From the NCBI RefSeq assembly GCF_019649055.1, contig NW_026570457.1:43781-107780 (forward strand): a DNA stretch of 64,000 bases, given 5' to 3'. This stretch comes from Paramacrobiotus metropolitanus (lineage: Eukaryota; Tardigrada; Eutardigrada; Parachela; Macrobiotidae). The position numbers and the translations under genes were made by a program. This document shows positions 1 to 64,000 of the stretch, one piece after another. The notes beneath the pieces are model-generated. The model ran no database searches, was not told the origin of the DNA, and was given only the letters and a program-made list of their open reading frames with translations. Position 1 is the stretch's first letter; each line of letters starts with the position of its first letter.

Positions 1-132
1 AAAAATTAAGGGAACTAATTTCCCCGGCTGAAATAAATTTTGGCCGGTGAAAAATAAATTTTCTTAATTTTTCCGGATTTTTCGCCGAATTTCCCACGGC
101 AGAAATAATTAAATCAAATTTAAAAATAATTG

Positions 133-303
133 TGACGTCACTACGGCCGATTTACCATACTTAAGATTGACCAATCAGAATCGTGGGGAGAATCCCTATG
201 TTATAAGCCCGTAGTGAGTCACTGTTTTTTGGAAATTTGCACGGGGCGCGCAGAATCGTGACGTAGGCAGTAATCCGCAAGACCACTTAGTAGTGTGACG
301 TCA
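133..303 (+). promoter_or_regulatory. CRE-like and CCAAT/TATA-like sites in element 1 leader
   Basis: Two exact CRE palindromes TGACGTCA lie at 133-140 and 296-303. A CCAAT box at 171-175 and a TTATAAG at 201-207 lie between them, with a GAGTCACTG about 15 bases further on. Element 2 carries TGACGTCA at a comparable place in its leader (about 53445) together with inverted CCAAT (ATTGG) sites near 53484 and 53506. The shared arrangement suggests an internal promoter or enhancer in the leader. This is inference from motifs only. Confidence 0.4.
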
Positions 304-626
304 TAGCTCGGAAGTTCGACCAGGGTTACGCCCGACGTGACCAGGCTGGTGGGTACACTTTCCGCTACGCCGGCCCAGCAAACCAGAGCCTAAATCATCG
401 GACTTCAACCGGTCGAACAAGTCCAACAAATCGGACAAATCGACCAGCTCGGTAAGGGAGAAGCGAGATCAGCGGATCCTTGGAGCCGGTCTGACCCAAT
501 CGCCGGAGGAAAGCTTCGAGGACGCTCAGAACCGGGCGTTCCTGGAGTCGCCCCAAGATAAACCGGAGGTCCTGTATGGCCCAACAGGCCAGAATACAGT
601 GAACCCGGAGCCTGCAGCTGGACATT

Positions 627-643
627 GGCGCCCAATAGGTGCC
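627..643 (+). repeat. CAATA-loop hairpin, reads Pro-Ile-Gly
   Basis: Stem GGCGCC/GGTGCC closes a CAATA loop, with one G-T wobble. Here the core is read as Pro-Ile-Gly. This is the first of about 25 hairpins of this family across element 1. Confidence 0.75.
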
Positions 644-832
644 ATGCCGACTACGTTCCCGGTGATTTCCTCGGACAGAGGAGTCTCGGACCCTGCACTA
701 GGTAGGGCCGCGGTGTCACTGGACATGGGTGACCCGGTGCCACCCCAACAGGGGGGCATGGGATCCAGAATGGACCCGAGGCAAACCCCAATAAGCCCTA
801 ACCAGACCGGAGGGAAGGTTCCGCCGGCCCGG

Positions 833-1425
833 GAGGTGACCCACAAGGTAAGTTTACCGGACAAAACCCCGGTATCCCCGGTTGGAAACCCTAAGTCTCC
901 GGGCAATACCCGGAAATCAACGTCCCCGGACCAGAAACGGACCCCAGGGACCCCGGAGGTGACGTCACCGGACCCGAAGCCCCGGACCGGGACCCCAACT
1001 CGGACCTTGGACTCACCGAGGCCGACTTCGGGAAGCCAAAAGTCGTCATCGGTGACACTGCATCCGGCTAAGACCCCTAACACCGGGGCTCGGACCCCGA
1101 CCCGACAGGTCGACACCCCGAAAACCCGGGAGGTGACCCACAAGGCGGGTTCACCGGACAAAACCCCGGTATCCTCGGTTGAAAACCCTAAGTTTCCGGG
1201 CAATACCCGGAAATCAACGTCCCCGGACTAGAAACGGACCCCAGGAACCCTGGAGGGGAAGTCACCGGACCCGAAGCCCCGGACCGGGACCCCAACTCGG
1301 ACCTTGGACTCACCGAGGCCAACTTGGGAAGCCAAAAGTCGTCTTCAGGGACATTGCAGCCGGTTGAGACCCCTAACCCAGGGGTCCGGACCCTGACCCA
1401 ACAGGTTGGGACTCCGAAAACCCGG
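833..1425 (+). repeat. Tandem duplication of ~297 bp within gag
   Basis: Copy 1 spans 833-1129 (297 bp) and copy 2 spans 1130-1425 (296 bp). They are close to identical apart from scattered substitutions. Copy 2 has changed a CAG to TAG at 1229 and lost one base near 1325, which together break the gag frame. Copy 1 remains open throughout. The damage is therefore younger than the duplication. Confidence 0.85.
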
Positions 1426-3724
1426 TCTGTGACCCCCACTTTTCAGGCGAAAAACGCCGTTTCTCCGGTCAAAAACCGGATCTCACCGGCCGAAACCGGG
1501 GCAACCCAGGTTATTGGACCCTTACCCTCGGTACCCGGACCCCTACCCTCGGTATACGGACACTCACACGCTGTAACCGAACCTTTACCCGGGACCGACT
1601 TGACCGAGGTTACCCGACTTAAAGAAATGTTGGATCAGTCTCGGGCCGAAGTGGAAGCCCTGCACCAAGAACTGGAGCAGCGGTCAACCCATTTAATGGC
1701 CATGGTGAACCGAGCGGACACCCGGGCCGCGACCTTACGGGACGAAAATGACCAGCTCAGCCAGGCACTGCAGAATGCAGATACTACCGTTGCCGAGCTC
1801 CAGTTAGAGCTGGACAACGAGGCTGATGCCCGCACCCACCTGAAATTCAGCTATAAAGAGGCTGAAAAGGTCATTGAGGCCCAACGAAACCACATTGACC
1901 GGCTGGAAACCGAAAAGGCTCGGTTGGAAGAACTTCTTCAGTACGGCATTGAAGCTTCTCACAAGGTCGTCGAACTGAACCGGGAGAATGACCTTTTGGA
2001 TGCCGAGATCGAACGCTTTACAGCAGAAAAGATCGTTTTGGAGAAGCTTGCGGCTAAGCCACCCCGTCATACCGGACATCGCAGGAGCAACACGGACAAC
2101 TGCAGAACTTACTGTGCCGGTACAATCCTGAACTGAACCCAATAGGTCAGTTAAGGATATCCACAAACCAGACCTACCAGGTCGGGATGGCCCGGATGGA
2201 TCCGTTAACAGGTACTCCGCCGACAGCACCATCAGCTACGGAGCCGGAACGGAACACTTTAACCGCCCGACTAAAAGTGCCAACCCAACCCATAGCGACG
2301 ACAACCATGGCCCCCGGAGGAATGCCCGCAAATGTGGCATTCTTAACCGGTACTGGGCCCGTCGGATCGACCACAATCGGACATCGCCCGGATAGCTCAC
2401 AAGAGAGCTCGGTACTCGGTCCGTATATCCGGACACCCGGACCCGGCCGGGTCAACAGCGTCTCTGGAAGGGAACTCAGGCCGCAGCCGAACCCCATACC
2501 GGGTGCCGCGCAACCTGACTCGGTGAACCCGAGCTCCGACAGACGTCAGGCATTGTCGCGGAACGTAGCCCCAATAACGGCTCCCGCTGCACCCGAGGAA
2601 GAAAGGCGCGAGAACCCAAATGGCTCGGCTTACCGAGACCCAATAGGTCAGGTAGCCGAGCCCAACATGAACCTAGCGGCAGCTCCACTCGGAATGTGGT
2701 TGGGCCAGAACGGCGTTCGGCAGCCGCTACCTTACGCAGGGCAGAACTTCTTGCCGGGACAAAGACAGCCGCAACTAGCGGCTCCCCCGGCCCACCCGAA
2801 CCTATATCCGGTCAACCTCGGACAGCCTGCCGTGGCAGCCCAACAGGCATACCAGGCAGTGCAGCAACCCCCGGTAGCCCAACAGGCACAACCGGTGGGT
2901 CAACTCCAGCAACCCCCGTTACCCAACCCGAGCGTTCTTCAAGCCCGACGAGAGGGCTTTGAAGAAGGCCGAAACCGCTATGAAGAGCGAATGGCTCGGA
3001 TTGCGGCTAAGAAGAACCGGGGCGACCTGCCGAAATTCAACGGCGACGGAACCAAAGTGGAGGGGTGGATCACCAAAATCCGGCGAATCTTCCGCCAGGA
3101 GGTTTGACGATGTCGGAATGACTAACGTCGGCTTCATGACAGAACTGGAAGGTGCTCTGTCCGGGCAGGCCTTAGAATGGTACCAAAACCAGTCAGCCCT
3201 GGAACCCGAAGAGAATGGCTGGCCGGTAGAATACTGGCTTCAGCAGTTTGCAGCCCGCTTCGCGGAAACGGACAAGCAGGTGACGGCAATAATAGACATC
3301 AGCAGTCGAAAGTACAAGTTCGGGCAAGAGACCCCGGAGCAGTACTATGACGCCATCATCAACCTCAAACAACGAGGCAACCTGAGCGATGAGTTGGCCG
3401 TCTTTTACCTGCGGACGAACATTACGGAGCCAAACCTGCGAGCGGCTTTGGATATCCGAATGCCCAAGACAACACAGGAGTTTCGCGACTACATCCGGGA
3501 CTATACACGGGGAAAACCCATGTATCAAGGCGGCAATGTCACCAATTACATCTCCGTCAGAACGGCAACCCGACAGGCCCCCGGCTATATCCAGCATAAC
3601 TCGCCAGGTTACCAGAACGTGCAACCGGGGCCTCAACGACCGAGCCCTCCGGCGACACCATCCTCTCAATCCCGGGCCCAACTGGAACAGACTTGGGCGG
3701 CTATGGCGGCGATGAACCTTAACG

Positions 3725-3741
3725 GGTCCCCAATAGGGACC
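3725..3741 (+). repeat. CAATA-loop hairpin, perfect 6-bp stem
   Basis: GGTCCC and GGGACC pair perfectly around CAATA. The reading frame gives Pro-Ile-Gly. Confidence 0.8.
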
Positions 3742-4323
3742 GCGGTCTCGCCGCCGACTTACGGAAATGCCGGCTATGGCCAGCCCCAACGGGGCTACAG
3801 CCAGCCTTCGAGCCCCGGTTACGGCCAACCCCAGAACGAAAGGTACGGCCACGGAGGTGGATATGGACGCAGCGGAGCCCCACAATATGGTGGCTTCGCC
3901 GGAAGTCCCCGCCGCGGAAACTTCGGAAACCGCAAAGGCGGAAGTGACGCGGCGCAGAATGCCCAGTGGTCACCCCGTACACCACAGCAAGAGGACCGCC
4001 AACTAGCGGCCTACCTATGTGGACCGGATGGAAGCAAAGTTCTTCCAGTGGACCCAGGACGGAACATTTTCCTGCGGTCACTGTAGATGGGGCAACCACA
4101 ACGAGGATAGTTGTGGCTATGCCGGACTCCGGCCCGAGGACAATCCTAACCGGAGATGGTACCGGGATTGGAGGTACCGGTACGATAATGGTTGGCCGCT
4201 TGGATCGGCGAACCAGAATTACTTGAACATCGTACCCCCGCCACGCCTCCGCCAGCAGAACGCTGGCCGGCCTTTCGTGGTGAATATACCACCAGGTCAG
4301 CGACCACAGCTGCCGCCTTTCCC

Positions 4324-4340
4324 GGCTCCCAATAGGAGCC
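4324..4340 (+). repeat. CAATA-loop hairpin read in a second frame
   Basis: GGCTCC and GGAGCC pair perfectly around CAATA. In the surrounding ORF the same core is read as Pro-Asn-Arg, so the shared sequence is not kept for its peptide. Confidence 0.8.
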
Positions 4341-4386
4341 AGGCTGGGCCGTCCCAGGGCAGCCCACAGGGAAACGCTTAAGGTCG

Positions 4387-5202
4387 ATGAGCTCCGGTGA
4401 CTCATTCGACCTTTGTCATCCAACGGAACCACCGGATAAGGATAACCCCACTAACTGGACTAACCTTACGGACACAACTCGGAACTTTGACTTGGATTTA
4501 GCCTCCGCAACGGTCAACGAAGCTGCCAGGATCTTGGCGGCGGGGACGGTAGCCCAATCAGGCACCGGACTTCCCCGGTTCGGAAACTCGGAGAACCGAC
4601 CCGAACCTCGCGGCACCGATAATGCGGCTCCCGGACCAGAAGGTGTACCCGGGAGGATCGGCCATGGAACTTGGACCCGATCGGCAGGAGCTGGAAGTGC
4701 TCCACTCGGCCCAGAAAGTGAAGCCGGAGGGGTCGGCCGAAAAACTCGGAACCGACCGGCCGGGACGAGAAACGTCACCGAGCCGCCCGGAAGGCTCAGT
4801 GCCCAATTAGGCACTACGAGCCACGGGCCATGCGGACAACCTAGGCGCCGGCCCGCAGCCTCACAGGATGCCAGAATGACACCTGAACCGTCACCGGTAG
4901 GCCAGCCGGGAAGACGGCCCGCACACATTGCGGAAGCTCCGACCAAAGAAGTAACGGAGACCTCAGAGGACTGGGAAGCAGTACCCTTGGAAGCACAGGC
5001 ACCCGCCCACTGTCTGCAGCAGGGAGCGGACTTCTTCCAGCGACAACCGGCAAGAACCGAAACCATCGCAGAACGACCCATTAGCCGAACCTTACGGGCG
5101 GATACCTCCGCATCGTCGATGCCTGGAGTAATTAACCGGACAAAGACGCACGGAACACCACGGGCGGGAACTGCTGAATCGCCGATGAACCGGAATAATT
5201 AA
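4387..5202 (+). CDS. Gag-protease linker ORF, unrecognised
   Basis: A 271-codon open frame starts with an ATG directly after the zinc-knuckle frame ends. The product is rich in Pro, Gly, Arg, Thr and Glu with no predicted helix or named domain, and looks disordered. Its position between the nucleocapsid and the protease matches a processing spacer. Element 2 has a similarly placed low-complexity region with peptide repeats. It contains a CAAT(T)A-loop hairpin at 4798. Translation as a separate protein is doubtful; it is more likely part of a Gag-Pol polyprotein entered by frameshift. Confidence 0.45.
   Translation: MSSGDSFDLCHPTEPPDKDNPTNWTNLTDTTRNFDLDLASATVNEAARILAAGTVAQSGTGLPRFGNSENRPEPRGTDNAAPGPEGVPGRIGHGTWTRSAGAGSAPLGPESEAGGVGRKTRNRPAGTRNVTEPPGRLSAQLGTTSHGPCGQPRRRPAASQDARMTPEPSPVGQPGRRPAHIAEAPTKEVTETSEDWEAVPLEAQAPAHCLQQGADFFQRQPARTETIAERPISRTLRADTSASSMPGVINRTKTHGTPRAGTAESPMNRNN
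4798..4815 (+). repeat. CAATTA-loop hairpin read in the third frame
   Basis: AGTGCC and GGCACT pair perfectly around CAATTA. The ORF reads the core as Gln-Leu-Gly, the third possible frame. Confidence 0.8.
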
Positions 5203-5799
5203 CCGGACAGAAGCGCAACAAGCGAGCAACCCGGAGGTGCGCCCCGTAAGACGACCGATCGAGGTCATCACCATACCGGATGAACCCGAAAAGAAGCTCA
5301 CTCAGGCCTCCCGACCGCCGTGTGTAGACACCAATAGTGTCCCCGGCGGATCAACCCTGATCCCGGTGGAACTCACCATCCGGGAGGTGACTATTCAGCC
5401 ATTGGTATCCTCCGGACGACCGAAGGTAGTCCGGGCATGGACACATGAAGTCCAGATTGGACCTGTACCCACCATGGCTATGTTGGACACCGGAGCTGAA
5501 ACATCCCTAATAGAGGAGCGTTTCTGCCGGGCCAACAACCTTAAACTCGAATCCTTGGGGTGCTTCACCAAAATACTCGGTGTAGGCGGACAAGTAGCCT
5601 TTATGGTGACCCATTGCTGTACCGTACCGGTAACTCTGCAAGGATACACCAGCCCCCACACATTTTATGTTCAACCAAACAATTCCGACGTTCCAGTCCT
5701 TCTTGGATGCGATTATCTGCACTCCAAGTTCGTTTTCACCCGGGCGCCGACCCCCAATGAGGGTCAGCGGAACCCATCTTCGGGTGCAGTGCAGCCTAC

Positions 5800-5820
5800 C
5801 CCGATACCAGAGGCATCGGG
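5800..5820 (+). repeat. ACCAGAGGC-loop hairpin, element 1 version
   Basis: CCCGAT and ATCGGG pair around ACCAGAGGC. A second copy starts at 6013. The encoded peptide is Pro-Ile-Pro-Glu-Ala-Ser. Element 2 keeps the same loop but has CCCAGT/ACTGGG stems. Confidence 0.75.
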
Positions 5821-6016
5821 CACGGCAACGAATACGGCTCGGATTAATCGGACGGTTAACCCGATTATCCCCGGACCCTCGATTTGCCCAGAATGCTCGG
5901 ACACCGAACGGAGCCTCATCACGGAGCTGCAAGTCCACAACGCCATAGAAAAGCACATGGCCAAAGTACGGACAACCCGACTGGAACCAGTCAAAGGGAT
6001 ACTAAAGTCTATCCCG

Positions 6017-6042
6017 ATACCAGAGGCATCGGCCTCTGGTAT
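6017..6042 (+). repeat. Perfect 11-bp palindrome made from a hairpin loop
   Basis: The second ACCAGAGGC unit is followed by its own reverse complement: arms ATACCAGAGGC and GCCTCTGGTAT are perfect, with a 4-base ATCG loop. This looks like an inverted local copy of part of the hairpin. Confidence 0.75.
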
Positions 6043-7500
6043 ACTCAGACAAAGATATCGAACTTGGTTCTCCGGCATTCAGCACCTCCTAGAGACCAGA
6101 ACGGTCGGCATAATGGTTGAGCTCGACCGGATCGGCGCCAGAACGGACGACGAGATCCGAGCCGCCCGGGAGGAAAGCTAGGCGGTAATCAGACTAACCG
6201 AGGCCCTTGAAGAGGAGATAATCGAATGGGAAGAGGAATGGATCGTACTCCACGCGCAATTTGCGGAACATCAGCTTCCCATACCGCCGATACTTGAGAT
6301 CCAAGCCCACGAATTGGGTCGACGACTCTTTTGGCACTTCAGAGACCCATATCATCTCGGTTCACTGGACACTGCCTCATTCTGGAGTAAGTTCGGTGAG
6401 AATACCCGGGTAACTCGAGTTGTGCCGGACCCAGAGCCTCCGCTTGAACCCTGCAACTGGCACCAGGCCAAGAAAGTGAGGCTTTGCGGAGACGTACTCC
6501 CACAAGAGGGGTGTCGTCTAGCCAATACCCGGGTAAATGCCCCGGACCAGCAGTATGAAGCCTTAGAATGCCCGATTTGCTGTGAAAATAACGGAGTAAT
6601 CGTCCAAGCCCTCAGAACTCGGAACGAAAAAGTCTGGGAGCATGGTAGGCCAACATCGCCCGGACCTCCCGAACCGGAAAGGCGGGTTGGCCCGGCACAG
6701 GAGACCCCAATTAGGGTTACTGACGGGCTACCCGGACCTTCTGGGGACTTAGGCGACGAAGAAGCAGAAATCGACTTCGAAGCCCCGGACTCAGATGTCC
6801 AGAGCACAAGTGACTCACCGGACACCGACTCCGACAATGAGCCCTCGGACCCCTCGGAGGAACAATCGTCCGAGGAGGATGACGACGATGACGATAACGA
6901 CATCGGCTTCGACCCGTCAGTCCGATGGATAGGGACAGATACACCCTTGAACGGGCCCCCAGAAGGTGGACCGCCCGGCAATCAACCCTCAAAAGGAGCC
7001 AGGGAGCCTCCGAATGAAGGCTCGGGCCATCAACGGGCTGAGTTAACCGCAATTACGGTTTCTCACCCGGCTGACAACCAGTTAACCTTGGCCACGTCAA
7101 GCGATAAAGGCTTAGTCTCGGACATCAACCCCTCCGGAGACGACACATCGGAAGAGGCCTCCACGGACAACAATTCCGGGACGGAACGACGGGTATCCCC
7201 GAGCGACGACGAACAGATTGCCCAACAGGCGACATTCGTCGGAGGCAAACCCGTTGTTTCCGGCCTAACCCTGGTCTCCGAGGCTCAAGCCTCGGTGCGG
7301 ACGACTAAGTCCGACAAGACCCTGTATAACCCATGGAAAAGGGTTATGAAGCCAAAGCCAATAGCGACGGCAACAGAATCTAACCCAACGGTCAATCTTC
7401 TCCGGCTGAATACCGAAACAAGCCTCAATGCGACGACCGGCAACCGGTATTTGTCGAGAACAAGTCCACACTACCCCCGTGCTCGACTTGTGCGATACTG

Positions 7501-9739
7501 GTGCGGACCCTCAGAAGTATGGACCCTGACCGGGAAATCCACTTTGAGTCCTTCCGGCGACGACACTCCGGAGTCCGTCCGATAGAAGACGACATTCAGA
7601 TCTGGCCAACCTGCGACACGGCATGGATCAAGGTCCAGAACGCGACCGAGCACAACCAAGTACTCCGTAGGGGCGCCAAAATCGGCTACATGTACTACTC
7701 GGACCTCTACGAGTATGAATTTGACAATGAGGGCATCGAATGGGAGATTCCCATGGGAGTTGCCCGGGTCGAGAAGAAGGGAGACCGCCCGTACAACCTA
7801 CCGAAGGCGACACAATATGACGCCACTACGGTGCGGACCCAACATAAAGTTGAGCTGCCACCCCGGGCAGTCGTTGTAGTCACGGTTACCATTGACTTGG
7901 GAGTGGACCCCGCTAAGAACAAGTACTTAATGTACCTCGGCTCGGAGGAAGCCTTAGCCGAGGGTATCGAAATGAAGGATGGTCCGACCCCACATGACGG
8001 GAAGAAATTCACCATCCTTGTGGCCAACCATAACAATAAGGAGGTCATCATCCGGAAAGGAACCCCAATGGGACGGATCGAACCGTACGAACATATGACG
8101 GACGACCGAAAAGCCCAGGTCAGACTTACCCAATTAGGTGAGGAAGACCCGGAGATCGTTGAAGAGCAGCGGAAGGCCATCAACTCCATGAAGCTCGGAG
8201 AGAACCTAACCGACGAGCAGCGACAGGTCTTACGGGACATCGCATGGGAATATCGGTTGGTCTTCCCGACCTCGAAGCGTCCCTATGGTGACGTCAAGGG
8301 AGTCACCCATGTCATCGATGTCCAAGGTGCGAAGCCCATCAAAATGAACCCGACCAGAACGGTTGGAAGGGCCGCGAATTCATTTCCAAACATGTCCAGG
8401 AGATGTTGGACCAGGGTGTCATTGAACCCTCTGATGCAGCTTCCCCGTGGTCTTGGCAGCCAAGAAAAACCCGGACGGCTCTGTCGGAACCCGGTTCTGC
8501 ATCAACTACATTAAGTTGAACGCAGTCACCAAGAAGAACAACTACCCGCTTCCCAACCCGGATGAATTGCTGGACCAGAGTGCCGGGATGGAATATTACG
8601 GCAAGGTGGACTGCCAGTCCGGTTTTTGGCAAATCCCAATGGATGAAGCCTCGAAGGACATGACAACCTTCGTAACCCCGGAGGGCATGTACCGTTTTAA
8701 CCGGATGCCGTTCGGAGTCTGCAACGGACCCGCAACCTTCCAGATGCATGTCGATAAAATAACCGCAAAAGCCCGCAAGAAAGGTGTTTTTGCGTATATC
8801 GACGACATCATCTTCTTCGGTCGGACCTTTGAAGAATTCAAAGAAGGCTTCCGAGCCACCCTGGACTGCCTACAAGAGGCCGGGTTCACCATCAAACCCT
8901 CGAAATGCGAGGTGAGGACGGACAAGCTTCCGTTCCTTGGACACGTCCTCAGCAAGGCCGGAGTCCAGACCGACGATGATAAGGTAGCCGCTATTGCGCA
9001 GTACCAACCCCCGAGAACAGAACGCCAATTGCGGTCGTTTCTCGGGTTGGCCAACTATTACCGGAAATTCATTCGGAACTACGCTCAGCGAACCTCAAAG
9101 ATGTATGAACTCCTCCGGAAGACCAACTCTATCCGGACAGACTGGACCGATGACCATACGGCAGAGTTCAACGGTATCAAACAGGCTCTAACCACAACCC
9201 CGGTACTCGCAAAGTTCGACCCGTCCAAGAAGACGGTAATCGAGTGCGATGCCAGTGGAGCCGGACTTGGCGCGGTGTTGTCACAAAAAGACCACCCGGT
9301 AGCTTTTGCCAGCCGAGTACTCCACGGAGCTGAGAAGAACTACGGTGTCACCGAATGGGAATGCCTAGCCGTAGTCTGGGCCGTGCAGAAGTTCAAACAC
9401 TTCATTGACCGCGGACCCTTCACCGTCAGAACGGACCACCGAGCCCTACAGAACCTGATGCGCTGTGAGTCCAATAGACCCGGCATCAACCCCCGGTTGA
9501 CACGGTGGGCATTGGCTCTGCAAGGCAAGGTTATCACCATCGAGTATAAACCCGGAGTCTTCTGCGATAACGCGGACGCTCTGTCCCGATGGCCGTTGGA
9601 ACGACCCGACGATAACGACCCTCATGAAGAACTGGACCAAGTACCCAACTTTGAAGACTTCAAAGACGAGATCCAAATAAGGTCTCTAAGGGTACAACGG
9701 AAGGTTCAGAAGGAACGGAGCCGAAGAAACCCGGACTAA
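7501..9739 (+). pseudogene. pol: Protease-RT spacer domain, reverse transcriptase and RNase H
   Basis: The first part (7501-8300) is a beta-rich spacer with an LPPRAVVVVTV stretch and a MGRIEPYE end, a layout often seen between protease and RT in animal Gypsy elements. The RT begins near 8360. Frame changes at about 8365 and 8440 break its N-terminal fingers. From 8447 to 9739 the frame is intact and includes QSGFWQIPM, the catalytic YIDD box at about 8795-8806, FLGLANYYRKF and the RNase H segment with ECDASG, TEWECLAV and RTDHRAL. This enzyme copies element RNA into DNA and degrades the template. The catalytic core is complete although the N-terminus is not in frame. Confidence 0.88.
8125..8142 (+). 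repeat. CAATTA-loop hairpin within the RT spacer
   Basis: CTTACC and GGTGAG pair around CAATTA with one wobble. It is read as Gln-Leu-Gly. Confidence 0.7.
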
Positions 9740-9741
9740 CC

Positions 9742-11382
9742 TTGGAACCCGGAGGCTTAACGGATGAGGCCCGAGTCGGGTCTCTCCGAGCGGTCGGATG
9801 GAAGCAGACGACCAGAATGCGTCGTCCAGTACCGAAGAATACTCCGCTTCAAGGATGCAAAGTCATCACCAACTGGAATGACCTCGCAACCGCAGATGTT
9901 CGCATAATTAACGTCATCGTACCGGACGATCCGGGCTCACAAGGCGAGTCGAGGGTCGGAACCGCAAGGGTACGAGTAACCGGAACAGCCGAACCGGAGG
10001 CTTCGGGTTCACAAGGCGAACCCGAGGATGAAGAAGAGAAACCCATGGAGTCCAATAAGGAACTACGCAGACTGCAGCTCCGGGACCCTTACCTCCGGAA
10101 ACTGATCGATGAAATGGAGAATCAAGATCAGCTGGACCACAAGTCCCGGCTACTGGAACATTACCAGATGAGCGGAGGCGTACTTTACCGCTTGACCACC
10201 TATAACACCAAGCTGGAACGGCGCTTTGTGGTCCCGCTCTTCATGCGAAAAGGCATCATCCGGGCACTTCATGACGGAAAGACCGGCAACCACTTCGGTC
10301 GTGTGAAGACTCTGGAGGCAGCGAAGCTCCGGTACTACTGGGATCGGATGCTGACCGACGTCCACGACTATGTGGATAACTGCCCCCGGTGTACCCTGGT
10401 GAACAAGCCCCGGACCAAACCACCCGGTAAACTCCAGAAGATGGAGGTCGGAGAACCCTGGTTCCGCGTATATGCGGACTTTAAAGGACCCTTACCTCGG
10501 ACAGAGACAAAGGGATACCAGTATATTGCGGTCATCACCGACCAGTTCACCAAGTTCACCATCGCCCGAGCAACCAAGACAAACTCTGCAAAAGAGTTCG
10601 AAAAATTCTTTGTGGAAGATGTCCTGCTTAAGTACGGCATGCCGACCCACCTTCACACCGATCAAGGATCCCACTTTACGGCTAAGACCTTCGCCAAGGT
10701 GGCTAAGATCTTTGGAATCCAGCATACATTCGGAACAGCCTACCACCCAGAAGGACAAGGCCAAGTTGAACGTTCCATGCAGACGATATGGGACGGAATC
10801 AGGAAGTATTGCGACGCTAAGGATGGTCACAGATGGCACCGAGCCCTGCAATATGTGGTATGCGGAATCAACCGAGCAAAACACGCGACCACCGGGTTTT
10901 CACCCTACTATATGCTGTACGGACGGCAGATGACCATACACCAGGATGTCATCACCGGAACCAATGCACCGGAGCAGTACACTGATAAGGAGCAGTACAT
11001 CCGACGGATGAAAGAACGGCTCCAGCGGGCACATGACATCGCAAAGACGAATATCGACGAAGCGTTCGAAAAGAGTGCCGAAATCTACAATAAGAAGAAG
11101 TCAAACCCGGACTTCCGAAAAAGAGACCTAGTCCTGGTGGAGTATCCCAATAAGGATCCCACCAGGAAGGAACGATACGATGGTGTATGGACTGTTCTTG
11201 ACCATCGCGGACCCAACAACCTTTGGCTCCGAAATGTCGATACCGGAAAGGAAGATGTCGTCGCGGTGGATCGCTGTAAGCACCACCCAAGCAACAAGCG
11301 CCGACGAATAACCCGGTCATACGTCAGAAGCGACCCGAGGGAACCACGGATAACAACCTTGCAACGGTGCCAGACCCCATGA
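9742..11382 (+). CDS. Integrase, catalytic triad intact
   Basis: The frame is open for 546 codons. The N-terminal HHCC zinc site has His at residues 177 and 184 and Cys at 214 and 217. The catalytic triad is Asp246, Asp307 and Glu343, i.e. the DD35E spacing of retroviral-type integrases, inside YADFKGPL, HTDQGSHF and GQGQVERSM. A GPY/F-like segment is not obvious; no chromodomain is seen. There is no ATG at the frame start, so the protein would be made as part of Pol. Integrase inserts the new DNA copy into the host chromosome. The frame ends at 11382 and a Lys-rich AT-hook tail follows in another frame. Confidence 0.9.
   Translation: MEPGGLTDEARVGSLRAVGWKQTTRMRRPVPKNTPLQGCKVITNWNDLATADVRIINVIVPDDPGSQGESRVGTARVRVTGTAEPEASGSQGEPEDEEEKPMESNKELRRLQLRDPYLRKLIDEMENQDQLDHKSRLLEHYQMSGGVLYRLTTYNTKLERRFVVPLFMRKGIIRALHDGKTGNHFGRVKTLEAAKLRYYWDRMLTDVHDYVDNCPRCTLVNKPRTKPPGKLQKMEVGEPWFRVYADFKGPLPRTETKGYQYIAVITDQFTKFTIARATKTNSAKEFEKFFVEDVLLKYGMPTHLHTDQGSHFTAKTFAKVAKIFGIQHTFGTAYHPEGQGQVERSMQTIWDGIRKYCDAKDGHRWHRALQYVVCGINRAKHATTGFSPYYMLYGRQMTIHQDVITGTNAPEQYTDKEQYIRRMKERLQRAHDIAKTNIDEAFEKSAEIYNKKKSNPDFRKRDLVLVEYPNKDPTRKERYDGVWTVLDHRGPNNLWLRNVDTGKEDVVAVDRCKHHPSNKRRRITRSYVRSDPREPRITTLQRCQTP
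9934..10025 (+). repeat. Two ACAAGGC-loop hairpins
   Basis: At 9934-9950 GGCTC/GAGTC (one wobble) closes ACAAGGC. At 10003-10025 the same loop is closed by an 8-bp perfect stem TCGGGTTC/GAACCCGA. Both encode Gly-Ser-Gln-Gly-Glu. The loop is constant and the stems differ but stay paired. Confidence 0.7.
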
Positions 11383-12097
11383 GGGTCGGCCCGCTCGCAA
11401 CACCCGGGCCCGAAAGGCTGAATTAGCCGAAGAAAAGCCTGAAGAATCGGCTAAAGACCCTAAGCAACCGGACTTGACGTCGGTGCAGGACCCCGATAAG
11501 GGTAGGCCCGGCAAACCAAGTCCGGTCGCCAACCTTGGACCGGAGAAGCCGAAAGGTAAACGAGGCCGACCGAGGAAGAAGCCCCCGTCGGACTTCGAAA
11601 CACCAGCCCTGCAAGAATTGCAGAAGCAGGCCATCATAGAAGATGAAATTGCGGCTACACTTGGGCAACCGGTGGACTTAGCCAAATCACCCAAATCAGC
11701 CGAGGCTACCCCGGATAAGCCGGAAGACATAGCCAAGAAGCCTAAGGCTACCTCGAAGAAGTCGAAGGAGCCCAAATCACCAAAGGAAAAACCGGCCAAA
11801 GAGAAGAAACCGGTGAAGAAGCGGGAAAAGAAGCAACCCGACACACCCGCCCCGGTCGCATCGACCAGTAACCAGGCTGAACCCCCGACTCCGAAGCGAA
11901 AGTATGGGACAGCAAAGAAGCCCAAGCTAACAGTCCAAGAAGTGCTTGAAGAGGCTCAAGAAGCCGAAGACGAAGCCCACAAGGACATCCTCGACAGAAT
12001 TGCCGAGGGACGGGCTGAACCCGCAACTAAAGTTAAGAAGCCAAAGGCTCGAAAGGTTCCCACCTCGGTGGTTGAACCTCGGCCACAGGCCAACTGA
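11353..12097 (+). CDS. Lys/Pro-rich tail with AT-hook, follows integrase
   Basis: This frame is open from about 11353 and overlaps the end of the integrase frame, so it probably was the C-terminal tail of Pol before a frameshift, or is reached by one. It encodes a KGKRGRPRKK segment at about 11548-11578, an AT-hook core (GRP flanked by basic residues) that binds the minor groove of AT-rich DNA. The rest is Lys, Pro, Glu and Ala rich, with a short acidic helical stretch (EEAQEAEDEAHKDI) near the end. AT-hook tails occur on some chromatin proteins; here it could steer integration. It lacks an ATG at the start. The function is inferred. Confidence 0.55.
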
Positions 12098-13209
12098 AAT
12101 GAAATCCGCCGGTAGCCGGACCCCAAAAGGGACACGGCTCAGCATAAGACCGGTAAATGTACACCCTTACGTTCCCAATAGGGACCTGGACAAATCTTTC
12201 CGAGACCGGAGAAACCGGACCCCCGGACAGCATTCCACCCGGAACTTGTCACGGCAGCCTGCTACTGGCCGGACCCTCAATAAGGGATACGGCAACTGAA
12301 ATCCATCTCATGACGCTGGCAGCACACCCTCAACGGGACACGAAACCCAATAGGTTCCCCAACAAGCACCTGACACCCCCAGTCAGCTTATCGGTAGCAA
12401 CGAGGCTACCCCCGGTACAACCTTCGATGGCGGTAGTGACCCCAATAGGGTTGACCCCACCTCTTCAAATAAAGCCAACTGGCCCGTACCATCGCTCGGA
12501 GAATCGCGCCGACGGACGAAGGCTAGCCATCAAGGACGATCGGAGGCTCAGCATGGGCCCGGTAAGCTTGGACACCAGCAAACCCCCGATGAACTAGGAC
12601 TCACCGGTAGCCGGACCCCAATAGGGTTAGGCTTACCATAAAACCGGTCAAGAAGGACATGACGACGTCTCCAATATAGCCGTTGACGAACTTCACCCGG
12701 ACAGACTGGAAGGGAAGTATCGCAGATCGCGTTAACCACGTTCTGCTACCCGTTCGGACCCTCAATAAGGGATACGACGGTAGAACGCTCGCAGACCGCG
12801 GAAACTACATCTTTTACACGACCGGACCCTCAATAAGGGATACGGTGGGTTAACTCACCCGGTACTATGTCCAACGAACCCTATGGAACGGACTCCCCGG
12901 ATTGACCCGGCAACTACGAGTGAAGCCGTCGGAATTTCAGTGCTCGCACCGTACCGGAACGTCTTCCGCGGTTTCCCCCGGACAGAATCCGTCAGAACTT
13001 TCGGATCCTCCGGCACCAACAACCTTCATGGCTCAACCTTCGTGTCCTTAACCACATCTGCTACCAACATCGCAGATCGCGTCTTCAACCACGATCAACT
13101 ACCATCACCGGCCCAGAACGGAGCCTTTACCCGAGCCAATACTGTCCAAGACCGCAGACCGCGGCTTTCAACCACATCAAGGATCATCATCGAACCCAAC
13201 AGGCCCGGC
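12098..13209 (+). other. Non-coding 3' region with CAATA hairpins
   Basis: Short open frames here show no conserved motif. CAATA or CAATAA-loop hairpins recur at about 12168, 12269, 12344, 12436, 12612, 12760 and 12826, mostly with ACCC/GGGT-type stems. The base use (frequent CCGGAC) matches the rest of element 1. Confidence 0.6.
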
Positions 13210-13622
13210 ATCAACCCTCTCAACATTGCCCAATAGGCGACCGGAGACGAAAATAAGGGTTGTTGCCCGGACAGATCGTCCTGCAGACTGTAACCACGAC
13301 TGGCCTGTGGACTTTAAACCAGCCAACACGGATGCCAGCAAACTCTAACTTGGCAGCCGAATCTAACCCTGGGATTCAACCTTTGGGCCCTGGAATCGAC
13401 TTCAGAGTCCGGCTTCAACCCTTCCAATGTTGCCCAATAGGCGACAGAGGTGTAAAACAGGGTTTTTGCCCGGACATAATGTTAAGCAAACATGATTTGA
13501 AGCAGAATACAAACCTACCATCGGACTCTAGCTTCGTAGCCGAGGTTGCCACTGGACTTCAACTTTTCAACCGAGGCTAACCCTCGGATTGGACCCTCGA
13601 GGCCTGGCTCAGCCCGGTCTAT

Positions 13623-13639
13623 GTTACCCAATAGGTGAC
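13623..13639 (+). repeat. CAATA-loop hairpin in the 3' array
   Basis: GTTACC and GGTGAC pair around CAATA with one wobble. Neighbouring array units have TTGCC/GGCGA instead. Confidence 0.7.
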
Positions 13640-13805
13640 TGGACACGAAATCACGGGTTTTGTCCGGATGAAAACCTCGGAGCATCGAGGAGGAACCCCC
13701 GAACCAACTGGGGGCCGGACCTTGCCCGGAGATATACCTTTTATCGGATCAACAGGGCTCAGACCCTGCCCAGAAGCCTAATACCCCGGTAGCAACCCTA
13801 CCCTC

Positions 13806-13822
13806 AGCACCCAATAGGTGCT
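13806..13822 (+). repeat. CAATA-loop hairpin, perfect stem
   Basis: AGCACC and GGTGCT pair perfectly around CAATA. Compared with the neighbouring array units the change is on both sides of the stem. Confidence 0.8.
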
Positions 13823-14525
13823 AAAGGATGACTTAAAGGGTTCTGCCCGGATGGATCCTTTATCAAACCGTTGACCATGGCTCGCCTTGGACTTAGAATC
13901 ATCATCCGAGGCTGCCAACGGACTTAAACTTTTGACCGGGGCTACCCTCGGGTTTGACCCCTCGGACCCCGGATTTGACGTCAGAGTCCGGCATTAACCC
14001 TTCCAATGTTGCCCAACAGGCGACAGAGGACAATTATGGGGTTTTGCCCGGACAGGACCTTCAACCGACCCAGTAACAATGACTCTAATATGGCAGCCGA
14101 AGATCCCACCGGACTTTAACTTTGAAGCCGAGGCTGCAATTGGACTTTAACTTTTTCACCGAAGATGAACCTCGGATTGGACCCTTGGAGTTCGGCATTA
14201 ACCCTCCCGATGTTGCCCAATAGGCGACAGAGGACCATAACAGGGTTTTTGCCCGGACAAGGTATCTAGCGCATCGCGTAACCACGATCTGCCAAAGCAG
14301 CCACGGATCCCATCGGACTTTACCTCAATAACCGAGGCTGCGATTGGACTTCAACTGTCTGACCGAGGCTGACCCTCACATACCGAGGTTACCCCGGATC
14401 AGACCCTTCAAAGCCTGACATCAACCGGTCCAAGTTGCCCAATAGGCGACAGGACGCAAAATTACGGTTTTTGTCCGGACGAAACCTTTGAAAACCGGTA
14501 CTTTACCGGATAATTCGCCCGTAAG

Positions 14526-14542
14526 AAGACCCAATAGGTCTT
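14526..14542 (+). repeat. CAATA-loop hairpin, perfect stem
   Basis: AAGACC and GGTCTT pair perfectly around CAATA, in non-coding 3' sequence. Confidence 0.8.
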
Positions 14543-14977
14543 ATTCCTAACCCAGAGAGGATGCATCATGGCTTTCGCGGATCGCGACGGTGCCTCTCCA
14601 TTCACCTGACCTTTTGAACCCCTGTAACGGAGGTTCCATTCAACTTTAACCGGAGGATTCCCGGTCGGAAGTGAGTTTCAAGCCCGTTTCTCACCCGGCT
14701 ACGGTGATTCCACCATCTTACCCGAAGTCAACCGGTCGGAAGTAGGCTTAAGCCCGGCCTACTTGACCCTATACTGAAGTTTTACCGGTATCATCGGGTA
14801 TCCCGAGAACCGATGCCTCGGACTCGGATGACAGGATAACTGTTGGACAGGAGACCCAGGAAACGGACGTCGTCCGTGTCGGAATAAGCCCCGGATCAAA
14901 GACCCGGACCAAAGACTTTGATATTTTTTTTTAACTTTCTTTTAACCTTGAAATGATGTTTATTTAGAATTTAACTT

Positions 14978-14989
14978 GAGAGAGAGAGA
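14978..14989 (+). promoter_or_regulatory. Polypurine tract of element 1
   Basis: A GAGAGAGAGAGA run lies just before a TG that starts the 3' LTR. Such a tract primes plus-strand DNA synthesis. Its position 3' of the repeat array and 5' of the LTR fits. Confidence 0.6.
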
Positions 14990-14990
14990 T

Positions 14991-15628
14991 TGATGTTTTA
15001 TTTTTATTTTCGCCGTTACGGATCGTCATCAACAGAAGCCTACACCGGTCCAACAAGAAACCCGACCGACCTCCGGATTTCTGCCGTGAGTTGTATCGCC
15101 ACCACGGGTCCGGAGGAGAACGCGTGACCGGAGAGACCCACACCGGACACCCCGAGGCGCAGCCACCGACCCCAATAGGGTCGTGTGCGGAGCGGGCACT
15201 GGGACGGTATGAGACCGGGTCCTTCGCAGGGGCTCGGACTCCCGCCCAGAGGCATGTCAGGCCGGTCGCTATGGCAGCCTACGAGATGGCAGCCAGCGAC
15301 AGCCCTGCTTCCGGTGTGCTGACTGAGACACACGGAGTCGCACTCGCTATCGTACGCCGTATCGGCCTCGACTCAGGCTCAGCTACGCCTTGCCACACCT
15401 ACGGCTTTACGTCTCGGCCAATCAGCGTTCGTTCGCTCGTGTTGGATTTGCCCAGTGCCGCAGATAGGCATTTTCTATGTTACGGCTCATTCAGCCGCTT
15501 ATTCCAGTTTAGTCATGATTTTCTCTCACGCTGGCCACTTGCCATGCGTTATGCCCATGCTTTACTGCTGTACACAATAAAGCCTCATTACTCACTATCG
15601 TGAGCCCTCTGTGTTGTGCTGCTGATAG
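14991..15628 (+). repeat. 3' LTR of element 1
   Basis: The LTR is taken to start at TGATGTTT directly after the polypurine tract. It has a CCAAT box near 15419, a CAGTTTAGTC initiator-like site near 15507 and a polyadenylation signal AATAAA at 15576-15581. The CAATA hairpin at 15167 lies inside it. The end is placed at about 15628, where a terminal-inverted-repeat element begins, but without the 5' LTR it cannot be proven. A 170-codon open frame at 15091 is taken as chance. Confidence 0.6.
15167..15183 (+). repeat. CAATA-loop hairpin inside the LTR
   Basis: CGACCC and GGGTCG pair perfectly around CAATA. Being inside the LTR it would occur at both ends of an intact element. Confidence 0.8.
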
Positions 15629-16112
15629 TTGGAGTTAGGAAGTGGATCGAACGCGTTGAACGGTGGCTAATGGGAAAATTGCGCAAAACGCTACACAATG
15701 CCTGCCACACAACGACCGTTGAATAGCGTTCGAAAGTTCTTGTGTTTTGGTAACACTGATTAGCCCGTTTAATACTGATATAATTCTTTTGGAGTTCCAA
15801 TCCACGCATTTTCCTGATTTTTCCTCCCGTGTACAGCAGATTTTCCATGTCAGTTTATTTAGTTTAAAAATTTTAAGCGCAAACTTTGACTTTTTTTTAC
15901 TAACGGTGTTGCTTTTCCCCCTTATAAAAGATCTGCTCGACAAACTTTTAATTTTTGACAACATCACAATTTGCAAGTCTGGCGGACTCGTTATCTGCGT
16001 TACATGATTTCCTTCTGATTGGCCGTCATTTTTGCTGTTGTGCGGCGTGCTGCGGTTGCGCACTTCCAATATTGGCCACGGTTCAATTCGTTCGATCGAC
16101 TTCCGACTCCAA
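15629..16112. mobile_element. Terminal-inverted-repeat element, ~484 bp
   Basis: The left end (TTGGAGTTAGGAAGTGGATC) and the reverse complement of the right end (TTGGAGTCGGAAGTCGATC) agree over about 50 bases with roughly 75-80% identity, continuing through GAACG and GCGCAA blocks. Between the ends the sequence is AT-rich with no meaningful ORF. This is a MITE-like or old DNA-transposon remnant. No target-site duplication is clear. It abuts the Gypsy LTR. Confidence 0.55.
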
Positions 16113-17139
16113 ACATTCTACTTACACCTGTTTCGCCGCCTCACTATTATTCTAATTAGCTGAAAAACAGTAATTTTTAATTTCGAAAGGGGTAATTTCA
16201 AATTTCCGCTTCCAGGACATCCTTGAAATCTACTCAATTTTTCAAAATAATTCATAAAAAAGTTCAGCTTCAAGACAATCTTGGTTTGACTTAAAATTCC
16301 TATGTTAAAAACATTGCTCTTTCAAGCGAAACTAAGATGACGACAATCATGCACTGGGCGGACCCAGCGCACCATCGTAAACCAGACCGCCATTTTCTTG
16401 AGCCACCCGGTACGATCTAGGGACATGTCCTATCTAGGGACACGGGTTAGGACAAACTGGATCAGCTAAATAACGCTGTCGTGCAAGTACAATCATACAT
16501 CTAATACCGTGGTTGCTATGTAACGTACGATGCCCGGTACAGCACCGCAGTACGAAACTCCTGCGCATAGCCACTTCGCGTTTGCAGCGAGCCTTTCCAA
16601 TCACAGCTTGAGCTAGGGTAGCTCTTGCTTAAGTGCAGCGGTTGCGCTCCGGAGATTGCAACCGTATAGGTGACATTGACGGCAGAATGTGTTAAAAAAG
16701 TAGAAGTTGAAATCGAACGTTCTATTTAGCAGTTTCATCGAAAATACCGGTAACAGCATCGACTGCATCGTTATCGCTTATATGCGACCGTGGATGGTAT
16801 ATACAGAACAGTAACGGAACTGCTTACGTTAGTGATTCAATAATAACCGCTGTTTCCGAGGTTTTTACTGTTACGATCTAAAATTAATACACTTTCCAAA
16901 TTCCAAATGTGGATCTGTCTAAAGACATTGCCGCATTTAAACGCAACGGCAAGTTGGCAACAACGGGAAATGGATGGGCGCAGGCACAGCACATACGGCA
17001 GTCATCTGCCCACAGGCGGCGGTTTGAACCCTATGTTTGCACTTCCAGTTCCGACCGTTTTTCATCGCTCCTACTTCATCGCTTCAGTAGTAATCGCTCT
17101 GTACTCTTGATTAAAAGCGGTGCCCGTTTTACGGTTTAC

Positions 17140-17183
17140 GGCTGACTTCGCCGACTCACTAATGTGAGTCGGCGAAGTCAGCC
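17140..17183. repeat. 44-bp perfect palindrome
   Basis: Two perfect 20-base arms starting GGCTGACTTCGCC flank a TAAT loop. Part of one arm (CCGACTCAC plus ATTAGTG) is repeated directly after it to about 17197. Confidence 0.9.
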
Positions 17184-17438
17184 GACTCACATTAGTGTGA
17201 ATATTAATGTGAACAAAACTCGGGAGCTATTTTTCCAGCTGTTTATCAAGTTACTCAAGTATTTCGATATGTTTTCAAGTCAGTCTGGAACGATGTCATT
17301 ATTGCTGCACTGAGGGCATTTCACAATTTATCGAATCGACGATTAACATACTCAGTACGTTTTGAGAAAACTATCTGACACGTTTGGCTGTTGGCTGTTG
17401 CTGATAATTGTGCATCCGACTTTTTGTTGCAGAGGGGG

Positions 17439-17478
17439 AAATCCAAATTCATCCCCGTTAGGGAATGAATTTGGATTT
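17439..17478. repeat. 14-bp-arm inverted repeat upstream of gene A
   Basis: Arms AAATCCAAATTCAT and ATGAATTTGGATTT are perfect complements around a 12-base loop. The AAATCC/GGATTT words recur in the palindrome clusters near 36.5 and 37.4 kb. Confidence 0.8.
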
Positions 17479-17540
17479 TTCATTGCTGTGTCTGCACTGA
17501 ATTGGAACTCATTTTGACTATCTTTGTGCGTGTTAGCTGA

Positions 17541-20118
17541 ATGGTGAGTTATGTAATCGGGATCATGTTCCAACCATCGTTTGCCAGCGCGGAGCGTCGA
17601 GGAACAGTTCCTCAGATCGTCAGTCGGATGCGGGCCGTTTTACATAACGGAGAGTTGAGTGACATTAAGTTTGCCGTGGGACACGATCATGGCGATGTTA
17701 AGATCTTTCCAGCCCATAAGTACGCGCCATAAACCCAGTGGCAAGGCGGTTCGTGTTTTGGCGTAATTCGGTTTTGGCGTAATTCGACTTTCTCTAGGTT
17801 CGCTCTTAGCATCAGCAGCGACGTGTTTCACACCATGTTTTACGGGAATTGGCCCAGCACAGGACTGGATGTGATCGAAATCCCTGAAATCTCTCCTGAA
17901 GGCTTCGCTAATATGCTGAGGTACGGTACAGGCCCGTACAGCAGCCTAATTTTGCGTTTTTTATTACTGTACTGCCAAGCGCCAGATACTATTTTTGGCA
18001 TAGTACACTAACCATTAGTACAGTAACAAGAATTAAGAATTCTAATGCGGAGTTTAAATTAAATACGGTTCATCATTAAGGCGTTAACACTGCATTTTCT
18101 GGGCTTCGTGCAGTCAGGATCGATTGCCTCTGAGACAGTTATGTTCAAGAGAATATAAATCATAATATAAAAATTAAAACGAGCTCAATAAATTATCATT
18201 AATTATGCTCGATTTTCCGATTTAGTTCTTGCATGTCTTGCACGGAAAGTAGCTGTTTCGGTGTTTCTGTCAAAGTTTAGAAATAAAAGCCGTTTTACGT
18301 TGCCACCCTGGTGGTTGTAATTGGTGCAGCCGCCGGAAGCTGTTGTTCTTTGATCAGCGTGAAGCTTTTCGCACACCGTCCGTGTACCGTGTACGCACGA
18401 AGTAGTAAAGTACCGTCATAATTAAGCATGGGAAGCGATTTCCCGGAGATAGTGACGGCGAGATACAGACTACAGAGCAATTTCAAGGAGGTTTTGTGAT
18501 CCTCGTGCTCGTACGGCTCAAACGACTCCATGTGCCTCCCGGGCCGTGAAAACTGTGTGCAGCCACACACTCCCAGCTACAACACTTGCATGCTGATCCC
18601 CTCTGGAAAGGATACGCAAAGTCAGACATCTCTTTTCGCTGACTGGTACATATCAGCTCCGGATCGTGATGACACACGTTACCAGTCGATATCCACCGGC
18701 TAGTGCGCATTATGCTCAAATAACAGCTAGCGCTTGAAAGATACTAGTGCCTGACTTAGCGTAACAACAAAATACAGTACTATTGCTCGTAGTATCACTG
18801 TATCTTCTTATTTTTCAGCTATATCTACACAGATGTCGTGGAGAATCTAACACCCGAAAACGTCGTGCAAACACTCTATTGTGCCGACAAGTATGATCTG
18901 TCGTGGCTAGCGGAACGGTGCACAGACTTTGTCCTGGAGCAAGTGAAGCCCGACAATTGCCTGATGTATTTGGAAAATGTTAGCCTTGTCGATGCTACCA
19001 GAAATTGTTGCTAGTGTACCCGGAAACAATGTACCGTCTAATGATTTCTGTCTGCGCAGGCGTTACGGTGGACACCTGATTATGACCGCGTAGTGGAGAA
19101 ATATCTGGATTTTGTGGATGAACACAGTGTCGCCGTTCTCCAGTCGGAGAACTTCTCCGACATCGGGAAGAAGACGTTGGAGATGATTATTCGGCGGGAT
19201 ACGCTATCGGCCGAGGAGCATATCGTATGCACGGCGGTGGACAAGTGAGTGCAGGATTGTATGCAGGTTCTTCCAGAAAGTTCGTGTAGAATGTGCTCTG
19301 ACGTACACTTTCTAAAGCTGCCCGAAAACCTTGATAACGGGCTAATAAAGTAACGGTATATCGTTTGTCATATCAGTCGTACGAACCGTATGGCGGCCTG
19401 GTTCTTATAGATGGGCTACGGCGCAGTGCTTGCGCAGTCAGCTGGAACCTTCCTCCGTTAATCGCCGTGAAGTGCTGGGAGCTGCGCTCACCTTTGTCCG
19501 ATTTCCTGTGATGAGCGATTCCCAACTGGCTGATGGACCCCTTAAGGTAGCCGATGCGATGTTTCTCTTATAGCTAAGCATCATGCGCAGGGCGGAGGCC
19601 AGAAGTAACGATGCCGTAAATACCGTTGGTTTGTCATTTAGAGTGGTCTGCTGATCCCAGCTGAAATGTGTGACATTCACCTCTGGAGGCACGGCACCGT
19701 TAAGCCCGCTTTGCATTTCTTTCCTCACGCCGAGCCACGAGAACGTGGCGTACAGGAAATCAAGAAAGTTGCCTACAAACAGCGGGAACAAATATTTGTG
19801 ATGTGCGACGACGACAAATGGCATCCCGGAGAAATGGTGGGCATCCGGCAGTTTGAATTTGTCAATCTGTGGCATTCGGAGCAAGATAGACAAAATATAT
19901 CACCTTCGAGGATAATTCGGGCGACGGACATTCTGAAGCGGGGTCTGCCAGTTGATGCGCTCGTTAACGGAGTGTGGAAGGAAGGGACGTATGGCTGTCT
20001 GCGCGCCGGTCGGCATAATGTCAGCTTCGCCAGCCAAGAGCATGCTGTAGAGTTCAAGTTCCTCAAGATCGCCAGTAAGCACGTGGAGGAATGGAAATCG
20101 GCTAGGAAGAAACCATAG
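17541..20118 (+). CDS. Gene A: BTB-BACK protein with novel C-terminal domain
   Basis: Six exons read cleanly: 17541-17719, 17798-17920, 18819-18978, 19060-19244, 19411-19546 and 19642-20118. They total 1260 nt (419 residues) with GT-AG introns and consistent phases. BTB (about residues 28-150) shows LSDIKFAVG, VFHTMFYG and YIYTDVVE with CADKYDLSWLAERC. BACK (about 155-260) ends with NRREVLG and VRFPVMSDSQLADGP. An SGLL...DIHLW linker as in BTBD3/6 follows. The expected PHR domain is replaced by about 130 residues with RIIRATDIL and a GRHNVSF segment, similar to genes B and D. BTBD6-type proteins are CUL3 ubiquitin-ligase adaptors; the C-terminal part would choose the substrate. An alternative start is Met9 at 17565. 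Gene B follows 0.5 kb downstream. Confidence 0.85.
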
Positions 20119-20639
20119 CGGATGGGATTGGGGTTCTGCGCGCGCAACTATGCTTGACGTGATTTTCGAATCTTTCGGTTTGTACAGTAGTGGTGAGATG
20201 CAGTTTTAATTTTTTCACATAGATAGACTGGAATAACAGTGCTGTGGTATTTAACGGCCGACAGATTTAGACTGGCTGAATTTATAATTTTCATTTTGCT
20301 ATATCCGAGTTCGGTATCGGCTCGCGGTACGGGATACGTTTTCGGTTTTGTTACTTAACCTTGCGACTTTTGCATTCGGTTGTTGTGCTAAGCTGTCAGC
20401 TGTGTCCTATAAAAGCAAGCCGGGTTTTGCGTCTTTATTATAATTGACTAATTTGTTCAAATCCATGACAGCAAAGTGTGACTCAATGAAAATTCAATTG
20501 AAGCTAGATGCACCTCGACATAAGGTACGACTAAAAGTACTTCGTAGGTATATCAGTTTGTCGGTTTTTTTTATTAATTTTGTGACATACATTACTATTT
20601 GCACGTCACAAATATTACAACATATATTAATTTGTCGCA

Positions 20640-22176
20640 TAAGAATGTTTTACTCGGTGTTAGAGAGCACTGGCCTGCTCTTCTTACGTACTGTACTTGT
20701 ATCAGTTGTATGTAAAACCATTCGGCAAATCTTCCATATAAATAATAAATTTATTTGTATGCTCCGTCGATTGCCCAGTGATAACCGGGCTAGACTCCCA
20801 CGATCGGTAGATTTCTTCGTAGTTTCTTTGCGAGCTTATCCCAGTCCCGGCATTGGTATATAGTATAGGATTACGAGTCATTTGACCGGCTGTAGCTTTC
20901 GGTCTAACCATGCGTATTATACGAGTAGCTTCGTGTACACGGATACCGTGGAGGTGACTACCGAGGACGTCTTCCCCGTGCTCCAGTGCGCCGACAAATA
21001 CGACTTACCACGCCCAGGCCACCGCTGTCACGACTTCATCCTCGAAGACCTTCGAATTAGCAACTGTCTGCAACATGTGGAAAATGTCTGCCGTCTTTAG
21101 TTTACAGTTTACTCATATCGCTGCGATGGTTTTAGTATTACTTTGTAGGCACTGGACTGGACTGTAGAAGGCGACAATATCGTGGAGAGCTGTTTGCATT
21201 TCGTGGATGTGCACTGTGCATCGGTTCTCGAGTTGGAGGAATTTACCCAGCTGAAGCACAGCACGCTGCAGAGGCTTCTGAAGCGCGATGCCCTTTTTAC
21301 AGATGAAAACAATATCTTTTGCCGCGGTGAACAAGCAAGCAAAATTCTTTACCTTTTACGATAGGGGGCCTTAAGAATGTTTTTTCAGTGTACAAATTTT
21401 AACTAAGAAGCAGTGCCTCCGCGCTTGCACTTTTCGTTATTTTACATAAGAGTTAGCGTGTGTTAATGTAGATGGGCGGTGGCTGCCTATACACGTAACA
21501 GTCTGGAGGCGTCGGCGACTAACCGGCGCCAGATGCTCGGTGGCCTTATCTATCTAATTCGGTTCCCGTTGATGACGGACCAGCAGCTGGTCGATGGTCC
21601 CGCCGGTGTAAGTGGCAGACTTCTGGCTATTGCTCACTGGTGTCAAACATTTTAGTTTGCCGACAGTAGCTATAAACTTTCCGGTTCCGTAGAGTGGCCT
21701 GCTGCAGCCATCCGAATTGTTAGAAATAATCCTCCACAATTACAAGTACGCAACACCGAAGGGACCGCTGGAGTTTGCCTGGTAACGACGACGTGCTCCG
21801 TTGCCCTTTGCTGGTTATTGGGTTCCACTGCACGCCAAAGAGGAAATTTTCGTGCAGGGCCAGCAGTACTGGAACGTCCGTCCACTGTATGATGCTGAAT
21901 TCCAAGCAGATCACGACGGTCGGAACGGAAAAGATTGTCCGGGGTGTGGACATTCTGACTGATGGGCAACAGATTTTATTGTTGTTTCGTGCTACTGGTG
22001 GCCGCCGTATGGAGGCAGTGTATAGGATGAAGGATGGTGGGATTCATCTTATCGATGTAGCTGGTCAAGAGCGGAGAGCGAGGATCGAAGAGATTCGTTT
22101 CAAATTCGATCAAGTCGAAGCGTGGAGAAAAGCGAATGAGATCGACGACGGAAACATACAGGAAGTGGCTGCCTGA
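20640..22176 (+). pseudogene. Gene B: decayed BTB-BACK paralogue
   Basis: Exons matching gene A are seen at 20929-21085 (BTB end, FVYTDTVEV and CADKYDLP), 21149-21334 (BACK), 21472-21607 (NRRQMLGG, IRFPLMTDQQLVDGP) and from 21693 (SGLLQPSELLEI). Defects: a likely BTB exon-2 relic near 20646-20685 is unreadable and no good exon 1 is found; the donor expected at about 21334 reads AG/GC instead of GT; exon 6 hits TAA at 21783; the C-terminal domain continues in one frame as EEIFVQGQQYW, then in another as KIVRGVDIL and HLIDVAGQE to 22176. This is the same novel domain as gene A. Low-level expression of a 3' fragment (ATG at 21775) is possible but unlikely. Confidence 0.75.
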
Positions 22177-22460
22177 CGACGTTCACTGCATGCGACTTAT
22201 CTTATGTGACCTGCTAATTTTCGTTATACGCTTTCCCAAATATATTATCCGAATTATTAGTAATAGGAATGACGTTTGGCTCTATGTTATTTTGAACGGA
22301 TATTTATAAATTCGGTTTCTGTAATAAGAAGGGTCATGGTGTAGTGCATTTGCTCAGTGATATGTGCTGAAGTGCAAACGAATATGTGCGAAATCAATAC
22401 GTTCTGTCTCCCTAAAACTTTGCTTATTTTTATATGGACCGGAAGTAGAGTCGCACCTCT

Positions 22461-22524
22461 TACCTTATCGTACTCGATCGAGCTTATGAATGCGCGCTTT
22501 TACCTTATCGTACTCGATCGAGCT
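22461..22524. repeat. 24-bp direct repeat, 40-bp period
   Basis: A 24-base word starting TACCTTATCGTACTCG is exact at 22461-22484 and 22501-22524. Confidence 0.9.
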
Positions 22525-22988
22525 CTGTTTGTATTTTTTTTGCCATAGCTGCTACCGGTATAGTAACTGAAAAGGCTCGTAACGTTCTGTACAAAAATCA
22601 ATCAAAGGCTACGCTCCAGTTCTTAAGTCCCGCTATGGCACATGCGTTTAATTAAGCAAACTTAATAATACAATGTTGATGCGGGCAATAAAGAATTCAC
22701 TGTTTCTTGTCATCACAACCTGGGAGGTTTCTCCCAAGGGCGTTTGCACCGCCTACGAAAATCCTGCGTGATTTGGGAATTTGTAGGTATGCGCTCGACA
22801 GTAGCAGCATGGAATAGGGATATAACTTTTACAGTGGTCGAGTTTCATTGCGTTCAAGTGGAGCGTACAGTAGATTCAGGCATCACGAAGCTGCGCTCTA
22901 AGTATGAAGTCTAGCATAACGGTTAGCCGGAAAAACATTTTGTAGTGGAAGTTGCGAGCAGCTTAACAAAACGTCTCACCGCACCGAA
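22525..22988. other. Intergenic, no feature seen
   Basis: AT-rich spacer after gene B with no coding signal or repeat that I could find. Confidence 0.5.
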
Positions 22989-23080
22989 GTGTTTTCGAAA
23001 GCATCCGTTAGAACATCGGGAATGTCGATGGTAGTTGAACATTTCTATGGTAAACTCCAGTAAACATGGTGTAGGTTTGC
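22989..23080 (-). pseudogene. Orphan BTB exon-2 fragment, inverted
   Basis: Read on the minus strand this segment gives a TMF start, then a frame change, then TIDIPDVLTDAFEN, which matches exon 2 of genes A, C and D (IDIPDVPPDAFENM in gene C). No neighbouring exon on this strand was found. It is a broken copy of one exon in opposite orientation, 350 bp upstream of gene C. Confidence 0.65.
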
Positions 23081-23428
23081 TGACTGCCGGTGCCTCAACT
23101 TAATACAGCCCGCCGCCATGGGGTGAGGGGCAAATGACAGTGCCCGGCGCACGTGAAGACCTGTAGCGCCAACAGCAAGAGGATTGCGGAAACCAAAAAG
23201 TGCCTGTGTGCTTGATCAAATTTGTTTTTGAAATATGGTCTCATAGTGTTGGTGTTCTAGCTGTTAACAGTCAGTTCAGATACTTATTTTGAATTCTGAC
23301 TGGTTATATTGCTGTTTGCGAGCTCCTTGACTGTTCTGCAGCCTCTGCCGATGACTTTGAAGTGCGTATTGTCACTGTAATCACTTGATCCAAATTTTCA
23401 CAATCTGCAGTTTGCTGTTGCAGCCGTA

Positions 23429-25613
23429 ATGTCTCTACGTTCCTTAAATTCCTCGGACGCGAAAACTTGCACCGGGATGGCGAAATTTGGCATCGGCGTT
23501 GCGCATCTTTTAATCTGTGAAGACATGAGTGACGTGCAGTTCGCAGTGGGTCGGGATTATGGAGCCCAGAAAACGTTTCCTGCCCACAAGTGAGCCTGCT
23601 CCATCTGCGACTGCAGTTCGCTGTATTCTAAATATCCATAATTCGTTTTGCCTCTACTTAGTAGTCAGTTTTATGATGTGATTGCAGGGTGATCATGGGT
23701 GTCCGCAGCGCTGTATTCCATACGATGTTCTATGGTAGTCTGCCCGATAACTGCAAAACTCCCATCGACATTCCAGATGTTCCTCCCGACGCCTTCGAGA
23801 ATATGCTTAGGTGCGTGAAATGGGATTTGTCTGTCGTGTGGCAATTTGTTGTCTTCATAGTGACAATTGTACACAATAACAGTGCAAAATGAATTTTGTA
23901 CAGCTACATCTACACCGATGCCGTGAAGGATTTCACCCTGGACAACGTTTTCCATACGCTGAAGTGCGCTGACAAGTATGACTTGCCATTGCTGGTAGCT
24001 CAGTGCACTGAATTCGTCATGGGCAAGCTCAACGTCAACAACTGCCTGGCGATTATTGATAATGTAAGTGAGACGCAGAGACTGCACTCTGTTGAAGTGT
24101 ATGTTACCGTGCTTATTGAATTACCTCGTGTTTTCGAATCTTCTAGGCGATGCACTATGCCGGCGCTGCACCGAGCATCCTGGAACAGTGTTTACGCCTG
24201 GTTGACGAATCAGCGAAAACTGTCTGGGAAGCGAAGCACTTTAGTAAAATCGGAGAAGAGGCACTGCGCATCATCCTGCAACGGGATACTCTGACAGCAA
24301 ACGAACACACCATTTTATCCTCTGTTAACATGTAAACGAATTTCGACATCCCTTGTGTAATGACATAGAATGCCGAGCCTGCTCGTTGTACCCGTGGCTT
24401 TTAATCTTTTATCAGTCGCTTTCTGTCAGGTGGGCTATGGTCATGTGCTTACGAAGGAAGCTCAAAAACACTTCAGCTGCTAATCGACGTGAAGTGTTGG
24501 GCCAGGCGTTGTTTCTCATCCGATTTCCGCTTCTGACCCATGCCCAGCTGTTAGATGGACCCATCGCGGTACGGTTCTCAATAGATACGGCATATTTATA
24601 GATCAGTAAGATTATAGTCCACTTTTGATGAGATTTAGAGCCTGTTCTTTTGACGGCCTATCCGCCATGCGTGGGCGGACGCGGTGTACTTCATAAAATG
24701 TTGTGCAGTAAGTTAGATAAGCTGCTTACGGCAACGCATTATCGTGTTTTACTCAGAACGGTTTGCTGCTGCAATCCGAAGGAATGGACATCTTCCGCTA
24801 CAAGCACGCTACGATCAAACCGGAGTTGCCGTTCTCAACGAAGCCCCGACAAAGTTGGCGCGTTAATGCTTTCTTTGAAGACTAAGATCATGCTGAGGCT
24901 ATAAACTTAATTTTATTTACTACTCCGTCTACTCGTAGATATACGCGCTAAGGCCGTGATTAACTATACGGTTCCCGATGTGAGGAAGCTTAAGGAGAAG
25001 GCTATGTTCAGCGAGCCAGTAACAGTCAGGAAGCTGCTTTGGTATGGCGATTGTTGTAGCGGAAATAAAGAGCTGATAATGCGGTTGGTTGAAGTTGATA
25101 ATTTGATATCAAAGCTATCCATAATTGTGCAGGAGCGTCCAAGTTAACCACAACACTAAAGAGGGTTTTCCGGCACTTAGCCTTTTTCTGGTGTGTGATG
25201 GCTATCCGGAATCCGAACCTTGGTCGTGTCAAATTAATGCAGAACTTCGCCTGCTGCCATGGACAACAGGAACTGCAGCTGTTAATAGACGTATGCATGT
25301 TTATGCAGTAAAGCGATTATTGCAGCCTCATATAATCCAATTATGAGTTTAACAAGGATGTCTTTATATTCTGCAGAAATTTCTCGATTGTTCGATAAGG
25401 ATACGAACAGCTGGGGTTGGTCAGAATATATCTCTATGGAGGTGAGGGCTTGTCTGCTGGTGCTGGGAAATGTTTGGTTAACTTCTTCCCCCGATAAATT
25501 ATTTTTATTTTCAGAATTTACTGAACCCGGCGCGGGGCTACGTTAATCCGAGTGACTTCTCCTTGAAACTGCAAGTCGAGCTGTCCGCTAATCTTCCTAC
25601 TGGAATTGAGTGA
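23429..25613 (+). CDS. Gene C: BTB-BACK-MATH fusion (predicted)
   Basis: Exons 1-5 are 23429-23589, 23688-23810, 23904-24063, 24147-24331 and 24430-24568; exons 2-4 have exactly the lengths of gene A (123, 160, 185 nt). They encode BTB (LLICEDMSDVQFAVG, VFHTMFYG, YIYTDAVKD) and BACK ending IRFPLLTHAQLLDGP. Exon 6 starts at 24757 (NGLLLQSEGMDIFRY). Read straight on it stops at 24885 (298 residues). If spliced at 24853 it joins, in correct phase, exons 24939-25041, 25133-25290, 25377-25441 and 25515-25613, which encode a USP7-type MATH domain; the total is 1290 nt, 429 residues. The 24853 donor (gttggc) is weak, so two separate genes remain possible. It probably acts as a CUL3 adaptor with MATH as substrate receptor. 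Confidence 0.7.
24939..25613 (+). CDS. MATH/TRAF-like domain exons
   Basis: Four exons with good acceptors give INYTVPDVRKL, MFSEPVTVRKLLW, FLVCDGYPESEPWSC, ISRLFDKDTNSWGWSEYI and a final YVNPSDFSLKLQVEL. The motifs FSxPxxVRxLxW, SWSC and the WGWSEY pattern are those of the USP7-type MATH domain, which binds short substrate peptides. The first exon starts in phase and has no in-frame ATG upstream, so it needs an upstream exon; gene C exon 6 supplies one. Stop at 25611-25613. If not joined to gene C, this would be a small independent MATH gene with an unseen first exon. Confidence 0.75.
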
Positions 25614-27145
25614 ATGAATGTGGAAATGATAAGGTTGACGCAAAGGGATAAACCAAAGATAGCGTTTAGAAATGGTGGGTACAAACTCTTGAATAGCGGA
25701 ATTCTTCCTTCATCAATAGACTATTTTTCTACTGATTTTTTGCTGTAAAGGGAGCATCTTGAACTGTTTAACCAGAAATTTAATCTGTTAGAGAAGCTTA
25801 CACGATACAATGTGCAGGTAGATGATAATAGATGGAACTTGCCAAATCTTTAACGATCTTTCTGTTGGGATACATACCAGTACATTGGAAAAGTTTCTTA
25901 ATAATAGCGGTAGGTGGCAACGTGTTCCTACTTCTCACAGTACACGCCCAAAAAGTGCCAGATTGACGCTGTCACAATCCTCAGCTGCATAAGCCTAAGA
26001 AACCTGCCATGTACAAAAAGATACAACACTACGCCGCAAAGTGGGATATGGCCCATGTCATGTTATGAAAACGTTCATTCTACAGACATCTCTAAAACAG
26101 TTGTCAGAGAGAGTTGTGATGGATTTGGCCTAAAACGATGTCGAACCAACGGTCGGCCAGCCACTACAAATCGCGCTTCTCGTCCCACTTCGTCGTTGGG
26201 AAGATGTTCCCCGCGTGTTATACCTGTTACTGTCACGTCAGACTCATCGGTATTGATAGATTTTCCAGTTCGATATTTTTGCCTTAAACTTACTGCCGTG
26301 AGGGTTTTTGTTTGCGCGCTGTACTTGCGGAATTACCGCTGAAAGCTGGATACTAACCAGTGAGCTGCATGTGTATTGTATAGAGCTTCAGCATTCTCAT
26401 TCTCTGTGGGGCGCTGTATAACTGTAGATGTCTTATTTTCACGCTGAGTCCAAAATACGGAAATAGGCGGTCCATACCAAAATAATATTACAGCCAGGGG
26501 CACTGGCGATATTCCTACAGAACGGAAGTGCTGAGATAATCCTGTGCGTACTTGTGCACAAAAGTCGTGCGGCTCGGTGGTCAGCAGCTATTAAGTCACT
26601 CAAGCAATAAACATGCAACATGTACGTGTAAGCATAACCTGGTAAGTTAATCGTTACAGTAGTCCATAATGTGAAAGACTTACTCAAATACAACATAGGC
26701 GAAGAAGTCAGTCCATTTGACAGAGAAGGCGCGCGCCGACACGCTTTTATAAGTTGCCGTTGTCTGGCAAAACTCGGCACGCAAAAGTAATCACGAATCG
26801 TCTAATGATTGGTGGATAAGCGTAGTCCCTGTAGAGCCTTCTTCCGGCTCAACGAAAACAGCGAGAAGATTTAGACTGGATTAAAATGTTTAGAAAACTT
26901 TTAAATTTTTTACTCAACAACTTGTAAGTTCGTAACTATGTCAACAATTAACAAAATCATCCATGGCAAAAACTGCAAATGCCCATCTTCGACAGAGGTA
27001 TTCAGAGAGCGTACTGATAGAACCATTCTGCGTAAAATTCATAAATCAGGGCATACTGTTATCAGTCTTACAGTTACAGCAAACTGAGCAAAGTAGTCCA
27101 AAAACATGCAACAAAACACTGGAGTGCTAAATACGACTAATCGCG
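25614..27145. other. Intergenic between convergent genes C and D
   Basis: AT-rich with short frames only. The 142-codon frame at 25914 and the 113-codon frame on the minus strand at 26439 have no family motif. Probably 3' UTRs and spacer. Confidence 0.5.
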
Positions 27146-30100
27146 TCAGCTCAAGCCAAACCAGCGGCATCCAGCGGGCGCTTCCTCGTGGAAACGAAGA
27201 GAGGGCACCGGGAAATCATCGGCATCACTAGCTGATTTCCAGTAGCTGGCATACGCAGGGTCCAAAAATATCTCACTGAATTCAACGCGGCGTTGAGTGC
27301 CCGCCACGGTGATGGCATGCTGGCCATTCTCCGCTCGGACGTACCATGCTTGTTTGTAACTGCCTACATTCCCGTGCATGATGGGTCGATAAGCGACTAG
27401 GTAGTCGGTTGCGCGAACGATATGCTTCGGGTTCTGTCTCACCAGTTCTTCTCCGCCAGCTTCCAGGCAGACGGCCATGGAACCCCGTACTCCGATCACC
27501 CTTGCACCGGGACACCAGTACTGCCAATAATTCACGAACACCTCCTCGTTGTGCTTGAACGCCACGCCATCAACGCGGATAATCGGCGGCTGTCGGGGTT
27601 GTGCCAGAAACTGGAGCGGGCGTTTTGTAGTGGCATGTCTTTGCAGGTAGATATCCTTTAATTCGGATGACTCCAGCAGACCACTCTACACCGATAAGCT
27701 CATTTACAGCACAATTGAGTCCATTTCCCGATTTTTGGATAAGGTTGTCTTACGTCAGTCGGGCCGTCAGCCAATTGGATGTCGGTCATGAGCGGAAATC
27801 GAATTAGGTACAACAGTCTCCCAGAATTTGGCGCCGGTTGGTGGCCGATGGCTCTCGGTTGCTCCGGGCGCAGGCAGCTGTTGCCCACCTAGACACAAAT
27901 TCAACACTGAGGCGAGTGTGATAAATCTTCCCTTATTTGCAGTTAAACAGTTTTGAGGGTCGAGTTCAAGAGGAATATTCTCAAGATAACATCTCCTGTG
28001 GTCATTCCTACATTTCACATTTTTTTTCGATTTCTCTCGCCATATACGAGTATTACTGCTTATGGGAAGTGTGCCGGTACTGTACATGGTACCAAATTCG
28101 TGGATACTTCAAAAAGTATGAAAGAAAACCTTCCCTTTCGCACACCTTCAAACACTTTTTCGCAATGTTTTATGACATTTTACAGCCAAATGATGTGAAC
28201 ATATCGGCGGGAAACCGTTCGTGCGCGTTACAACCGGTGGGGGAGTCATAAATGGAAGAAATTCCCGAAATTCCGAAAATTAGTACGCATGAAGGTGTAC
28301 CAGAAGTCCAGTTATCAACCGATGTTCATCAGGATTTGCATTGAAACGCACAACAGAATCAAGATCGCTGTTTCACCGAACCAGCTCTTCATCCTTTCTT
28401 TCAAATTTCAAAATAATTTTTACAAGTTCAAAATTACATGTGCGGGGGAAAACAAAATTTCCCGTACTGTATGAGTAAACTAAAGGCCCCATGCGAAGTA
28501 CATCACAATCAGGTGCGCATGGGGCGCAATTATTGGCTTCCTGAGAGACAACTGGTGAAACCGGTTTTATCATTTAATCAAAGTGGACGTTGGCTTAATT
28601 AACCATTAAGAAGAATTTTGTCAGCTCATTTACTGCTCCTGTGGTGTGATAGATCAAAAATAAAGTTTTAAAGGCCGTCTGAAAACTACCGCACAACACG
28701 TGCCCACTTACCGATCCATTGCCAAGTAAATACTGTTCTCCTCGGCCAAGAGGCTATCCTGCCAGTATCATGCGCAGCGTGGTGAGCGGCAGTTCGTTGA
28801 ATTGTTCTGACTTGAGAATTTTCTCGCAGTGAACGTCCACATAGTGCCAGCAATTCTCAAGTACACTGTCGCCAGCGAAGGCCAGGGTGAGCGCCTGTAC
28901 AAGTGCAATCATACACGGTCACTGATATGTTTCATTTTACATGCCACCATAAAGTCCCTTTGAAAACGTACCTTCTCCAAATGTCGTAAGCAGTTTTGGT
29001 CGCTGGCATGCAGATCCCGGAGGATAGAGTCGAGGCAATGGCCAGCGAGCGGCGGTAAATCGTACTGTTCGGCGCATTTCATCGTTGCCAAGGCATCCTC
29101 CACTGTCACGTCGATCTCATCGGTGTATATATATCTATCAAAGGCAGATACAACATCAACAACTGATAAGAGATTTTACATTAAAAATCCGGGAAAGCCA
29201 ATATACTGTAATAACAGGCTCCCCCTCCCTCCCCGAAATTCAAGCTCCTCGGTAACTGGAGCCTCCCGTACAGGAGACTGGAAATTTATTAGCCCCCTCT
29301 CCCCCCTCCCAAACAGACGCCCATGGGCTTCAGTTAAAAAATGGTAAAATAAAATTTATTAAAAATTTAGGTTCGTACATACGGTAATCTTATAGTAAGG
29401 CTCACTTAAAATTCAAATGCCTACACTTATGTACAAGTACAAACATCGCCAAAAACATCTGCAACAACAGTGGTACAGTGTTGCAGTTTTTGAACTTTAG
29501 GAAATTTTGGTGATCAAAGTGAAGCGCTCACATGTCAGCTAAGGTATCTATTTGTATCAAAATTATGTCTTATTCGTTCCAAATTTTACCTCGTGCCAAG
29601 AAAGATTTAGTGCGAAACATGGACGCACCCCTGTAATACAGACCCATGCTCGTAATTGGAGCCCCCTCCGAGAAGAATTCCAAATATATTTTATCAATCA
29701 GAACTTATAATTCGATAACTGCGGTATGTAGATGCCAGTAATATGTTACCAAATACACGCACGCAGGCAAATTTTGTAGTTGTGGACCGAACAACTACTG
29801 TACTCGTATTTAATTATTATAATGTCAGTTGACGTTAATGCCAATCAGCCAATAGGTACTGTAGCGGCGTTAACAAGTTAGACCACAGAGTTGGTTTACC
29901 GGAAAAATGCACACTGAATATACCCACGCTGAACGGGCAAAATTCACGACGCAGAAATTCGGAGTTCCTTAGGCACCATTCATGTTTTGGAGTAACTGAA
30001 CATTTTATAACTAATTAATAATATCTAAAATTAAAAATTAGTTAAAAACTGTACTACAGAAGGCTAAAAGTAATGCATACAAATTAGAGCTCTGATTTTA

Positions 30101-30886
30101 CCATGTACGTTTGTTGTGGTTTTTGGGGTGCCCCTGCGCTGGGGGGGGACGGTTTTTGGTTTAGCATTCGAAGGCAGAAAGTGGCGTTTTTTGATGATAC
30201 AAAAAATATTGGTGGAAAAATAATAGTCGGAATTAAGCAAACATCTGCTATTTGAAGATCGGTAAATTTAAAATGCGATTCAAGCCGTGAATTATGCGCG
30301 TGCAGCGTGGGTATAACAGTGCGCATTTTTACGGTAAACCAACTCTGTGGTCTAACTTGTTAACGCCGCTACAGTATATATGTATAAAAATTAATTGTAT
30401 ATGCACGTACACACCTGAGCATGTTTTCGAAAGCCTCAGGAAAAATATCGGGAACGTCGATAGTATCGGTATCCTTATTTTCGCAGAATATTTCGTAGAA
30501 GACATCGCTACTGCTGATCAACACGCACCTGTCAGAATGTAGACCGTTATCATCGGCGTTATGTTCAGAACTTCAGACTGCCAGCTTGAGAACCACAAGG
30601 GTAACAGTATGCGTCCTTTGCGTCGTATACTCACTTGAGTGCTCGGAAGGTTCTCTTGGCCGACGTTTCGGCCAACGGTGAACTGTACATCACTTAGCTC
30701 CTCCTTTCGTAATAACCGTTTCATCCGCTTATCCACGCCCTCAATCTTGCCGCGTTGTCGTTGTCGTCGCGGTTCAGGTTCTGCAACTTCTGGCGACCCT
30801 GGCTCGCTGTCACTTGGTTGTGACTCACTGTCGTCACTGCCAGTGTCAGATGCAACCTGCACGCATCGTGATCGTAAACTCTTCAT
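27146..30886 (-). pseudogene. Gene D: BTB-BACK paralogue with three frame lesions
   Basis: Exons on the minus strand: 30635-30886, 30415-30528, 28972-29134, 28712-28894, 27754-27888 and 27146-27685. Exon 3 gives YIYTDEIDVTVEDAL and CAEQYDLPPLAGHC; exon 5 IRFPLMTDIQLADGP; exon 6 SGLL, HIVRATDYL and GQHAITVAG, the same novel C-terminal domain as genes A and B. Exon lengths expose the damage: exon 1 is 252 nt (phase 0 instead of 2), exon 4 is 183 (185 in A and C), exon 5 is 135 (136 in A and B). Exon 1 adds a Ser/Glu/Pro-rich N-terminus. Exons 3 and 6 remain open, and splice sites are good, so it died recently or the sequence has indel errors. Confidence 0.8.
29859..30374. mobile_element. TA-flanked MITE, 516 bp, in gene D intron
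   Basis: Terminal inverted repeats of about 80 bp begin CTGTAGCGGCG and continue through CAAGTTAGACCACAGAG. Both ends are flanked by TA, the target duplication of Tc1/mariner-type elements. There is no transposase. It lies in the intron between exons 2 and 3 of gene D. A second copy of the family is at 51729-51887. Confidence 0.85.
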
Positions 30887-32537
30887 CTTGTAGTGGGATT
30901 TGAATTCAAAAGTTCAGACTTCATATCAGATCGTAGTAATAGAAACGGTTGTGATAATTCTTTTCTGGTTTGGAAAAGAACGAAGAGCTACTGCATGATT
31001 TCAGGTCGATTGCTGACTCATGACGTTTTATGCACTATGCACCAACGAAGCATAACATTTGTGCAGACCGCTTTCTTTGGGGGGTTGGTATCTGTAATCA
31101 ACGAGCACCGGAACGATCTCCCGTGACTGCAGCTGCGAATATCCGCCTGTTTATTGTCTGCTGGGTGACCGCAAACATGCACGCCCTCCGGGTGGTATGT
31201 TATTTATAAAATCTGGCTCTACATACTAGCTGTGGACCTGTGGTGTAAAGTGGAGACTGCGTCCGTCTGCATGTACTACTTTCGATTTAGCGAATTAAAC
31301 GCACTTCTTACTAGAAAGTAATATTTCGCCCTGCTCCAGAGTTTAAATTATACACATTGCATTTCTCCTCTCTTTGGAGAATGATGGTATCTTGTGTACA
31401 GATAATCTCTGCCAAGGCTCGAAAGCAGTCCTGCGGTCGTTTTTGTCCGCGCCTCCGCGGCAATATACGGCGGCGGCAATTTTTTCCCGATTTGTCAAGA
31501 AGCGCCTAGGCGCCTTCTCGCACGTGCGTGCCGTAACCCTCAAATGCTACTGAGATAAAGTTCTTTCGCGGCAGAAACTATATGTATTTGGTCGGCTCCC
31601 CTCTCTCGACCACTTCTACGCCGTCTCTAGTATTTAATAAATTCATATTAAACCTACACTCTGTAGCTTTAAGTATACAAATGACTTTCTTTTTTTAGTC
31701 GGTCCGATATTGGCAGAAACGCACCTTTGCTGGGTTGTAGCTTCTACATAGCTAGGTAGGTATAAAAACGCGAATTACATACTTCAAAAAATTATTTAGC
31801 TGCATTGTTAATGCAATCGTAGGGCTATTCATATGCACTACGATGCAGTTCCGTAGTTCTGTTAATGCGTGAAGCCGTGAACCCTATTTCAGCTGTAGCG
31901 CTTAGTTGCACGACTATTCAAATACGACTTTTCAGTCCACTTTTTCAGTATTTGGAAAGTGAAACAGAGGCATCTCGTAAATTCCGGACTTTAACCATTT
32001 GTGACATGCCCGATGTGAGTACCTCCAAACATTGCTGCTTGCTCCAGCATATTCCACTTATTGAATTTCCAGTAATACAGTTTTCCGGAACTTCTCTCCA
32101 TCATCAAGACCCAGAATGACAACGAATTACACAGTAACTCCTGCAAACAAAGGCGGGGAATAACACAAAAAATTATCCAGCATTTTATGTCATTCTTGCC
32201 TCTATTTGTACAATTCCTTGTACACGTACATTTCCTTTGTACACGTACATCACTTTCACTCTCGGACCCTCGGTGTATCTCACACGAGCCGTATACCATG
32301 CGTGGATGATGCTGCTCCCACAAACCATCGATCGATTATCCTCACAACGCGCAGTCGGCACAACGTAAACGATTTTTCCGTTTTAAGCGAGCACATTTAC
32401 GCAATCACGTGCGCCCTAAGTAAACCGCAGTTTGAGATGCCATTTTATTCTTATCGTTGCCTACCTGTTTTGGAAAACCTCGAAATATAATTGTCTTACT
32501 AGTTAGATACTTAGATGTAACTACCATAACTACGGAA
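30887..32537. other. Intergenic, divergent spacer between gene D and the F-box gene
   Basis: No supported gene. The frames present are short and without motif. It contains the upstream regions of both flanking genes. Confidence 0.5.
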
Positions 32538-35242
32538 ATGACCAGTCCTGGCCCAACAGCGCATTCGACGAAAGCACGCATCGAACGCTGGATCCACAAG
32601 CCATGGAAATCGCTTTCGCTCATTCGACAACGCAGCAAAGACGCTTTTCAACCAGACTATGTTGTCGATGCTAAGAAAAATCCATTCAACGCTGTCAAAC
32701 TCCCCGTTGATCCTAGTTCTATCGCCGACGACGGCAACTGCCGACAAATCCTGGGGAAAAATCTGCAACCAGTTGTACACGAATGCGCCACAGGACAGTG
32801 TATTTTGGGATATTTGTGCGATGTGGACTGGCCAGGACGACGCGTTCTGGTGGATTTCTCTTGTTACAACTGCCCACCCTGTTGGCTGCCCGCTGAAAAG
32901 GTACAGCGGCATAGTGCAACACAAACCAGGGATCTTTGCCTCGGAACCCCGGTTGAAGCTGCGTTGCGGCCAAACTCCGACCAACCTTACGTTTTCCAGC
33001 CGGCGCGCATCATCTTTCCTGACGGTTCTGGTGACGTGTGGGAGTAGGATCACACGCCGGAGTGTACGTACGGATGCTGACTGTCCGCCTTCCACCTGCA
33101 ACATAACAGATAATCTAGTCAATCTCTACTGTGATTTGCTGTTCTCTTTTACTAGCGGTGTATATGATGTCATAACGCAGAGTCTATATAAGTTCTTGTT
33201 GTCACTAATATCGGCATCAGTAGTCTGAGATTTACTTCTGAGACTGCTTTCTAATTACGATTTCCATGCGTTGTGAACTGTGATGTGAATTGGATAAAGA
33301 GACAGCAATACTTGTTCCTTCTGATGTACATGATCGCTCCCGGATTATTGCATAGAATACAGGTTTGCTCGTGACACAATCGTCCTCGCTCTTGCCGATC
33401 CACACAGGACTCGCGACCGGATGTCGTTGTTGGAGTGTTCCTGAGGGATTCCTGATTCTCTTGTTCCTGAGTCTTCGTGTTTCCACCATAAGGATCTGTT
33501 ACAGTTTGAGATAGAGTTGCCTGCCGATTGAGCATTACAGGCGTGGAAGAGTAAAGATTGTTCATGGAGCCTTAACCGGCGTGAACGCTTATACACGACA
33601 CTGGTAAGTCGGGTCCAATCTGTGTAGAAGCGGCACTACAGGGCGATGAGAATCCCGTTCATAAATTTGTCCATCCAATCCAGCTGCGCTTTGTGCGGAT
33701 GTATCCTCGGTTTCACCGGAAAACCGATGAAACACTTTCCATTCTCGGATACTGTCGCCAGCTGCAGAAACAGACGGCTCCTCTCGATTTTGGACAGGAT
33801 GCGAAACATATTGATCTGCAGCGTCTGCTATGGGCTTTAACCGAAATTCCGGGGATGAAAGCAGTGCGTATATGGCTTGACACCCAGTGCGTTTATTGCG
33901 TCTATACGAACGGTCAACCGGAAATTTTTGGTGAGGAGCATTTGAAAGATTTGGTTCGAAAATCGTCCCGGTTTGATGAAATTGCGACCGGAAAACTTTT
34001 GAAAGTCGATAAGACGGACGCCAACCGAGGCCGTTCCGCGTCCCTGGGAATGCTGCCATGTGAAATGCAGAAGTGGATCGTGCTGGAAATTGAAGACATC
34101 CACAGTGTCGTTAACGCTCAAAAGTAAGCTTTGGAAACGAGACGAGCGGCTGCTCGAATTTCATCGAGCCATGCTGATTTAAGATGTGCAGTTTGAAAGG
34201 GAACGTAAGATCATCTGTGTAGCTATGATAAAAACAGCAAATATAATTTTCAAGGCTCATGCAAGTACATAATAATTATTGTTTATGGCAGAGTTTGCAA
34301 ACTCTGGCACGATTTTCTAAGCGGTCGCTGCCGCAATCACCACGTCGCTATCGACCTGACCAGTTTACTGCCCGATGGTCCACGTGACCAGGAGCGAAAA
34401 TATAGCCGCACTCATCTGCTGAACGTCCTGGACAATGCCGTGACACGAGCCACTATATCGTTGACGCTAATGAACGGGAATCTGAGCCCTGAGCTGGACC
34501 TGTATGTCTCTCGGTTCCTTTCGATCAAGGTCACGCGTTTACCGCTGATCTTCCTGAAGAATGTGCGCTGCTTTTCGCGTCCTAGCACAGAACCACGAGA
34601 AGCAGCGACTTGAGTGGGCCAACCTCCGCTATTTGATGCAGGCTTGCCAAGTACTGCATTTGCGTGACGTCTTCGTTCCCGCCCTCTTCGGCCCCATCGC
34701 CGGGTTGTGGAGCGCGCCGGCCGATGTCCGGCAGGAAATCCATGTTGTCGTGAAGAAAGCCGCGCTGCACTGCGGTCTTAGTGAAACTGATCGGTTACGA
34801 TGTTATTTGAAGGTATTAAGCGCTGCGTGCCCCGAATTTACCGCCGGTGACTGGGAAGACATCAACGAAGCCTGCCAAGAGATGCTCACGTGTGCCAAAC
34901 ATTCGTTCAGCAGCCGGCTAATCCTCATGCTACAGTTGTAAGTACCATTCGGTCCGGTTGCAGAAAAGCTGAAGAGCACTAAAGCGGTGTTCTACGTATG
35001 AATACATAAGATTACATAAACGAGCTGGTGTTTTCAGGTTGAATGAACCGATAACCGGGCAGTCACAGCCGCCACTATCCCGACTCGCCGCCCATGCCTT
35101 CCGCTACTCGTACTGCCATTGCGAAGAGAAGCACCACAGTTCTGACAGGCCCTATCCTGCCCGTTCGGTGTTACGTGATGACAGCCACCTCTGGGAATGG
35201 GATGCAGAAGCACAAATCAGCATCATATTTCTGGTAACTTAA
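32538..35242 (+). pseudogene. Gene E: F-box protein, one frameshift
   Basis: Exons are 32538-33035, 33642-34123, 34292-34937 and 35038-35242. The F-box straddles the intron at 34123/34292: LPCEMQKWIVLEIEDI, then QKVCKLWHDFL, the classic LPxE...VCKxW pattern that binds SKP1 in SCF ubiquitin ligases. The N-terminal exon has an SH3/Tudor-like strand pattern (DVDWPGRRVLVDF, then CWLPAEKV and PYVFQPARII) that recalls the C-terminal domain of genes A, B and D, though weakly. Near 34558-34570 the frame shifts by one and then stays open for 125 codons, so it is either a young pseudogene or an indel error. Unspliced, exon 1 stops at 33045. Full length would be about 610 residues. Confidence 0.6.
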
Positions 35243-36459
35243 GAATAATTGTTTTGGGAGGATGTTAAGGTTGATTGGCTTAGATATTATAAGGGAATCT
35301 ATTTGTAGTGAGTCTAGTGACCACCCAATTTTCACCTGCTCGCATTCTTGCGCATACCGCACCTACCGTGTAACGGAGACACCGCCATGCGTCACCGTCA
35401 AGGTCAGTCAGCGGTCGACGGCATCAGATTACATCATATGACAATATCCTTACGTCACTTCCTGTCATACTGCTGTCATCCAGTACAGTCACCACCGAAG
35501 CCCCACCCCATCCCAGCCGGCCATCCTCATATATAAGGAGGCCTTCCGGCCGCCAGTCAGTCAGTCCGCTCTTCACCATCAGTCTAGCCTCTAGCATTAG
35601 CATTGTAGTAGTGGGCAGGTATTTCACTGAACAAAGGTCACGGTCTACAGGTGTTGTGTTCCGTTCATATGTACACATAGGTACACATAGGTACAGGTCA
35701 TCGTTGACCAAACACACACACTTAGGGGAGCACTACGGGAAGACTCAATCTTGCGACAAACGCGCTGGATTTCGGTCGGACGCCGCAGCGGAGGACCGCG
35801 TCGACGGATGCAATAAGCTGCAGAAGATAATATGTCGGCATTGCAAACATGCCGCACGACGTGGAATCGCCCGCTAGAATTTTGCACGCGGTGCAGGCAG
35901 CCGAATTTACAACTCAAGTGCCTGCCTAAGAGCTGTTTAACCAACGGTCAAGATGAATAGCGTGCAACTGTTGTAAATCTGACTGATGTAAATTATGATA
36001 CTTTACAATAATTGTTTTCAAAGGATGCTACGGTTGGTCCGCTTAGATATTTATTAGGCGAAAGCAATTCTGTACGTCGCTGCGCCGTATTTTTGAGAAA
36101 ATGAGATAACAATAATAAAGGCGCCGGTGGAAAAAAGTGATTCTTAGGCGTACCAATTTCAGCTGGTTACACTTTTTTTACAGAATCGGAGATGCTTATT
36201 ATGTATACTAGTATACGATATTAGCGTATCTCCAGTCAGAGAGATTATTGCAACGGAAAATAATATCGTAATATCGTCCTATATTGCTAAAGGCAGCGAG
36301 AGGTTAATACTGTAATACGGTTTTGGCGACTAGCTGGACACAGTTTAGATAGTTTGTGCCACACTGCAGAAGCAAACGTAAAAAAGTGCAGATATCTATA
36401 TAATGAGAAGATCACAGCTTGACAAGTGCTTGCTTGTTAGCGTTCTGTCCGCCTTAAGG
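35243..36459. other. Intergenic with a TATA-Inr promoter
   Basis: Apart from the promoter at 35530, only short frames are seen. A GTACACATAG word is repeated at about 35669-35694. Confidence 0.45.
35530..35565 (+). promoter_or_regulatory. Core promoter: TATATAAG plus CAGTCAGTCAGT
   Basis: TATATAAG at 35530-35537 is followed 17-28 bases later by a CAGTCAGTCAGT run (35554-35565), matching the invertebrate initiator TCAGT at the usual distance. The downstream transcript is not clear: a donor-like CAG/GTATTT at about 35617 would make a short leader exon. Confidence 0.5.
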
Positions 36460-36615
36460 AACGACCGTCCATGGAAAATGGAATTCCACGGATGGAATCC
36501 AATTTCCAAATCCGCGCTCCATGCGACCGGCTCGGATTTGGAAAATGGAAAATAGGAAATCCGTGGAATTCCAGTTTTTGCTTGGAATTCCCGATTCCTG
36601 TATTTGGAATTCCAA
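36460..36615. repeat. GGAATTCC/GGAAATCC palindrome cluster
   Basis: Words GGAATTCC, CCGTGGAATTCC, GGAAATCC and TTTGGAAAA and their complements recur within 150 bp, so the strand can fold on itself repeatedly. A related cluster lies at 37369-37470. Confidence 0.6.
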
Positions 36616-37368
36616 GTGCCCAGAAATGTCGAGTAAAAATTAAAACTGAAAACTTTTGTGTTTTCAACCGGTAACTGCAATTTTTCTGTTTGAAAAATGG
36701 CCGTCCCTATTCTGGCGCTTGCCCGGTAAAGAAAACAACGCGCCAAAGATATTGAAAAACGCCAGATTGCAACATGGGTACGCATGCATGACTCGTACAG
36801 TATCAGCGACAAGTTACTGTACTGTACCAGTGTCCATTTAACCGCACTACATCAACGCCATGTTTGTACTCAGTAAACTAAGCAGAAAACAAACAAGGAT
36901 AAAATTACGCAGTACGCATTATCTTATTCAACAGGACAATCCAATGAAATTATCTGTTCGAAAAGGTACATGTATTGTCGTCTGTCACATATATCAAGAA
37001 GACTTCTTTTTTTGACCTATTCCACAAGAAAGAAGTAAACGAAAAGGGTCAGTTTGGGCGGCTACGTAAAATAAGTACAGTCTGTATTTGGACTGTCCTC
37101 TTGCCTCTTGAATAAGATATACTGTATCTGTATTATACTGTAGACCGGCGGTATCTGTACTATACTCTAGTAGTATAATATTACTGCCTTTTTTTAGGAA
37201 AAACAGATAGTTCTGTGTCCCTTAACTCTGTCTGGAGGCTTGAATGAAGTTTTAAGTGATGAATGCGCAGTATTTAAGCACGTGACGATAACTGAAATAG
37301 TGTTTTGTTAATAGTTATGTAATTAGACGGCTAAAAACGGTATTCCAACGAAAACTATAGAAATCCTT
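36616..37368. other. Spacer between palindrome clusters
   Basis: No coding signal. AT-rich with TACTGTA-like words around 37130-37180. Confidence 0.45.
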
Positions 37369-37469
37369 GGATTTACGGAAATCCATTTGGATTTCCGTAA
37401 ATCCACGGATTCCATGGAATTCCATGGCAATTTCCTTTCCAAATCCTTTCCACGGGCTCTCGCCCGTGG
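37369..37469. repeat. Nested perfect inverted repeats
   Basis: 37369-37404: 16-base perfect arms (GGATTTACGGAAATCC) with an ATTT loop. 37450-37469: arms CCACGGGC and GCCCGTGG with a TCTC loop. GGATTCCATGGAATTCC lies between. A 162-codon open frame crosses this area but has no motif. Confidence 0.8.
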
Positions 37470-40038
37470 ATTTGTCCTCCTTAGTCCGCCTCTATTTGTG
37501 CACCTTCCTTGTGCACTCTATCTCCGACACTCCGAATGTCCCTCAAGTCCGCCTAGCTGCAGGGTGAACGGAAGCATTCTGGTGTGTTGGTACAATTCAT
37601 ATCCTTCATACTTTATTAAACGCCCCACTAAAACACAAATCACAAACCCAGAAACACAAGAGAGAACAGCAAATGCGGCTGCTAAGAAAAGATGTCTTCT
37701 TTATCCAGCTCGGGAGAGTTTTCATTACACAGACTGCTTATTTCCCTCTGTGTTTGCATACTCCATCACTGCCGAAAGAACTCCCTGTTATCCAGTGGAG
37801 GCGGCAGTATTAGTTTCCGTCTTTGCCAAGAAGCTTCTTGATACCTTCTCCCCACCGGCGGTAAATGCTTCTTGAACAAAGGTGTATCACGGCAGAAGTT
37901 TATAATTGGGTGTTCTCATCACAGACACTTCTCCGGCGGCGCCCCGACATTTAACAGTCAACACAGTCAACATGCGGTCGATGCGGCTAAGGTATTCACG
38001 CAGGCAAGTCATGCAACGACCAGCGGTTTACCGCGGTCCCAGGGAACGAGTCTCATGACATCCAGTCTCTTCTGATCATTAACTGACAAACCATTCGGTT
38101 CCTTCCTGCAAAAGAAACCGGCTGTCTGCGGGCGAATTCTGGGCTTGTAGCGTCCTGCTTAGGAAATGCCAGCTGAAAGCCCAAATGCGTATGATTTATC
38201 ATTTATGCAATTACGACTGTTATCCAACAGACAGTCCAAACATGCGACCGGTAGCGGGCGCGTCCAGAATCCAGATTTCGGTACCGATACCGCGCCACGA
38301 CCGCTGCACCACTGCGGCGAGCAGCCAGGCTTGAAAATGCCCAGCCCCGAGTAAAACGTTTTTTTAAAAAAATATGAAAGTTGAATGTAAACCTACCGTG
38401 AGTTGAGCGGATTTGGTGTTCAAATATCTGAACGCATCACGTAAAACGCACGTAGTTTTCCCATGCGGATTTGCTCGTGTTTTACTGGCGTAGTCGATGT
38501 GTCCCCAAAGTTTTGGGTGATAAAAACTGTTTTTCTGTATAACGTAGTGCGAAGAAGGACTCGGTACCAGAATCTAGCTATCGGATATAGGTGACGGTTT
38601 ATGGTCGGTGAGAGTCTGGGACGAGAGTCCGGCGGAATCAAAGTTATCCGGAATATAGATATACACCAACGTATAGGATGAAGGATGGTGGCGCAGGTGC
38701 CTCAAGTTGTGATACTTCTAGTAAAATACATTATGACTTATGACTTACCTTTACCAGATTAAAAAGACAGATGCTGCTCTGCACGGCACTTGATTTCTTT
38801 ATCATGAGTGGAATCGAATTTTCGGACTGGCAAAGCTGGCGAACTCTGACGTGCACTAGCCATCCATACGATGGCCCTGGTTACGTCCATGAGCGTTCTC
38901 CTCAAGGTTGGTTGTTTTTTTCAGTGTTTAAATGAGTCATTTTATTTAGTGTACAGAGTACAGCGCGCAGGCATTTTGTTATGAGTAGTGGTTACTGCCA
39001 AATAAAAATGATATATACTCGTAAGTTGACCTGTATTCCTGTGAAAATCAATTTTATATCTAGCTTCATTTATGATTTTAAGAAAATCCCCAAGCTGAAA
39101 GTTATTAATGACGAAAATTTATGGACTTCCGAGAGAATGTTTGGACTTCCGGCGCTTGAAGTAATCACAACCGCCCGGTGTGACCGCGCAATGCAGTTTT
39201 ATCTTGCAATTCCCGTTTTTTTCCTTTTCGATTCTTCCCACAAAAAGTGTTTTTTCTGTTTCCTTTTGTTAAAAGATTAAAATGAATCCTCACTGCTTAT
39301 TCTTAAATTGAAATTTGCCGACTAATGCCGAACGGCGCGAGATCAGCCTATCTGTCTCCACGTCACATTGGAAAATGCAACGCAGTCGAACCTGGAATAG
39401 TGCGAGTGTTAATGCCTACCGGCTATTGTTTCGTATATTACGACTGCACGATTGACATTTGCGCTGAGTACTCGCTGTAACAGGAACCGAAATAATCGTA
39501 ATTTAACAATTTAATAATTGATAACTGCAGCCGTCGGTACTTTAACTGTGACCATACCGATACCGCAGAGGAAGGCTTGCTATCCGATCAATCGTAACGT
39601 AGATAAAAATGCAGATATATTTTGTTATAGCCTTCTTGGTGGATACATAATTCCGAACTAGTGCGAGTGAATGAGTTCTCAGTTCTATCACAAATTACGG
39701 TATGCACGTTTCACTATATTATTTCCTGTAGAGTAACTTCTAGTGTTTCTGGAACAACCTTTTGCTACGAGAATACTGCAGTCACGAAATGCTTAAGCAA
39801 GGTTTTCTGCTTTCGAAGAAAAGTTATTGTGGGGCTTTTCATCTTTATCACTTGTTCTCGTATCAATAAAGTGTGCAAAGCAATACCTATTACCTGACTT
39901 CTAACTCAATTTACTGCATTTGCACCATACGGTGAGTAAACAATCACTGAGAATTCAATAACACCAACTAGCAAAGAAGAACTTTCTGTGACAGTTGTCA
40001 AATAATTTTGAATTTAACTGGAGCATTACAAACCAGGC
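37470..40038. other. Intergenic, no supported gene
   Basis: Open frames at 37387-37875 and 38981-39280 have no recognisable motif. A 21-base stretch at 38671-38691 is identical to part of gene B's last exon (22020-22040) without further similarity. An AATAAA at 39865 is on the plus strand. Confidence 0.45.
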
Positions 40039-40593
40039 TCAGTCCCTAAACATATAATATCCTTGGACCAAGCCGCTTCCGATTGCGGCCCCGACCTCCG
40101 CTCCCAACAAAGCACCCGGAAGATTTCCGGCGATACCACCAACAATCATGCCCACATGGCCGCCCGCAACACTGCCGGCAAAGGTCATCTGCGGCTCCTC
40201 GGTTCGTTGCAGCCAGCTCGCCCCCTGTCCTCGCACGATGCCGCGTTTGCGTCGATTGGACCCTGTTGTGGGTCTGGTCTCCGTAAAAAGGATGCCCCTT
40301 AAGACGCCCGTTTGGAAGGATTCCACCATGGTATGGCATTCGGTTGGGAACAGGGATGGTGCTCGCTGCAGGAGGTGCAGAAGATCCGCGGTGTTGTTGA
40401 CGGCATGACATTCCTGGAGCAAGGGCAGGAGGCTGGATCGGCACGGCACGCTGGGATAACCGGCTAATAGAGCCCTCTCCAAACTACCAGCACTGGCGGG
40501 AACACCGGGCGCTTCGTTGATTTGGCCAGATCCAAAATCAGCAAGGGCCAGGAGAACGACACCCACAAAGGTCAGAACTTTGCAAACACCCAT
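40039..40593 (-). CDS. Small secreted protein with tetrabasic site and Gly-rich tail
   Basis: An intronless 184-codon frame starts with a clear signal peptide (residues 1-23, VLTFVGVVLLALADF). It has Cys at 51, 62 and 86 after the signal, a possible N-glycosylation site at 66-68 and a tetrabasic RRKR at 114-117, a furin-type cleavage site. Residues 139-180 are a hydrophobic Gly/Ala-rich stretch (GGHVGMIVGGIAGNLPGALLG) with GxxxG spacing typical of glycine zippers that pack in membranes. A TATATAAG lies about 105 bp upstream on the same strand. The layout suggests a secreted precursor cleaved to free a membrane-active or aggregating C-terminal piece. No family was recognised, so the role is open. 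Confidence 0.75.
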   Translation of the reverse strand: MGVCKVLTFVGVVLLALADFGSGQINEAPGVPASAGSLERALLAGYPSVPCRSSLLPLLQECHAVNNTADLLHLLQRAPSLFPTECHTMVESFQTGVLRGILFTETRPTTGSNRRKRGIVRGQGASWLQRTEEPQMTFAGSVAGGHVGMIVGGIAGNLPGALLGAEVGAAIGSGLVQGYYMFRD

Positions 40594-40696
40594 TACTACT
40601 ACTACACATGAAAGTGTACAGTTTAAGCTTTCGGTACATTAAGAGGTCAATCAAGTCGGTAATTATACTGTGAGATGGAAAGGTTCTGGAAGCGGT

Positions 40697-40704
40697 CTTA
40701 TATA
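40697..40704 (-). promoter_or_regulatory. TATA box of the secreted-protein gene
   Basis: TATATAAG on the minus strand, about 105 bp upstream of the ATG at 40593, with a CACAGTAT initiator-like site about 25 bases downstream of it. Confidence 0.6.
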
Positions 40705-41082
40705 CTGACGTGTACTGGCGTCCCTTAGTACACATCGGTACTACTTTACTACTTCTACCCCTACTACTAAGGCTTAGGCTTTACTACAACTTCTACGCGA
40801 GTCATGACCGCGACTCCGAGTATCGACTTCTCAGAAATCCCCAGCAGAGAACTTTGACCGCGACTTGCCATTTCGACTTGACCGCGCTTCGGTCAACGAG
40901 CTCAACCTATTGTTCTAGTGTATTAGCTGACCTCTTGTTCTCATTAGTCCACGTGTAGAGATGCAGCGGTGTGATTAGTCCACGTGTCCTTAGATGTCTT
41001 GTATTGGTTAGATTCTAAATCCCTATTGTTCTCAGACCCGTACCTGCGCGTACGAAGAGCCAGCACTTGCGGTGCCCAGGGC

Positions 41083-41090
41083 TATATAAG
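41083..41090 (+). promoter_or_regulatory. TATA box, plus strand, target unknown
   Basis: TATATAAG in a GC-richer context. No long frame follows within 500 bp. It could belong to a non-coding transcript or to a solo LTR. Confidence 0.3.
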
Positions 41091-41574
41091 GCGCTCGTCG
41101 CCCATTGTAATGTCAAGAGTTGTAATCCCAACAAAAGTAGAGTCTTGTTACTCGATCTGATTAACTTCAGGCTTTTGCTCTGGTCTTCTCTTTCCAAGTG
41201 AGGCTGTTCAAACTGACCTCTGGGTGACCTTTCACCTATTGTCAGGGGTCATTCCTCTACTTCGTCGACGTGCATTATCATCTTCGGATAGTCTCGTGAC
41301 GTAACAGGTTACCCACTTGATCCCACTTGTTTGCCGTGACCTTTCGGTCTCTTCGATCTTCATGCCCTGTAGCGCCAGGTTGATGGATTTCTCATACGCT
41401 TCAGCTACCATCTAGCGTCGGACAGGTAACGTATAACTTCACGCATCTCTTGTGTTTTCCTTTCGTGTCTTCTCTTTCAGCAGGCTTCCGGGTTCCGGAT
41501 CCTCCTCTTCATCCTTGCATATCATCTCATACTTGTACATCAACATCCTTAACCTTTCGCTCCATGAAATACAT

Positions 41575-41713
41575 AAGAAGTTGAGATAAGAATCGGTGGG
41601 GGCCCATGTCGTGCAATATAGAAACAGAAAGGAAAGACGTTGTGTGCGATGGTGAAATTGCACTTCCCAACCACGACCAGTCGGAAATAGAGCTACTCTT
41701 ATCTCAACTTCTT
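41575..41713. repeat. Short inverted-repeat element, 139 bp
   Basis: Perfect 17-base ends AAGAAGTTGAGATAAGA and their complement enclose about 105 bp. This looks like a small MITE. A 123-codon minus-strand frame overlapping it is taken as chance. Confidence 0.65.
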
Positions 41714-44278
41714 TAGTAGCTTTAGCCAGCTCGGAGGAAAAATAATGCACATACAGACTGTAGTAACAACCAACGAAACTGCGGATTCTCAAAAGGATCT
41801 TTTTTTGCACCGAACCTGGCTGCCATCATGTTTTTCAAATAGTGAAATGCAATTCGAAAATGCTGTAAACCATTCTAAAATGTGGGGACAATGGTGGAAA
41901 TCTAATTAGCTATAAAAGCCATCTTCATGTCAATCTGCGTTTTAATGCACAATTTGAATATCGTGTTCATAAGGATACTTTTGGCACACCCTTATGCGTT
42001 TTAAACCAAATTTTAGATTTCATCCGTGACTCTCCAATCGGATGTTGCGCGCACTAAGCGGTTTTCACGCTCATGTATGTACAAATCTTTTGGCTATAGA
42101 ATAATATCATTAAACAATGCGAAAAACTTTTTGGGAGTGCGCTGAAATGCAAGTTTTCGTACATGTATACGAATAATTGATTCCATGTTCCTGTGCCGGC
42201 GTTTCCTTGATTTAGTTCGTATTTTTTTTAATAGTTTCGTTACGGCAGCAGGTAGTCCAAAAACCTTCTGTTTTTTGACGTTCATATATACAGTAGCATG
42301 GGATTTGAAACCTCGCATTTAAAGTGATAATGTTTTATTTTCACGAAGTACACCAACTGAGTACCTCGGTTTTAAAGTATAGAACTATAAGTACACGTAC
42401 ACAATTGTTCTTCAAACTCGAGGTATTCTTCAAAGGCACGAATGCACAGTGGCACACATACTCCCTATCTGTACAGTGTACACTATCAACCGGAGATCGC
42501 TCCCTGGGCGTGCTGTTAATTAGGATACATCGATTGTGGTTCTTGATCAAGGGCAAAGTAGAGGATACTTCAGTATCGATGTTGTTGTTCTTATGCATGA
42601 AGTCAGAATGAACTGAGTGTTGCCCATATATGACCAGTTGTGACGTACTGAATGATTGAATCTAATGATCATTTTAATGCTGATGAACATGTGATATGGC
42701 CGGATATTCTGTACAAACAATCATTTCAACGGAGAAGCCATCCGACAAAAAAATTGATACATTGATATGGCGTCTATTTATAAGTTGTTGGTGAAAGAAT
42801 GTTGCGGCTTTGTTAGGGTTCTTGGGGTGGATCGACTTTGTGAGGGTGATCACCTGGATATGCCAGTAAATAGTTTGTCCTTGTGAAGTAATTAGTGTGC
42901 TCCGGGCTATCAAAATAAAGCGGCATTTTTTGGTTGGTTGAAATACACCGGGTTTCCGGATATCAGGAGAATAAGATAGAATGATCGCGTATCCTTCGTG
43001 TATTACATTTTGTCGGCAAATCTGGCAGGACACAATTAGATTTGATTGATACTTTGTGATAACCTTACCAGTTTAAACATGTCAATAGTTATGTCAAACC
43101 GAACCGGATAGGCGCTATATTGTAAGTGTGCGGCTCAAACAGCATTTCAGACTTTCAGTCCAGCGGTTGCTAAAAGAAGCAATACGGCTATATAGCCGTA
43201 TTCAAAATATATTTTGAGTATTTTATCTTGTAAAGGAAGCGGGAGAGTGAGTGGAGACTCAATTTGCTTTTTTGATGCTTACAAATGAAACAGCACCTAC
43301 AACCACTGTTTTTTTGGCTATTGCCTGTTACGTATGTAGTTCCATATTAAGACCCTGTCCTATTTTATCTGCGTGACATACAGTTGGTATTGAATTATTA
43401 AACGAGCGAAAATGTGTGTTTGGTATATTCAGCCTTCGTTGACGTTCCACAAGCAAGCGATTCAGATTTTTAAACAAATGCCATAAGTCCCTGGAATGGC
43501 GTTTACAAGATTTAATTATAACTGTTTATTGTACAAAAATGTCTGTCTATGTTAGCGCAATAAGCGTAAATAACAATGCTACATTGATTCACAATTTCAC
43601 ATACTCGCAAGCAAATTATTAACGCTGATTATGTACAGTATACACACTATACATGTATTACTGAGGGGAGAAATTGTACACTTCCGGTAGTTAAACGATG
43701 ACATCAATTAGAAATCATAGCACAAATTCTGCGTCTGTACAAATATTTAATACTACAGGCATCTCATAGTATTTACGCAGAGGACTGCAGGTAGCTTAAC
43801 TGTAAATTAATCAGCAAGCATTCGTGTACAGTTATTTCTATGGTTTTTAGCATTTATTAAAAAAAACAATAAGCTCGTTTCTATCATATTCGTAATTCCG
43901 CAATAACAATCACCTATACCGGAAAATACGCACCGGAAAAATGGACAAAATAAATAAAACCGATGGAACTGCAAGAAATTTTGTATGTTTTTCTCTAAGT
44001 ATCGTATGAAAGCAGGAAAGCCAGCCAGCCAATCAGCAGCAGCAGTATATCTGTGCGAAGTATAGCAGTTACTAAGGAAAACACCAGCTTGTATGTCAGA
44101 TAATGTGCATTCATCCTTGAAACGGTAGCCGGCATTTGTATTTTTTGCCAGAAGGCACCAAAAGCGTGCTAAAGTGGCGATTGTCATCCTTCTTAATAGT
44201 CGATCCGGCAAGTCTTTATCATCGTCCATCAGCGTCAATTAGCGGGATTCCCCAGAAAAGCCACCAGCGTCTGTCGGG
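41714..44278. other. Intergenic, no supported gene
   Basis: AT-rich, with short frames on both strands at 42324-42611 that mirror each other and lack motifs. Confidence 0.5.
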
Positions 44279-45190
44279 TCAGTTGGAAATTAGCAGCATA
44301 ATCTCCGCTGGGCATTCCGGCACCACTGCATCGTCTGCCGGGAAACCGTTCTTCAGCATGGCGATGACCGCTTCCACGCCCTCAACCCGCCTGCCTCGTG
44401 CTGACACATCCACCGGATTTTCCTCCTTGTCCGCCATACGGGGAGGTAGGGATTTTGCATTTCCTCCGGTGCATTCAGTTTCAAGCGCGTATACTCCACA
44501 GTCTTATACTCAGCATAATTCGGCAGATTACCTTGATGCGGCAAATTAATCGTTATCCCGCTGGTGTACATCTTCGACGCGTCAAATTCATGCGACCCAA
44601 AAAACTGGAACAGAATCCGGTGCGGATAATCCGCGCTGAGTTTCAGGATCAGCGCCCGGCTGAACGCACACCACAGCTTTTCTTCGGCGTTCTTGGCGCC
44701 AGCACTGCGAGTCAGGGCGACGTTCAGCAGCAGAATCCCGTTGTTGGCCAACCGCAACAGATCAAAGTCATCGCCCCGGCCAGCGGCGTTTCAGCTGCTT
44801 CCTGTAATAATCCAGGCAGGTGCAGACGTTGGGCGTGCCCTGTCCCGTCCACTGCGGATTGTGAAAAAGCGCCGAATGCAGAGTCCGGTAGAGCTTTTTC
44901 GCTGTGTCGTTGCCGCGTTTGTCCTCGTTGGCATGTGGCCCCACAGGGTGCGGGTGTGGTTGGAGTTGAAGATGTGGTAGTAGGCGGGCAGCGGCGGCGA
45001 CAGTCTCCGGCTATTCCGCGGCTTTCGTACTGTTCGTCCGGTGTGGCTGGTTCCTTGAGGGAAAAGATGGCGGTGACATAGTGCTGGGCAGACACGCCGT
45101 CCAGCGGAACATGTCGTTCTACCGCGGGCTTAGTTTGACACCCAATTGGCAGGATTCCAAGGGTCTGTAACTGCGGTGCAGATATTTCAT
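44279..45190 (-). pseudogene. Gene G: decayed gene, weak UDG-like match
   Basis: A protein can be followed on the minus strand through at least three frame changes: LPAYYHIFNSNHTRTLW, then KKLYRTLHSALFHNP and CTCLDYYRKQLKRRW, then ANNGILLLNVALTRSAGAKN with ILFQFFGS, and finally GVEAVIAMLKNGFPADDAV, ending at a stop at 44279-44281. The GILLLNxxLT...W..F...I pattern and the FFGS strand resemble the C-terminal half of uracil-DNA glycosylases (GVLLLN, then LWG). The catalytic GQDPYH loop was not found. This may be a diverged UDG-fold protein or something else. A possible start is Met at 45190. Confidence 0.4.
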
Positions 45191-47582
45191 AGTGTCCTCC
45201 AGACAGGTATACAGTAGTTCACGTCGTTGACCACGACGTCAAAAAGCAGATCCCAGATAAATGTCCACTACGCTACGACAGTCTCCTTCACTAATTTTAA
45301 GAACAGAGTTTCGGAAAGAGCCATGAAGTGTATTCTAAAGTTAATGAAAGGTCGCAGTAATATACTTATTGATTACTTCGCTATAGTGTGAAATACTATA
45401 AAGGTCACGGTTTGTACTTAAACATCCTCTCGCATCGCTAAACTGAAGGCAGCTATGCCATGAACTCCACAAAGTCGCGATTCTTATAAGGAATAAGCGG
45501 AGGGAATGAAGTGCCAACGCGCCCACGCCGTCCGTGAACACGGACTGCAATGGAAAGAGTTCGTCTAAATAACATGAGTTATGCCAATTTTCCCGCTTCA
45601 GCTTGAGATATATGGAGGTTGTTTTGGATTACATCGTGAGCTTCATTAGGATACCAGCAAAGCATGTTGTCTGGCTAGGATTTTATTCTTTCCAAAACCG
45701 ATTACAAATTCAAAATCAGCAAATTTTCCTGATCCAGAATCTTTTTTCTAAATTAAGGATGACTTTTTAATTTAAGTCAGTTTGGCGCTAATTATTGTTT
45801 TTTTTACACTAAAACAAAATTAATAAACAAACAAAATGGTTTTAGAAACAAAATGAATTTCTCGCGGTAAAACGCATAGAAGTATTTGTTTTACTTGGAG
45901 ATGTTTTGAGCTGCTGACCGGTCTTTTGTGATGACCACTAGCACGAGCGCGCTGGCATTTAGAACTTTTAAAAACCCTCTACGTCGTAAAATCCTGATGC
46001 TCTTATAGCCGGAAATATGTTTAAATTTGTAAGAAAATAATATATGACGGATTCCGTTACGCGCTGGTTTTAAAGTGACCTATGGCTATCAGAGTCTGAA
46101 ACAATTTGCTTCGACCTCTATTGAATTCTTTAATCGACAGTTCACTGTTTCCACGGTCCAGTTCACACGGAGTCGGGTACCCGAAAGCATTGTTGAACTA
46201 CCGAAAAAGACATTGAGAACTGCAGAGAGCACTTATCATAGAAAACCGCCACCTGCAGGCAGTAAGCCGGCGGACTTCAAGAATATTTATAGCTGGAATC
46301 TCTGGTGAGTGTTTTCGGCAACCGTTGCTGACCTTTATCATATATCACGCAAATGCTGGTTGGGTATCGGGTACGCTTAATACCGTAAGCTGTCTAAAGG
46401 GTAGGTACGAGCTGGGAGAGAAAATTCAGTATATAGTCCAAAAAACAATTTCGATGTTTGTTTGCTTTTGTGCAGGTTTCCTAATATCACTGAGGGCTTC
46501 AGTTGGGATCTTTATTTAACTAAGCAATGATTGACTTTCTGGGCTTGTGCATGACAAACTGATATAAACATACAAAATATTCAGAACTGAACCTTATTAA
46601 AAAAGTAAACAGCACCGCACCGTTGCGAATAGCACAACACCATAGCAGCTGTACAAGTACAACCACGCAGTCGGTAAAGACGCAACAATGCGTTAAATAA
46701 TATTTTGTAGATGCGTCGAATAACATTTTAAAGACAACGAGTTGTCTAGACTTCTAGGATATTAGTTACGAAATACATTTTATGAGCTTCGTAACTAATA
46801 ATCTATAGATAATTCGTTGTCTTCTTGAACACATGCACCTCTCTTTAACTTGAACAAACATGGACGACGTAGACAACAAAACGTTTGTTTTTTGATACCA
46901 ATAGGCGGTGACTGCAAAAGAATAGAACACTATAGGGTATACAACTATACGTAAGTAGCCCGCTGCGACCGCCCAATGAACTTACGGTAAACACGTGACT
47001 GCAGTTAAAAAAGGGTACCGAACGCATGTCCGATTGTAGCTCTAGCCACGCTTTATGGACAATATTTTTTAACTGTAATTACATGTATACGACTGATTAT
47101 TTATGACCTCCGAGGGCAAGTATAAACACATAAAATATTTATTTAATTCTTTAATAAATACATTTTTTTCTTGACGTAGTTCTGCTGGGATGACGCACAG
47201 CGGAAATCGGTGTCAACTCTAATAGGCTGGCAAAATTTTTAACCGCGAAATGTCGGCGTTACCAAAATTGAGGTCTCGAGTGACCGCGTGTCTTTAAACA
47301 AAACTGTCTGGCGGTGCGCCGGCAACTAGTCCGTAAACTTTTGTTGAATACGTGTCTAACGGTCCAGGCATTTCACGCGCGAAGTATCATGCGACAACGG
47401 CAATCACGCTGTCAATCTCGCCTACACGGACAGAACGATCGTTCTCACCTTGATACCGCCATTGTAATGGAAATTTCTGCCGCTGTTGATGCCGTTCGCA
47501 GCAACTCGGTTGGAGAAACGGTTGCGAGATGTTCTGACAATGACTAACCGTTTCATTCGAGCGTTGGCTCCAGAGTGCAGAG
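45191..47582. other. Intergenic with a snapback hairpin
   Basis: Only short frames without motif, including one at 46075-46308. The hairpin at 46731-46823 is listed separately. Confidence 0.45.
46731..46823. repeat. Snapback inverted repeat, 93 bp
   Basis: The arms start AAGACAACGA and end TATTAGTTACGAA; each is about 36-42 bases with a few mismatches around a 12-16 base centre. It could be a tiny foldback element. Confidence 0.6.
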
Positions 47583-49731
47583 ATGGCGAGGATTTTTTCG
47601 ATGTGTTTGGCCTTAAGCAGCATAGCTTGGCAGTATCAAGAGACGACTGGTCAACAGGTTCTCCCGCTAGGTATCTTTAGCTTTTTCGGACAAACCGCCA
47701 GACAATCCCCTGCGCCTACTCTGCTGACCGCCGCTCCCAGTTCCAGCGCCCAGGCAGACACGCCAGCATTAACCCGCAAGTTGGTGGACGTCGGCAGTCC
47801 CGCTGATGTCACATTTGAAATGTCCTGCGCTGGATCCACCTCCAGGGCCGCCCTCAGCTGCCACTGTGCCGGTATTGGGCACCGCTGTGCCGACTCGGCA
47901 TCGATTTGTAACGCTAACGGGAAATGTATCTGTGATCCTTCACTGTCTTATCAGGATGGCTCTAAATGTGTACGTTATCCCACAACTACCGCAACAAGTA
48001 AGCTGCTTAAAATTAGCTAATAATCTTGGTGCGGAGAACAGTAATATAGTCATGTTCTGTTTGTCATACATGTATACCCCGCCGACAAAAAAGTGGATTC
48101 TTGGATCCACCTCTTTGCCGGACCGTTGTCTATATATCATTAATGTGTCAATGGTGCGATTTAATTTTGCTGCACATACAGGTACTCGTATGTGTAACGT
48201 AAAGTGCGCCTTGTACTTTCCATCATTTATATCTTTTCTATATTATTGTGGTATTCACTGTAATTTCCTTACACTTCGACCATTTAACATTAATGCTGAT
48301 TGCTACTCTTTGACGGCCAATCTTGGACTGCATTGGCTAGCTAGCGCTTGCACTACGACTTCCTGCACTCTAATAATCTTGCTCGTAGTCATAGTGTACG
48401 CGTATGACTTCCCTGTAAAAAATCCTAACATCTAACGCGGATGACCTTACCGTTCACACGTACGCATGCCACGCTGGCCCAAGCACGCTCGTGCTCCTTC
48501 ATTCCAGGTTGGACGCTTCGTTTACTGACTACATCTACACATATATATTAAGAATGACTGATAATAAGTACGTATTCTCGAGTTCGCTCTGTGCCCACGT
48601 GCACACTGTCCAAGTGTATATTAGCTTTAAATAAAATATTTTATTTAAGAAATTTGGCATAGATTTAAGCGGATTCCGGTAAGTATAGGATACCTTAATA
48701 TTTTATGGAACTTAAGAGTTTAACTGCTGAATTAGTGTGCCATTGCGGTGTGTTTCTGCAGCTACGACAACTTGCCCTAGCGCAATAACCTGCCCGAGTA
48801 CCACGTCGTGTCCGGTGTGTTCTGCAACGACCCCGGCATGTCCAACGACACCTACTTGTCCAACGGTGCCCACCACCACCAGTTCCACCACTACCACCAC
48901 GATGACGACGACCACAACGACACCGCTGGACACGAGATGCGCTACTTCAGGCATTCTGTCTGGCGGCGGCAGTAAGTGCTGGAGAACAAAGGTCCCTGAT
49001 GTAATCTCCATACGCCCTTAGTTAGAACTCAACAATCAGAAATGGTTACTACTTTTTAGAGTGCGGGGGCTGCGTTCAACTCACGCTTGCCACTACAACC
49101 ACTTTACAATTGGATGCAGGTAGCACCAGTATGGGTTTTTGTTTGTACGAGATCGTCGGACCACCTGGGAGCGCTTTGACAGTAAAACACTGATGATATT
49201 AAATTCACATTACTGTACTGGTTGCCAGCATTCTTATCAATACACAATCTGCAGAACATTTTTGTTTCGTTTGTTTCGCTGCAGCTAAATTTTCTCATTT
49301 TTGTTTCGCTGCAGCTCACCAGAACCAGTAACACTTTGGTGAGTGACAAGTAGAAATGTTCCCAGGTTTATCCCTAGCTTAGTATCCTGTACGTGTACGA
49401 CTGTACACGTACGTACGTAGGGATTTCTGTCGCATCGAGCGATCGCATTCACGAACTCCGAAGAAATAATTCAACGCCATCCGTTGCAGGTCTCCGGTCA
49501 GGCTCACATCATCATAAATGGGAACGCATATTCCTCCTCCACTGGCATTCCTTACCCTGCCGTTCCACCCACAATATCTCTTCCTGCCAGCAGCGCGGTA
49601 CGGAAATAATATTATTTATTGATCCGTCGTTCCTCAACACCAGTTCACGTGCACTGGGATTGCACTCCCAGTGCAGTTTTAATTGTGTCTATAATTGTGC
49701 CATACTCATATTATTAATCATAGAATTGTAA
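47583..49731 (+). CDS. Gene H: secreted mucin/EGF-like protein (predicted)
   Basis: Exons 47583-47997, 48762-48971, 49060-49119 and 49490-49731 total 927 nt (308 residues). All three introns are GT-AG and phase 1, the pattern usual for extracellular modular proteins. Residues 1-25 look like a signal peptide (MARIFSMCLALSSIAW). Exon 1 ends with a Cys-rich EGF-like segment (CRCADSASICNANGKCICD-type spacing, seen as CICDPSLSYQDGSKC). Exon 2 is Thr/Pro-rich with recurring CP and TCP words, a mucin-like target for O-glycosylation. Exon 4 has a His/Cys stretch and ends in a hydrophobic segment (CAILILLIIEL) that could be a membrane or GPI signal. The last exon is the least certain. Confidence 0.55.
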
Positions 49732-49967
49732 TACAGGTACTATTATGTTATATATATACTTCCTGTTCTGGCCATCACAAAACGTATAGCACACTGCCAA
49801 AAGACGCTCGTCTGGGCGCGCGTGTCGATCATTGGACATAAATATAGATATAAACTGCCGGATGACGATCGTCATATATAAATTGTTTTTGGAATGATAT
49901 GCCGATCGTCGGAGAATCACATGTCGGCTACGAATATAATTACGAAGTGGCTATTTTGCCGGAGTAT
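49732..49967. other. Intergenic, no feature seen
   Basis: Short AT-rich spacer downstream of gene H. Confidence 0.4.
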
Positions 49968-50140
49968 TTGCGGCAAAATAGCAAAAGGCTTTTTAAACGC
50001 AGTGCGCGGCAAAATAGCAAATGTCTATTTTGCCTACCATACTGCGGCAAAATAGCTAAAGGCTATTTTAACGCAGTGTGCGGCAAAATAGCAAAAGGCT
50101 ATTTTGACACACTGTAGAAAACTGCGGCAAAATAGCCTTA
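49968..50140. repeat. AAAATAGC hairpin array, five units
   Basis: GCGGCAAAATAGC recurs at about 49970, 50008, 50044, 50080 and 50114. In three units it is followed after five bases by the complement GCTATTTT, so each folds. Spacing is about 35-37 bp. Units are separated by GCAGTG-type words. Confidence 0.8.
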
Positions 50141-51728
50141 GCCATATAATTAAAATGGACGCGGTAGATAAACACTTGCAACGTCAGGCTCCAGGCGAGC
50201 GACGCGGCAGCGATTGCTTAGCTCACAAACAGAGCTAGGGACCACGTATAACTGGACTACCGGGTTCAAGCCCGTAGCATTGGTTAAAATGAAGCTTAGA
50301 ATGTGATTTATTTTATTCGAATGTGTTTGTAATCGCACTGATAGGATCCGAGGTAGGATAGGATCTAAACGAGATAGGATCTACAAAGCAGCCAAAGTTA
50401 ATGAGCCCGAAGTCCAGACACAACGGGGTCCCGTTCACATGTGCAATATATTGTACAAAGCGAGCGATCGCTAAATAATAACAATTCAAATAAAGAATTT
50501 GTCCCAATTAGCATGAGATGGGACCATACATAACACGCTCATAGCATTACCACGCAGCACGCATGATTTCCAAACTTCAACGTTGAAACAAAAAACAAGT
50601 GGCACGACTCTCGCCCGCCCTCAAAAACATAGCAAAATATTGTAGCTGCAAAGTTGATGTGAATATTGTTTTGTGTGTAGGGGGTTCTCCTCATCGGCAA
50701 TCCGAATTTAGGCAGTGTGATCTTTACCGTTTCGGCAGCCCCCGCAACAGTATAGCCCATGGATACTATCCAAACGAGTGTCAAATTCAGACAAAATTTC
50801 CCAAATACCGGGCCGCTTGGAGGACACCGTCCGCGTTATGTTCAGTTATAACCATTAACCAGTCAGCATCATTTGCAAGACATACAGCAGCCGGGCGCTC
50901 GACACACACTTGGAAAATATTTTGTGTCTTACAACTGCATTTTGTTAAAGCGCGATGTTCGCGGCTACATACAAAGTCATGGTCAGACATTCTAGAAGTC
51001 TTTCAAAACTCTGGGTTTCTTTAAATTTTCTAATCTGTCACTTTAAGCTTTCGAAACTGTCAGTTTAAACTACGAATCTAGTTGACAGGTTCTTTATAAA
51101 AAAATTGCCCTGGTGCTTGCAGTGTTTTGTAACGGATTAGCTTTGAACTGTGCCCCAAAAATCTGTTAGAAATTTTGAACAGACACCACACAGCTATCGC
51201 TGGCAATAAGCACTTATCCGAGCAATGCGCGAGGAGAACAGCAACGATTGGGGTACAGTCCAGTCTTACACCAATGTTCTTTGGCTGGTGTATCTATGAA
51301 GGAAAAATTCATTGGTCATGGTAACAAATAGTCTCAGAATGGCAAACGAGAATCAGAGAGGCTGGTCCCAAAGGGAATTCCGTTCGGCAGGTGGACTGGT
51401 GAAGAGCACAAAGAAGTTCATGGATTTCTTGTCAGACTGAATGTTGCGATCACAGTGTAAAGGTCAGTGGTGCGTTTCCGGTCTCTGGCATTAGAGAAGT
51501 CTGCTTTGTTTTCCTATTTAACATTATTTGCTTTATCTGATTTTGCAGGCTGAGCCTCGGGAACTGGGAGTCTCGCTTTGTGTGTGCTGCATTTCCGAAG
51601 TTCTCCGATTGTGTTTTGATCTTCGGTTGAGTGTACGGTAAAACGAGACGATGAATTTGTGATTTGAATGACGAAGTCACTGATGATCAGGCCTTCCTCT
51701 CCTGTACAGTTGCTACTTTGTAGCATTA
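50141..51728. other. Intergenic, unresolved minus-strand frames
   Basis: Minus-strand frames at 50539-50784 (begins with a signal-peptide-like MTLVWIVSMGYTVAGAA) and 50787-50990 could be exons of a receptor-like gene but have no firm motif. The plus-strand frame at 50599 overlaps them. No gene is called. Confidence 0.35.
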
Positions 51729-51887
51729 CTGTAGCGGCTCCACCAAGTTATACCACAGAGTTTGTGCACGGGAAAACAGTACCCAGAGTGTGCATTGATC
51801 GCAGGCGAATGCATGGGCATGCACACGCTGCGTGGGTGCAGTTTTCCGTGCACAAACCTGTGGTATAACTTGCGGAGCCGCTTACAG
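51729..51887. mobile_element. Short TA-flanked MITE, 159 bp
   Basis: Ends begin CTGTAGCGGCTCC and CTGTAAGCGGCTCC (right end read on the minus strand), share CAAGTTATACCACAG and GTGCACGG, and are flanked by TA on both sides. The ends match those of the 516-bp element at 29859, so both belong to one family with different interiors. Confidence 0.85.
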
Positions 51888-52362
51888 TAACATTTCTGCT
51901 GTAAACACGCCACACCTCCGAAAAAGTGAGATCGTAGCGTGTTGCGTTGATATGACTCACATATCAACGGAGCACGTTAGTATGTCCGCTCGCATTGGCT
52001 TATCGAACTCTATCCGTTCTGTGAGTAGCCGAGTTTCACCTAAACCACATTTGTGCGAAACCACTAGGCGTAACGATAACAATGTGCCGATTGGTGCGGG
52101 CTATCCAATCATCATGGAATTATTAGTCAAACAGCATAAGATTTGAAAAGCAGTAAAAGCCGAACATTCCCTGCTAATGGCCCGCTAATATGCAATCAAA
52201 ACTGTGTTTGATTTTGATGGCAGTTTAGATTAGTGCTGCTTTTTCATTTCGTTTCTGATTTTTTTATTCTCTGATCCGGAGGGCGCCACATTGGAAATAG
52301 AAAGGCCGTGCGGAGCTCCGCAGACGGAATAGCACCTAAAAACGAGACTCAACTCAGCAATA
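51888..52362. other. Spacer before element 2
   Basis: No gene or repeat was found between the MITE and the LTR of element 2. Confidence 0.45.
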
Positions 52363-52731
52363 TGTGTTATGGTTCCAGTAATCTACCTGAGAGCCATGGC
52401 TGCACTCACGTACACCCTCACGCCTGTGGCGTCAAGCGGATGACGTGTCTGTGTTGTGTCTCTTCTGATTGGTTGATGTGCCGTTCATTGTGTTTGCTTT
52501 GTGTGGGCGCGTCATGTGCGCTGCGAAGCAGCGTTGATTTGGCTCTTCGCTTGGCAGATTTGCCAGTGTTCAGTCAGTGTTGATGTGAGTTGGATTTCAC
52601 TCAATAAAGTGTGTCTATGCTAGTGGATGCCGTGCGTTGTGCATTTATCCAGTATTGATAGCATTTCACACAACGCAGGATCTTGTCAGTGGAGATCACT
52701 GTCCTGGACTCTTCCAGAGTACCACGTTATA
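52363..52731 (+). repeat. 5' LTR of element 2
   Basis: The start is set at TGTGTTATGG and the end just before the primer site. It contains a GATGACGTG half-CRE near 52440, an ATTGGTTG inverted CCAAT near 52470, a CAGTCAGTG initiator-like site at 52571 and AATAAA at 52603-52608. If the LTR ends at the last CA it stops at 52724 with a 7-base spacer. Confidence 0.7.
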
Positions 52732-52743
52732 TGGTAGCAGAGC
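52732..52743 (+). other. Primer binding site for initiator tRNA-Met
   Basis: TGGTAGCAGAGC is complementary at 11 of 12 positions to the 3' end of animal initiator tRNA-Met including CCA. It starts minus-strand DNA synthesis. Its place right after the LTR fixes the LTR end. Confidence 0.8.
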
Positions 52744-52932
52744 CCGTAAAATCTGCGGTGCTCGAGTTTTATCCGATTGGCGAACGGCCATATTGATCTG
52801 TTTGGCGAACGGCCACGTGGAATCTGGATCGATCGACATTGATCGACTGTACCAGTAAGGCACTGGTTTTCTCATCCGAAGCAAGGCGCATTTCAACGGA
52901 TTGCCAGCGGGAGCGGCAACACTGAGTCAAGT

Positions 52933-53056
52933 ATCTCCTGTGGAGATCTTGTCTCGTGTTTTCTCAAGTCAGACGGCAGCTGGCCGCGGTGCAGGTCTCT
53001 CCTGTGGAGAACTTGTGCTGTTACCACTGCTAGGCAGCGAGATCCTCTGTAGAGGA
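52933..53056 (+). repeat. Three TGT-loop hairpins in the leader
   Basis: ATCTCC-TGT-GGAGAT at 52933, TCTCC-TGT-GGAGA at 52998 and TCCTC-TGTA-GAGGA at 53043. A related CAGTG-GAGAT-CACTG lies in the LTR at 52687. Stems differ but remain paired. The place just after the primer site is where packaging signals usually lie. Confidence 0.6.
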
Positions 53057-54081
53057 CGAGGCTGCTGGGCACAGGCGCCGAGAAGCCACGAAAGTTGGCA
53101 GCACCGAAGGAGGTGCCAAAGAGTTCAGTTTTACGCGCTCCACCAAATTGGCTGTAGAGCGACCTGCTGGTAGGCCTGACAAGCCCAGCAGAAGGCAGAC
53201 GAGGTCGGAAAAGGAAGGCGCCAAAACCGTGCGGAATACGGCTGCGCGGGATCGGATCGTGGAGAAGAAACGCGATCATCTGGATCATTTTTGGCGGAAA
53301 TCGGAACGGTAAACAGGTAAAAACCGTTATTAATTATCGGATTGGCTAGCGCGTAAAAAGCGCAAATTTCATTGGTCCTTACTGAGCTGAGCTAGACGGA
53401 GGCGGAACTTTTGCACTCGGCGCGCAAGTCTGGTCGTCGATCTGTGACGTCAGGCAGGTCAGAAAATTTTAACAGGTCACCGTGATTGGTCAGTTATATG
53501 AGCTGTGATTGGTCGAAATTTTTACCGGTAAAATTGAACTAGACGATCTCATCACGAGCTCCCAAGTAATGTAAATGATCTTTTCTTATCATAGTTGATC
53601 TGATACGAGCTAGTAGCAGCTGTTTTCGATCGAAACAAGTTGATTAAAAAGTTGACCAGTCGGACCTGAGATCGATCTCTGACTTTGAGCTGAGCTGATA
53701 GTGACCTCCATAGATGAGCTGAGATGATCTAATTTGATCTCTTATACGAAACTTATTCATCGAAATCGATCTATTCTGAGCTAAAACGAGCTAATTCTAA
53801 TTGAAACGAGCTGAGCAACAGGTGATCTGAGTTGAGTTTGGATCGATTAGCTGATCTCACAACGAACTCGAAACGAACTTTAGCAGCTCAGCTGACATCC
53901 GTAATTGATTATCAGCATCTCCGAAGTGAGCTTATCGAACTTTTTATTGAAAAAGTGATCTTCTAAAACGAACCGAGCTCATCTCTCGAGCTGATAAAGT
54001 GATCTATAGGGATCATAACGATCATACTATAACGTGTGTGTGAGATAAATCGACAGGTGCGTCTGAGTTATCCGATTAAAG
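53057..54081 (+). promoter_or_regulatory. Element 2 leader with CRE and GAGCTGA words
   Basis: No long frame. A TGACGTCA site lies at about 53445 and ATTGG sites at 53484 and 53506. From 53550 to 53990 the words GAGCTGA, GATCTGA, ACGAGCT and GATCGAT recur many times, giving a low-complexity, palindrome-rich leader. Confidence 0.45.
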
Positions 54082-55407
54082 ATGGAAAAAGAGATCATCG
54101 AACCGACATCTAACAGCAGTCAGGGGAGTCGAGGCTCCCGCGGATCTCAGCAAGGCGCACCTAATCCGTACAAGAAGGACCTGAACTCATACACACGTCC
54201 CGTCGCACATGATCGGAGCACCCGGGCACCTAAAGCCTTTGAGAGGAAGGACTCTCGAGGCTCGGATGCGACCTACCAAAAGGCACTCGAAGCAGTGTCA
54301 GGTCAGGAGAGCTCCAGCGACGACCGGAAACGATCCCCACGTCGGCGCTGAAACAGCGAGGTGAACCAGCAGGTCACCAAAGAAGGAACGAGCTCACAAC
54401 GAGCTAAGGAGGTGGATGTGACATCACAAAATGATGTCAAGATCAGCCCTGCCACATCGGAGCAGGTCAAAGATGCTGATCTGACTAAACCGGACCTCAC
54501 TGAACAGTCAAATGACGAAAAACTTGATGAGCTGAAGTTGGGCGATGTCTCACTTGACGATGACGTCACAGTGGAAGATCTATTTGAGAGCCCAATGCAG
54601 TTCGACGAGATGATGCGAAATCAGAAGCTCAACGATGAAGAGTCGTACCTCACCGAAGACGATGTGACGATGAACATGTCGTTCAGGACGGCAATGAAGG
54701 ATGCCGACCGAGCTGAGGGGATGATATCGTTCAAAGACATACCCGAGCATCTAATCGAACGAACTCAAACTGGGAAGATCATCAGTGTCCGATCTCCATC
54801 TCCGAACAGTCCCACCTCGAATCTGAAGAAGCAAGTCAGAGAGTTACAAACGTCACTGGAAGATAAAGAATGCCAGCTGCTCCAGAAGAAGCAGGAATAC
54901 CAGAAGCGGATAAGCTCACTTGAAACTCACGTATATGAGATGGAGCAACAGCAGGGCATTCTGGAAAATGAGGCAACTAAATGGAAGATCAGATACGAAC
55001 GTCAAAAGGAGCTCGCTGAAGAAGCCCAGAAGGTGGCTGACGACAAGGAAGTCGAAAAATTCATCGCGGTTGACGAGCTCAACGAGAGCATGTCAGAAGA
55101 ATCGGCTGAGAGATCACGTCACTTAGCGGAATTGAAAGATCAGTGTGACGAGCTTCGCAAGAAGGCGAACGAAGCTGAACTGAAACGAAACGAATATGCA
55201 TCCAAGCTCGCCAGCGACACAGAAGCTGGCCACAATGTCAACAGATATGCTGAAGCTCAGAAACGATCTGAAGCTGCGGACGAGAACATCGCCACCTCCA
55301 AAGGGAGTCGCAAGCTCATCAGAAACGAGCTGATGAGGCACTCCAGGTGGCAAAGGAGCTCACGGAGCTCGGAGCAACTGAGGGAGAGCGACTCAAAGGG
55401 GAATTAA
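54082..55407 (+). pseudogene. Gag N-terminal extension with coiled coil, one TGA
   Basis: A good ATG at 54082 opens 89 codons of Ser/Arg/Gly-rich protein ending at a TGA at 54349. The same frame continues open to 55407, so a single substitution splits the protein. The second part is acidic and then forms a long coiled coil (about 54820-55200, with RELQTSLEDKECQLLQKK). The layout matches the gag extension of element 1. Beyond 55350 the frame is lost. Confidence 0.65.
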
Positions 55408-55437
55408 AGAGGTTAACGAGGAAAATGAGAAACTCAC

Positions 55438-56388
55438 ATGAACGAAAGTCAAAAGTGGCAGGCTCAAGCATACCGGCTGGACACAATGGTCACAGCTCTC
55501 GAGATAGCTGACAAGGAGAATCAACGAAAGGTCCATGAGCAGCTCGAAGAGAACATCAGGCTCAACACGGAGCTGACCGAAATGGCGACAACGGCAATGC
55601 TCAGAGAAGATGAAGCTACAGAATGAGAAACCAGCTGAGATCAGCAGCTGAGGAGTACACCCGGTTAGAAGGTGAGGTGACCCAGCTAGTCGAACAGATC
55701 AAGAAGATGGAAAATGAGACCGAGAAGATTGTACAGAAAAGACATTCCAACTTCATAATCATATGCAAAAGTGAAACAGGAGAATTCTAACCTGAAAATA
55801 CAACAGGAAGAATTCCAGCTGAAAATCAAACGACTGGAAGATGAGAACAAAGCTCTCCAGGTGACAAATAAGCACAAGGATGAACAACTATGTCAGTTCG
55901 GTGTGAAGAAAGCAACCGACGAATCACCCCCGCCCAGTTACAGTAAGGCACAGGAAAAAGGAACTGGCGGGAGCGCCCACTTCGAAATGCCGCTACGAAC
56001 GGGTGGCGGCAGAGGTGATCCGAAAATGGAAAAAGACGATGAAGCCTCTGATAAACGGAACCCGTCGAGTAGTCACCAGCCATTTATGAGCTCCGGTGAC
56101 CCATCGCAGTCTCAACAACCCATTGAAACGGCAGTTAAAGACGATGCAAATCGAGATGCACGGTCCCCTCGACATGAACATGACGGGAGATATTTCAGAG
56201 AAATCCCAAATGAACGAAACCAGCGGAATGAGCGAAACGACCGAAACGAAGATCGGGTCCAAAGGGAATTCAATAGGTCCATTAAAAACATGGGCCGAAA
56301 AACCGACCTAGCAACCTTTGACGGTAACCGAGATGCTGTGAATGGATGGATTCGCATTATAAAGAGACACAGCGCACATATGATCTGA
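55438..56388 (+). pseudogene. Gag coiled coil end and start of Gag core
   Basis: Two pieces in different frames (55438-55626 and 55771-56388) carry the end of the coiled coil, a low-complexity Pro/Ser/Gly linker, an Asn/Arg/Glu run (RNERNDRNEDR) and then TFDGNRDAVNGWI, the start of the Gag core. A frame change near 56360 follows. Confidence 0.6.
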
Positions 56389-57749
56389 CCGATGAGCAGA
56401 TCATGATCGACATAGCCAGTGCTGTAAGGGGACCAGCAAAGATCTGGTTCGACAGCGAAAGAGACATCGAAGAAGCGGAAGAAGAAGCCTATACGGTTAC
56501 GGAATGGCTCAACAAATTCAGAGACGAGTATGGTGATCGAAACGAGGAAGTTCTCGGCCTTCGCGAAGCCATGGCCAGAAAGTTCAAACCTGGAAAAGAA
56601 ACCCTGGAACAATTCTACCAGGCGATTATGAAGTTCAAAGCGAAGAAAGCGATCACTGAATTGCAAGCGGTTGCATTCCTCATAGATGGATGCAGAGTTG
56701 ATAATAACCTATACAATGCCTTGAAAACGAAGGGGTTCAAGACGCCAACGGAAATAAAGGACTTCTTCAGATCGTGGGCAGCTGGTGAAGATAAATATAA
56801 GGTGGAAGGTCAACGCAATCAACCGGAGATCGTATCCGCTCGGGCCAAGTTGAGATGGCACCGAGACAGTACGCAGCTGCACCAGCTCAACAAGCGGAAT
56901 ATCGGCCGAGATCACCAGCTCCGGTCCAGAATCAAGTGACTTTCATCGATAGTCAGACGGGACAACCGATCACATATGCCATGGTCGCTGCGATACAAGC
57001 GCAGGCACAGGCCAGACCAGTGGCACCGGCAAATGTAATGCCGAACCCCCTGAACGTAGGGGTGCCACCTCAACAAGGAAGGCCCAATAATCAATACGGA
57101 AATGGCAACAATAACTGGAATAATGGACAAAGTAACGGAAATCCCAACTGGAATAACGGCCAAGGAAATGGCAACTTCAATCAAAATCGAAACCAAGGAG
57201 GGAACCAGCAGAACCGTGGCAACTATCAGCCCCAGCAGGGTTCCCGAACGGAATGGAAATTTGGCCAAATCGACGATTGGGTCACCCAGGGCGTGCAGCT
57301 GTGCCAGAACTGTGGATTTGGAAACCACGACGCACAAAACTGCATGTTCGCCAACATGCCGCTGAACCGGAATCCGAACTTGTTCGCCACCCAGGAGTGG
57401 GAACGTCTCCGCACCCAAGGCGGCTGGCGACAGGCAGTAGCGAACGGCTACGACCTGGTTGCAGCTTGGCGCCAGTTCAAGCAGCAGAACGGCGGTAACT
57501 GAGGTAAGCCAGGGTGGCGGCTACAACGGCGGTGGCAGAGGAGGCTTCCGCGGGCGAGGTCGCGGCAACGGACGCGGCAATGGACGCGGCGGATACGGAA
57601 ACCGTAATGGAGGTGGCTGGCGCGCCAACAATAATGGTGGTGGCGGCGACCAGAATAACGGTGGCGGCGCGAACGGCGCTGACCAGGGGCGGCAAAACGA
57701 GCAAGCCCCGCAGCAGCAAATGAACCAGGGAAACGACCAAGATCAGTAG
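56346..57749 (+). pseudogene. gag: Gag core, CCHC knuckle and RGG box
   Basis: Gag core helices run through 56370-56850 (VRGPAKIWFDSE, EWLNKFRDEYGD, TLEQFYQAIMKFK). A second frame (56855-57502) has an Asn/Gly/Gln-rich stretch and the knuckle CX2CX4HX4C at 57302-57343. A third frame (57459-57749) encodes a glycine-arginine RGG box (GRGGFRGRGRGNGRG). Knuckle and RGG box both bind RNA. The three frames overlap, so the shifts are small indels. The order matches element 1, where the RGG part is replaced by a Gly/Tyr/Gln stretch before the knuckle. Confidence 0.8.
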
Positions 57750-57800
57750 GCGCCGGTGAGCCTACTGATCCTCCCGAACCGAAACCACCGGATAAAGGAG

Positions 57801-58085
57801 GAACACAGAATCGGACTGTGTTCGAGATGGCTAAAAAGATGCCATCACCCGTGGGCAAAGTACCACAGCCGCAGAATCGGACTGCAGGCGAAACGGCTTA
57901 TAAGATGCCGTCACAGCAGCTGAAGGAGATGGCTCAAAAGATGCCATCACAAGTGGGCAAAGGACCACTGCCGCAGAATAGTACTGCGAAGTCACCTCAG
58001 AATCGGACTGCAGGTGAGATGGCTCAAAAGATGCCATCACAAGTGGGCAAAGACCACTGCCGCAGAATGGTACTGCGAGCAACCA
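57801..58085 (+). repeat. Tandem peptide/hairpin repeats after gag
   Basis: Units encode variants of QNRTAGEMAQKMPSQVGK. Two hairpin types alternate. One has loop AATCGGA, AATAGTA or AATGGTA between stems GAACACAG/CTGTGTTC (57801), GCAG/CTGC (57871), CGCAG/CTGCG (57972) and GCAG/CTGC (about 58061). The other has a 9-base loop such as TAAAAAGAT between GATGGC/GCCATC (57826, 57928, 58018) or ACGGC/GCCGT (57893). Confidence 0.75.
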
Positions 58086-58278
58086 GGTGAACAATAAGGC
58101 GAGATCACCTTACTGCAGCGAAGAGAAGCTGAAAGAACGACGTGCTCAGCGTAATGAGATCATCCGAAAAGCGAACTTGAAGAAGAAGATGGAAGAAGAA
58201 GGAAACCGATGAGCAACATGCCAGATTCCGGAATTCCTCTGTAACCGAGAAAAAGACATCCCACCACCTGCCGCACCA

Positions 58279-60621
58279 GTGCGAGATAAAGGAGCAAGTG
58301 CAGTCGCCAAAAAAGACGACAAAAAGGCCGTCCAAACAGGTCAGGCAAAGGAACTGACGCTGCGAAATGTGCAGCTAAACGAGAGCGAACGAGCACAGCA
58401 GGTCTCCGATGACTCGCTGGATGACGCGAACACGCTGAGTCAAAAGCAGACGTGGCAAAAAGTGGCATATCGACCCAATGGGAATCATGGGATGTGGATA
58501 CCGGTTACGCCTAAAGCGAAACTGAAAGGGCAAATGTCGCAAGAAGACTTCTGGGACATGAAACAGCTTCAAACGGATGCTGCGAGAAAACGTCTCGAGG
58601 AGATGGTTACCGGGAAACCATCCAAAGGGTCAAAGAACCCAGTCCCGATCCGGAAGGGCTCATCGTGCTCAACGCAGAACCCAGAGGTGTTCAATACAGC
58701 CCCAGCGTATAAGAAAACACCAGCTGACTTCTGCTACTTGAAAAACGCCCCGCCAGCAGGAAAGCCGCCGAACTACGGAGAAAAAGTTCCGTTACAAAAG
58801 TTGCCAAACGGCGGATTTACCATAAAGAAGAAAGAGAAGTCACGGGATTTCTTTCAAAGTCTGCAGGATGACGCTAACAGGTCACCACCTCGAACAGAGG
58901 GGATGTCTTCACAAGTCGAACCGAAGCAAACCGACGACGAATGGGCTAAAAAGATAACTGACTGGATGAAAGACAACGAGCATAAGATGATCGTCTATGA
59001 GAGATCACCAGAAGAGTTGAAAGACAGCGAAGAAGATGAGCTGACATTGGCCGAGCAGATTACAATGGAAGTCATTGACAAGCTGCGTGATAAACCGGCA
59101 GATGATCGAGATGCGACCAAGATGTATCAGACCATCACTGAAGTGACAAAGAGGCACACAGAAGTTGCGAAGGGGCAGCTAAATGAGGTCAAAAAGGCCG
59201 ATAGTGATGCAAAAACTGCAACGGAAAATGAATGTGAGGAGCTAAAAAGCTCAAAAAAGATGAAGAAAAGAGAATTCTACGATGTCCGAACTGATGTACC
59301 ACATCGTATCGATCATCTGAGCTCGATACTGAAAAAGAAAAGCACTTATGCGAACGGGCAGGTGCTATCTGACACGGATCCGGGATCAGTATCACTGATA
59401 CCAGTTAAATGTACGGTCCGGAAGTTAAAAGTCCAGAACGGGAACTTACCGAAAAGGATCGAAGCGTATACACATGAAGTCAAAGTTGGGGACATCAAAG
59501 TGATAGCGATGTTGGACACGGGAGCTGAGACATCACTGATCAGCCGGCCGTTTTGTGAAAAGAACGGACTTCACATCTTACCGCTGCCACCTGATAGGTT
59601 GGTGAAGATAAATGGAATCAGCGGTACATCGGGCTTCGTCGTCACACATTACTGTGTGGCGCCCGTAACACTGAGAAAACGAACTACGGAACACTCCTTC
59701 TATGTGCGGCCGAAGACGGACGACGTACAAGTCCTATTGGGACATGACTTCCTGGCGACAAAGTTCGTCCTAATTGATAATCATGGAGAGGAGGAAGTTG
59801 AAGATGATCCGAAGCCAGCTGCCAAAGTTCAAGCCGGAAAAGTGGCGGAACTTTTAAAAGGGGCAGTTAAAGCTAAAACGGAGCAAAAAGCTATCCCAGT
59901 ACCAGAGGCACTGGGATCAACAGAGATGAACATAAAAAGGGGAGGTTCATCTGCCCAGCTGTCGATAGTTGAACGGATGACAGCTATCCAGCGGGAGATC
60001 TCTACCAGGTTGGGGAGATCATCAGACAAATCGATAAACCGGGTTAACGTCGTTATCCCAGTACCAGAGGCACGGGAAACGACGAAAAATGATCAAAAAG
60101 GAGCTGGCGAAGGAGCTATCCCAGTACCAGAGGCACTGGGAACGAAAGATAAAGCTTCCCCGACGCTGGAGCAGATCGCAGCTACACAAGATGAAGCAGT
60201 AATCGAAGCGAAACGAGCTCTTATACCGGACTTGGAGTGGTCAAAGCCTATCCCAGTACCAGAGGCACTGGGAGTGAAAAGCGTTAAAATCCGGAAAAAC
60301 AAAAAGATAGAAGTCCCAATGGAGATATTAAAACGAATAACTGAAGAGGAACAGATGTTCGCGAGCGAAATCCGCGACAAAGCAATTGAACAATTGAAAG
60401 GCCACCAGACGAAAGCGCGAACGGAGGTCATTGAAATATCCTCAGATGGGGGGAGTGTGACACTCAGTGAATGTGAGCAAAGCGCCACAAAACGAAACGA
60501 TGTAATGGTTACCCAACCAGCGGATAGAATTTTAACCCCAGAAGAAAGAGCCGGGAGTTGCCACCATGGTTATTACGAAGATCCGCGCAGAATTCAACCG
60601 CAATGGGAATGCGGAGTGTAA
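58279..60621 (+). CDS. Protease polyprotein of element 2
   Basis: An open frame of 780 codons. After a long Lys/Glu-rich spacer, retropepsin motif LDTGAETSLIS has its catalytic Asp at residue 413, followed by VLLGHDFL about 85 residues on. Downstream are four PVPEA repeats with ACCAGAGGC hairpins. It is the longest intact frame in this element and corresponds in order to the 5237-7585 region of element 1. Protease cleaves Gag-Pol. The spacer has no named domain. Confidence 0.85.
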   Translation: MRDKGASAVAKKDDKKAVQTGQAKELTLRNVQLNESERAQQVSDDSLDDANTLSQKQTWQKVAYRPNGNHGMWIPVTPKAKLKGQMSQEDFWDMKQLQTDAARKRLEEMVTGKPSKGSKNPVPIRKGSSCSTQNPEVFNTAPAYKKTPADFCYLKNAPPAGKPPNYGEKVPLQKLPNGGFTIKKKEKSRDFFQSLQDDANRSPPRTEGMSSQVEPKQTDDEWAKKITDWMKDNEHKMIVYERSPEELKDSEEDELTLAEQITMEVIDKLRDKPADDRDATKMYQTITEVTKRHTEVAKGQLNEVKKADSDAKTATENECEELKSSKKMKKREFYDVRTDVPHRIDHLSSILKKKSTYANGQVLSDTDPGSVSLIPVKCTVRKLKVQNGNLPKRIEAYTHEVKVGDIKVIAMLDTGAETSLISRPFCEKNGLHILPLPPDRLVKINGISGTSGFVVTHYCVAPVTLRKRTTEHSFYVRPKTDDVQVLLGHDFLATKFVLIDNHGEEEVEDDPKPAAKVQAGKVAELLKGAVKAKTEQKAIPVPEALGSTEMNIKRGGSSAQLSIVERMTAIQREISTRLGRSSDKSINRVNVVIPVPEARETTKNDQKGAGEGAIPVPEALGTKDKASPTLEQIAATQDEAVIEAKRALIPDLEWSKPIPVPEALGVKSVKIRKNKKIEVPMEILKRITEEEQMFASEIRDKAIEQLKGHQTKARTEVIEISSDGGSVTLSECEQSATKRNDVMVTQPADRILTPEERAGSCHHGYYEDPRRIQPQWECGV
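59895..60275 (+). repeat. Four ACCAGAGGC-loop hairpins, element 2 version
   Basis: Copies at 59895, 60055, 60120 and 60253 have stems CCCAGT/ACTGGG, extended to 8 bp in the first. The second has lost one base on its right arm, so its stem is weaker. All encode Pro-Val-Pro-Glu-Ala. Element 1 has the same loop with CCCGAT/ATCGGG. Confidence 0.75.
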
Positions 60622-62432
60622 CCGATCGCATCCCAAGACGATCTTTCAGAATGGCCTAAATGTAACGCAGCGATAGCAGACTCAAAAGTCACGTTCTGAA
60701 AGAAGTGCGAAGTATCTCTACGGACCATGAGCATGTGTAACCCACACATCGAACGATACCATTGGAACAGATACCGAACGTGGTTATCATGCGTCAAAAC
60801 TTCATATATGGAAGAGGAAAATGGTTGCAATACTGGCAACGATGTGGATAATGGAATCCAAGACCTCATGAGGTGATATTGTCAAAACGGAAACTTGAAA
60901 TTGAAACTGAAGATATGAACGAAGAGATCTAGTTATGGGAAAATGCGAGAATTGAATTATTCTGGGACTTCCGCATTAACCATATGTACAGAGGCCAAGG
61001 AAAACGATTAACTTCCCATCAGGACTTGGCACACCTGTTTATGAGTCAGTCGAGCAATTCTGCAAGGCACTTCACCACGACGACTCGGAAATATTTGAAA
61101 CGTATTGGAAAAGTTCGAAGACGAAATCCCCAAATTCGACGTTAAGGAAATGCGGGAGTTACAGGTAACTCGCAAAAGAAGGAAACGGGTTTATGACAAA
61201 GAAGAAAGTGACTTTGCACCAGATCCTGACGGAGTTGAATACCCGGAGCGGGGTGGTGACACGTGGTATGTACGAAACGATTCCAAGTGATGACTGGGTC
61301 ACTGAAGAGCTGATGGCGAATTGCGTCTTTGTTGGACCGAAACGACCTAAAGGGTACGAAACGGCTCAGAAAGATAAGACAAACGAAGAGCCTACAAAAG
61401 AGGCGCAAAGGAGGAATCGCCAACTGAAACAGCTGAACAGGAACCGAATACAATCGAAGAACGATCCCCAAATGCTTTCGAAATAGCACAAATGTTAACG
61501 GAAAGAGGAAAATGTGGAAAAGTTCAACGAGGAGCTCAAAAGATCTCCGAGGGTCAACAGGACCCGGAGAGAATTTAATGAGCCTCGAGGGGAGATCGAC
61601 GAGCTGGAAGGAGCAGCTCCAGAAGATGAGAAATTAGCCTCAGATGAACGAAGGTCATCGGCAAAAGTACGTGTAGCACGTAGCCACCTGAGAATCACAG
61701 CGAAATATGGACGAAAACGATGGAAACGGGCAAACCTCTGCCCAAAAATGTAAAAGCGAAAAACTTAGCGATTTACGAGGTGACGAAGATGATCTCTCAT
61801 CTGAAAAAAGGAGCTTGAGAGAGCTGCAAAGATGATGAGAGCAGCAACTCAGATTCAGACTGGACGAGTTCAAGTGACAACTCAACGACTCAGAAGATTC
61901 TGGAGTAAACGATCTCTCAGAACAAGAGGACCTGCTCGATCTCGATGAAGATGATGAGGTCGATGCAAGAAAAGGAGCAGGAGATCAAAGTAAGAAGAAC
62001 GAAGGTGCAACGGATGAGATTAAACCGAGAGACCATCAGAGTCTACAGTGATCAACGGATCTTCCTGAAACCATCTGTTTGCACGCGTGTCAAAGTGAAG
62101 ATGGCACGATTTGTACCAGCTAACGAGAAGCTGATGTTCACACCCGTCTTCCAAGGGAAACAGATGTCCAACCGTTAGCCGGAGTGACAGATCATAAAGG
62201 AAAGCACTTTGATCTGCTATTGCTAATCATAGCATTAAACGGCAAGTTGTCAAAAAGGACAGTTCCTCGGCTATGTGGAGCCCTATGATCACATGGAGAA
62301 CGTCCAGGTCAATAGTGGCACAGTAAGGAACGTACTCTCCGACCCAACAGTCGATGATGTAACGAAAGCTGAGACGACAAAGACATCATTGGAAACCTGA
62401 AACTGGACCTGATCTGACACAGGAACAGAAGA
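60622..62432 (+). pseudogene. Degenerate protease-RT linker of element 2
   Basis: Short frames (61105-61290, 61514-61753, 61945-62178) correspond in order to the linker and beta-rich spacer of element 1: an ELFWDFRI segment near 60950 parallels RLFWHFRD near 6330, and GYVEPYDHM near 62270 parallels MGRIEPYEHM near 8070. Many stops and frame changes prevent translation. Confidence 0.6.
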
Positions 62433-63817
62433 ATGATGTATAACGCATTCTGGGAGTTCTGGAAGGTGCTTCCGACATCGAAAAAAACCGTATGGAGATG
62501 TCAAAGGATCACCCACGATCGATACGGGAGATGCGAAACCGGTAAATGCAATCCCGCCAGAACCAGCTGGACAGGTCGAGAGTTCATAACGAAACATATC
62601 GAAGAGATGCTGGCGCAGGATGTCATCGAGCCTTCAGATGCCGACTGGAGTTTCCCAGTCGTGCTGGCTGCGAAAAAGAACGGTGACGGGACAATGGGAA
62701 CCAGATTCTGCGTCAACTATATTATGTTGAACAAGCTGACAAAAAAGAATAATTACCCGCTACCGAACCCGGATGAGTTGCTGGATGCGTGTGCAGGCAA
62801 CAAATACTATGGGAAAATGGATCTGCAAAGTGGATTCTGGCAGATTCCATGGATCCGAGTCGATTAACAAACCACATTCGTGACCCAAGATGGCATGTAT
62901 CGGTTCAAAAGGATGCCATTCGAGTCTGTAACGGACCTGCAACGTTTCAACTCTGTATGGACAGAGTTTTGTCCAAGGCGAAGCGAAAGGGCTGCGTCTT
63001 TGGATACATCGATGATGTCATTTTTGCTGGAAAAACTGGGAGATTTTCATGCAAAATATGAGGAACGTCCTTCAAAGTTTGGTTAGCAGGTTTCACCATT
63101 AAACCAACGAAATGTGAATTGGAATGCGGGAGATGGATTCTGGGTCATATACTCAGTGAAAATGGAGTTCGAATGGATCCCGAAAAGATCACCGCAGTGT
63201 TCAACGTTGACCCTCAGACTGAACGACAGCTGAGATCACTCCTGATCTGCAAACTATTACGGAAGTTCATAGCTGGCTACGCACAGCATACTTGTCACTT
63301 ATATGAGTTGCTACGAAACGATAAAACATGTGAAAGACTGACAGAAGTTCACACAAAGGAATTTGAGAACTTGAAAAAGTTGCTATGTGAAGGTCCAGTG
63401 CTGGCAAAGTTTGATCCAGCCAAACCGACAGTAATCGAATGCGACGCGAGCAAAGAAGGAATTGGAGCAGTACTGTCACAAGAAGGCCATCCAATTGCCT
63501 ATGCGAGCCGCGTCTTACATGGAGCTGAAAGAAACTACGGTGTTACTGAATGGGAGTGCTTGGCGGTTGTATTTGCCGTCAGAAAGTTCAAACCGTATAT
63601 CGATTACTCCGAGTTCACCGTACGAACTGACCATCAGGCACTGACGAACTTGCTGAGATCAGAAACGAACAAGGTCGGCATGAATCCGCGATTAACGAGA
63701 TGGGCTATGGCATTACAGGGCCACCAGTTCAAGATCGAGTACAAACCGGGAAAGTACTGCGATAACGCGGACGTTTCATCGAGAGCACCAATCGAAGGCC
63801 ATCCGACGCCACGATGA
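62433..63817 (+). pseudogene. pol: Reverse transcriptase and RNase H, broken
   Basis: RT pieces in successive frames: REFITKHIEEMLAQD and QSGFWQIPW (62433-62867), then FGYIDDVIFAGK with the YIDD catalytic box near 63000, then RNase H with ECDASKEG, TEWECLAVVFAV and RTDHQAL in an intact frame from 63119 to 63817. One-base losses near 62848, 62915 and 63065 break the palm. The RNase H part is close to that of element 1 in motif order. Confidence 0.85.
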
Positions 63818-64000
63818 GGAGTTCGACGAAATTCCGAACTTCGAGGATATCAAAAAAAGAATATGATATAAAGGAACCAGCGATCGAAGTTTGGCAACTG
63901 TTCGTTCAGATGGCCGAAGAAGGAGAAAGCGAATAAGATCAACTCAGTTACGGCGAAAGAGTCGGCTGAGACATCGATCAACGTCAACCAGCTTAAAAGT
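63818..64000 (+). other. RNase H-integrase junction, cut by window end
   Basis: The reading after RNase H parallels the EELDQVPNFEDFK segment of element 1 in a shifted frame. The integrase would start beyond 64000. Confidence 0.5.

Follow-up and report, generated by a model that had tools for sequence, protein, structure and literature searches.

Lineage-specific hairpins dispersed along the genomic RNA of giant tardigrade Ty3/Gypsy elements as candidate recognition sites for an element protein

Introduction

Why does a single retrotransposon carry about thirty short hairpins that share their loop on stems of free outer sequence? This question is raised by a stretch of 64,000 nucleotides from the tardigrade Paramacrobiotus metropolitanus, in the following called the window, which starts inside a giant mobile element. 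The element is a Ty3/Gypsy LTR retrotransposon, as it has LTRs and encodes a protease, a reverse transcriptase (RT) with RNase H and an integrase in that order. Its 5' LTR (from contig C237:42671) precedes the window and is 98.7% identical to the aligned part of the 3' LTR (15255..15627), and the ORF pieces between them encode a retroviral-type aspartyl protease (PF13975, PF00077; 5189..6181), RT and RNase H (8435..9739) and the zinc-binding domain and core of the integrase (9655..11382). All these features, as well as all hairpins listed below, are on the + strand. The copies of these giant elements have a genomic RNA of 17-27 kb and contain large extra ORFs without Pfam match. The gag-like ORF B has a C-X2-C-X4-H-X4-C motif, and Pfam made no zinc knuckle call on this ORF. 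Among the words with sense bias in the elements is CCGGAC with 51 occurrences against 10 of its reverse complement, and a search of IMG/VR with the RT gave three pattern matches, none of them a relative. A preliminary description of this DNA had proposed a family of CAATA-type hairpins with covarying stems, interpreted either as mobile palindromes or as an RNA loop that recurs because a protein of the element binds it.

A hairpin family on the sense strand of the element

The sense strand of 627-15183 contains 27 CC-CAAY(U)A-GG cores, compared with a mean of 0.36 and a maximum of 3 in 500 dinucleotide shuffles. With any closing pair allowed, this region holds 17 hairpins with a CAAY(U)A loop and six standard pairs (shuffle mean 0.07, maximum 2), 15 of which coincide with the cores, and 24 hairpins with five pairs (mean 0.16, maximum 3; n=500). 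The proposed family is therefore real and withstands the comparison with shuffled controls, and the six hairpins that had been named individually are all present. Loop search without a preselected loop likewise ranked CAATA first in enrichment among the loops of the element (Bonferroni p 9e-18), with 17 of 35 distinct occurrences having four flanking pairs at 0.64 expected. The + strand has 17 occurrences of CCCAATAGG, with 0.215 expected from a third-order Markov model, and 0 of its reverse complement, and no antisense CC-CAAY(U)A-GG core was found in the element copies, the window copy included. A list of ten loop variants has 31 matches in 1-16000, and 28 of these are CAATA, CAACA or CAATTA cores, 27 of which are within 627-15183. 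In local folds the inner pairs have a probability >0.5 in 24 of the 28 cores versus 9 of 84 with shuffled flanks. Five of the 28 do not exceed 2-3 contiguous pairs (744, 2138, 2839, 2878 and 13195; CAACA in four cases), which shows that not all cores make good hairpins, and to this extent the earlier picture has to be restricted. The closing pair differs in a few CAATA hairpins (904, 1201, 5332, 12278 and others). Rfam gave no match at gathering score for window positions 1-15700; a 15-base hairpin pattern matches 22 stretches in IMG/VR.

The hairpins are spread throughout the element and not confined to the 5' leader, with 14 of the 28 cores within 12174-15171, and 28-38 cores are present per copy. 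Those of the 5' part include a CAACA hairpin of five pairs (576..592), at whose orthologous positions the copies differ by double compensatory changes, a CAATA hairpin of seven contiguous pairs in frame 2 (627..643), a CAACA hairpin of seven pairs in frame 1 (1393..1409) and a CAATA hairpin of four contiguous pairs (2635..2651). GGTCCC-CAATA-GGGACC (3725..3741, frame 2) is located upstream of the protease ORF, and GGCTCC-CAATA-GGAGCC (4324..4340) has its pair 3 changed from T-A to C-G in copies A-D. Further hairpins have a CAATTA loop with five pairs (6702..6719), a CAACA loop with five pairs in frame 1, the core of which is kept in copies A-E (7217..7233), and a CAATTA loop, altered in copies A-D, with six pairs in frame 1 (8125..8142). 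The 3' non-coding region contains four CAATA hairpins (12170..12629; cores at 12174, 12346, 12441 and 12617 with 5, 4, 6 and 5 contiguous pairs), and an array of seven units with a spacing of ~180-220 nt (13205..14470) has one CAAYA hairpin per unit (cores at 13229, 13433, 13627, 13810, 14012, 14216 and 14438), the paired stem being different at 13810. AAGACC-CAATA-GGTCTT (14526..14542) and CGACCC-CAATA-GGGTCG (15167..15183) follow, the latter identical in copies B, C, D and E. This last hairpin, with its core at 15171, had been assigned to the LTR; as the aligned 3' LTR starts only at ~15255, it is outside, ~70 nt upstream.

A bounded stem under covariation

The 61 non-redundant sites of six copies have in common a stem of ~6 bp with CC/GG as inner pairs and covariation at pairs 3-6; outside this stem pairing is at chance level, and within it G-U pairs are better tolerated than A-C. 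For all 25 pentaloop cores of the window, including six CAACA sites (four of them weak), 87% of cells are paired versus 61% in shuffled sequence, and covariation reaches 0.609 versus 0.147 when shuffled and at most 0.162 in slid registers; counting the pairs that are changed on both sides gave no excess over shuffles for the same cores. Double compensatory changes were tallied at five orthologous sites in seven site-pair combinations, and with the window as query the stem changes comprise 22 single breaks and, keeping the pair, 19 one-sided and 9 two-sided changes. In copies A-E the window cores are kept (Y allowed) at 8/11, 10/13, 12/13, 10/11 and 12/13 of the aligned sites, the background being 19-23% of all 9-mers kept exactly. 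Among 257 aligned site-copy comparisons, which count reciprocal pairs, 225 cores are intact, 31 have a substitution and one has an indel.

Loop variants in step with the reading frame

The core had been described as being read in all three frames, which is overstated: the 100 cores in ORFs of six copies divide into 41 of frame 1, 55 of frame 2 and only 4 of frame 0, the ORFs being stop-to-stop stretches of at least 200 codons, some of which are surely not genes. The frame 1 cores consist of 30 CAACA and 11 CAATTA, which stand where CAATA would give a TAG stop, as in AGTGCC-CAATTA-GGCACT (4798..4815, frame 1), and CAATA makes up 73 of the 95 non-coding cores. That CAATA is missing from frame 1 is a consequence of the ORF definition; informative is that 41 other cores occupy this frame. 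Since the loop variant tracks the reading frame, selection acts on the RNA, and together with the restriction to the sense strand this puts the selection on nucleic acid that had been suggested before at the RNA level. Some CAACA cores fall in Gln-rich repeats (PQQGY) of the gag-like ORF.

Loops of three co-resident lineages

Two further lineages, II and III, are present in the same genome with RTs 78-86% identical, and in both the CAAY(U)A loop is not above chance. Each of the two has its own loop: MACRSAA marks lineage II and YANC, with a weaker signal, lineage III. Counting distinct occurrences with five pairs, CAAY(U)A gives 19/76 (0.52 expected) and 22/126 (0.75 expected) in lineage I, MACRSAA gives 14/59 (0.47 expected) in lineage II and YANC gives 28/925 (5.2 expected) in lineage III, a degenerate class enriched only 5-7 times. 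Off-diagonal, antisense, non-element and distant-Gypsy cells are at chance level for the three classes (P >0.1), the last two comprising 37.5 kb of other window DNA and 10.5 kb of a distant Gypsy element. Classes II and III were first derived from L049-L052, so that P values on these copies are not blind. L057 (II) and L056 (III) are later copies, related by descent to the first ones and having part of their sites in common. Both loops are seen again in diverged copies: a further lineage II copy, 74-77% identical over its 5' half, has 11/33 (0.25 expected), this half alone 7/18 (0.13 expected), and a lineage III copy of 76% identity has 16/414 (2.4 expected). Single-position changes of the class II loop lead to near-chance counts at six of seven positions, and position 5 kept 2/18 (0.15 expected). 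YANC was settled after L055 and L056 had also been inspected, and the narrower CAAC/TACC was chosen on L051/L052 only; the latter has 6/137 on L056 (0.79 expected, P 2e-4), 4/139 on L055 (0.64 expected, P 4e-3) and 3/150 on L054 (0.68 expected, P 0.03), a copy not independent of L051 (93% identical), nor is L053 independent of L049 (97%). The triloop AAC, an earlier candidate class, was dropped because it is not lineage-specific, being enriched in lineage III and also in lineage II (8/665, P 0.008; 4/309, P 0.015) in a count that took array copies repeatedly.

In the stretch of ORF B with the cysteine-histidine motif, copy D matches the window at 90% identity and lineage III at 41% (422 residues), and its match to lineage II stops short of the motif. 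Beyond the motif region, identity of ORF B between copy D and the window copy is only 27-68%, though the loop is the same, and integrase (46-60%) and downstream ORF (26-46%) likewise differ between lineages. The divergence of the predicted Gag proteins is thus no proof of coevolution with the loops.

Discussion

Sense-strand restriction, tolerance of G-U, compensatory changes, frame-following variants and a loop for each lineage favor the RNA-loop interpretation of the preliminary description, which had already considered protein binding. We suggest that the hairpins would be cis-acting recognition sites dispersed on the genomic RNA of the giant elements, each with a stem of ~6 bp, free outer sequence and a fixed loop (CAAY(U)A in lineage I). 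The putative binder is an element-encoded RNA-binding protein, most likely Gag, which would occupy many sites on the 17-27 kb RNA, selecting and condensing the RNA of its own lineage, and RNA of cousin lineages would be left out. To this reading, dispersed lineage-specific sites bound by an element protein, probably Gag, for selective packaging, we assign a rough probability of 0.55. Its stricter form, an orthogonal self-identity code in which each RNA presents its own loop dozens of times in coding as well as non-coding parts, is read only by its own Gag and is not cross-packaged among the cousins, is tentative and might nearly as well be right as wrong.

Instead of packaging, an element protein could also bind the hairpins to have the unspliced genomic RNA exported from the nucleus, to stabilize it or to control its translation, similar to Rev/RRE or CERV. 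We regard this as rather unlikely, although many dispersed sites would fit cooperative coating and the extra ORFs could supply such a protein. The C. elegans LTR retrotransposon Cer1 is reported to require its CERV protein for genomic RNA export (PMC10309623). HIV Rev is reported to bind one structured region, compared with dozens of dispersed sites here. Several cellular RNA-binding proteins recognize a fixed loop on a free stem, which is the form found here, so that a host protein might read the loops for localization, stability or germ-cell sorting. This is clearly improbable, as three loops for three lineages in one genome are unexpected for a single host binder and no loop class exceeds chance in the other window DNA. 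Mobile palindromic DNA repeats inserted into the element would explain why a short hairpin unit occurs so many times, as reported for organelle repetitive hairpin elements (PMC2800124), and are rejected as highly implausible: the cores have one orientation only, no sequence is common to the stems, loop variants obey the reading frame, and the absence of a whole hairpin, a difference that had been envisaged between copies, was seen in 0 of the 257 aligned comparisons, with 123 further ones unalignable and no clean empty sites. That chance, composition or coding (e.g., Pro-Ile-Gly or Gln-Gln repeats) produced the family is next to negligible and contradicted for the CAATA and CAATTA classes by the 500 shuffles, by covariation beyond shuffles and slid registers and by cores in non-coding 3' regions and two main frames, while single CAACA sites may fit it, given their position in PQQGY repeats and their share in the weakest stems.

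Proof of dispersed packaging signals is difficult, as the motif they have in common is usually loose. The motif described here is near-exact, present ~30 times per copy, bounded at ~6 bp, strand-specific and different between lineages, so that purified proteins allow a direct test of selective packaging. Should the idea hold, it would account for co-resident retroelements with similar polymerases not copying each other's RNA as well as for the condensation of a 26-kb RNA, and orthogonal hairpin-protein pairs would serve as RNA tags.

Comparison with known systems

Repetitive hairpin elements of sponge mitochondria likewise form families of many short hairpins but are described as invading units (PMC2800124), whereas the hairpins found here have nothing but the loop and two inner pairs in common and a fixed orientation. 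The packaging signals of MS2, picornaviruses and the hepatitis B pregenome are many dispersed genomic-strand stem-loops with a common loop motif, that of MS2, (x)xYA, formally resembling CAAYA (PMC6281560). Compared with these, the tardigrade hairpins have a near-invariant loop and a stem with sharp limits; they are carried by an LTR retrotransposon, and their loop changes between sister lineages within a single genome. Coat-protein binding is established for the MS2 hairpin, whereas protein binding to the tardigrade hairpins is a prediction. The packaging and dimerization signals of MMTV and Ty1 are reported as genomic RNA structures recognized by Gag and located in the 5' part of the RNA, whereas the hairpins described here occupy the 5' part, pol, the downstream ORF and the 3' non-coding region alike. 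Related coat proteins that read their own hairpins, as in the phages MS2 and PP7, would yield a similar lineage specificity, with the difference that each phage genome has one main operator and each element copy carries its cores by the dozen.

Fixed-loop Hairpins in the Window Element

Most of one LTR retrotransposon occupies the first 15.6 kb of the window; in it Pfam finds an aspartyl protease (ORF 5189-6181), reverse transcriptase (RT) plus RNase H (ORF 8435-9739) and an integrase (ORF 9655-11382). Its 373-bp 3' LTR segment (15255-15627) matches to 98.7% a segment that starts before the window at C237:42671 (C237, the contig of the window), and therefore this copy is about 16.7 kb long. 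About 300 bp near its 5' end are tandemly duplicated (828-1438; 92% identity over 213 bp), and both copies contain a GG-CAATA-CC hairpin (904, 1201). The hairpins of this element are real. A preliminary description had proposed a family of CAATA-loop hairpins with covarying stems that should exceed shuffled controls, and this family is confirmed: 627-15183 contains 27 cores CC-CAAY(U)A-GG (loops CAATA, CAACA, or CAATTA), whereas 500 dinucleotide shuffles contain on average 0.36 cores and never more than 3. Six-pair CAAY(U)A loops occur 17 times in the same range, 15 of them at cores (shuffles 0.07, maximum 2), and when every word of 3-10 bases is tried as loop, CAATA ranks first (17/35, 0.64 expected, Bonferroni p 9e-18). 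The word CCCAATAGG is found 17 times and its reverse complement not once. Moreover, local folds have both inner pairs at a probability >0.5 in 24 of 28 sites, vs 9 of 84 flank-shuffled controls. The sense strand of window 1-15600 is T-poor, and short hairpins are about twice as numerous on the antisense strand (922 vs 425), so that the fixed-loop hairpins stand out against an RNA that otherwise folds weakly.

A set of 61 non-redundant sites has 55/38/37/31 Watson-Crick pairs at stem positions 3/4/5/6, vs 19/15/18/16 with shuffled partners, and pairing is near chance from pair 7 outwards. At positions 3-6 of these sites there are 27 G-U pairs (about 34 in shuffles) and 17 A-C mismatches (about 31), so that A-C, which is what a G-U pair becomes on the antisense strand, is the more strongly avoided, as expected for folding of the sense RNA. 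For all 25 pentaloop cores of the window, 87% of cells are paired vs 61% shuffled, and the covariation score is 0.609 vs 0.147, with at most 0.162 in slid registers; scored as "pairs with a change on both sides", these cores do no better than shuffles.

Conservation and Reading Frame

In the genome assembly (169.8 Mb, 533 contigs), 97 of 1678 candidate places from an RT search were scored, and five more copies with the same cores form the comparison set: A, B, and C on contig C1, D on C4, and E on C5. These copies and the window element, together lineage I, have 28-38 sense cores each, 195 in total; no core is antisense, either in the window element or in any of the 15 pieces of copies A-E. 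The target of selection is the RNA. With the window as query, orthologous sites whose stem has at least five pairs show an identity between copies of 99% for CC/GG and 92% for the loop, vs 78% for the flanks. Window cores are kept (Y allowed) at 8/11, 10/13, 12/13, 10/11, and 12/13 aligned sites of copies A-E, respectively, compared with 19-23% of all 9-mers kept exactly. By our own tally, five orthologous sites show double compensatory changes, in seven site-pair combinations. With the window as query, 19 one-sided and 9 two-sided changes keep a pair and 22 single changes break one, the latter counting against selection on stems. No whole hairpin is missing in 257 aligned site-copy comparisons (core kept in 225, substitution in 31, indel in one; 123 further comparisons were unalignable).

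Furthermore, the reading frame picks the loop variant. The 195 cores of the six copies were assigned to stop-to-stop ORFs of at least 200 codons, and CAATA makes up 73 of the 95 non-coding cores. Frame 2 contains 30 CAATA, 16 CAACA, 5 CAATTA, and 4 CAACTA, frame 0 only four cores, and frame 1 30 CAACA, 11 CAATTA, and no CAATA. The absence of CAATA, which in frame 1 would give a TAG stop, is due to the ORF definition; the informative finding is that this frame is filled by 41 cores with other loops. CAATA looks like the preferred loop, with CAACA and CAATTA as coding-compatible versions, and some weak-stem CAACA cores may be by-products of Gln-rich repeats.

Copy D is about 26.5 kb long, with LTRs 99.8% identical over 423 bp. 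On its sequence stretches L018-L020, a very long ORF lies 3' of the integrase (L019:5640 to L020:3374), in pieces of 1453 and 1123 residues that are open at the border of two stretches; it has no Pfam match, and the related lineages II and III contain stretches 26-46% identical to it. Long ORFs overlap in successive different frames on L018 (3313-4686, 4413-7760, 7675-8556, 8270 onward) and in different frames on L019 (to 1935 and 1788-5477), and programmed frameshifts are possible in this copy, whose two LTRs hardly differ.

Lineage-specific Loops

Lineages II and III, giant Ty3/Gypsy elements of the same genome grouped by RT identity (81-86% and 78-81% to the window RT, respectively) and DNA similarity of the stretches examined, were compared first on contigs C25 (L049, L050) and C27 (L051, L052). 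Each of the three lineages has its own loop. Five-pair CAAY(U)A loops number 0/115 in the C25 element and 0/60 in the C27 element. The loop of lineage II is a heptaloop [AC]AC[AG][CG]AA on unrelated stems (CTGGT-AACGGAA-ACCAG, TCCGC-AACGGAA-GCGGA, ACGAC-CACGCAA-GTCGT), with five pairs in 14 of 59 distinct occurrences on L049 and L050 (0.47 expected). In a second copy on C86 (L057), 74-77% identical to L049 over the 5' half and 89% beyond, it has five pairs in 11 of 33 (0.25 expected), and in the diverged 5' half in 7 of 18 (0.13 expected). In lineage III the loop is the degenerate tetraloop YANC, together with a variant YAACC. This class gives 28/925 in the C27 element (5.2 expected) and 16/414 in a 76% identical copy on C68 (L056; 2.4 expected), where the narrower class CAAC/TACC, fixed beforehand, gives 6/137 vs 0.79 expected. 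Other loop classes and the antisense strands in this comparison all had P >0.1, as had the three loop classes in 37.5 kb of other window DNA and in the part present in the window of a distant Gypsy-type element (about 53.5-64 kb, truncated where the contig stops, with an RT 48% identical over 414 residues to that of copy D), where they are not enriched. The distant element is A-rich on the + strand. A triloop AAC was not retained as a lineage-specific class, since lineages II and III both show mild enrichment of it. Sense-biased words are CCGGAC in window 1-15700 (51 vs 10 reverse complements), CCGACC in L050 (35 vs 11), and AGGGCCAA in L051 (8 vs 1).

A Putative Lineage-encoded Reader

A fixed loop on a free stem that recurs some 30 times along the sense strand, in coding and non-coding parts, and that differs between lineages fits recognition by a lineage-encoded protein. 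The probable function, we infer, is that such a protein would selectively bind and condense the very long RNA of its own lineage. The gag-like ORF B contains a C-X2-C-X4-H-X4-C motif, which we take to be a zinc-knuckle pattern; Pfam called no zinc knuckle at this motif. In the stretch surrounding this motif, copy D and the window, which share the loop, have 90% identity, and copy D and lineage III have 41% over 422 residues; the match of copy D to lineage II (33%) ends short of the motif. Elsewhere in ORF B even copy D and the window diverge by 32-73%, and the integrase and the downstream ORF also differ between lineages. Divergence by itself therefore does not point to Gag specifically. The main rival is that an element protein would use the hairpins to control RNA export or stability; the LTR retrotransposon Cer1 requires its own CERV protein to export its genomic RNA (PMC10309623). 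Among the matches listed from the open-access literature, hairpins of such kind in LTR elements are absent from titles and abstract openings, and in the main text of a tardigrade transposon paper (PMC11071193) Gypsy is mentioned a single time, with no mention of Paramacrobiotus or of hairpins. In the putative function of selective RNA binding and condensation, the hairpins described here would resemble dispersed packaging signals (PMC6281560).
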